Positions 1-34,514 of a DNA stretch of 34,514 nt are shown here, one piece after another (within the stretch, counting starts at the first letter, position 1; each line of letters begins with the position of its first letter). Origin of the DNA: Pseudomonadota bacterium (GTDB taxonomy: Bacteria > Pseudomonadota > Gammaproteobacteria > Steroidobacterales > JBCBZW01); NCBI GenBank assembly GCA_039193195.1, contig JBCCWS010000056.1:1-34514 (forward strand), in the 5' to 3' direction. The position numbers and the translations under genes were made by a program. The notes beneath the pieces were generated by a model. The model ran no database searches. It saw only the letters and a program-made list of their open reading frames with translations, and was not told where the DNA came from.

Positions 1-367
1 GCATGAGCGACCCCAACACTCGGAAAACGCCGGCCTCAACCCTGAGAACGCCTCACAGGCACTCGCTCAGCTGCGGTCAACGCCCTACGATCTCATCTCA
101 GGGGCTCAACGCCACACCTCATGAATAAAGCAGGCTAGCGGCTTCGCACTGGAAACCGAAGGACTCGACTCGTGCACCGATCAGTGCCTAGAGGCTGAGT
201 CACTCAGCACTCAGGCCGTGCTAGGTAGTCGCTGCTTCCAAGGAGTTGGTGGACTGTGCTCGCGCACGGTCCGTACGGGAGCTGCTATGGCTACCAAAGA
301 TATATATTAGCTTGGCTCGCCTCGTTGTTCATAGGAATACAATCCGCGAGCGGGTAACTTCCGAGCG
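1..367. other. Left-edge stretch with no supported gene
   Basis: I see no convincing gene, tRNA or structured RNA here. One forward frame is open from the first bases to a TGA at 122-124 and could be the tail of a gene cut by the window edge, but its translation has no recognisable motif. A short ATG frame starting at base 3 stops at 128. The rest (125-367) has frequent stops in all frames and presumably holds the 3' flank of the glutathione S-transferase-like gene that ends at 368. Confidence 0.5.
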
Positions 368-1051
368 CTACGAGCTGTAGCGCGGCGTGATCCCTTGCGC
401 AATACCATCGTAGAGCGCGAAGCCGCGCTCGGCGTAAGCCGCCAAGGGATCATGGTCGGCCAAGGGCGCACAGGTGGCGCAGCCCTTGAGCCAGGCGAAG
501 AAGGCGAGCCAGATGTAGTCGCCGTAGCCGGGCGATTCACCGTGTAGCCATTGCGCGTTCGCGAGTTCGGCGCGTAAGGGTGCGAGCGCCTCGCGGGCTT
601 GCGGCAGGCGCGTCTCGCGGTCGGTCGATAGCGCTTCCAGCGTGTCGCCGAACCGCGCCTCCCGGCTTTCCCGGAAGTAGACCGAATCGGCCTGCCCCAA
701 GCCATCGTGAATGTCTTTGATGAAGAGCGGAAAGAAGCCGGGGAAGGCGGTCTCGCCCAAGAGAGACTCGAGGGACTGAGCGCGTTCCAAGCCATCGCCG
801 AGCAGCGTTGGTGCCTGTGGGTAGGCGGCGTCCAGGTGCTTGGCGATGGTCCAGCTATCCTGGATTTCCTCACCGTCTTCTTCGACCAGGACGGGCACCT
901 TCTTGAAACCACCCTCACCGAAGCCAGCCGAGATCTGCGTAAAGGGAAGGCGCTCGCTTTCGTAGAGGAGCCCCTTGTGGGCCAGCGCGTACTTCGTGCG
1001 CCACACAAACGGGCTTTCAACATTGGCGAGTTCGTAGAGTTTGCGAGGCAT
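368..1051 (-). CDS. Glutathione S-transferase family protein
   Basis: A 227-residue protein with the usual length and layout of cytosolic glutathione S-transferases. Residues 1-75 fit the thioredoxin-like domain: a beta strand, an SPFVWRTKYALAHKG helix, a KKVPVLVE segment carrying the cis-proline of the glutathione site, and a DSWTIAKHLD helix where the Glu/Asp-Ser glutathione-binding pair usually sits. The C-terminal helical half has PGYGDYIW, which resembles the conserved N-capping box Asp region. The family conjugates glutathione to electrophiles or reduces and isomerises substrates in the cytoplasm; the substrate here cannot be told. A GGAG lies 8 bases before the ATG. It stands alone, with a long non-coding stretch upstream. 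Confidence 0.88.
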   Translation of the reverse strand: MPRKLYELANVESPFVWRTKYALAHKGLLYESERLPFTQISAGFGEGGFKKVPVLVEEDGEEIQDSWTIAKHLDAAYPQAPTLLGDGLERAQSLESLLGETAFPGFFPLFIKDIHDGLGQADSVYFRESREARFGDTLEALSTDRETRLPQAREALAPLRAELANAQWLHGESPGYGDYIWLAFFAWLKGCATCAPLADHDPLAAYAERGFALYDGIAQGITPRYSS

Positions 1052-1054
1052 TAG

Positions 1055-1659
1055 CGCGCTCCAATCGGTTGGCGGTGGAATCGTTGGCGTATCGCAGGTC
1101 GCTGGCGCAAATCGCGCCCGATCGCGTGGGAGAGTGTAGCAGTCTGCCGATATCAGCCGCTGGCGGTTGCGACCTTCGTGGGGCTGCGGCAGACATCCTG
1201 TGGGAGAGGCTCACCCCGTCCTTTGCGGCGCTCGCTGGGATTTCGATACTTGTGCGCGCTTCGAAGAGTCGCTGGCGCCCTGCTTGCGGTGATCGTGCGG
1301 ACAAGGGCCCCAGGGCCGGCGCCACGTGCGGTGCCTCGGGCGATTGCGCGACGGCGTGACCGGAGATCAACCAGAGTGATCGTATGCTTTGGGTAGCATT
1401 AGGCTTTAGGCTGCGGCGGCACGCAATTTCCATCGGCGGGTGTGCGGCCTGAGCCTGCAGACAGATCGCGTCTGCTCACAACCAGCTCGCCGGTTTCGGC
1501 ATCCAACGTACTGAGGGGGCGGCCGTCTAGACTGCGGCAACAACGGTGTTGCGGTGTCCCGTGGCATCGCCGGTCGGTCGCTGCGGCCTGCAACATGCAG
1601 AACACTAGTAGGTGGCCGCTCGACCCTGAAGCGAAACCCTAGGCTGATGGAGGATAGCT
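1055..1659. other. Long intergenic stretch, possible decayed ORF
   Basis: About 600 bases separate the divergent glutathione S-transferase and WD40 genes. No frame carries a recognisable domain. On the minus strand, 1399-1605 encodes a 68-residue frame whose middle reads LDAETGELVVSRRDL, which resembles the IDPxTGEL motif of some small secreted hypothetical proteins. It is rich in Arg and Cys elsewhere and has no good ribosome site, so it may be a remnant or chance. The promoters of both flanking genes should lie here, but I could not pick out convincing -35/-10 boxes. Confidence 0.4.
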
Positions 1660-2652
1660 ATGAGACTGTGGCTGTGTGCTGTGACGATGCTGATTCCGTC
1701 GGCGTTGATGGTCACTGCCCAAGCGAATGAGAGCACTCGCGGCGCGCGCGAGGATGTCACCGCCGCGCGCCTTCGTGGGCATCTGGAGGGGCACGAGGGG
1801 CGGGTGATGTCCGCGCATTTCCTGCCCGCCGGGGATCGCCTGGTCACGGTGGCAAGGGACCATCGCGCCATACTCTGGGACGTGCTCGCCATGGCGCCGA
1901 TCAAGGCCGTGTCGATCCCGCAGGAGGGCGTCAACCAGCGCGCGGCGTTGAGCCCGGACGGTCGGACGCTTGCCGTCGTTGGCAGTGAGCCGTCGCTGGT
2001 GCTCTGGGATCTCGAGACGGACGTGTTTACCCCCAAGACGTTTGCGGGGTACGCGGCCTTCGATGTGGCGTTCTCCTTAGACGGCTCGATGCTCGCGGTG
2101 AGTACGATCTCCCGAGTGTTCGTCTGGGATCTGGCGCGCGGGCGGCTGATCTCGACGGCCCATACGGAGCGCAGCAACGGATCGGCCCTGGCATTCTCTG
2201 CCGATGACCGAGCGCTGGTGGTCGCCGGCTTCATGCAGCTGTGGTTTGTTGATCCTACGAGTGGGTCATGGCTACGAGAGCCGATCGCACTCGAGTCGCC
2301 GATCGGCGCGGTGGCCTTCTCGCCCTCGGGGATGCTGGCTGTCAGCACTATTGACCGGGGCGTGGCCCTGTTCCCCTCGCCGCTGCACGAAGACACCCAC
2401 CACACGCTCCTATGGCCTCGGGGGCAAAAGCGATCGATGCTGGAGGGAGTGGCTTTCGTGGAGGAGGCGCGACTGTGGGCGGTGGGGACCGGGAAGCTCT
2501 ACGGGTGGGATCTGCCCGTCACCGAGCGATATGCGGTGGCTAGCCATATCGCGGATGATGACGCCACTGGCACGCTTGCCGTCAGTGCAGATCACCGCGT
2601 TGCCGCGGCGGGGGCGGGGCACCATCGGGTCGCGGTATGGGATCTCGATTGA
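1660..2652 (+). CDS. Secreted WD40 repeat (beta-propeller) protein
   Basis: A 330-residue protein with an N-terminal signal peptide (MRLWLCAVTMLIPSALMVTAQA), so it is probably exported to the periplasm. The mature part is a WD40-type propeller: successive blades end in WD-like dipeptides (ILWDVL, VLWDLE, FVWDLA, YGWDLP, AVWDLD) and contain 'SPDGRTLAVV', 'SLDGSMLAVS' and 'SADDRALVVA' segments typical of the repeat. The first blade begins GHLEGHEGRVMSAHFLPAGD. Roughly seven blades fit the length. WD40 propellers are scaffolds for protein contacts rather than enzymes, so the partner is unknown. The start is supported by GGAGG at 1649-1653, six bases before the ATG. Confidence 0.85.
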   Translation: MRLWLCAVTMLIPSALMVTAQANESTRGAREDVTAARLRGHLEGHEGRVMSAHFLPAGDRLVTVARDHRAILWDVLAMAPIKAVSIPQEGVNQRAALSPDGRTLAVVGSEPSLVLWDLETDVFTPKTFAGYAAFDVAFSLDGSMLAVSTISRVFVWDLARGRLISTAHTERSNGSALAFSADDRALVVAGFMQLWFVDPTSGSWLREPIALESPIGAVAFSPSGMLAVSTIDRGVALFPSPLHEDTHHTLLWPRGQKRSMLEGVAFVEEARLWAVGTGKLYGWDLPVTERYAVASHIADDDATGTLAVSADHRVAAAGAGHHRVAVWDLD

Positions 2653-2712
2653 GCGCCATCGGCGATGTCGACGACGCTTAGGGCAGTCACTCGCGCGCCA
2701 AGGCCGACCTCG

Positions 2713-3249
2713 TCAGCCGCCTGCGAGCCGTGCCCGGTACACATCCTCCAGCGGCATGTGATGGGCCCAGAAGTCGCGCACGGCGCGCCCGGCCACCGCG
2801 TCGCCCATGAGGTCGAGATGGGCGTGCCATCCGGCCATGATTCCCACCATGGTCTCGCCACCTGGCACGCGGCTGTGCGCTAGGCGCAGCAGCACCTGAT
2901 CGCCCTGGGTTTGCAGGGTGATCGTCACCGTGCTTTCAGGCGCATCGCCCTCCGGCCAGGTGAACGCCAGGCGGTGCGGGGCCTCGTAGGCGACGACCTT
3001 ACCCTCGTAGTTGACCACCTGTTCGCCGGCGTACTTCTCTGGCGCGGGTTGTTGCGACAGGCGTCGATGGTCGAATTTGAACTCGATCGTGCTGCCGGCT
3101 TCCTGGCCCACGTCGCCGGCGCAGAACCAGGTCTGGCGCAAGTCCGATTGGGTCAGGTAATCCCAAACTCTCTCGATAGGTCCCGGGAGCAGACGCTCCA
3201 CGATGAGCGTGTCGGGCGGATCTAGGCGAGTCCAGTCGTCCATAGTCAT
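2713..3249 (-). CDS. SRPBCC / AHSA1-like protein
   Basis: A 178-residue protein of the START/Bet v1-like SRPBCC superfamily, closest in style to the AHSA1/CalC group. The family signature appears near the N terminus (ERLLPGPIERVWDYLTQSDLRQTWF), followed by beta-strand segments (EGKVVAYEAPHRLAFTW, STVTITLQTQGDQVLLRLAHSRVP) and a C-terminal helix with a GWHAHLDLM motif typical of this group. These proteins form a hydrophobic cavity; the ligand is unknown. Its start codon overlaps the stop of the ArsR gene (ATGA), so the two are co-translated. ArsR plus AHSA1-like is a common bacterial two-gene unit. A second in-frame ATG at 3243 has better spacing from the AGGA ribosome site and may be the real start. 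Confidence 0.88.
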   Translation of the reverse strand: MTMDDWTRLDPPDTLIVERLLPGPIERVWDYLTQSDLRQTWFCAGDVGQEAGSTIEFKFDHRRLSQQPAPEKYAGEQVVNYEGKVVAYEAPHRLAFTWPEGDAPESTVTITLQTQGDQVLLRLAHSRVPGGETMVGIMAGWHAHLDLMGDAVAGRAVRDFWAHHMPLEDVYRARLAGG

Positions 3250-3590
3250 CGGTCCTTTCCTTTACCAGCGGGGAGTTCCTGTAGCGCAGCCTCGAGGGCG
3301 TCGAGGCGTGCCTCCCAGAAGCGTTGGTAGCGCGATAGCCACGCGTGGGCGGCGGCGAGGGGATCGGGATCGAGGGAGATCAGGTGCGTGCGGCCCTGGC
3401 GCTGCCTGTGCACGAGGCCAGCGCGCTCGAGTACGGCCACGTGCTTGGATGCGCCGGCGAGGGTCATTGCGTGGGGAGCGGCGAGGGCACTGATAGTCTG
3501 GGGGCCGCTCTCCAGCGCCACGAGCATCGCGCGGCGAGTGCTATCGCCGAGGGCGCGGAAGGCCTCGTCCATTGAAGATTGCTCAACCAT
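3246..3590 (-). CDS. ArsR-family winged-helix transcriptional regulator
   Basis: A 114-residue regulator of the ArsR/SmtB fold. The N terminus reads DEAFRALGDSTRRAML, the typical first helix of ArsR proteins that sit next to SRPBCC genes, followed by a helix-turn-helix region (TISALAAPHAMTLAGASKHVAVLERAGLV) and a wing (HRQRQGRTHLISLD). There are no cysteines, so metal sensing through CxC motifs is unlikely. I chose the ATG at 3590 (MVEQSSMDEAFRALGD) because family members usually begin a few residues before this motif; an in-frame ATG at 3626 would add 12 residues. The gene overlaps the downstream SRPBCC gene by four bases. It probably represses its own operon. Confidence 0.87.
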   Translation of the reverse strand: MVEQSSMDEAFRALGDSTRRAMLVALESGPQTISALAAPHAMTLAGASKHVAVLERAGLVHRQRQGRTHLISLDPDPLAAAHAWLSRYQRFWEARLDALEAALQELPAGKGKDR

Positions 3591-3599
3591 GTAGTTGAG
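3582..3599. promoter_or_regulatory. Palindrome over the ArsR start codon, possible operator
   Basis: CTCAAC-catgta-GTTGAG is a perfect 6-base inverted repeat with a 6-base spacer, centred on the chosen ArsR start codon. On the minus strand a TTGACT (about 3616-3621) lies just upstream and could be a -35 box. ArsR repressors bind short palindromes near their own promoters, so autoregulation is plausible. Six-base arms can also arise by chance. Confidence 0.3.
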
Positions 3600-3706
3600 T
3601 TTTACCTTATGGTCGCTGAAAGTCAACCACTTGGTTTACTAATTGCCACTCGCCGCGTGTTGGAGGGAGTCCGCGCCATCCGCGGACCCCCCAGCATCAT
3701 CACCGC

Positions 3707-4834
3707 TCAAGCCACACTCTGAGCGGCTACGCGGGGGCGCCTCGCAGCGCTCTCGGGCAAGAGGTTGATGCGCCCCTCACCTGCCGCGATGGCCCAGTCC
3801 CGCGACTCGTGAGCGAGGGTTGGCTCCGTCAGGAGCGGGTAGCCGCGCTCCACTTCCCACTGCTGGAGATCGAAGGGCCGTGCCATCAGTATGCGCGCCA
3901 GCAGCTTCATTGCTGACCACTTCGAGCCGATGCGCAGGCCAGGGCTGATCAGGTCAGGGTTAGCGATGTAGCGCCGCGCGATGGTCTCGAAGTCTTCGGG
4001 GGGTTTGCCGGTCACCGCTTGCACGTGGTCCGTGGGCGCCGAGGTGGCGAAGACGCCGGCGCGCACTTCCGCCGCGTAGTAGCGCATGTGCGCGACTTGC
4101 TCGGTCGGGAACCCAAGGGCGATTGCTGCTTTATGGAAGGCGCGGAACGGCAGGTCCTTGTAGATGACGGGGCGGCCCAACACGCGGGCGAACGTGTCCG
4201 CTGCGTCATGGGGTGAGATCAATCTCGGTCCGGTAGGCCGGTAGCTGCGACCGATGTGGAGCGCAGGGTCGGCCAATACGGCGGCGGCGACGGCCGCCAC
4301 GTCCTCATTCGAGGGTGGCGCGTTCAACCCATCACCGAAGGGCGCCATGAACTGACCGAAGTGTGCGATCGCGGGTAGGCCAAGAAGGTAGGGGAAAGCA
4401 AACAGCCCGGGTGCGAGATGCACCACATCCACGCTCGGCATTGAGCGGTAGAGGTGGTGAGCGATCCAGTGACCTCGCTGGTGAATCGACGGGTGGGTGG
4501 GGTTGAGGTTCCAGGCCCCCATCAGGGCCACCACGTCGAGCTTCGCCTCCTCTGCCGCTACGGCGAATAGGGTTGCTTGGTAGAGCACGTTGGCCGAGAA
4601 CGGCGGATTGTGAAATGCCCGCTGAACTCCGCGCATTGCGGCCTTCAGATCGCGGTAGTCGTGCAAGTCGCCGACGAACAGGTCGGCGCCCAGTGCCTCC
4701 AGGGTTTGGGCCCGCGCGTCGCGTTGGCGCACGAAGGCGCGTACGGCAAAGCCTCGCTGCAGCAGATTACTGACGGCGGCCGATCCCACGTGACCGGCGG
4801 CGCTCGTGACCAGGATTCTCTCTTTGGTAGACAT
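3707..4834 (-). CDS. NmrA-like NAD(P)-binding Rossmann protein
   Basis: A 375-residue atypical short-chain dehydrogenase of the NmrA/NAD(P)H-binding type. The N terminus is a Rossmann start (RILVTSAAGHVGSAAV, residues 6-21) with a variant glycine motif, AAGHVGS rather than GATGxxG, followed by FAVRAFVRQRDA, where the second strand carries the basic residues that often contact NADP phosphate. ADLFVGDLHDYRDLKAAMRGV is the usual third-strand region. A catalytic YxxxK is not evident, as is common in NmrA-like proteins, which may act as redox sensors or reductases. The last ~80 residues extend beyond the core fold. A ribosome site (AGGTGA) precedes the ATG. It is divergent from a TetR gene, with paired operators between them, so it is probably repressed by that regulator. 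Confidence 0.82.
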   Translation of the reverse strand: MSTKERILVTSAAGHVGSAAVSNLLQRGFAVRAFVRQRDARAQTLEALGADLFVGDLHDYRDLKAAMRGVQRAFHNPPFSANVLYQATLFAVAAEEAKLDVVALMGAWNLNPTHPSIHQRGHWIAHHLYRSMPSVDVVHLAPGLFAFPYLLGLPAIAHFGQFMAPFGDGLNAPPSNEDVAAVAAAVLADPALHIGRSYRPTGPRLISPHDAADTFARVLGRPVIYKDLPFRAFHKAAIALGFPTEQVAHMRYYAAEVRAGVFATSAPTDHVQAVTGKPPEDFETIARRYIANPDLISPGLRIGSKWSAMKLLARILMARPFDLQQWEVERGYPLLTEPTLAHESRDWAIAAGEGRINLLPESAARRPRVAAQSVA

Positions 4835-4845
4835 GGCTCACCTTT

Positions 4846-4885
4846 AGATGATGGTTGTCATCTATTAAGATGATGCCTATCATCT
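4846..4885. promoter_or_regulatory. Two tandem palindromic operators for the TetR regulator
   Basis: Two 18-base sites share the form AGATGA-n6-TCATCT: 4846-4863 (AGATGATGGTTGTCATCT) and 4868-4885 (AGATGATGCCTATCATCT, where the arms extend to 7 bases). Their centres are 22 bases apart, about two helical turns. They fill the 73-base gap between the divergent NmrA-like and TetR genes, beside the ribosome site of the former. TetR-family proteins bind such inverted repeats as dimers, sometimes two dimers side by side. Binding by the adjacent TetR is inference, but the repetition of the same palindrome makes a chance origin unlikely. Confidence 0.75.
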
Positions 4886-4907
4886 AAGCTGTCAAGCGCT
4901 AGATGAG

Positions 4908-5501
4908 ATGAGAGCCCCCCAAATGGCGAAGCGGACACAGAGCGAAAAGGCGGAGAGCCGAGAGAACATCGTGGCGGCGGCCGCCACGCGGATTCGAGAG
5001 AACGGCATCGAGAGCACGAGCATCGCGGATGTCATGCGCGACGCCGGGATGACCCACGGCGGTTTCTATCGCCACTTCGAGTCGAAGGAAGAACTGGTGG
5101 CCGCTGCGATTACCGAGGCGTTCAAGGCGGGGCTGCACGTCTTTGATGAGGATCTGCCCGGCAATGCGGCGCAGGCGGGGGAGTACCTGGCGCAGTACCT
5201 CTCTGATCAACACGTGCGCGAGCCGGCCATCGGCTGCCCGATCCCCCTCCTTGGCGCCGAGGTGGGGCGAGGTGGAGCGGCTTGGAGCGATGCGCTGGCC
5301 CGAGGGGTCGCCACAGCCAGCGAGAAACTTGAGGACGGCCTGGACGGCCTCACGCGCACGGAGGTGTTGACGCTGATGAGCACGCTCGTGGGGACGCTTG
5401 TCATCGCCCGAGGGCTCGGTGAGGGGGCGTTTCAACGGGAAGTGGTGGAGGCCAGTCGCGCGCACGTGGCGCCGTTGCTAGCACGTGCGAACAAGGTCTG
5501 A
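4908..5501 (+). CDS. TetR/AcrR-family transcriptional regulator
   Basis: A 197-residue regulator. The N-terminal DNA-binding domain is clear: ENIVAAAATRIRENGIESTSIADVMRDAGMTHGGFYRHFESKEELVAAAI, with the helix-turn-helix at about residues 37-57 and the conserved GGFYRHFESKEEL recognition-helix region. This variant (MTHGGFYRHF) is typical of regulators next to oxidoreductase genes. The C-terminal ligand domain contains CPIPLLGAEVGRGG, and similar CP-containing segments are common in this subgroup. ATG 4908 is the longest start; ATG 4923 (MAKRTQSEK) matches the usual family start and may be the true one. It is divergent from the NmrA-like gene, with the paired palindromes upstream of both. Confidence 0.9.
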   Translation: MRAPQMAKRTQSEKAESRENIVAAAATRIRENGIESTSIADVMRDAGMTHGGFYRHFESKEELVAAAITEAFKAGLHVFDEDLPGNAAQAGEYLAQYLSDQHVREPAIGCPIPLLGAEVGRGGAAWSDALARGVATASEKLEDGLDGLTRTEVLTLMSTLVGTLVIARGLGEGAFQREVVEASRAHVAPLLARANKV

Positions 5502-5770
5502 GGCAGGCGCGCTTGCTAATCCTGAAGCTACGCAGGGCGAAGCCTATCGATATAGTTCAGTCGCTGAAGGGGGTTGTGGTGTTGACGGGTTAGTCGATCA
5601 CCAAGTGATCGTGTTGACCGGCGGCTTGCTGTGCTTGCGTTGACAACGAGACCCTCATCCAGTGACTGCGCTGCTCAGTTGGACAGCCTGTACATCTGAG
5701 CCCTGACTCGCGTGATGCGTAGTTTGGAACGCTGTATGCGAATAGAAATCGTTCGTGTTAGTCTGCGGGA

Positions 5771-6280
5771 ATGCTCAGCGATGCTGATCAAATCCAGTCC
5801 CTCGTCGATTCTATCGAGCAGCATCGGCTCGAGGTGAGCCGTTTTCTGAGCGGCCGCGTGGGGTGTGTGGATGCGGCGGCCGATCTGTTCCAGTCTATCG
5901 TTGAAAATCTGCTGCGCCGTGATCCCGACCCGCCGATAGAGGATGTGCGCGCATTCCTCTTCCAGGCAGCGAAGAATGCCGCTTTGAACCACCAACGCGC
6001 GGAGCGGACACGAGCGAAATTCGTCGGCCAAATCGCGCCGCTGCTAGGGGATCGGAGTGATCGCTCCCCTGAGGCCATCGCGGAATTCGAGGACGAATTG
6101 GCAAGGGTCAACCAGGCTCTGCAGCGTCTGCCCGTGCTGACTCGAAAGATATTTGCCCTGTATCGGCTGCATGGCGCTAGGCAGCAGGACATCGCCGCAC
6201 AACTCGGTGTAAGCGTCTCCACGGTCGAAAAGCACGTCAGGAGAGCCCTTTCCGACTGCTACACTTGCCTTCGCAGTTAA
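5771..6280 (+). CDS. FecI-type ECF sigma-70 factor
   Basis: A 169-residue extracytoplasmic-function sigma factor. Region 2 spans about residues 20-90 (DLFQSIVENLLRR, EDVRAFLFQAAKNAALNHQRAER, the last part being the -10 recognition helix region). Region 4 is at about 105-165, with LPVLTRKIFALYRLHGARQQDIAAQLGVSVSTVEKHV containing the helix-turn-helix that reads the -35. It is followed 146 bases later by a FecR-like gene and then a TonB-dependent receptor with an STN domain, the standard order for cell-surface signalling: the receptor signals through FecR to release this sigma factor, which transcribes the receptor gene. The 270-base gap upstream shows no gene or clear regulatory motif to my eye. 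Confidence 0.88.
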   Translation: MLSDADQIQSLVDSIEQHRLEVSRFLSGRVGCVDAAADLFQSIVENLLRRDPDPPIEDVRAFLFQAAKNAALNHQRAERTRAKFVGQIAPLLGDRSDRSPEAIAEFEDELARVNQALQRLPVLTRKIFALYRLHGARQQDIAAQLGVSVSTVEKHVRRALSDCYTCLRS

Positions 6281-6426
6281 CTGTTATGGGTCTTCGCTCG
6301 TAACGTGTCTCCTAATGAGGACGCGGTGAACGGCCGTGGTGGCTGAACCGTGGGGTCAGACTCGAGGGTGACGCCCTGAAGGACCGACAGCCTGACAATC
6401 GTCTCCTGCGCGAAGCATTCGACCTG

Positions 6427-7416
6427 GTGGTGGCGGTCTACGATGACCCGACCCGTGGGCCGGAACTCGCCGCGTGGCGTAAACAGTCGCCTGCTCACGA
6501 AACAGCGGCGCGGCAGGCCGAGGCGAACTGGGAGGTGCTGGGGCATGTCAACGATGTGCCGCTGTCGCGCTTCGACACTCTGAAACTTGCGATCCAGCTC
6601 CGCTTGGCGAGGCTCTCCGAAGGCTCGTCTCAACCATTGTCCACCTTGGGCGTTGCCGTGGCCTTGATCGTGGTCGTATACCTCGGTATCGACCTTGGAT
6701 TTCGCTCTGAGCCTCAGTCCGGTGCGGCTCAGGTACGTGCAGAAGAAGCAACGATCGTCTCGCCGGAATCGTATAAGACTCGTCGCGCTCAGCAGCGCAC
6801 CGTCTCTTTAGATGACGGCTCCGAGATCTGGCTGGACTGGCAGACCGAGCTGACGGTCTCGATGACCGCCTCCGAACGTGAAGTGCGGCTGCTTCAAGGC
6901 AGGGCCGTCTTTCGCGTCGCGTCGGACCCGGACCGACCGTTTTCCGTCGTCAGTGACGACGCGGTCGCCACGGTGCTCGGCACCGAGTTCGTTGTTAACC
7001 GGCTGCACGGCCAGACCGTGGTAGTAGAGGTTTTAGAGGGCGCCGTCCGCGTCCAGCCCGAAGTTGGGAAGGCGGCAACACGCCTCGGCGTGGGTGATGT
7101 CTTGCGAGTGACGAACGGCGAGAGCAGCCAGGTCAGCAATCGACCCCTGGCAGAGATTGGCTCCTGGCGAGACGGAATACTCGTGTTCGAAGAACGGCCC
7201 TTAATTGAGGCGCTCGAGGCCCTGGAGCCCTACACCTCTTACCGGATCGATGCCAGCTACGTCTTTGATCCCAACAGACCTGTGTCCGGCACCTTCCTGC
7301 TAAGCAAAGGCGACGCCGCGTTGCGTGCGATCATGCAGAGCTATCGATTGACCGGTGAGGTGCGCGGTCGAAATACGCTCGAACTCCGCTCCATGGCGCC
7401 TGTCCGACCCCGCTAG
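6427..7416 (+). CDS. FecR-type anti-sigma / sigma regulator, inner membrane
   Basis: A 329-residue protein with the FecR layout: a cytoplasmic N-terminal DUF4880-like helix region (WRKQSPAHETAARQAEANWEVL), one membrane segment at about residues 73-92 (TLGVAVALIVVVYLGIDLGF), then the periplasmic FecR domain at about 115-215 (RTVSLDDGSEIWLDWQTELTV, VRLLQGRAVFRVASD, VLGTEFVVNR, VVVEVLEGAVRV) and a C-terminal STN-like segment (YRIDASYVFDPNRPVSGTF). It should hold the adjacent sigma factor inactive until the receptor's signalling domain contacts it. The start is uncertain: the frame is open back to 6319, and DLRREAF-like helix residues are encoded before the GTG at 6427 (LLREAFDLV), but no ATG is present. 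The real start may be a non-standard codon such as CTG at 6376 or 6406. Confidence 0.87.
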   Translation: MVAVYDDPTRGPELAAWRKQSPAHETAARQAEANWEVLGHVNDVPLSRFDTLKLAIQLRLARLSEGSSQPLSTLGVAVALIVVVYLGIDLGFRSEPQSGAAQVRAEEATIVSPESYKTRRAQQRTVSLDDGSEIWLDWQTELTVSMTASEREVRLLQGRAVFRVASDPDRPFSVVSDDAVATVLGTEFVVNRLHGQTVVVEVLEGAVRVQPEVGKAATRLGVGDVLRVTNGESSQVSNRPLAEIGSWRDGILVFEERPLIEALEALEPYTSYRIDASYVFDPNRPVSGTFLLSKGDAALRAIMQSYRLTGEVRGRNTLELRSMAPVRPR

Positions 7417-7535
7417 TCCTACCCTGGATTTTTGTCTCCACGCTTTACGGCTTACGCCATCTGACGTGTCTGCATTGTTGAGAGTCGATGATTTCCGTCA
7501 TCGAGATCAAACAATGACGCATGGAGACATAGAGC

Positions 7536-10500
7536 ATGGCGTGCTGCGGATATCGACAAGCCAACCACCACATGAAACGACCGAGCGGTGTGGCAATAGT
7601 GCTCGCGCTGCTGGCGGGGCCCATCGCGTGGGGGCAGGACGCGGCAGGAGATAGCCAGACCTACCGTTTCGATATCCCAGCCCAGCCGCTGATGCAGGCA
7701 TTGCGCGAGTTCACCGCGCTCACAGATCGACAGGTCGTGGTGCCATCAGCGGACGTAAGCCGGTACACCAGTTCCGGTGTCTCCGGCACTCTCACGGCGG
7801 AACAGGCACTAACAACTCTGGTTGATGAGACCGGCCTTCGCGTCACGTCGAGGGATGACGACACCTACACTGTCTCTTTGCTCAATACGGCTAACGGATT
7901 ACCAAGATCCCAGGTGATTGAACAGGTGGTTGTCACGGGCACACGGATCGAGCGGACGGCCGTCAACTCGCCCGCGCCTGTGGACATAGTGACGGCGCAG
8001 GAGATTGAGCGACTGGGCCTGACCGATACCACTGAGGCGCTGCGCTTTGTGCCGGCGCTGAATCAGTCTCTGACGCTCAGCACATTCGGCAATTCTGACA
8101 CTGATAATGGTTCCTTATCCGGTGCGTCATTTGGTCTGTCTGCTTTAGACCTGAGGGGTATGGGAGCGAACCGTACCTTGGTTCTCGTGAACGGGCGCCG
8201 TCACGTGAGTGGTGTTGCCAACTCGGCCAGTGTGGATGTGGCCTCGATACCGGCAGCGCTCATCGACCGCGTCGAGGTGCTGACCGGCGGCGGATCGTCC
8301 ATTTACGGCGCTGACGCAGTCTCGGGCGTGGTTAACTACATTCTCAAAGACGACTTCGAAGGCGTCGACGTGCGCTCAAATGGCAGTTTGCCAACCGGTG
8401 GCGGCGGGGAAGCCTATTTCGGTGCCTTGACCGTTGGCAGCAACTTCGCCGATGACCGAGGCAACGTGGTCATTAGTATCGAGTACAACCGCCAGTCCGA
8501 ACTGACATTTGCAGAGCGAGCATTCACCCGCACCTCCCCACGAGCCACGGCGAATGCCGAAGGCTCTGGCTTTGATCAACGCTTCGCCAATGTTCTGGCG
8601 CCGGATGTGAGAAACAACCTCTGGTCTCCCAGTCCCTTCTTCACTTTCGATCCTGCTGGGTTCGGGGTCGAACAAGAAGCCCGCAATGGCGTCACAACGT
8701 TCGGTGGAGTGCCACTTCAACAAATCGTTGACCCCGACACGGGAGAGATCAGGCCCTACGATTTCGGCAGCTTCCTCGGGGTTGGGTTCTTAGCGCAAGG
8801 CGGCGACGGAGGCGGCCAACTCTATTCGAACCCGCGAGCACCCAGTATCCCCGATATTGAGCGCTACGCCATCAACACGTCCGCCCACTTTGACTTTACG
8901 GACAGGGTGACTGGCTTCGTTGAAGCGAAGTATGTGCGCAACGAGAGTTCTGCCGTTCTTGATCGAAACTTCGAAATCTCCTATCAACCGATTGCTCGCG
9001 ACAACGTGTTCCTCCCGGATGTGGTGCAGTCGCAATTCGATAGCCTCGAGGCGCAAGGCCTAGACCCTCAAATAACCCTCAGCCGGCAGTGGCAAGACCC
9101 CCTAAGCTCGCAACCTGCCGACATTACGCGCGAGACCTTCCGCATCGTCGGCGGTTTCGAAGGAGAAGTTTCGAATGCCTTGAGCTATAGCTTCTCGGCC
9201 AATTTCGGTCGCACGGATAGCAGCTTCGTCAACAATTCCGCAGCCGTGCTGGACCGGTACTATGCGGCCACGGATGCGATCGCAGATCCGGTCACCGGGG
9301 AGCCCATCTGTCGCTCCGACATCGATCCGAGTGGTTTGCCAGACGGGATCTTCTTCCCGGCCCCCGTAACGACGAACATCAGATCCTTCATTCCGGGTGA
9401 CGGCAGCTGTGTACCACTCAATGTTTTTGCTTTGCCCGATGCCCTCAACCCCGACGCGGTCGCCTTCGTCTTCCAGCGAACTGAAGACACAGCGACGATC
9501 GATCAATTCGTACTCAATGCAACCGTCACGGGTCGTAGCGATGACTACCTTTCTCTCCCGGCGGGCGGTATTTCCTACGCCGCTGGCTTTGAGTATCGGG
9601 AAGAGACCAGCTTGCTGGTGCCAAATGCGTTGGACTTGAATGAGCTTGATCGGTTTCAAGGCTCTCCGCCGTCGATCATCGATGGGGGGTTTGATGTGGT
9701 TGAGGGCTTCGCCGAGGTCAGCGTTCCGCTCTTGGCGGACCAGCCCTTCGCGCAGAGGCTAACCCTGGATGCTTCTGCGCGTGTTGCTGATTACAGCACC
9801 GTGGGTAACGCAACATCCTTCGCCTTCGGCACGGTTTGGCAGCCGGTCAGTGATATCCGTTTCCGAGCATCTTTCAACCGCGCTATTCGAGCGCCGAATA
9901 TCGGTGAGCTGCTGGTTCCTCAACAGCAGTTTCCAAGCCAACTCAGAGCAGGCGAGGATCCGTGCGATCCCGTTGGTCTGACGCAAGGGTCCGACACTCG
10001 GCGAGCGAACTGCGAGCTTTTGGTTGCGGATCTCGAAAACTTCGATCCTGATGTATCGGAATCGGCGTTAGGCAGCCTCACCTTGATACTCGGTGGAAAC
10101 CCAGACCTTACGGAAGAAACAGCCGATACATACACGGTTGGTTTTGCGTTCACCCCATCGGCCATACCGGGCTTAGCCATCGTTGCGGACTACTACGATA
10201 TCCAGATCGATGACGCCATCGGAACCACAAACTTTCGGAACATCGTCAGCTTCTGCGCCGATGCAGCGACGATCGATAATGTGTTTTGCGATGCTGCACC
10301 AAGGGACCCGGTGACGGGGCAGGTGCAGAGTGTCCTTGCGACGCCACTCAATAGCGCATTCCTCAAAAGCCGCGGTATCGACTACCAAATCTCCTATAAC
10401 TTCGATCTCGATGATCTGTTTTCTAGCGACTTTGGAGCCTTCACTGCATCGCTGGCCGGCACCTACCTCATCGAGCGGGAGGAGCAGCTGGCGGCCGCAA

Positions 10501-10883
10501 TACCTGAGAGCCTAGACCGCTTGGATGGTGAAGATGGATTCGCGGAGCACTTTCTCAACCTGGGTTTGTCTTGGTACAAGGGTCCGTGGATAGTCGACTA
10601 CGGTTTCAACTTTTCGTCGAGCACAGTGCTTGGAAATCAATTCGGTTTCGGCATTGAAGAGGTCGAAGCAGATCCGTTTTTCCTAGATCGCCCGAACACT
10701 GGCAGCGCGTTCGTGCATTATCTCGGTGGTGTGTATCAGATAAGCGAAGACTTTCAGGTCAGTCTGCGGGTGAATAACCTCTTTGACCGCGACCCCTTCG
10801 AGATACGCGATGACAAAGACAACATCCGGCCGGTTAGTGCCCTAGGCAGAACGATACAGCTTGGTGTTCAGACGACCTTCTGA
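7536..10883 (+). CDS. TonB-dependent outer-membrane receptor with STN signalling domain
   Basis: A 1115-residue outer-membrane receptor. After the signal peptide (hydrophobic SGVAIVLALLAGPIAWGQ) comes the STN domain at about 43-116 (YRFDIPAQPLMQALREFTALTDRQVVV), used by transducers to contact FecR. A TonB-box-like VIEQVVVTGTRIER lies at 127-140, then the plug (DIVTAQEIERLGLTDTTEALRFVP, LDLRGMGANRTLVLVNGRR, IDRVEVLTGGGSSIYGADAVSGVVNYI), then the beta-barrel ending in IQLGVQTTF with the C-terminal Phe expected for outer-membrane insertion. Energised by TonB-ExbBD, it imports a ligand I cannot identify; siderophores, vitamins, peptides and glycans are all possible. ATG 7536 has a GGAG 9 bases upstream; ATG 7572 (MKRPSGVAIV) would give a more usual signal peptide. 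It is probably induced through the upstream FecI-like sigma factor. Confidence 0.93.
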   Translation: MACCGYRQANHHMKRPSGVAIVLALLAGPIAWGQDAAGDSQTYRFDIPAQPLMQALREFTALTDRQVVVPSADVSRYTSSGVSGTLTAEQALTTLVDETGLRVTSRDDDTYTVSLLNTANGLPRSQVIEQVVVTGTRIERTAVNSPAPVDIVTAQEIERLGLTDTTEALRFVPALNQSLTLSTFGNSDTDNGSLSGASFGLSALDLRGMGANRTLVLVNGRRHVSGVANSASVDVASIPAALIDRVEVLTGGGSSIYGADAVSGVVNYILKDDFEGVDVRSNGSLPTGGGGEAYFGALTVGSNFADDRGNVVISIEYNRQSELTFAERAFTRTSPRATANAEGSGFDQRFANVLAPDVRNNLWSPSPFFTFDPAGFGVEQEARNGVTTFGGVPLQQIVDPDTGEIRPYDFGSFLGVGFLAQGGDGGGQLYSNPRAPSIPDIERYAINTSAHFDFTDRVTGFVEAKYVRNESSAVLDRNFEISYQPIARDNVFLPDVVQSQFDSLEAQGLDPQITLSRQWQDPLSSQPADITRETFRIVGGFEGEVSNALSYSFSANFGRTDSSFVNNSAAVLDRYYAATDAIADPVTGEPICRSDIDPSGLPDGIFFPAPVTTNIRSFIPGDGSCVPLNVFALPDALNPDAVAFVFQRTEDTATIDQFVLNATVTGRSDDYLSLPAGGISYAAGFEYREETSLLVPNALDLNELDRFQGSPPSIIDGGFDVVEGFAEVSVPLLADQPFAQRLTLDASARVADYSTVGNATSFAFGTVWQPVSDIRFRASFNRAIRAPNIGELLVPQQQFPSQLRAGEDPCDPVGLTQGSDTRRANCELLVADLENFDPDVSESALGSLTLILGGNPDLTEETADTYTVGFAFTPSAIPGLAIVADYYDIQIDDAIGTTNFRNIVSFCADAATIDNVFCDAAPRDPVTGQVQSVLATPLNSAFLKSRGIDYQISYNFDLDDLFSSDFGAFTASLAGTYLIEREEQLAAAIPESLDRLDGEDGFAEHFLNLGLSWYKGPWIVDYGFNFSSSTVLGNQFGFGIEEVEADPFFLDRPNTGSAFVHYLGGVYQISEDFQVSLRVNNLFDRDPFEIRDDKDNIRPVSALGRTIQLGVQTTF

Positions 10884-10908
10884 CCAGTTTGGGCGACGGT
10901 GCGACGCC

Positions 10909-11334
10909 TTACTGGCTTCCCAGCGGAGTGCCTCGCGCCTCCCAAGCAGTCGCCTCGCCGTCCGCAACGGCGACCATCGTCTTCCAGTGGCTGCCTTCAC
11001 GGCGAAGAAGATAGACGTGCTCCCACTCGATGATCAGCGATCCATCGCTGCCGTACAGCCTGTCCCCGGTACGAGCGGTGGTCACGCCGGGGTAGTGTTC
11101 ATCGGCACTGAGCACGGTCTTCTCAGCGCGTGTGACGCCTTGGCCATCGTAGAAGTTACACAGCGCCACGGTGTTCTTGGCAAACGACTCCTCATCCTCG
11201 AACGCGACCGATCGCGCACCGGCCGTAATCAGGGCGGGAAAGCGCCACAGCGCCGTGATCCCCGCTACGTCGCCGCTGGAGAAACGAGAGGCGTACAGGT
11301 GAAAGAAATCGACGATGCTCTGCTCAACTGCCAT
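10909..11334 (-). CDS. NTF2-like / SnoaL-like protein
   Basis: A 141-residue protein whose pattern fits the NTF2/SnoaL-like cone fold: an N-terminal helix pair (VEQSIVDFFHLYASRFSSGDVAGITALWRFPALI), a middle region, then beta strands (LIIEWEHVYLLRREGSHWKTMVAVADG). Proteins of this fold are small enzymes or ligand binders, and the substrate cannot be told. It lies 48 bases downstream of the Asp-box propeller gene on the same strand, with an AAGG ribosome site, so it may be the second gene of that transcript. It converges with the receptor gene, leaving only 25 bases between the stops. Confidence 0.72.
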   Translation of the reverse strand: MAVEQSIVDFFHLYASRFSSGDVAGITALWRFPALITAGARSVAFEDEESFAKNTVALCNFYDGQGVTRAEKTVLSADEHYPGVTTARTGDRLYGSDGSLIIEWEHVYLLRREGSHWKTMVAVADGEATAWEARGTPLGSQ

Positions 11335-11382
11335 GCGCTGCCTTTGCGCTGGCGTGCCCCGTCCGCTGCATGGCGAGGGCGT

Positions 11383-14300
11383 TCAACTCCCCTCGCCAAC
11401 GATCAGCGGTCCCATCTCGTTCTCGATCAGATTCGCGCGCATGGCGGCCACGTCCTCGGCTTTTAGCGTGGTCCAGGCCTTCTGCAGCTCGGTCCACTGC
11501 GCGTGTAGCTTCGCGTATACCTCGCCGTACTGATCGGCCGGCTTGAAGTCCGCAATGGCGATCGTGGTTGCCAGGTAAGCGAGCTTCTCCATGAGCATAC
11601 CGGGCAGGCGAATGACATCCTGGCCCTTGCCCGTGTGCTTCAGCTGCAGCATCTGATTCTCGATCTCCGTGATGCGGCTATCCAGGGCGTCGATTTTGCC
11701 CTGCATCTCTTCCGGCACCATGGGCTTGAGGTCGCGCAGCTGCCGGCGCAGCCGCTCGGCCTCGTTGACGGCGAGAGAGACCGCCTCGTAGTCGGCCCGT
11801 ACCTTGTCGAGGAGCGCTTTCTGCTCGGTGATGTCCGCCAGGGTGCCCGTGGTGTTCGGATCCTTCAGGAGCCTAAAGCTGTGCGACTGCTCCGTCTCAC
11901 CCGCCTTGAGCGTGACGGAGTAGGTGCCGGGGCTTGCCAGCAGGGATATCGGCGCCACGAGCGGCTTGCGGGTGCCGTCGGCCTCCATGGGGTACCAGTC
12001 GGCGTACAGGGGCTTGGTGCGCAGCACGAGCTTGGTGGTCTCGTCCTCTTTGAAATCCCACCACACGCGGTTGATCCCCACCTTGCCCTCGTGTTCGAGG
12101 GTGCGCACGGTCTCGCCCGCTTCGTTGGCGATCACCAACGACACCTTCTCTTCCTCCTTCAACTCCTCCGCCAGCCAGTAGTGGAGCGAGGTGCCCGTGG
12201 GTGGGTCATCGCCAAAGGAGGCCTCCTTGAAGAACTGCATCACGCTGGAGACCGGCTGCAGGCGGTAGGCGTCCTTGGGGGCGAACAAGTGCAGAGACGA
12301 GCTGGCGATTTCGCCGCTGAACTGCTGGATCGGGGTGAGGTCATCGAGGATCCAGATGCCCCGCCCGTAGGTGCCCACCACGAGATCGTTGAAGTGCTCG
12401 GGGATGTCCATCCAGTACATGGGGCTCGAGGGCAGGTTGGTCATGAGCGACTGCCAGCGTCGGCCCTTGTCGAGGGAGAAGTACAGGGCGTTCTCCGTGC
12501 CGAGGTACAGCACCTCGGGATTCACGGGGTCTTCCTTGATCATGCGGGCGTAGCTCAAGGGGCTGTTTTCGATGCCGGCGACGATCTTCTTCCAGGACTT
12601 GCCGTAGTTGGTGGTGGTGTACACGTAGGGCTTGAAGTTGCCCATCTCGTGCGCGTCCACCGTGAGGTAAGCCGTGCCCTCGTCGTGCTGTGACGCTTCG
12701 ATGTTGCGCACGGCGCCGTAGCTCGGCATATCGGGAACGTTAGCCGTGAGGTTGGTCCAGTTGGCGCCGGCGTCCTGGCTGAGGTGCACCTGGCCGTCGT
12801 TGGTGCCCGCCCAGAGCAGGCCCTGTTTCAAGGGCGACTCGTCCAGGGCGTAGACCACGTTGGCGTACTCCACGCCGATGTTGTCGCCGGTGAGGCCGCC
12901 GGAGAACTGCTGCTTGCTCACATCGTTGAGGCTGAGGTCCGGACTTACGATTTCCCAGCTCTGGCCGCCGTTAGTGGTGCGGTGAACGTACTGGCTGGCG
13001 ACGTACACGGTGTTGTTGTCGTGCGGTGAGATCAGCAGCGGGAAGGTCCACTGGAAGCGGTATCGGATGTCGGCGGCGGGGGTGCCAGCAGTCAGTTCGG
13101 GCCAGACTTCCGTTTGCCGGAACTGGCCATTGCGCTCGTCGTAGCGCACCACCACGCCGCCCAGGGCGCCGTAGCCGGAGGCGCTGGACCAGACGATGTT
13201 GGGGTCCGTGGGGTCTGCCGTGGCGAAGCCGCTCTCGCCGCCGCCCACGTCGTGCCACAGGCCGCTGGCGATGAAGGAGCCGAAGAAGCCGTTCATGCGA
13301 CTGCGGCTGGGACCCTTCATGGAGGGGCCGTCTTGGCGATTGGTGAGCACGTTGTAGGGCACGGCCGTGTCGGTGGTGACGTGGTAGAGCTGGGCCACGG
13401 GCAGCTGTACGCGGTGCCAGGACTTGCCCCGGTTGTGACTGATCGACAGGCCGCCATCGCCTACCACGATCTGGCGATTGCCGTCGCTGGGGTCCACCCA
13501 CATGTCGTGATGATCCCAGTTAGGTGCGGTGCCCACGGGGGCGAGCGTGGCGGTCTGGCCGCCGTCGATGCTGGTGGCGTAGGCGGCGGAGAAGAAGTAG
13601 ATCTCGTTCGCGTTGTCGGGCGAGGCCGTGGCGCGCGTGTAGTAGGCGCCGCGGCCCGTGAGGTCGCGATCGGAGCTGACGAGGGTGAAGGTCTCGCCGC
13701 GGTCGTCCGAGCGCCACAGCTCGCCCGTGTTGGTGTCTTCCCCGTCTAGGGGGATGCCATCGCCGGTTTCGAGCAGGGCGTACAGGCGGCCTTGCTGAGC
13801 CGCTGTCATCGCCAGGGCGACCTTGCCGATCTCGCCCTCCGGCAGGCCTTCGCCCTCCAGCTTGGTCCAGGTGTCGCCGGCATCCAGGGACTTGTAGATG
13901 CCGCCGCCGGGGCCTCCGCTCTTGCGGGTCCAGGGGCGTAGCTCCAAGGACCACATGCCGGCGAACAGGATGCGTGGGTTGAAGGGATCCATGACCAGGT
14001 CTGAGGCGCCGGTGCCCTTGTCGACGTGCAAGACCTGGGTCCAGGTGTCGCCCCCGTCGGTGGATTTGTAGATGCCGCGCTCTTGCTGCGGTGTGTAGCC
14101 GTGGCCCAGGGCGGCGACGTAGACCACTTCTGGGTTCGTGGGATGCACCACGATGCGGCTAATGCGCCCGGTGTTCTCTAGCCCCACGTGAGTCCAGTGG
14201 TCACCGCCATCGGTGGAGCGCCATACGCCGTTGCCGATGGAGACGTTGGAGCGGATGAAGGACTCACCCGTGCCGGCGTAGAGCACTTCCGGTTCGCTTG

Positions 14301-14586
14301 GTGCCAGCGCCAGCGCGCCGATCGAGTGCACGCGCTCGCCGTCGAATACGGGCTTCCACTGCAGGCCGCCGTCGGTGGTCTTCCAGATGCCCCCGGATGC
14401 GGCGCCCACGTAGTAGGTCATGGGCTCGGCAGGCACGCCCGTGACGGAGATGATGCGGTTGCCGATTGGGCCGATGTGGCGGAACTCGAGCTGCTCCATC
14501 TGCTCCGTGGTAAGCGACTGGGCCAGCGCTGCGAAGCTGAGGAGGCAGAGGAAGGCGGGGAGCAAGCGACGGAGCGATGAGGTCAT
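11383..14586 (-). CDS. Secreted Asp-box (BNR/VPS10-like) beta-propeller protein
   Basis: A 1067-residue exported protein starting MTSSLRRLLPAFLCLLSFAALAQS, a clear Sec signal peptide; an upstream in-frame ATG at 14625 only adds residues before it. The mature part carries at least ten Asp-box motifs of the S/T-x-D-x-G-x-x-W type, for example KTTDGGLQWKP, RSTDGGDHWTHV, KSTDGGDTWTQV, KSLDAGDTWTKL, RTTNGGQSWEIV and LSQDAGANWTNL. These are found in sialidases, VPS10/sortilin propellers and photosystem assembly factors. One blade ends GTYGRGIWILDDLTPIQQ, typical of long proteins annotated as glycosyl hydrolases without proven activity. The last ~200 residues hold an Ig-like segment (SPGTYSVTLKAGETEQSHSF) and a coiled-coil-like helical tail (VRADYEAVSLAVNEAERL onward). 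An enzymatic role is not shown by the sequence. Confidence 0.88.
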   Translation of the reverse strand: MTSSLRRLLPAFLCLLSFAALAQSLTTEQMEQLEFRHIGPIGNRIISVTGVPAEPMTYYVGAASGGIWKTTDGGLQWKPVFDGERVHSIGALALAPSEPEVLYAGTGESFIRSNVSIGNGVWRSTDGGDHWTHVGLENTGRISRIVVHPTNPEVVYVAALGHGYTPQQERGIYKSTDGGDTWTQVLHVDKGTGASDLVMDPFNPRILFAGMWSLELRPWTRKSGGPGGGIYKSLDAGDTWTKLEGEGLPEGEIGKVALAMTAAQQGRLYALLETGDGIPLDGEDTNTGELWRSDDRGETFTLVSSDRDLTGRGAYYTRATASPDNANEIYFFSAAYATSIDGGQTATLAPVGTAPNWDHHDMWVDPSDGNRQIVVGDGGLSISHNRGKSWHRVQLPVAQLYHVTTDTAVPYNVLTNRQDGPSMKGPSRSRMNGFFGSFIASGLWHDVGGGESGFATADPTDPNIVWSSASGYGALGGVVVRYDERNGQFRQTEVWPELTAGTPAADIRYRFQWTFPLLISPHDNNTVYVASQYVHRTTNGGQSWEIVSPDLSLNDVSKQQFSGGLTGDNIGVEYANVVYALDESPLKQGLLWAGTNDGQVHLSQDAGANWTNLTANVPDMPSYGAVRNIEASQHDEGTAYLTVDAHEMGNFKPYVYTTTNYGKSWKKIVAGIENSPLSYARMIKEDPVNPEVLYLGTENALYFSLDKGRRWQSLMTNLPSSPMYWMDIPEHFNDLVVGTYGRGIWILDDLTPIQQFSGEIASSSLHLFAPKDAYRLQPVSSVMQFFKEASFGDDPPTGTSLHYWLAEELKEEEKVSLVIANEAGETVRTLEHEGKVGINRVWWDFKEDETTKLVLRTKPLYADWYPMEADGTRKPLVAPISLLASPGTYSVTLKAGETEQSHSFRLLKDPNTTGTLADITEQKALLDKVRADYEAVSLAVNEAERLRRQLRDLKPMVPEEMQGKIDALDSRITEIENQMLQLKHTGKGQDVIRLPGMLMEKLAYLATTIAIADFKPADQYGEVYAKLHAQWTELQKAWTTLKAEDVAAMRANLIENEMGPLIVGEGS

Positions 14587-14696
14587 GGGAGTACCTGAGT
14601 TCGTGGAGAAGATGGCCTTGGCCATCGACTATCGGCCTTGTCGCTGGGCGCCGTGTGGCAACCGCAACAGGATGCTGAGTCACATGCTAGAGAATC

Positions 14697-14718
14697 CCCG
14701 AGTGATCAGCCACTCGGG
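14697..14718. promoter_or_regulatory. Perfect hairpin/palindrome in a divergent promoter region
   Basis: CCCGAGTG-atcagc-CACTCGGG is a perfect 8-base inverted repeat with a 6-base spacer in the 237-base gap between the divergent Asp-box propeller gene (start 14586) and the first propeller gene of the + strand pair (start 14824). With no T-tract on either side it is not an obvious terminator, and its place suggests an operator for one or both genes. No regulator can be named. Confidence 0.4.
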
Positions 14719-14823
14719 TCAAGGCCTGAAAGCGCCTGTGCGAGCCGCGCCAAGTGACCGCCCAATGCGCTTAGGGGTATGCTGTTTCCACCGCCCCAAA
14801 ATGCGGTCAGCGAGGAGAGCAAC

Positions 14824-16566
14824 GTGCGTCACCAGGGAAGGTATACGGTGTGGGTGCTGGTGTGCCTGGCGTTGATAGTCGGTGCCGCGGCGCACCCGTC
14901 AACGGTCCCCGTCGCCTCGTCGACTTGCGATGCAATAGCGCTAGGTGCTTCGGTCCCGGCCGGAATTGCCTACGATGCCGCGCTGGATCAGTTCGTCATC
15001 ATCGACGCGAGCGAGAGTATCGCGTTCCGCACTGACCGCGAGTGCAATGCAACGTCAAGCTTCGATCTCACCGCCCTCGGCGCCGCCGGTGCTCAGGGGG
15101 TGGCCGTTAACAGTACAGATCGCACGTACGCGTTCGTAGCACCGAACCGCCAGCTCGTGTTTGCCACGGATGCGGGCATCGCTCTCGGCTCGTGCAACCT
15201 CCTGCCGGCGCTGGTCTTGCGACCAGTTGGAATCGACTACGATCCCGTCAGAGATGCTTACGTCGTGCTCGACGCGAGTGACGACGAGATCGTGTTCATC
15301 GCCAGCGGCGTCACGGACGGCAGCGCGTGCCCGGTACTCGGCAGGGGCGTGGTCGAGCGCCTTGGCGACTTCCCGCGCGACGGCCTAGCCCTGTTGCCGG
15401 AGGGACGGATCGCGCTCGTCGAGCGCCAGGCCGACCGCGTGGTCCTGGTCGATACCGCGCTGGAGATCGTCGACAGCTTCTTCGTCAACTTCGAAGTGGG
15501 TGTCAGCGTTCCCGTCGCCATCACCTACGTGCCGGACGCGCAGCGCCTATACCTGTTGGACATGGCACTGGAGCTCGTCGAGGTGGATATCCGCGGTCAG
15601 TCGACTCGACGGTGTGACTTGGCTGAGTTGTACCCGGATCTCAACGCGCGCGCCGGGCTTGCCCTAGACGCGTCGCGGTCCCAATTGCTCGTGGGCGACG
15701 ATGGATCATCTTCCGTGTGGGCGTTGGATGCCGACACGTGCGAGCTGGTCGAGATTCTCTCGCTTGCATCGGCAGGCCTGGACACGTTGGATGCCATCGC
15801 CTACGACGCGTCCCGCGACCAGATCATCGTGGGCCAGCTAGCAGGAAGGCAACTGGCGTTCGTCGATCGCCAGCTCCTCACCCTGCGTGCGCGCTGCACG
15901 CTCGCGACCAATGGCGTACCGACGGCGGTAGTGCCCCTCGAGGCCTTCGGGTGGTTCGCGATCGCCGACACGGTCAGTGAAGTCAGTGTTCTGGACAGGC
16001 GCTGCGAGTTGATCGAGAGCAACGGGGTCGGCTTCTTCGGCGTGTTCACGGCCGACGCCCTCACCTACGGTCCGCTTGGCGAAGTGCTCTTTTTCGGCGA
16101 CGCTCGTGGCGGCATCACCACGCTGGAAGGCAGCGACGATCGCTTTCGCTTCGACGTGCCCTTCGACGCTTCCGTGCGTGAGGCCTCGGGCGTCCTTCCC
16201 TTGCCCGGCGAGCGCGGCAAGTACCTGGCGCTCATCAGGAGCAGCAACGACCCCTCGGGCTTCGCCGTCAACGAGCTGGATATTCCGCTCTTCGCTGAGC
16301 CGGTGAGCGTCGCCGGTACGTTCTCGAACGGATCCCTGACCTTGGCGTTGATCGCGCGTCCGGACGACACCGTGACGGGGCGCCTAAGTGCGGGCGTTCA
16401 GAGTACGACGGTTATCGGGTTCGTCGACCCGCAGGCGGGCACGATCGGCTTGAGCTTCCGCCCCTTCAGTGGGGGGGATGCGCTTTCCATCAACGGCACG
16501 GTGAGCTCGGACCTGGAAGTCCTAGAGCTGTCTGCGCCCCTGGGTACGATGGTGCGTCAACCATGA
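14824..16566 (+). CDS. Secreted beta-propeller protein, copy A1
   Basis: A 580-residue exported protein of unknown function. I start it at GTG 14824 (VRHQGRYTVWVLVCLALIVGAAAHP, a signal peptide) because GAGGAG lies just upstream and the paralog at 25376 begins at the aligned codon. The mature protein is made of NHL/YVTN-like blades with the recurring form GIAYDxxxDxFVxxDAxxxxxxxVD (PAGIAYDAALDQFVIIDASE, PVGIDYDPVRDAYVVLDASDD, LDAIAYDASRDQIIVG). Cysteines recur at fixed places (TCDAIALG, RECNATSS, GSCNLL, SACPVL, RRCDLAEL, DTCELVEI) and may form disulfides. The last ~85 residues (VAGTFSNGSLTLALIARPDDTVTG to the end) are a beta-rich domain found in all four paralogs here. Its stop overlaps the ATG of the next gene, so the two are translationally coupled. 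Confidence 0.82.
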   Translation: MRHQGRYTVWVLVCLALIVGAAAHPSTVPVASSTCDAIALGASVPAGIAYDAALDQFVIIDASESIAFRTDRECNATSSFDLTALGAAGAQGVAVNSTDRTYAFVAPNRQLVFATDAGIALGSCNLLPALVLRPVGIDYDPVRDAYVVLDASDDEIVFIASGVTDGSACPVLGRGVVERLGDFPRDGLALLPEGRIALVERQADRVVLVDTALEIVDSFFVNFEVGVSVPVAITYVPDAQRLYLLDMALELVEVDIRGQSTRRCDLAELYPDLNARAGLALDASRSQLLVGDDGSSSVWALDADTCELVEILSLASAGLDTLDAIAYDASRDQIIVGQLAGRQLAFVDRQLLTLRARCTLATNGVPTAVVPLEAFGWFAIADTVSEVSVLDRRCELIESNGVGFFGVFTADALTYGPLGEVLFFGDARGGITTLEGSDDRFRFDVPFDASVREASGVLPLPGERGKYLALIRSSNDPSGFAVNELDIPLFAEPVSVAGTFSNGSLTLALIARPDDTVTGRLSAGVQSTTVIGFVDPQAGTIGLSFRPFSGGDALSINGTVSSDLEVLELSAPLGTMVRQP

Positions 16567-18296
16567 AGTGCGAACACGTCGCAGCGAGCAGATCCATGCA
16601 CCGTGTGTATCCCCTGCTGGGGGTCTTGCTGTTTCCGCTCCTGGCGCAGGCCGAGCGGGTGGCGATCGAGACGGACCAATGCGCGGTAGCCGCCATCGGT
16701 GCGACTCGACCTGCGGGGATCGCTTACGACAGCCTTCGCGACCGGCTGGCGGTCGCGGACGCCGCTACGGATACGGTCTACTTCGTCGATACGCAGTGCG
16801 CCCTCTCCAGCAGCCTGTCCCTTGCCACCCTCGGGGTGACCCGTCCTGCCGGGCTCACTTACCGCGATGATCTAGACAGCTACGCCGTGGTCGATGCAGA
16901 TCCACCGTATCTGCAAGCGTTCACGCCCACGGGGGATGCGGCAGGGGGCTGCGATCTAGGCGCTGAGGGTGTTGGCTTCCCGAGCGCGGTCGCCTGGGAA
17001 GCGAGCACAGCACGCTTCGCGGTGCTCGACGACGCCAGCAATGAGCTGATCTTCGTAGACGCCAGCGCCCTGGATGATGGGCCCTGCACCGTGGTCGAGC
17101 GCCAGCCAACGGGCCTGATCGGTGTCGATAGCGGCGTTGGTCTCACCCAATCAGACCCGGACGCTTCGCTTGTGGCCATGAATCTCAGTGATCGGCGCGC
17201 CTATTTCATCAATGGCGACGGTGACCTATTGGCAGAGTTCGGCACGGAGTTTTCACTCGGCACGGTGGCGCCTGCCGGCATCGCCTACGCCGGCGCGGCC
17301 GACCGGTACTACGTAGTAGATGGCGTGACGACTTTCGTACACGAGGTGGACGGGCGTGGCACGATCACGCGCAAGTGTATGCCCGGCGGGGTTTTGGACG
17401 ATTTCGCTATCGATACGCGGCGCCAGCAACTGATATTGCTAGATATCACGTCCTTGGTAGCACGGCGCTCTCGCCTCAGCGACTGCGCCGAGATCGCGCC
17501 GCCCCTGAACCTCGCACCCTTCGGGATCGAGCTCGCCTCCGGTGTCGGTTACGACGAGCGCGAAGACCAGTACATCTTCACGGACCGCGACGGGCCGGGT
17601 ACGCTCTACTTCGTCGACGCCGCGACGAATGCGTTGGTGGGCAGCTGCAATCCAGATCCTGTGGGTGAGGACCCGACGCGGGTCAACGGCCTGGGCCGGC
17701 TCGGTTGGCTGTGGGTGGTGGGGGATTCGGGCGCGTCCTGGAATGCCATTCTCGATCGTGACTGCTCGCTCATCGAGCAGTGGCCGGGCCCGGGTACCAA
17801 CGATACGGGGGGCAGTTTGCTGACCGGCGTCGGTGGCCTGATCAGCACGAATTTCGTTCCCGGAGTCATCACCCTGGCAACCTTCGAAGGACGAACGGTG
17901 CGATCGATTGACACGCGGGATGTCGACGCCGTGCCAACGCGTCTGCGCAGCTTGCCCAATCAGATGGATCGCTTCCTGGCCACCACCGACAACACGCTGT
18001 ACGAATGGCATCTGCCCCTGTTGGCGGACGTCTTCGGGGTATCTGGCGCCTTCGCTCGCCCTGGGGTGACGCTCACCCTGTTCGAGTTGAACGCGGGTGA
18101 TTCGTTGCTCGGTCTACTCGAGTTCAGTGCCAACCAGGTGCGCGTCGTCGGCACCTACGCGGCACAGGGCAACGCGTTGAGCATCTCCTTCCGCAATCCC
18201 CAGGGCTCGCTGGTGACGCTGAACGGTACGATAGACGAAGGCCTCGGTGTGATCACATTGCCGCCGCCCCTGGGGCGTCTCGAACGTAGGCAATAG
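16563..18296 (+). CDS. Secreted beta-propeller protein, copy B1
   Basis: A 577-residue exported protein whose ATG overlaps the stop of copy A1 (ATGA). The signal peptide runs to about residue 31 (MHRVYPLLGVLLFPLLAQA; an alternative ATG lies at 16596). The mature N terminus, ERVAIETDQCAVAAIGATRPAGIAYDSLRDRLAVADAATDTVYFVD, is nearly superimposable on copy B2 (ERIAIETSRCAGADFGATRPTGIAYDSLRD). Propeller-like blades (PAGLTYRDDLDSYAVVDAD, PAGIAYAGAADRYYVVDGVTTFVHEVD, GVGYDEREDQYIFTDRDGPGTLYFVD) fill most of the length, with spaced cysteines as in the other copies. The C-terminal domain starts near GVSGAFARPGVTLTLFE and ends LPPPLGRLERRQ. The function is unknown; a periplasmic or surface scaffold or adhesion role is a guess. 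It converges with the ATPase gene. Confidence 0.82.
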   Translation: MKCEHVAASRSMHRVYPLLGVLLFPLLAQAERVAIETDQCAVAAIGATRPAGIAYDSLRDRLAVADAATDTVYFVDTQCALSSSLSLATLGVTRPAGLTYRDDLDSYAVVDADPPYLQAFTPTGDAAGGCDLGAEGVGFPSAVAWEASTARFAVLDDASNELIFVDASALDDGPCTVVERQPTGLIGVDSGVGLTQSDPDASLVAMNLSDRRAYFINGDGDLLAEFGTEFSLGTVAPAGIAYAGAADRYYVVDGVTTFVHEVDGRGTITRKCMPGGVLDDFAIDTRRQQLILLDITSLVARRSRLSDCAEIAPPLNLAPFGIELASGVGYDEREDQYIFTDRDGPGTLYFVDAATNALVGSCNPDPVGEDPTRVNGLGRLGWLWVVGDSGASWNAILDRDCSLIEQWPGPGTNDTGGSLLTGVGGLISTNFVPGVITLATFEGRTVRSIDTRDVDAVPTRLRSLPNQMDRFLATTDNTLYEWHLPLLADVFGVSGAFARPGVTLTLFELNAGDSLLGLLEFSANQVRVVGTYAAQGNALSISFRNPQGSLVTLNGTIDEGLGVITLPPPLGRLERRQ

Positions 18297-18324
18297 CCTA
18301 TCGTATCGTACAGTCAAATGCGTT

Positions 18325-18343
18325 AGGTATGCGGTGCATACCT
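18325..18343. terminator. Hairpin between convergent genes, possible bidirectional terminator
   Basis: AGGTATGC-ggt-GCATACCT is a perfect 8-base stem with a 3-base loop, lying in the 69-base gap between the convergent copy B1 and ATPase genes. There is no strong run of T on either side, so it is a weak intrinsic terminator at best, but its place and perfect pairing suggest it ends transcripts from both directions. Confidence 0.45.
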
Positions 18344-18365
18344 TGATAGCTAACAGACCACTGGG

Positions 18366-21300
18366 CTAGCTTGACGGCCGACTCCGTGCGGCCATCGCCA
18401 TGACCTCCTCTTCCGTGGGCGGTGACTTCGAGTGGTAAGAGAGGCAGAGCGGCGATTGCACCTTGCGTGGTGCATGCATGGCCGAGGAATGCACGTAGAA
18501 GGTGCCCTGGGAGAGCTTTGCGATATCGCTGCCCGAAGCGCCGCGCTGATTGAGCAGTTCACGAACCGTATGCAAGGCAGCCGGCGATGAGGCCTTGCCG
18601 TAAAACTGTGTGTCGCAATTCGCAATGACGTTGTGATCGATGCTCTTCGGTGCCTGCGTGGCCAACAACAAGCCAAAGCCGTACTTGCGTGCTTGAGCAG
18701 CGAGGCGCACGAGGGGCTCTTTAGAGGCGACGCTTGTCATTGAAGGCACCAGGTCCTTCGCCTCGTCGACCACGATCAGGCCGCCCAGCGCGTGGTCGCT
18801 AGGCGTGGGGTGGCGCTTCATCCACGCGAAGAGGTTAATGGCGAGCTGTGCCACGAAACTCTGTTGCGCGTTCAAGCCCCCAAGTCCGGCGAGGCTGACC
18901 ACGGAGACCCGGGTCTTGCCGCTGCTGCCGTTGAACAGTCGCTGGGGATCGAGAGGAGTACCCTGTTGGCGCAGCAGCGGGTTGATGGCGCGTTCCGCGC
19001 GGAGGTTATCGGCCATTTCCCCGGCCAGCTTCTGGGCGCCACCGATGCCGGCGCCCGCATCAGCGGGCAGGTCAGCAAGGAAGTCGATGAACGCATCGAG
19101 TGACTGGTGGGGGATGCTCGCGAAGGCATGCATGGCGCTCGCCAATACGCCTTTCTTATGCAAGGACTTGGTGGAGCTACCCGGCGCTACGATTCCCTCC
19201 AGGCTGCTGGCCGCGAGTCGGACGGCCTTGTTGAGTTCATCGGTCGTGAGACCGCTGAGGTTGGGCAGAGGCTCGAGCTGTAGCGGGTTGCCGCTGAGTT
19301 GGCCAGGCGTCCAGACTACGACCTCAGCCTGCTCATGGTAGGCGCGCGCCAGGCGCGCCTCCTCGTCTGTCCAGCTGCGCGCCCCTTGCGGCCAGGCGTG
19401 GCCAAGCATGGCCATGTCATTGGCACCGTCAAGGATGACCGAGGGTACTCCGCGAAGGGCGGCTTCTTCGATCAGGCGCTTCACCAGAACGGTCTTACCT
19501 GAACCGGCACTGGCAAGCGCTACCAAATGCCTACGTAAGCCTTCAAGCGGTATAGTCACTGGTTCGCCCGTGTGTTCTCCGAAGACTTCGCTGCCCAGGG
19601 GGAATACGTCGCGAACTATGGGGCCGGCGCTCGCGCTGTCTTCTCGTTGCTTGCCTGCGTTTGATGGGGGCGCGGGAGGAAGGGGCGGCTTGTGTGGTTC
19701 CGTCTCTTGCGTGAGGGGCTTGGGCGGTGTGGGCTGAGGTGGCGTTAGCTTAGGCGGATCTTGAGCGGGAGGCGTTGCGGTCTTCGTGGGTACTGAATCA
19801 TCTGGCAGGGTCACGTGTTGGAACAGCGCAAACCCATCGAGCGGCCGGACCCTGACCAGCCACTCACCGAAGTCCTCTGGCTTCTCGCGGCTGATCCTCG
19901 CCAGGGCCCACAAGGCTCGCAGTTCTTCCTCCTCCGGCGCATGCAAGACTCCGCCAGCCTCCTTGAATTGCTCTACCATGCGCTCTGTCACGGTGCCGCC
20001 AGGCAACGGGAATGACCTCACGATGACAAGCTTGCGGAAACCGAGGTTGCGGTCGATGCCCGAGGCGGTCACGGCGTTGCGCAGGCGGTTCTGAAAAGCT
20101 CGCGCGTTACTGCGTTGGAGCGCGTAGAACGCGAAGTGCCGTTCCTTGTCGTTGGCGGCACGGTCGATGAGTCGGATCCGCACATCGAGCGGGCGCAGCC
20201 GCTCACTGCCGAAGCGGTGGTCCACGACGCCGTCGACGCTAGTACCCAGGGCCGCTTCGTTTTGCCGCAGAAACGCCGAGCACGCGTGTTTCATTGCGTT
20301 GTAGAACAGATCCCTATCGGCATCTTGATCGCAGAACCCGGAGAGATCTGCCTCGGCCTGTAGCTCGATGTAGCGACGCGACAGGGGATGCTCTGTCGTC
20401 TCTCCATCTGGTATGGGTGTTGTCACCGCTGATGCCGTCGGCAGCTCCGCGATTTCCAGCACTTCCTTGTCATACAGGCAACGGCGCCGATGCTCGTGCG
20501 CTGTGCGCAGCAGCTCGCGCGGAAACAGAGTCCTGGCCTGTTCGAAAAACTCGGGTTTGAACGGATAAGTGGCATACGGTGGTTGATAGTCGTGCTCGCG
20601 AAAGGCGGGCGACAGGCGCTGTTCCACCAACTGGCGAGCCGTGTCGGCGTTACTGAGGCCTGCGAGCGGAATGGGTAGCTGAAAGCGATCTCCGAAGGCG
20701 CGGAGGTTGCGCTCTCGAAGCAGGCTCCACGTCTCTTCGAGGCAGCTCACGAGGGTGATCGCCCGGTAGGAGCGCTCGAACACGCTCATCAGGCCTGTGC
20801 CTATGCCCTGAACGATAGACTGAGCGCGTAGGTGCTCGTTCGTGCTCCCCTGTTCGAGCATCTCCGTTACGTGGCTATGAGAGATGATCGCATCTAGTTG
20901 ATCGAAGGCGATCACCACGGGACCCCCTCGGCTAAGGCACCATAAGGCCCCCTCTACGATATCGATGGAGCTGGCGGGCTGGCTCGGGAAACCCGTCCAC
21001 TCGCACTCTTGCGCTGTGAGTTCGTTGCCTAGGAGCCAGCTGCTGGCGTAATCCTGATGGTCGAAGTCTTCGCTGCCGAGCATGAGCAGCGCGCGTGCCT
21101 CGTACTGGAAGCGAGATGCGCGCAGGCGCTGTACGGGAAGTCGCAGACGGCGCGCTAGCTGGTTGGGCGCCACACCGGTCAGGAAGCTGGAGATGTCCTC
21201 ACCTACACGCGGAAACAGGCGTGGGAGCACCTTGTCGATCTGTCGCGTGCCGTCGTCCAGGGTTGCGTTGAGTGAGTCGTAGATGCCGGAGCGCAGCGTG

Positions 21301-21608
21301 TCCCAGAAATCGTTGACGTCCGTCATGTCGCACAAGATGAAGCTAGCGCCGAGTTCCATCGCTCGCTCGCGGAACTTGCCCAGCAGGTGGGTCTTTCCTG
21401 AGCCTGCCGTGCCGACCAGTACGCCTCCGAGTTCGTTGCTGTCCGAGCTGCGTCGGGACAGTCGGTTGACCGAACTCACTAGCTCGTCGAGTGCGTCTCT
21501 GTGGATGTTGGCCACATGGTACGAGTCATTGGACCAAACCGATGACAGCTGGGAAGTCCAGTCGAAATCCACGTCTCGAAGGGCACTGAGTGCCTGCTGC
21601 TTGCTCAT
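18366..21608 (-). CDS. Dual P-loop ATPase: AAA/ORC-like N-terminal plus HerA/FtsK-like C-terminal module
   Basis: A 1080-residue cytoplasmic protein with two complete nucleotide-binding modules. Module 1 has Walker A GTAGSGKT (66-73) and Walker B VVIAFDQLD (231-239), with an AAA/ORC or STAND-like arrangement and a helical lid (about 315-390). Residues 420-610 form an unassigned middle domain (RDLFYNAMKHACSAFLRQNE, FRKLVIVRSFPLPGGTVTERM). A proline-rich linker spans about 613-650. Module 2 has Walker A SAGSGKTV (700-707), a DGAND segment, Walker B GLIVVDEAKDL (943-953) and LLLATQAPKSID (980-991), as in HerA/FtsK-type DNA motors. It is the third gene of the operon, 9 bases after the wHTH-like gene, with GAGG overlapping that stop. 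By analogy it would translocate or remodel DNA for the nuclease encoded two genes upstream; that is inference. I cannot name the family. Confidence 0.87.
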   Translation of the reverse strand: MSKQQALSALRDVDFDWTSQLSSVWSNDSYHVANIHRDALDELVSSVNRLSRRSSDSNELGGVLVGTAGSGKTHLLGKFRERAMELGASFILCDMTDVNDFWDTLRSGIYDSLNATLDDGTRQIDKVLPRLFPRVGEDISSFLTGVAPNQLARRLRLPVQRLRASRFQYEARALLMLGSEDFDHQDYASSWLLGNELTAQECEWTGFPSQPASSIDIVEGALWCLSRGGPVVIAFDQLDAIISHSHVTEMLEQGSTNEHLRAQSIVQGIGTGLMSVFERSYRAITLVSCLEETWSLLRERNLRAFGDRFQLPIPLAGLSNADTARQLVEQRLSPAFREHDYQPPYATYPFKPEFFEQARTLFPRELLRTAHEHRRRCLYDKEVLEIAELPTASAVTTPIPDGETTEHPLSRRYIELQAEADLSGFCDQDADRDLFYNAMKHACSAFLRQNEAALGTSVDGVVDHRFGSERLRPLDVRIRLIDRAANDKERHFAFYALQRSNARAFQNRLRNAVTASGIDRNLGFRKLVIVRSFPLPGGTVTERMVEQFKEAGGVLHAPEEEELRALWALARISREKPEDFGEWLVRVRPLDGFALFQHVTLPDDSVPTKTATPPAQDPPKLTPPQPTPPKPLTQETEPHKPPLPPAPPSNAGKQREDSASAGPIVRDVFPLGSEVFGEHTGEPVTIPLEGLRRHLVALASAGSGKTVLVKRLIEEAALRGVPSVILDGANDMAMLGHAWPQGARSWTDEEARLARAYHEQAEVVVWTPGQLSGNPLQLEPLPNLSGLTTDELNKAVRLAASSLEGIVAPGSSTKSLHKKGVLASAMHAFASIPHQSLDAFIDFLADLPADAGAGIGGAQKLAGEMADNLRAERAINPLLRQQGTPLDPQRLFNGSSGKTRVSVVSLAGLGGLNAQQSFVAQLAINLFAWMKRHPTPSDHALGGLIVVDEAKDLVPSMTSVASKEPLVRLAAQARKYGFGLLLATQAPKSIDHNVIANCDTQFYGKASSPAALHTVRELLNQRGASGSDIAKLSQGTFYVHSSAMHAPRKVQSPLCLSYHSKSPPTEEEVMAMAARSRPSS

Positions 21609-21617
21609 CGATCTGCC

Positions 21618-22256
21618 TCAGCGAAGGTAGACTAGGTGCCGCGCATGTGGCTCTGTGCCGATGGCCGCGGCGCGGTCGGTTTCCGTAAGCCGCAGGGGAT
21701 CGTCCATGGTGTACAGGACCATCTGGCTGCTGGCTTCGAGTTCCCGTAGCCCTGCGTCGAAGGCACGTCGCTCGATGGATGGGCACGCGCGGCGCAGTTC
21801 CGCGAGTTTGACCCGCACGGCGCGCTGTCCGTTGGTGATGCTCAGGTACGCGCTGACCAGCGCGTTGGCGGCTGAGCTGCCGGCCGCTATGGCCTTGGCG
21901 TGGCGGTCGGAGACGAGTAACTCGGCTAGGTTGAAGCCACGGTTCTCCAAGTAGGAACCCAGGGCCATCAGAATCGACTGGAGGGGGTAGCCCGCGTAGC
22001 GACTCTTCTCATACTCCAGGATCGTCGATAGGTTGGCGGTAGCCCACTCCCACCCTTGATCAGTCACCGCAAGGGCAAACGTGCTGCCGTGCGGTTCGCA
22101 GGTGATCAGGCCAAGGTCCGCCAACTCCTTGCGCTGGGCCGACTCGATGACCTTGCGGGTCTCCAGGTCCTTATTCAGGGCCTCGCCTTGCTGAGCAAAT
22201 ATGAGTTCCCATAGAAAGAGCCCTTGCTTGTAGTGTGGTGTCCAGTCATCAATCAT
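21618..22256 (-). CDS. Winged-helix-like protein of the nuclease/ATPase operon
   Basis: A 212-residue soluble protein with no signal peptide. Residues ~12-72 have a winged-helix look: helices (GLFLWELIFAQQGEALNKD, RKVIESAQRKELADLGLI) followed by a wing-like strand pair (CEPHGSTFALAVTDQGWEWA). A second such unit may lie at about 135-212 (VRVKLAELRRACPSIERRAFDAGLRELEASSQMVLYTMDDP, ending ARHLVYLR), where the LRELE...VLYxMDDP...RHLVYLR pattern resembles a helix and beta-wing. It could bind DNA as a regulator or as a subunit of the ATPase complex. Its ATG overlaps the stop of the nuclease gene by four bases and its stop lies 9 bases before the ATPase start, so all three are tightly coupled. I do not recognise a named family. 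Confidence 0.78.
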   Translation of the reverse strand: MIDDWTPHYKQGLFLWELIFAQQGEALNKDLETRKVIESAQRKELADLGLITCEPHGSTFALAVTDQGWEWATANLSTILEYEKSRYAGYPLQSILMALGSYLENRGFNLAELLVSDRHAKAIAAGSSAANALVSAYLSITNGQRAVRVKLAELRRACPSIERRAFDAGLRELEASSQMVLYTMDDPLRLTETDRAAAIGTEPHARHLVYLR

Positions 22257-23299
22257 CTTCGGAGTTCCCGTTCGGCTTCCAGCATTGCCGTCATGTCGCG
22301 GACCTTGTCGACGGCGATGGCGACGTCTTGCTCTACTTCCTCGTGTGTCAGACGAAGTACGCGGTACCCCGCAAGCATCAGTCGGTAGTCCCGTTCCCGA
22401 TCGGCCCTGAACTGCTCACGACCGCTGTGCCAGCGATAGCCGTCGATCTCAACGATGAGCGGCCCATCGCGCCACAGTATGTCTACTTCGTAAGAGTACG
22501 CGTAGGCGGCATCAACGCGCTCGTTGAACAGGAAGCGACCCGCCATCGACGCGTCCTGCTGCAAGGCGTTGGCGAGCTTAGCCTCTGTGCCGCTGCGAAA
22601 GCCCAAACGCTCGTTATTGCCAGTGCTTCGAGTTGCCGACTCATCATGCTTTCCATCGCCATTGTGCACCTCACGTAGGGACGGGAGGCTCTCATCTAGG
22701 GGTGCATCGACCGCGTAGTAGGCGATGGGTATCAGGGAACCCAGTTCGATCAGCTCCTCGTCGATGTGTAACTCCACGTTGCAGCGCACGGCGTCCACGA
22801 GCCAGCGAAACACAGCGACCACCGCATCGAGATGCGCCGCGCTGTTGCCTTGCGGCAGCAGGGCGAGCGTGCGCTCTTCGATGGCGCCAAGCCACTGCCT
22901 GCACTCACTGGCAGGTGCGCGAGCGTACGAGCGCAGCGCGCCGTCGAAGCGCAGCGCGTGAATCGTATGCTCTAGCCAGCGGCGATCGACCTCAGGATGT
23001 TCGGCCGTGATGTTGGCGATAGCGGCCGTAAGCTTTAGGCTTGCCTCAGGCGATTTGATGCTTCTATCGAGAAGTTTGGTGCCGAACCACCTTGGCCATT
23101 TCAGTTGAGCCGTTAGTGCCAGCTCGTTAAGGATGAACTGAATGACCTCCGCCGATCGCACGAGGTGCCCAGGCACGCGCAAGGGGGCAACGCGGGAGGC
23201 GAGCCCGGCGGCCCCTCGCCAAGCGAACACTCGGATGTTGCCTTGCACGCCGGCGGATCCTTCCTGAGTCGTGGTCAAGGCCTTCCAGCCTAGCGCCAA
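22253..23299 (-). CDS. DUF559/Vsr-like PD-(D/E)XK nuclease
   Basis: A 348-residue protein whose last third is a DUF559/Vsr-type endonuclease domain: GTEAKLANAL (Glu239), then YEVDILWRDGPLIVEIDGYRWH with Asp273, Glu284, Asp286 and His291, then RADRERDYRLMLAGYRVLRLTHEEVEQD (301-325), the family's basic/acidic helix and final strand. These residues match the expected metal-binding catalytic site, so it is probably active on DNA. The N-terminal ~235 residues are mostly helical and unrecognised. It is the first gene of the operon. The start is doubtful: the only nearby candidate is TTG 23299, without a good ribosome site; the frame is open for 14 more codons up to a TAG at 23339-23341, and beyond that stop the same frame is open again to 23596. 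Confidence 0.82.
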   Translation of the reverse strand: MALGWKALTTTQEGSAGVQGNIRVFAWRGAAGLASRVAPLRVPGHLVRSAEVIQFILNELALTAQLKWPRWFGTKLLDRSIKSPEASLKLTAAIANITAEHPEVDRRWLEHTIHALRFDGALRSYARAPASECRQWLGAIEERTLALLPQGNSAAHLDAVVAVFRWLVDAVRCNVELHIDEELIELGSLIPIAYYAVDAPLDESLPSLREVHNGDGKHDESATRSTGNNERLGFRSGTEAKLANALQQDASMAGRFLFNERVDAAYAYSYEVDILWRDGPLIVEIDGYRWHSGREQFRADRERDYRLMLAGYRVLRLTHEEVEQDVAIAVDKVRDMTAMLEAERELRR

Positions 23300-23627
23300 G
23301 GCCGCTTGAACCCAAATGCAATCTGCCTGAGGCTTGGACTAGGTGCCAGGCCAGGAGTTGAGATGTCCAGACAGGTTAATGGCGGCCCAACGCGCGGGTG
23401 ACCCCTTCTTGGATAGGACTCGCCTGGATTCGGAAGGACTGCCTTCGCGGCGCTTCGCAGGCTTTGAGTTACGCAAACCAATGGGCGTTTTGGGTCGGGC
23501 GGACATGAGGTCCGTCCGTTCGCTGTCGCGGGCGAGTAGCTCGGTCTCAAAGGCATGAGCAGGCGTACGCGCGCAGGCCCGGCAGGAAGCCGGCAACGCC
23601 AGGCTGTAGCGAAAGCGCTGGTCTGCG
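23300..23627. other. Leader region of the nuclease/ATPase operon
   Basis: This 328-base gap should hold the promoter of the nuclease/ATPase operon and the end of the copy B2 transcript. I could not find clear -35/-10 boxes. A small hairpin (CCGGC-aggaa-GCCGG, near 23580-23596) could help end the copy B2 transcript. In the nuclease frame an 85-codon stretch (23339-23596) is open and ends at the single TAG before the nuclease; its translation is rich in Arg, Ser and Pro and has no recognisable motif. It could be a small leader gene, an interrupted N terminus, or chance. Confidence 0.45.
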
Positions 23628-25379
23628 CTACTGTTGGCGAGGCAGGCGACCTAGGGGCGGCGGCAGGACGATCGCCTGTAGATCTGCCTCCACGGTGCCG
23701 TTCAGCGTCACCAGCGTGCCCTGGGGGTTTTGAAAGGAGACGCTGACCGCCGCCGTGTCGCGATCGAAGGTGCCCACGATGCGTAGGTCCCTGCCGGGCA
23801 GCGCGATCGTCCCTAGCAGCGATGTGCCGTCTCCTAGTTCGAACAGACTGACGGACAAAGCCCCGCGGCTGAAGGTGCCCGAGGCACCGAACGGTTCTGC
23901 AAACAGTGGCACCGACCAGCGGTACAGTGAATCGCCAATCGCCACCAGGAAACGCCCGCCTGAACCGGGCAGGGCCCGGATGCTATCCGGCCTCGATCCG
24001 ACGCGCAGGTCCCGCGGATCGATCCTGTAGACGCTCAGTCCCTCCAGCGTGACCAAGTTGACCGACGCGGGACCGGCCTCGGCCGTGACCAGCGCGCCGA
24101 CGCCTGGCAGGAAGCTGCCCCCAGTCTCACCGAGGTCAGTCTCCGGCCACTGCTCGATGAGGTTGCAGTCACCGTCGAGGACGGCGTACCAGGGCAGCTC
24201 GAATCCTTCGCCGAACACGAACAGCCATCCTAGAGACCCAATTCCGCTAACTCTCCTCGGCTCATCTCCGACGCGTTGCGGGTTGCATGTGCGGGCAAGG
24301 GAGAGGGAACTCACGTCCACAAAGTAGAGCGCGCCGGGATCGCCGCTCTCTGTGAACACGTACTGATCGTCGCGGTCGTTGTAGCCGACGCCAAAGGTAG
24401 AGGCGATGCCGAAGTCGCCGAGGAACAGCGCAGATCCCAGCTCAGTGCAGTCGCTCAGGCGGTAGCGTCGTACCGTACGCGTGTCGCGGTCGAGTACCAG
24501 CACCAAGGAGCGCAGGGTATCGATGGTGAAGTCATCGATCCTGCCGCCAGGCACGCATCTGCCGCCCGTCGATCCACGGGCATCGACTTCATGTACCACG
24601 GTGGTCTGACCATCGACGACGTAGTAGCGACCGGCCTGCGCCGCATAGGCAATACCCGCTGGCTGTACGCTGTCGAGGGAGAATCGGGTGCCGAACTCAT
24701 CGATGAGCTCGTTGGCACCAGCGTCGAGCAGATGGGCACGGCGATCCGCCCCATCCAGGGCCACGAGGGCAGCGTCCGGAGTGGCTTGGGTGAGCGCCGC
24801 GCCTTGCTGCACCCCCACCGCAGCGCTGGACACGCGTTCGGCGATGGTGCATGCGCCTCCGCCGAGGTTGCTGCCGTCCACGTACACGATCTCGCCGGTG
24901 GCCTCATCGAGCACGGCGAAACGTGCAAGTGCGTCTACCCAGGCAATCGCCGTGGGGTTCACTAGCCCAGCGGCCGCAAGACTGCACGCCCCCGCTGACT
25001 CCCCAGCGGGCGTGAACACTTGTAGCTGTGCCGGCTCGACGGTCGAAACGGCGAACGCATCCAGATCGGCGCGATAGGTGACGCCGGTCGGGTGCCTAGC
25101 GTCCAGGAGGGTCAGGTCGACCGTACTGCTGACGTTGCAGTGCCTATCGAAAAAGTAAGCTTTTTCTGTGGCCGCATCGACCACAACCAGTTCATCGCGG
25201 AGCGAATCGTAGGCAATTCCCGTCGGGCGTGTGGCGCCGAAATCGGCGCCTGCACAGCGACTTGTCTCGATGGCAATGCGCTCGGCATGCCCTGCCAACG
25301 GTGCTAGCGAGGCGATGACGACGAGTGAGAGGAGCACACGAGTGCCTGCGATCGAAGTAGCTAGGTGCTTCATCTTCAT
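23628..25379 (-). CDS. Secreted beta-propeller protein, copy B2
   Basis: A 583-residue exported protein, the paralog of copy B1. The signal peptide ends near residue 32 (VLLSLVVIASLAPLAGHA). Matching landmarks with B1 include ATRPTGIAYDSLRDELVVVDAATEKAYFFD, PAGIAYAAQAGRYYVVDGQTTVVHEVDARG, GVGYNDRDDQYVFTESGDPGALYFVD, DCNLIEQWP and the ending LPPPLGRLPRQQ. The cysteine positions are also kept. It is built of NHL/YVTN-like propeller blades plus the shared C-terminal beta domain (ASGTFSRGALSVSLFELGDGTSLLG). Its ATG overlaps the stop of copy A2 by four bases. The function is unknown. It lies 328 bases upstream of the nuclease gene on the same strand, so read-through into the nuclease operon is possible. 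Confidence 0.82.
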   Translation of the reverse strand: MKMKHLATSIAGTRVLLSLVVIASLAPLAGHAERIAIETSRCAGADFGATRPTGIAYDSLRDELVVVDAATEKAYFFDRHCNVSSTVDLTLLDARHPTGVTYRADLDAFAVSTVEPAQLQVFTPAGESAGACSLAAAGLVNPTAIAWVDALARFAVLDEATGEIVYVDGSNLGGGACTIAERVSSAAVGVQQGAALTQATPDAALVALDGADRRAHLLDAGANELIDEFGTRFSLDSVQPAGIAYAAQAGRYYVVDGQTTVVHEVDARGSTGGRCVPGGRIDDFTIDTLRSLVLVLDRDTRTVRRYRLSDCTELGSALFLGDFGIASTFGVGYNDRDDQYVFTESGDPGALYFVDVSSLSLARTCNPQRVGDEPRRVSGIGSLGWLFVFGEGFELPWYAVLDGDCNLIEQWPETDLGETGGSFLPGVGALVTAEAGPASVNLVTLEGLSVYRIDPRDLRVGSRPDSIRALPGSGGRFLVAIGDSLYRWSVPLFAEPFGASGTFSRGALSVSLFELGDGTSLLGTIALPGRDLRIVGTFDRDTAAVSVSFQNPQGTLVTLNGTVEADLQAIVLPPPLGRLPRQQ

Positions 25380-27115
25380 GGCTCTCGCGCCATCGTGCCG
25401 AGCGGTGCTGATAGCGTCAAGCTCTCTAAGTCTGCGGCAACGGTGCCGCTGACCGAGAGGGCGTTGCCGCCGCCGATGGGGCGGAAGCTCAGTCCGATCG
25501 TGCCCGCCTCGGGATTGACGATGCCGACCACGCTCGTGCTCTGGTCGCCAAAGGTCAGCAACCCGATAAGTGTATTATCGGGGCGGACGATCAGGGTCAG
25601 TGTCTGAGCGCCGTTCGAGAAGGTGCCAGCAACACTGCGTGGCTCTGCGAGCAAGGGGATCGTCAACTGGCGCAGATCGAAGACGATCTGATCGGCCAGG
25701 CTGCGCGCGGTGATTAGGTAGGTGCCGCGCTGGCCGGGGATCGGCACCGCGCCCGCAGCGGAAGGCACCGAAGGGTTGGCGGGCGTATCGAAGGTAAACG
25801 GCTCGACGCTGCCCTCGAGAGTGGTGACGCCGCCCCTGGAGCTCGAGAAGTACAGCAGCTCGCCCAACGGCCCCAAGGCCATGGCGTCAGGATCTCGAAT
25901 GTTGAAGAAGCTCACGGCATTGCGCTCTACGATTCGGCATTGCTCATCGAAGACGACGAAGTCACCGTTCTCATCGCCCACGCCAAACCATCCTTGGGGC
26001 GCTATTGGCACAATGGTGTTGGTCCTGCGCGATGACAGCTGGCATCGGACCAGCGGCGCTAGGGTTTGTCGGTCGAGGATCACGAGCTCGTCGAGGTCAG
26101 CGTCCGCGAGGGCGATGCGATCCCCGGCGGCGTCGTAGGCGATAGCGCTGAGTCGGGAGAATCCTGCGGCGATCGGCGTCAGGATCTCAATCAGGGCGCA
26201 GGTGGCAGCATCCAAGGCCCAGATTTCCGTCAGCGCGTTGTGGGGCAGTAGCAGCTGGGAGCGCGACGGGTCCAGCGCGAGGCCTGCCTGGGGATCGAGG
26301 GATGGGTGCAGTGCGAAAAGATCGCAGCGCAGCTCCGCCTGACCCCTGATATCCACCTCGAGAAGGCGGTTGGAACTCTCATCGAGAACGTGTAGGCGTT
26401 GCGTCGCGTCCACGTAGGTGATTGCTAGGGGAGCACGCCCTCCCACTTCCCACGCCGTGCGGAAGCTATCGACGACGGTGAGCGTCTGGTCGAGCAACAC
26501 CACACGCTCGATTATCTGCTCGAGCAACGCGATGCGCCCGCCAGGCAGCAATGCCAGCCCGATCCTTGGATAGTCCTCCAAGCCCTGCACCCTGCCCCTT
26601 GCGAGCACGGGGCAGGCACCGCCGTCGGTGACGTCGCTCGAGATGAAGACGATCTCGTCGTCGTCATCATTCAAGATAACGTAGGCCTCGCGTACGGGGT
26701 CGTAGTCGAGGCCTGTGGGGCTTCGCACCTGGGAGGCGAGCAGATCACAGCTGCCAAGGCCAAGGCCTGCAGCGGTGGAGAAGACCAGTGCTCCGACCGG
26801 TGTGACGAAGGCGTAGGTACCATCGGCGCTGTTGACGGCAACCCCTTGGGCGCCAGTTGCGCCAAGGGCCGTGAGGTCGAAGCTAGCGCTCTCGACGCAC
26901 TGACGATCAACTCTGTAGGCCGTGCTCTGCGCGGCGTCGATGAGCACGAACGCGTCCAGCGCCTCGTCGTGGGCGATGCCGCTCGGTGACACCGCACCTA
27001 CCGCGCTCGTATCGCAGGACGAGGTGGTGATGGCCAAGGTGGCGGAGTACACCCGGGGGCTCACCAACGTGACCAGCGATAGCAGCAACGCTGCCACCTT
27101 TCCTTGGTTATGCAA
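25376..27115 (-). CDS. Secreted beta-propeller protein, copy A2 (TTG start)
   Basis: A 579-residue exported protein, the paralog of copy A1. I start it at TTG 27115: AGGAGGGG lies 4 bases before it, the sequence AAC-TTG-CAT-AAC-CAA-GGA aligns with AAC-GTG-CGT-CAC-CAG-GGA at the A1 start, and a signal peptide follows directly (KVAALLLSLVTLVSPRVYS). An ATG at 27304 would add 63 unlikely residues and overlap the upstream gene. Shared landmarks with A1: SFDLTALGATGAQGVAVNS, GLDYDPVREAYVIL, DEIVFISSDVTDGGACPVL, EVDIRGQ and GTIGLSFRP. The blades and C-terminal domain (VAGTFSNGAQTLTLIVRPDNTLIG) are as in the other copies. The function is unknown; it was probably co-transcribed with copy B2 from the start. 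Confidence 0.83.
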   Translation of the reverse strand: MHNQGKVAALLLSLVTLVSPRVYSATLAITTSSCDTSAVGAVSPSGIAHDEALDAFVLIDAAQSTAYRVDRQCVESASFDLTALGATGAQGVAVNSADGTYAFVTPVGALVFSTAAGLGLGSCDLLASQVRSPTGLDYDPVREAYVILNDDDDEIVFISSDVTDGGACPVLARGRVQGLEDYPRIGLALLPGGRIALLEQIIERVVLLDQTLTVVDSFRTAWEVGGRAPLAITYVDATQRLHVLDESSNRLLEVDIRGQAELRCDLFALHPSLDPQAGLALDPSRSQLLLPHNALTEIWALDAATCALIEILTPIAAGFSRLSAIAYDAAGDRIALADADLDELVILDRQTLAPLVRCQLSSRRTNTIVPIAPQGWFGVGDENGDFVVFDEQCRIVERNAVSFFNIRDPDAMALGPLGELLYFSSSRGGVTTLEGSVEPFTFDTPANPSVPSAAGAVPIPGQRGTYLITARSLADQIVFDLRQLTIPLLAEPRSVAGTFSNGAQTLTLIVRPDNTLIGLLTFGDQSTSVVGIVNPEAGTIGLSFRPIGGGNALSVSGTVAADLESLTLSAPLGTMAREP

Positions 27116-27221
27116 GTTCCCCTCCTGGGTCAGCCCGACGATGCAGCGGCCATGCCTGCAGATAGGGGAGTACGGACAACGGGGAAGAACCCGACTCGAG
27201 GCTGCTGCTCGCACGCTAGCC

Positions 27222-29303
27222 CTAAGGCACTTGCCCGGCGAGTCTAACCTCGATTCGGTCGCCGATCTGGGTGACCAGGCCGTCCTCAGCACAGCTCCAT
27301 TCACCGAACTCGTCGATCGTCAGCGCGACCGTCTGTCCCGTGCCTATGTTTCGGCATAGGCCCTGAGCCTCGACCAGGCGGTCCGCATCGCCCTGCAGCG
27401 CTGTTCCCACGCTCACGCCGCCTAGCGTAAGCAGGACGCGTTCGCCGCTGGAGATGCTCAGGCCGGCCTCCTCGCAATTCGCGGCGGCGCTTTGCGGCGT
27501 ACCCTCGAATGGCGCTGGTAACCGCTGCGAGGTGGTGATGTTGACGCAGTTGAGCTGCCTCGCTGCCGCGCCGGCTACCTCGAGCCCAAGTTCGAGGCGT
27601 CTGCCGAAGACCACGAACGCGTCGCTGGAGAACGGGCTTCCTTGACCGACGGCGATATCACTGACGCCATCCCCATTCAGATCTGTCACGCTCAGCGATT
27701 GACCCGCGGTCGAGCCGACGCCTTGTATGACGAACCCTAGCGTGCCGTCTCCACCGTTCTCCGCGGACAGCGACTCGAGCGCGATCTCAGCCGGGAACCC
27801 GGCATCTTGCCCGAAAATGACATAGGTCCTGCCGCCGCTGGCCACCACTATGTCGTCGATGCTATCACCGTTGACGTCACCTCCCGCGACGGCGTTGCCA
27901 ACGTACTGAAAGGCGTCGAATCCGTTCACGACGACGCCCAGGCTGCCGTCGCCTCCCTCTGCGATGGTGAGTTGACTCAGCTCGAGTAGCGGTGGAAAAC
28001 CTGCATCGGAACCGAACACCACGTACGCATCGCCTCCTAGGGATGCGCGCGGTGCCCCCAACAATACATCGTCGATGCCATCGCCGTTGAAGTCGCCGAC
28101 AAGGCTCAGCGCACCGCCAGCGACGTCGCGCTCCTCGATGCCCGCGATCACCACGCCCTCGCTCCCATCGCCGCCGGCTATCGGGAACAAGCTGGCCAGC
28201 TCGAAAGCAGCACCGTGTTGCACTGGTGCGGGATTGAATATCAGATAGCCGATGCCCGCTTCTGTGCGTTCGCCAGGCGACTCTTCGGGGGCGCCGATGA
28301 ATAGATCTAAGCGGCCGTCGGCGTTGATGTCTCCGCCGCTCGCGATGGCCGTGCCCGTACGCGTCAGCTGATTTACGCCGTTGATCACGACGCCGGCGGA
28401 GCCATCGCCCCCGTTCTGGGCCAGCAAGCTGGTGAGTTCGAACTCTGCAGCAAATGCGGGGGCGCCAAACACGATGTAGACCAAACCAGCGCTCGGCCGA
28501 CCGCCCGGGTCGGACTCGGGTGAGCCCACGGCGATTTCACCAAGTCCATCGCCATTCAGATCGGGCAGCAGTTGAACGCTACTGCCTGCCCGACCGCCCA
28601 CGTCACGAGGGAATAGGACGACTCCCTCGGAGCCGTCGCCGCCGTTCTCAGCCGCGAGGTCGGACAATTGCACTACTGGGGGAAACCCTTCGCTGCGGCC
28701 GAACAGCACGTAGGCTGAGCCGGCACCGAACTGGCCCTCAGGTTCCGCGTTGTAGGCGCCGATGATCAAATCGTCCAGGCCATCACCGTTGACGTCCGCG
28801 CCGGCGCCGAGTGCGTCACCGGCACGCTCATCGGCGGCGAAGCCACCGATGACGAACCCTAAGCTCCCGTCCCCGCCGTTTATCGGCAGCAGCGAGGCCA
28901 GGTTGATGGAAGGCGCGAACCCCGTGTTCGATCCGAAGATCGTGTAGATTCGGCCCGCCGCAGCACCGTCTTGCGTATCCCCGAAGGATGCGCCAACCAT
29001 AAGATCGTCGATGCCGTCGCCATTGATATCGCTGCTGGTGACCGCGACGCCCACGCGGTCATACGACTCGGCCTGTAGGAGGGCGAACCCGTCGCGGCCA
29101 TCACCGCCGTTCTCAGGCAGCAGGCTCGACACGTCGAACTCAGGCGGAAACACGGGCTCCCCGGCCTCCACCTGGAGTGCTACGCCCGTGAGGCCGACGG
29201 TAGCGAGCGCTGCCAGCGCTGTTGCTGCGCAGCGAGCTTGCTCGCGGATGGCGCAGCTGACCGCGAGTTGCAGACGGAGGGGATCCCGAACGCGAGCTTC
29301 CAT
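27222..29303 (-). CDS. Secreted FG-GAP repeat (integrin-alpha-like) protein
   Basis: A 693-residue protein with seven FG-GAP-type units. Each unit pairs an NGGDGSxGxV motif (LLPENGGDGRDGFAL, LLPINGGDGSLGFVI, LAAENGGDGSEGVVL and so on) with a calcium-binding loop DxNGDGxxD (DINGDGIDDLMVG, DVNGDGLDDLIIG, DFNGDGIDDVLLG, DLNGDGVSDIAVG) and a strand such as AYVLFG or TYVIFG. This predicts a seven-bladed, calcium-stabilised propeller, as in integrin-alpha heads and many secreted bacterial proteins. The ~110-residue C-terminal tail (LNCVNITTSQRLPAPFEG onward) is a separate domain with several cysteines. I chose ATG 29303 for its GAGGG ribosome site and because a hydrophobic export segment follows (ALAALATVGLTGVALQVEAG); the frame is open to 29474. 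It lies 106 bases upstream of copy A2. Confidence 0.9.
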   Translation of the reverse strand: MEARVRDPLRLQLAVSCAIREQARCAATALAALATVGLTGVALQVEAGEPVFPPEFDVSSLLPENGGDGRDGFALLQAESYDRVGVAVTSSDINGDGIDDLMVGASFGDTQDGAAAGRIYTIFGSNTGFAPSINLASLLPINGGDGSLGFVIGGFAADERAGDALGAGADVNGDGLDDLIIGAYNAEPEGQFGAGSAYVLFGRSEGFPPVVQLSDLAAENGGDGSEGVVLFPRDVGGRAGSSVQLLPDLNGDGLGEIAVGSPESDPGGRPSAGLVYIVFGAPAFAAEFELTSLLAQNGGDGSAGVVINGVNQLTRTGTAIASGGDINADGRLDLFIGAPEESPGERTEAGIGYLIFNPAPVQHGAAFELASLFPIAGGDGSEGVVIAGIEERDVAGGALSLVGDFNGDGIDDVLLGAPRASLGGDAYVVFGSDAGFPPLLELSQLTIAEGGDGSLGVVVNGFDAFQYVGNAVAGGDVNGDSIDDIVVASGGRTYVIFGQDAGFPAEIALESLSAENGGDGTLGFVIQGVGSTAGQSLSVTDLNGDGVSDIAVGQGSPFSSDAFVVFGRRLELGLEVAGAAARQLNCVNITTSQRLPAPFEGTPQSAAANCEEAGLSISSGERVLLTLGGVSVGTALQGDADRLVEAQGLCRNIGTGQTVALTIDEFGEWSCAEDGLVTQIGDRIEVRLAGQVP

Positions 29304-29825
29304 ACTTCTATTCCCTCTTTCCCGACGAGTTAGGGGGCTTGGCTTCGCGGTCGTCGCCAAAGGTGATTCACATCGGTTACGAAGCGTAGTGGTGCTAGGG
29401 CGTGCGTTCTCGCACCCAAGCGTGTAGCGCCGGGCCTCGATGGGCCGGCGGCTTCGACTGGTGCTTCTCGGCACAGCTGGCCCTGTTCCGCGCCCCTAAG
29501 CGAGCTGCCGGCGCGGACCGGTGAGCCCCAGGCCCAGAACTGGGAATGGCAATAGGCTCACTTATTGAAGCTCTAGCTAGTGTCCTGTCCGGTTAGTTCG
29601 TTGAAGAATTCGCACGGCGCTTTTTGCTCCTGAGCGCGGCGCGACGACGAGCGTGGCAGGCCCCACGGGAGGAGGAGCAACGTGCTCAGGGGGGCTCACG
29701 CAGCGGAGTATCGCACACCGATCGCTGTCCGCCGTTGGAAGGCGATTCGGGTCGGTACATCTGACCGGTTGACTCGCCGCCTGCATGGTCAGTCGAATCG
29801 CCCGAACTTGGTCCGCGCAGTGCAT
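29304..29825. other. Intergenic stretch with a solo element end
   Basis: A 522-base gap upstream of the FG-GAP gene and downstream of the small secreted gene. Apart from the partial terminal repeat at 29573-29590 and a nearby pair of inverted segments (TTGCTCC near 29624 and GGAGCAA near 29674), I see no gene. The FG-GAP gene's promoter should be near 29310-29450, but no clear boxes stand out. Confidence 0.4.
29573..29600. repeat. Solo end related to the 30341-30507 MITE-like element
   Basis: CTAGCTAGTGTCCTGTCC at 29573-29590 differs at one base from CTAGCTAGTGGCCTGTCC at 30337-30354, the left end of the MITE-like element. Similarity continues weakly (GGTTAGTTCG against CAGCAGTTTCG). I found no matching opposite end within the window, so this is a decayed copy, a related element with a diverged partner, or a single left-over end. 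Confidence 0.55.
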
Positions 29826-30200
29826 TCAGTCGGGCAGACAGGAGTTCTCAATGTCCACCCGCACATCGCCGCTGGGGCCGATGTTGGTGCAGTAGTGCAC
29901 ATTGCCATTGTTCCGTATCAACTTGAGGTGCCACACGTTTGGCACGCCAACCCCGTCGGTGCAGTTCACGTCGGATACCCAGCGGATCTGGCGCGTGTCT
30001 CCCGGCGGTATCACGCGGCTGCCCGTCCACTGGGAGTCGAAGAATGGGGGAGAAGAAGCCGACTTCAACTCTGCGAAGCGCAGGGTGATGTTCGACGTGT
30101 TGCGGATGACGGTGGTCTGGTTGCAGGTCGCGTGGGCCGGCAAAATGGTGGATGAAAGTAGCATGCAAATCGCGCCGAGACAGTGCGTACGGGGCAACAT
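29826..30200 (-). CDS. Small secreted protein of unknown function
   Basis: A 124-residue protein with a signal peptide (MLPRTHCLGAICMLLSSTILPAHA) and a strong GGAGGA ribosome site a few bases before its ATG, so it is very probably expressed. The mature ~100 residues are beta-rich (CNQTTVIRNTSNITLRFAELK, DTRQIRWVSDVNCTDGVG, VWHLKLIRNNGNVHYCTNIG, GDVRVDIENSCLPD) with four cysteines that could form two disulfides. The layout resembles small periplasmic or outer-surface domains, but I do not recognise the family. It stands between two element ends (29573 and 30341), so it may have been carried or framed by mobile DNA. Confidence 0.68.
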   Translation of the reverse strand: MLPRTHCLGAICMLLSSTILPAHATCNQTTVIRNTSNITLRFAELKSASSPPFFDSQWTGSRVIPPGDTRQIRWVSDVNCTDGVGVPNVWHLKLIRNNGNVHYCTNIGPSGDVRVDIENSCLPD

Positions 30201-30340
30201 GGGAATCCTCCAGTAATCTGCTGTTGAACTAAGGAGGAATACAGAATTCGGGGGCAGAAGGGCTCACCTAATCAGCTGATGCAAGCCAAGCGAATCGCCG
30301 AGGTGGCCTCGATGTGGCCGCCGAAACCCCCACGCACTAG

Positions 30341-30507
30341 CTAGTGGCCTGTCCCAGCAGTTTCGAAAGTGCTGAGCGAGCCCTTCATCGACGATCTGCG
30401 CGTTGCACTTCCTCGCAATGGCTCCGGCCACTACTCGTCAGCGCGCCTTCATCTCGCCGACGAATGACTCGCTCATCACTCCCGAAACTGCTGGGACAGG
30501 CCACTAG
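30341..30507. mobile_element. MITE-like element with 25-base perfect terminal inverted repeats
   Basis: CTAGTGGCCTGTCCCAGCAG and five more bases at 30341-30365 are repeated exactly, inverted, at 30483-30507. Pairing then continues inward with scattered mismatches for about 30 more bases on each side, so the whole 167-base piece could fold into one long hairpin. The ends carry CTAG, and a further CTAG lies outside the left end; a 4-base CTAG-type target is known for some IS5-group elements, so a non-autonomous relative is possible. No transposase is encoded; short frames inside end within the repeats. It lies 30 bases past the stop of the kinase gene and 337 bases from the next gene start. Confidence 0.8.
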
Positions 30508-30537
30508 GGGAGAGATATTGGCCGGTCACGCGACGGG

Positions 30538-32934
30538 CTACTGGGTGACATCCGCCTGCACTTGCAGTGACTTGAGTGCCTGCTGCACGTCTTGGATCTT
30601 CGGATGTTCCGGCACTTTGCTTTGTAGGGTGTCGAGAGCAGCGACGAGGATCGCAGCAGCCTCGCGGGCTCGCCCTTCAAGGTTCCCTAGGAGCAGTCCG
30701 AGGTTTGCGCTCACCACGCCCACGTTCGGATGGTCACGATCGAAGTGCCGCCGCAGTACGGCGAGCGCGTCACGGTAGTACGCCTCAGCGGCTTGCCGAT
30801 CGCCGCGCGCCTCTTCTATCTTGCCGAGCGTGTTCAACATGAACGCATCATCAGCGTTTCCCTCTGGCGTGAGCCGACGCGATACGGCGAGCGCTTGCTC
30901 GATGTTCGCCTTGGCGGCATCGAACTGACCTAGGGAATGCTGTGCATCCCCCAGTGTGAAGTAGCTCTCGATCAACTCAAGGTGATCCTCGCCGTGCAGC
31001 TGTAGGCGAAGTGCCAGACCTTCCTCGTGCAGGGCGATCGCATCGATCGTCTCGCCCTGTTGATCCAACAGTCCGCCCAGGGCATGCAGCGTCGAGGGCA
31101 GCAAGTCCGTCGGCGCGTCGGGGAGCGACCTCCCTATCGCAAGGGCCTCGCCGTAGTGGCGTTGCGCACTCGATAGGTCTCGACGGCGATGGAGCACCAC
31201 GCCCAGGCGCAACAAGGCGTTTCCGATGGCAGCCTCATCGCCCAAGCGACGTTGCAGGGCCAGCACTTCCTCGCGCAGCGTTTGCTCCGCCGCGTAGTGA
31301 CCCGTTGCACCTGCCAGGTAGGCGCGCGAGGCGAGTGCGTCGGCGTAGGCGGCGCTACTGTCGTCACCCGCTTCGCGGCGCAAAGCTAGGGCCTCGTCCA
31401 ATAGCGATAGAGCAGGCTCGTACTCGGAGAGGGAACCGTAGATATCCCCCAGGGCTAGCAGTAGATCGGCTTGGGTCAGCGGCTGCCCAGCCAGCTCACT
31501 GGTCACCCGCGTGGCCCCACGGTCGAGCATTTCCCGCGCGGTTACTTCGAGGCCTCTCGATTGGTTTGGTGATGCTTCCTGAAACAACTCGAGCAGGAAC
31601 ACTTTGATCTGCTCGGCACGGTCGCGCTCAGCGGCGATCTGTACGCTTTGACGTGCCGTCGCAAGGGAGTACTGAACCGTTAGGGACACGATGACGCTCA
31701 GCAGCGTGAACACGAGCATGCCGGCAGCTACGCCCGCTGGGTGACGCCTGAGGAAGCGTCGCGCGCGGTAGCGAAGCGTCGGGGCACGCGCCTGCACGGG
31801 CTGCCCCTGCAAGTGGCGCTGCACGTCCAGCGCAAACTGCTCGACGGAGCGGTAGCGCTGGCTAGGCTCCTTGGCGAGCGCCTTCATCACGATCGTGTCG
31901 AGATCGCCTCGCAAGCGCCCTGCGAGGCGCTCCGGCCCGCTGTTGCGCTGGCGGGCGATCTGCACGGCTGCTTGGTCGATGCCCTTCGCAAGGGCGACAC
32001 TAGGCAACGCAGGGATTTGGTCACTCACACGCCGGGTGATCTCACTGCCTGTGAGCCCATCGAGCTCGAAGGGCGGATTTCCACAGAGCAGCAGGTAGAG
32101 AAGCGCGCCGAGCGCGTATACATCTGCCGCAGTGGTCACAGGGTCTCCGCTTAGCATCTCGGGGCTTGCGTACAGCGGCGTCAGGGGGCGGCCTTCCACT
32201 CGTGTTAGGTTTAAGGCGTCATCGGTCGTATCGAGCACCTTCGCGATGCCGAAATCTAGCAAGCGAACCCGACCGGATAGATCGACCAGTACGTTGGCAG
32301 GCTTCAGGTCACGGTGAACGACGAGATTAGCATGGGCGTACTCGACGGCGCCGCACACCTGCAGCCAAAGGCGTAGGCGGGCGTCGATATCCATGCACCG
32401 GCGATCGCACCACCCATCGATCGGCTCGCCTTGCACGTAGTCCATCGCGAACCAGGGCGTGCCGTCGGCGTTCACGCCCCCGTCGAGCAGCCGAGCGATC
32501 CCAGGGTGCACCAAGCGCGCCAGAATCTGGCGCTCCGCCAGGAAGCGTCGCTCACCTGCCTCGCTAGCAAGCCCCAAGGGCAGCAGCTTGAGCGCTACCC
32601 GCTGCTCGTACTGCTCGTCCACGCGCTCGGCCAACCACACGGTGCCCATACCTCCACGACCGAGCAGGGACACGGGGCGGTAGGGTCCGATCTGCGCTGG
32701 CGGCGTGGGGCTGTGCTCGGCACCCCCCTCCAAGCGCAAGGCCGCACCGAAGCGTTCGCTGAGCCCTTCGAAGTAGGCTTCGGAGCTTTCTGCCGCATCG
32801 AGCATGGCGCACACCTCGGTCCGCATAGGGGCATCGCCTGCGCACTCCTGCTCGAGCAGGCGTACGCGCTGCTCCCCGGTCAGTTCCAGGGCCGCTAGGA
32901 AGACGGCTTCAGCGCGCTTGCGATCGACGTCCAT
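30538..32934 (-). CDS. Membrane serine/threonine protein kinase with TPRs
   Basis: A 798-residue Hanks-type kinase. The kinase domain spans about 84-375: glycine loop LGRGGMG (91-97), VALK with Lys116, HRDLKPAN (207-214), DFG (227-229), the SPE variant of APE (257-259), and DVYALGALLYLLL. One membrane segment follows at about 400-420 (AGVAAGMLVFTLLSVIVSLTV), then a helical region of TPR-like repeats to the end (LLALGDIYGSLSEYEPALSLLDEALALRR, STLHALGGLLDQQGETIDAIALHEEGLAL, VVSANLGLLLGNLEG). It should phosphorylate proteins on Ser/Thr in the cytoplasm, with the TPR part outside the membrane as a sensor or scaffold. The start has GAGGG upstream. It is 76 bases downstream of an ECF sigma gene of the kinase-associated type. 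Confidence 0.93.
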   Translation of the reverse strand: MDVDRKRAEAVFLAALELTGEQRVRLLEQECAGDAPMRTEVCAMLDAAESSEAYFEGLSERFGAALRLEGGAEHSPTPPAQIGPYRPVSLLGRGGMGTVWLAERVDEQYEQRVALKLLPLGLASEAGERRFLAERQILARLVHPGIARLLDGGVNADGTPWFAMDYVQGEPIDGWCDRRCMDIDARLRLWLQVCGAVEYAHANLVVHRDLKPANVLVDLSGRVRLLDFGIAKVLDTTDDALNLTRVEGRPLTPLYASPEMLSGDPVTTAADVYALGALLYLLLCGNPPFELDGLTGSEITRRVSDQIPALPSVALAKGIDQAAVQIARQRNSGPERLAGRLRGDLDTIVMKALAKEPSQRYRSVEQFALDVQRHLQGQPVQARAPTLRYRARRFLRRHPAGVAAGMLVFTLLSVIVSLTVQYSLATARQSVQIAAERDRAEQIKVFLLELFQEASPNQSRGLEVTAREMLDRGATRVTSELAGQPLTQADLLLALGDIYGSLSEYEPALSLLDEALALRREAGDDSSAAYADALASRAYLAGATGHYAAEQTLREEVLALQRRLGDEAAIGNALLRLGVVLHRRRDLSSAQRHYGEALAIGRSLPDAPTDLLPSTLHALGGLLDQQGETIDAIALHEEGLALRLQLHGEDHLELIESYFTLGDAQHSLGQFDAAKANIEQALAVSRRLTPEGNADDAFMLNTLGKIEEARGDRQAAEAYYRDALAVLRRHFDRDHPNVGVVSANLGLLLGNLEGRAREAAAILVAALDTLQSKVPEHPKIQDVQQALKSLQVQADVTQ

Positions 32935-33010
32935 AGTCGCCCTCGAGCCCGGCGAGTGGGGGCAGCGTTACCTCATCACATACCGATATGGCGTGCCCTG
33001 GGGCGCATGC

Positions 33011-33562
33011 TCAGTCGAGTGCTCGGTACAGGGCGACGCTTGCGAGCTGCCATTCACGTTTGACGGTGGCGGGTGAGATGCTCAGCGCTTGCGCCGTCTG
33101 CGACACGCTCATGCCGCCGAACACCCGGCACTCCACCACCCGTGCGCGACGGGGTTCCTCCATTTCCAGCGCCTCGAGCAGCGTGTGCAGGGTGAGGAGT
33201 TCTTCCGCCGACGCGTCGTCGATGAGCGACAGCTCTTCCAAGGGCAGGTGCGGTGCCTTACCGCCACGTTTTGCAGCGTTTCGCTGCTCCGCATAGTTCA
33301 CCAGCACATGACGCATGGCGCGCGACGCGGTGGCGTAGAAATGGGTGCGGTTGCTGAAGGCGGCGTCCTGGCCCGACAGGCGGATGAAGGCTTCGTTGAG
33401 CAAGGCCGTAGGGTTCAGCGTGTCGTTGCCCTGCCAGCGGCCTCGTTGGGCGAGGGCGATGCGCTTTAGCTCTTCGTAGACAGCGGCATACACGCGCTGT
33501 GCTGCATCCGCGTCACCCTGACGCGCCTGCTCGAGCATGGCGGTGATGTCCGGTTCACTCAT
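33011..33562 (-). CDS. ECF sigma factor, kinase-associated type
   Basis: A 183-residue sigma-70-like factor of the group that is usually encoded beside Hanks-type kinases (TIGR02999-like). It has region 2 (ELKRIALAQRGRWQGNDTLNPTALLNEAFIRL, HFYATASRAMRHVLVNYAEQRNAAKRGG) and region 4 (LLTLHTLLEALEMEEPRRARVVECRVFGGMSVSQTAQALSISPATVKREWQLASVAL, with the helix-turn-helix). Such sigma factors have no dedicated anti-sigma nearby and are thought to be controlled by phosphorylation by the adjacent kinase. The gap to the kinase is 76 bases, so the two are likely one transcript. AGAGG before the ATG supports the start. Confidence 0.9.
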   Translation of the reverse strand: MSEPDITAMLEQARQGDADAAQRVYAAVYEELKRIALAQRGRWQGNDTLNPTALLNEAFIRLSGQDAAFSNRTHFYATASRAMRHVLVNYAEQRNAAKRGGKAPHLPLEELSLIDDASAEELLTLHTLLEALEMEEPRRARVVECRVFGGMSVSQTAQALSISPATVKREWQLASVALYRALD

Positions 33563-33715
33563 GGGTACCTCTCAGAATCGCTTACGGCGCCTCAGAGGTT
33601 AGAAAGCGTCAGTGTAGCAGTGATTGAGCCCCGCCTGTCGCATTCCCGGTATGTCCTCTGCGAAACCCCTCGGTACCTGCAATGCGGGCGCCGGCTCACC
33701 CTGAGGACCATGCTG

Positions 33716-34492
33716 ATGTTTCCGCAACGAATCGCATTCGCCCTGATGGCCACGTTCGCGTGCTTGGCGAGCGCCCCTGGACGCGCTCAGATCGAGAGCG
33801 CGTGCTTTGGACTGATCGACTACGCCCACGAGCTCAGCGTGGGGGATTACACGCTGCTCTCGAGCACTCCTATCGACGGTGAGCTCCGGCTGCTCAGCAT
33901 TGAGGCTCAGGTGACCAATCTGAGCGACGCGCGATTTCTGCGCGCCACTGGCACCTTAGACGTAGGGGCGGGCGATCCGTTCGGACTGGAACCGGCGCAC
34001 CCGTTGGCGCGTCCTTTGCGCTTCGGTGCCATCGCCCCGGGCGAGAGCAAAGTAAGTCTGGCACCTATGCGCCTCGTCTTGCCCGATCGGTATGTTGGCG
34101 ATTTGCTGAGGGCGCTGGCGCGCGGCGACATTCCCAGCGAAGTGCACGCAACGGAGGAGCTCATCCCGGCGCGCGCGGTACGCCTGGGATACTTTGCCGG
34201 TATCGAAGAGGACGGCCGTGCCACGGTGGATCCTGCGTCCGGCGAGGTGATCGCCTACCAATGGCCGGCCTCGGGCTACGCGGACGTTGGCGCGGTCAGC
34301 TTCGAGGTGGTAAGTCCGGCGCCCGGCGGGTCGGTCAGCGTCGGCCTGCTCGAAGACCCTTGGAATGAGCGCTGGTACGTGTTGAAGGAACTGTTCGCCG
34401 AAGACTCGGGCGTGCCGTCCGACCTGCGGCGCGGACTCGTGGGGGGGCGCCGGGAACAGAAAAGCCCACCCGCAAAAAAAAAGAAAAAGTAA
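33716..34492 (+). CDS. Secreted protein of unknown function, C terminus unreliable
   Basis: A protein of about 258 residues starting MFPQRIAFALMATFACLASAPGRAQIES, a signal peptide. ATG 33716 has AGGA 8 bases upstream; ATG 33710 is too close to it. The mature part has beta-strand-like stretches (GDYTLLSSTPIDGELRLLSIEAQVTNLSDARF, FGAIAPGESKVSLAPMRLVLPD) resembling an immunoglobulin-like fold, but I do not recognise the family. The last ~20 residues (from GLVGGRREQ through the Lys run) come from a homopolymer-rich tail at the window edge, so the true protein probably continues or ends differently. It is divergent from the sigma factor gene. Confidence 0.6.
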   Translation: MFPQRIAFALMATFACLASAPGRAQIESACFGLIDYAHELSVGDYTLLSSTPIDGELRLLSIEAQVTNLSDARFLRATGTLDVGAGDPFGLEPAHPLARPLRFGAIAPGESKVSLAPMRLVLPDRYVGDLLRALARGDIPSEVHATEELIPARAVRLGYFAGIEEDGRATVDPASGEVIAYQWPASGYADVGAVSFEVVSPAPGGSVSVGLLEDPWNERWYVLKELFAEDSGVPSDLRRGLVGGRREQKSPPAKKKKK

Positions 34493-34514
34493 GAAAACAA
34501 ACAAACACAACCCC
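34441..34514. other. Low-complexity right edge, probable contig-end artefact
   Basis: The last 74 bases run through G7, then AAAAAAAAAGAAAAAG and repeated AACAAACAAAC, unlike the rest of this GC-rich window. This is typical of unreliable sequence at an assembly end. Any coding claim here should be discounted. Confidence 0.65.

What the first reader, a model, noticed from the sequence alone, without database searches (positions are those of the whole stretch)
18366..23299. Three-gene operon: DUF559-type nuclease, winged-helix-like protein and dual-ATPase motor; candidate uncharacterised defence or DNA-processing system
Seen: three minus-strand genes with a 4-base overlap and a 9-base gap; PD-(D/E)XK/DUF559 residues in the first, wHTH-like pattern in the second, two intact P-loop modules in the third. 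Known: nuclease plus HerA-type ATPase is a recurring pairing in anti-phage systems and in DptFGH-like and NurA-HerA systems. Inference: this is a self-contained system of that kind. I could not match the trio to a named system.
Basis: partly seen in the sequence, partly recalled or inferred. Interest (0 to 1): 0.82.

Follow-up and report, generated by a model that had tools for sequence, protein, structure and literature searches.

The report
DNA-pumping motor and nuclease defence operon
Three bacterial genes that travel together encode a two-ATPase DNA motor, a DNA-binding adaptor and a DNA-cutting enzyme; they most likely seize and cut invading DNA, and they fit a class of defence systems predicted from genome comparison for which I found no experimental test.

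Summary
Three minus-strand genes at 18366-23299 encode a DUF559-type nuclease (NUC), a winged-helix protein (MID) and a 1080-aa dual-ATPase protein (ATP). In 85 loci chosen by ATP match (seven phyla), MID lies beside ATP in 85 and NUC is found in 50. NUC active-site residues are invariant in 48 of 48 aligned sequences, the GxGKT cores of both P-loops in 30 of 30. ATP combines an ORC/STAND-type AAA module, an unmatched alpha/beta domain and a HerA/FtsK motor (top VIA match DndH-C, tied with HerA and VirB4). No PADLOC or NCBIfam system fits beyond the motor, but the domain set resembles the ORC/Cdc6-coupled 'HerA/FtsK capture systems' predicted in NAR 2024 (PMC10853773). For a conflict role: patchy distribution (27/118, 28/79, 1/196 genomes), a tree that crosses phyla, and divergent versions at one ribosomal-operon site in Rhodococcus. 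Against: no recurrent defence neighbours, 36 of 37 genomes positive in one Rhodococcus genus, nuclease absent in 34 of 84 assessable loci. Best reading: an anti-invader DNA-capture system with core MID+ATP and a detachable nuclease; probable new member of a predicted kind.

The parts
22253..23299 (-). NUC: DUF559/REase-type nuclease, 348 aa, with an uncharacterised N-terminal region (residues 1 to about 235)
   Evidence: ORF; Pfam DUF559 E 2.5e-7; homologues
22298..22594 (-). NUC nuclease domain (residues 236-334); E239, D273, E284, D286, H291, D300, R303, D304, R316 invariant
   Evidence: 48 of 48 aligned sequences; profile matches PDB 3hrl (endonuclease-like protein) E 3.3e-13
21618..22256 (-). 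MID: winged-helix adaptor, 212 aa, fast evolving
   Evidence: ORF; beside ATP in 85 of 85 loci; AlphaFold2 mean pLDDT 89.4
22023..22256 (-). MID N-terminal MarR/TubR-like winged helix (residues 1-78)
   Evidence: VIA Z up to 10.5; profile vs ZitR E 2.6e-4
21621..21902 (-). MID C-terminal domain (residues 119-212), winged-helix-like order of elements (my reading); also found inside giant helicase proteins of Rhodococcus
   Evidence: secondary structure; domain sharing (E 2.7e-25 to 2.8e-23 in the four read)
18366..21608 (-). ATP: dual-ATPase protein, 1080 aa
   Evidence: ORF; Pfam; AlphaFold2 mean pLDDT 85.6
20439..21608 (-). ATP N-terminal AAA module of ORC/STAND type (residues 1-390): Walker A 21390-21413, Walker B 'DQLD' 20892-20903
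   Evidence: AAA_16 in 29 of 30 and BrxC_BrxD in 5 of 30 homologues; G69, G71, K72, T73 invariant in 30 of 30
19800..20393 (-). ATP middle alpha/beta domain (residues 406-603), order alpha-beta-beta-beta-alpha-beta-alpha; candidate inactive restriction-endonuclease-like domain
   Evidence: AlphaFold2 secondary structure; no sequence match that stands out in Pfam, PADLOC or PDB
19614..19799 (-). disordered proline-rich linker (residues 604-665)
   Evidence: pLDDT under 50
18384..19616 (-). ATP C-terminal HerA/FtsK motor (residues 665-1075): Walker A 19491-19511, Walker B 'DE' 18762-18767
   Evidence: DUF87; DndH-C Z 29.8, S. solfataricus HerA Z 29.0, VirB4 Z 29.0; G702, G704, K705, T706, D948, E949 invariant in 30 of 30

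Best explanation
The operon is an anti-invader DNA-capture system of the ORC/Cdc6-coupled HerA/FtsK class. MID (two winged-helix-like domains) and the ORC/STAND-type AAA module of ATP recognise or load onto incoming DNA. The HerA/FtsK module assembles into a ring (by homology) and pumps the duplex using ATP. NUC, the DUF559-type nuclease, docks on this machine and cuts the captured DNA. Shown here: the genes, domain homologies, invariant active-site residues in all three enzymatic modules, conserved operon order, transfer between lineages and fast turnover. Inferred: ring formation, physical complex, DNA as substrate, phage or plasmid DNA as target, and the order of steps.
For: Conserved operon: MID beside ATP in 85/85 loci (all chosen by ATP match), NUC in 50/85, mostly with overlapping or nearly touching frames. 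NUC active-site residues invariant in 48/48, GxGKT cores of both Walker A motifs in 30/30. Motor matches HerA-NurA, HerA-DUF4297, Sir2-HerA (Foldseek E down to 1.7e-12) and DndH-C (VIA Z 29.8). N-terminal AAA matches AAA_16 in 29/30 and BrxC_BrxD in 5/30. The domain set resembles the published HerA/FtsK capture class. Distribution: 1/196 genomes in the window's order, not in the same-genus genome listed there; 27/118 in the genus of L059, Mycobacterium/Mycolicibacterium; 28/79 in the genus of L033, Methylobacterium. The ATP tree puts the window with Thermodesulfobacteriota, Cyanobacteriota, Planctomycetota and others (SH-aLRT 99), apart from a 22-row alphaproteobacterial clade (98); NUC presence needs 11 changes, at least 9 forced (one NUC-negative row, L016, is a contig edge). 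Turnover at rplN-rpsQ: L051 vs L080 ribosomal proteins 91-100% identical, NUC 34, MID 46, ATP 55; L044 carries one ATP near L051's and a second almost identical to L080's (branches 0.008 and 0.015).
Against: Of 224 representative neighbours within three genes, PADLOC matches at E up to 1e-8 were single members per family except mad2 (3 members) in the capped lists shown; a few single ones are strong (a kinase matching PD-T4-6/mad6, DrmMI and type IIG methyltransferase models, MkoA), the call does not say in which locus, and no defence family recurs. The commonest Pfam families among 146 of them are mainly metabolic, transport or regulatory. In the genus of L075 (Rhodococcus) 36 of 37 genomes have it, and in Mycolicibacterium it sits in shared chromosomal contexts, unlike a typical mobile defence gene. 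34 of 84 assessable loci lack NUC, with no recurrent substitute apart from mycobacterial synteny. No match in 50,697 phage records; only 4 of 72,556 plasmid records, one of them motor only, one carrying ribosomal-protein genes and one 11.85 Mb long. The motor part also matches phage packaging and host-takeover families, so the motor alone does not imply defence. Flanking non-ribosomal genes near the Rhodococcus site also diverge (56-73%), so the contrast with ribosomal genes is partly one of rate. No functional test exists here.
Confidence: 0.6

Rival explanations
1. A DNA double-strand-break processing or repair machine, a bacterial analogue of archaeal HerA-NurA: the motor pumps DNA ends to the nuclease for resection.
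For: HerA-NurA structures are among the top matches of the motor (9x1m: Foldseek rank 2, VIA Z 27.2). Near-universal presence in one Rhodococcus genus (36/37) and shared positions in Mycolicibacterium fit a housekeeping role.
Against: NUC matches DUF559 and MTES_1575, with no NurA match in Pfam. Presence is patchy in three of the four taxa sampled with the MID profile (the exception is), NUC is often missing, and exchange between lineages is visible.
Confidence: 0.17
2. A system controlling transfer, segregation or maintenance of DNA elements: MID acts as a centromere-like binder (TubR-like fold) and ATP as a segregation or transfer pump.
For: MID N-domain is close to TubR as well as MarR (Z 10.5); the MID C-domain occurs in a helicase protein near TraM-type and MobF genes on a Rhodococcus plasmid; the motor also resembles VirB4, TrwB and FtsK.
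Against: Loci are mainly chromosomal or unassigned contigs, with no other recurrent gene beside them except synteny blocks; a nuclease with invariant active site is part of 50 of 85 loci; TubR is tied with many MarR-type matches.
Confidence: 0.1
3. The ribosomal-operon and other sites are simply permissive insertion points, and the operon is a selfish or nearly neutral cargo without a host function in immunity.
For: Apparently broken copies exist: NUC split in L037, MID split in L071 (sequencing error not excluded); other cargo with a TerD-like protein (label recalled) occupies the same Rhodococcus site.
Against: Catalytic residues are invariant although identity to the window is only 18-31% for NUC and 32-41% for ATP, which means purifying selection on the enzymatic modules.
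Confidence: 0.08

Closest known systems
ORC/Cdc6-coupled HerA/FtsK capture systems (predicted; NAR 2024, PMC10853773, sections 22 and 26 read in full)
   Same: ORC/Cdc6-type AAA, HerA/FtsK motor, an active REase-type nuclease, winged-helix protein, domains in one or several polypeptides, fast-evolving wHTH partner; motor related to DndH
   Different: The paper's text does not mention DUF559 and the two sections read do not describe this 1080-aa fusion, ribosomal-operon sites or NUC-less pairs; its supplementary list could not be read here, so this trio may be in it
DndFGH (DptFGH)
   Same: HerA/FtsK motor matched by DndH-C (7es4, Z 29.8, tied with HerA and VirB4); by the paper's account also a multi-wHTH partner (DndG) and a REase activity
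   Different: In the PADLOC scan only DndH models match, over the motor, E 0.025
HerA-DUF4297 and Sir2-HerA anti-phage complexes
   Same: HerA-type motor plus an effector enzyme
   Different: Effector is DUF559 rather than DUF4297 or SIR2; extra AAA and middle domains fused to the motor; extra MID gene
MADS (Mad8)
   Same: PADLOC mad8 is the best model for the motor in the window (4.7e-28) and matches 30 of 30 homologues
   Different: Only the motor domain matches; no other MADS model matches the three proteins at E up to 1
HerA-NurA (end resection)
   Same: HerA motor plus nuclease
   Different: NUC is not NurA by Pfam; ORC-type AAA fusion and winged-helix partner

Membership tests
ORC/Cdc6-coupled HerA/FtsK capture system | HerA/FtsK ATPase domain | tested here: met
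   DUF87 over cut-off; VIA Z up to 29.8, Foldseek E 1.7e-12
ORC/Cdc6-coupled HerA/FtsK capture system | ORC/Cdc6-clade AAA+ ATPase | tested here: met
   AAA_16 in 29/30 and BrxC_BrxD in 5/30 homologues; that AAA_16 belongs to the ORC/STAND clade is recalled, and PDB profile hits are general AAA+
ORC/Cdc6-coupled HerA/FtsK capture system | active REase-type nuclease of one of two families | tested here: inconclusive
   DUF559 nuclease with invariant active site; the text does not say whether DUF559 is one of the two families
ORC/Cdc6-coupled HerA/FtsK capture system | inactive REase inserted between AAA+ core and a C-terminal wHTH | tested here: inconclusive
   Domain 406-603 lies after the AAA module with a REase-like order of elements, but no sequence match, no domain-only fold search, and no clear wHTH behind it
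[quoted passage not shown]
   MID has a MarR-like wHTH and a second wHTH-like order of elements; MID 46% identical where ATP is 55% (L051 vs L080). Relation to DndG not tested
DndFGH | DndF, DndG and full-length DndH together | tested here: not met
   PADLOC scan of the three proteins: DndH only, motor part, E 0.025
MADS | mad1-mad8 gene set | tested here: not met
   Only mad8 matched in the trio; the six flanking window proteins scanned (of about 20 other predicted genes) have no methyltransferase or kinase by Pfam
HerA-NurA | NurA-family nuclease | tested here: not met
   Pfam scan of NUC gives DUF559 and MTES_1575 only
HerA-DUF4297 / Sir2-HerA | DUF4297 or SIR2 effector | tested here: not met
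   Pfam and PADLOC scans of NUC and MID
BREX | BrxC-type ATPase with PglZ and BrxX | tested here: not met
   BrxC_BrxD matches the AAA module in 5/30 homologues, not in the window's own; no PglZ or methyltransferase among the six flanking window proteins scanned
any anti-invader system | protects a host against phage or plasmid | not testable with these tools
   needs experiment

The most novel reading that the evidence does not exclude
The true core is the MID-ATP pair, a single-chain ORC-loader plus HerA-pump with a double winged-helix adaptor, which works without a fixed effector (NUC is a detachable module, gained or lost about 11 times) and in some Actinomycetota is kept as a swappable allele inside the ribosomal-protein operon, so that one near-core chromosomal locus acts as an allelic, restriction-modification-like immunity locus.
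Probability: 0.3. Interest if true: 0.7.

Novelty: new member of a known kind. Interest (0 to 1): 0.5.

Why it matters
The capture-system class has been predicted on paper; this operon gives a compact, three-gene, widely distributed form of it, present in culturable non-pathogenic genera such as Methylobacterium, in which each predicted part (loader, adaptor, pump, nuclease) can be removed one at a time. The natural NUC-less pairs ask whether such a pump can protect, or do something else, without its nuclease. Insertion and allele exchange inside a ribosomal operon is an unexpected place for such a system. It also warns that the mad8 model matches HerA fusions outside MADS.

Tried and rejected
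Single-sequence scans of genome contigs and viral contigs with ATP found no relative; an alignment was needed. The viral scan with the alignment found none, and tblastn of two ATP proteins against 50,697 phage records found none. These scans work by short patterns or by one sequence and do not exclude distant viral copies. A single-sequence MID search over 299 genomes of the phylum found 2, one of them the window's own.

Defence-island enrichment was looked for and not seen; there was no matched control set and the family lists are capped at 25, so absence is only suggestive. Of 226 selected neighbours, 224 were scanned with PADLOC (two long ones left out of A9) and 146 with Pfam. They came from loci outside an 18-locus mycobacterial synteny set, one representative per cluster, 100-900 aa, most ribosomal proteins dropped; genes were called by a simple codon-usage script.

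Middle domain of ATP: nothing in PADLOC, only single chance-level matches in Pfam and one in PDB at E 0.14, and none to NUC. The idea that it is an inactive REase-like domain rests on the order of secondary structure and on the published class. The VIA rows for ATP cover mainly residues 663-1075 and for MID mainly 2-78, so the other parts are barely tested by fold. For the window itself an empty-site comparison failed: the same-genus genome G306 has no match to the one flanking protein tried. The ATP tree is a quick one and the window is on a long branch, so only its exclusion from the alphaproteobacterial clade is used; the treekit label placing some Rhodococcus in Cyanobacteriota is taken as a name clash. 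Calmodulin hits and Cdc48/FtsH hits are treated as chance or generic. Weak NUC matches to DpdF (0.0018) and a homing endonuclease (0.0043) in PADLOC are read as shared nuclease folds. The MADS paper (Maestri 2024) is not held; the MADS gene set is recalled, with passages seen. Papers: PMC10853773 sections 22 and 26 and passages, PMC12839542 section 36 and passages, passages only of PMC12904381, PMC12322248 and PMC12458937; others were seen as search listings. Ten paper searches listed no paper on this trio; subscription journals and the capture paper's supplement were out of reach.
Full report
1. What is there. The window (contig G000:C56 of a 6.71-Mb, 113-contig genome) has three minus-strand genes at 18366-23299: NUC 22253-23299, MID 21618-22256 and ATP 18366-21608, with a 4-nt overlap and a 9-nt gap. 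G+C of the operon (about 0.61-0.63) is close to the flanks (about 0.64). NUC has DUF559 (E 2.5e-7); ATP has AAA_22/AAA_16 within residues 44-189 and DUF87/HerA from residue 682; MID has no family match. At E up to 0.001 the genome holds this one DUF559 match, and a second over-cut-off DUF87 gene on another contig.

2. Relatives. tblastn against plasmid records found full-length ATP homologues in Methylobacterium aquaticum, Nonomuraea gerenzanensis and Tsukamurella tyrosinosolvens, plus a motor-only match in Streptomyces. In the first three a NUC homologue and a gene in the place of MID precede ATP; the Nonomuraea MID is not significant by direct tblastn and was taken by position into the first profile. 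One more trio came from a phylum-mate genome, which by its coordinates is a Methylobacterium-group genome. In the 85 loci examined (window, 4 first relatives, 80 scan loci), MID lies beside ATP in 85 and NUC is detected in 50; all were chosen by ATP match, so ATP without MID would be seen but MID or NUC without ATP would not. One NUC-negative locus (L016) ends about 70 nt before MID, so 34 of 84 assessable loci lack NUC. No other gene recurs except mycobacterial synteny blocks, ABC-type and other large families, and the ribosomal operon. Hosts include Pseudomonadota, Actinomycetota, Cyanobacteriota, Thermodesulfobacteriota, Planctomycetota, Verrucomicrobiota and Sumerlaeota.

3. Conservation. 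NUC S236, E239, N259, D273, E284, D286, H291, D300, R303, D304 and R316 are invariant in 48 of 48 aligned sequences (of 50; L034 and L037, partial, were left out). In ATP, G69, G71, K72, T73 and G702, G704, K705, T706 and the second Walker B (D948, E949) are invariant in 30 of 30; the first Walker B reads D-Q-x-D with D236 in 29 of 30 and Q237 and D239 in 30 of 30. The 30 are a chosen subset of 87 ATP genes.

4. Structure. The MID model (pLDDT 89.4) has an N-terminal MarR/TubR-like winged helix (VIA Z up to 10.5 over 78 residues, rmsd 2.1; Foldseek itself gave no match at E up to 0.001; profile E 2.6e-4 to the regulator ZitR) and a C-terminal half with a winged-helix-like order of elements. 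The ATP model (pLDDT 85.6) shows the AAA module, a middle alpha/beta domain, a disordered linker (604-665) and the HerA/FtsK motor. The motor's top VIA match is DndH-C (7es4, Z 29.8, rmsd 3.8, 329 residues), tied with S. solfataricus HerA (29.0) and VirB4 (29.0), followed by anti-phage HerA complexes; Foldseek ranks HerA and HerA-NurA first. The AAA module matches AAA_16 in 29 of 30 homologues and BrxC_BrxD in 5 of 30. The middle domain has no convincing sequence match. The motor part also matches phage packaging and Zot-like families.

5. Distribution and turnover. MID is found in 1 of 196 genomes of the window's order, 27 of 118 of the genus of L059 (Mycobacterium/Mycolicibacterium), 28 of 79 of the genus of L033 (Methylobacterium; two of them partial matches), but 36 of 37 of the genus of L075 (Rhodococcus) at strong E-values, the 37th only at 4e-4. 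The ATP tree (86 rows) puts the window in a 13-row clade with Thermodesulfobacteriota, Cyanobacteriota, Planctomycetota, Verrucomicrobiota and Sumerlaeota rows (SH-aLRT 99), apart from the 22-row alphaproteobacterial clade (98). The window's branch is long (1.52), so its exact place is unsure. NUC presence needs 11 changes on the tree, at least 9 forced (one NUC-negative label is a contig edge), against a shuffled mean of 27.

6. A ribosomal-operon site. In Tsukamurella and six Rhodococcus loci (L044, L051, L075, L077, L080, L086) the operon sits between rplN and rpsQ on the opposite strand; in L051 and L077 nothing else was called there, and in Williamsia and Gordonia it is elsewhere in the same cluster. 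Of 30 rplN loci fetched out of 37 genomes, 20 have NUC within the fetched stretch, 8 show only a TerD-like gene there (name recalled from motif) and 2 show rpsQ near rplN (251 nt and about 1.3 kb apart). The 20 NUC copies are 91-100% (5), 64-67% (2) or 32-34% (13) identical to the L051 copy, while rplN in these 20 is 98-100% identical. L051 against L080: ribosomal proteins 91-100%, three other flank genes 56-73%, ATP 55, MID 46, NUC 34; L051 against L044, at similar ribosomal identity: ATP 83, MID 60, NUC 64. L044 carries a second MID-ATP pair whose ATP is almost identical to L080's. So versions appear to move between strains at this site, although part of the contrast with ribosomal genes is simply rate.

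7. Context. Among 224 representative neighbours, PADLOC families at E up to 1e-8 matched one member each, except mad2 with three, in the lists shown (25 of 32 and 25 of 61 families). Single strong matches exist: a kinase (PD-T4-6 2e-79, mad6 2e-75), DrmMI (3e-50) and type IIG (9e-46) methyltransferase models, MkoA (2e-36), BrxH-type helicase (2e-28). Their loci are not told. The 25 commonest of 179 Pfam families among 146 neighbours are mainly metabolic, transport or regulatory. No defence family recurs, but without a control this does not rule out enrichment. No match exists in the phage records and no relative was found in the viral contigs.

8. Known or new. PADLOC's best model is mad8, for the motor only; DndH reaches E 0.025. 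NCBIfam gives only sub-threshold HerA-type and AAA matches. PMC10853773 (NAR 2024; sections 22 and 26 read in full; passages) predicts systems made of an ORC/Cdc6 ATPase, an inactive REase, an active REase, a HerA/FtsK and a wHTH, in one or several polypeptides, some with a fast-evolving 2-4-wHTH protein, and proposes that they intercept invader DNA. PMC12839542 (NAR 2026; section 36 read; passages) extends this to a BREX-related capture system. Three of five features are met here and two are inconclusive. I therefore file the operon as a probable new member of that predicted kind; whether these very genes are in its supplement I could not check.

9. Mechanism and verdict. Most likely MID and the ORC-type module choose or load DNA, the HerA ring pumps it, and NUC cuts it (confidence 0.6, every functional step inferred). 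Rivals are DNA-end repair, a segregation or transfer pump, and neutral cargo. The near-core status in one Rhodococcus genus, the NUC-less pairs and the lack of recurrent defence neighbours are the main facts against a simple defence system.

Noticed in passing
window 14779-18296 (+) and 23628-27304 (-): The operon lies between the arms of an old inverted duplication of a two-gene pair (50% and 54% protein identity between arms; one protein has a sub-threshold NHL match; that they are secreted is a guess).
   Followed up: partly
L132:4762-11745, L133:7004-11761, L134:4433-11488, L135:8988-15962: The MID C-terminal domain occurs inside giant helicase proteins (open frames 1586-2352 aa; a methylase-like motif is my reading, not a call result) in Rhodococcus, and on a R. 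fascians plasmid near TraM-type and MobF genes.
   Followed up: partly
L136:4539-5321; L137:3285-10234: The same domain appears in an HTH protein on a Nonomuraea plasmid, and at four places in a Thermobispora plasmid, the best in a large hypothetical protein next to a phage portal protein gene.
   Followed up: no
L015, L044, L051, L075, L077, L080, L086 (rplN-rpsQ junction): The junction between rplN and rpsQ in the ribosomal cluster is an insertion site in Rhodococcus and Tsukamurella, holding different cargo, including a TerD-like protein (name recalled).
   Followed up: partly
L011:5958-8378: A second DUF87 protein (806 aa) in the same genome, 27% identical to ATP over 453 alignment columns, in a run of long same-strand ORFs; possibly another HerA-based system.
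   Followed up: no
PADLOC model PDLC04140 (mad8): The mad8 model matches 30 of 30 ATP homologues examined, so automated calls based on it alone may mislead; a full MADS set was not looked for gene by gene in each of those loci.
   Followed up: partly
L037 (NUC), L071 (MID): Apparently split copies of NUC and MID, suggesting decay in some lineages or sequencing error.
   Followed up: no
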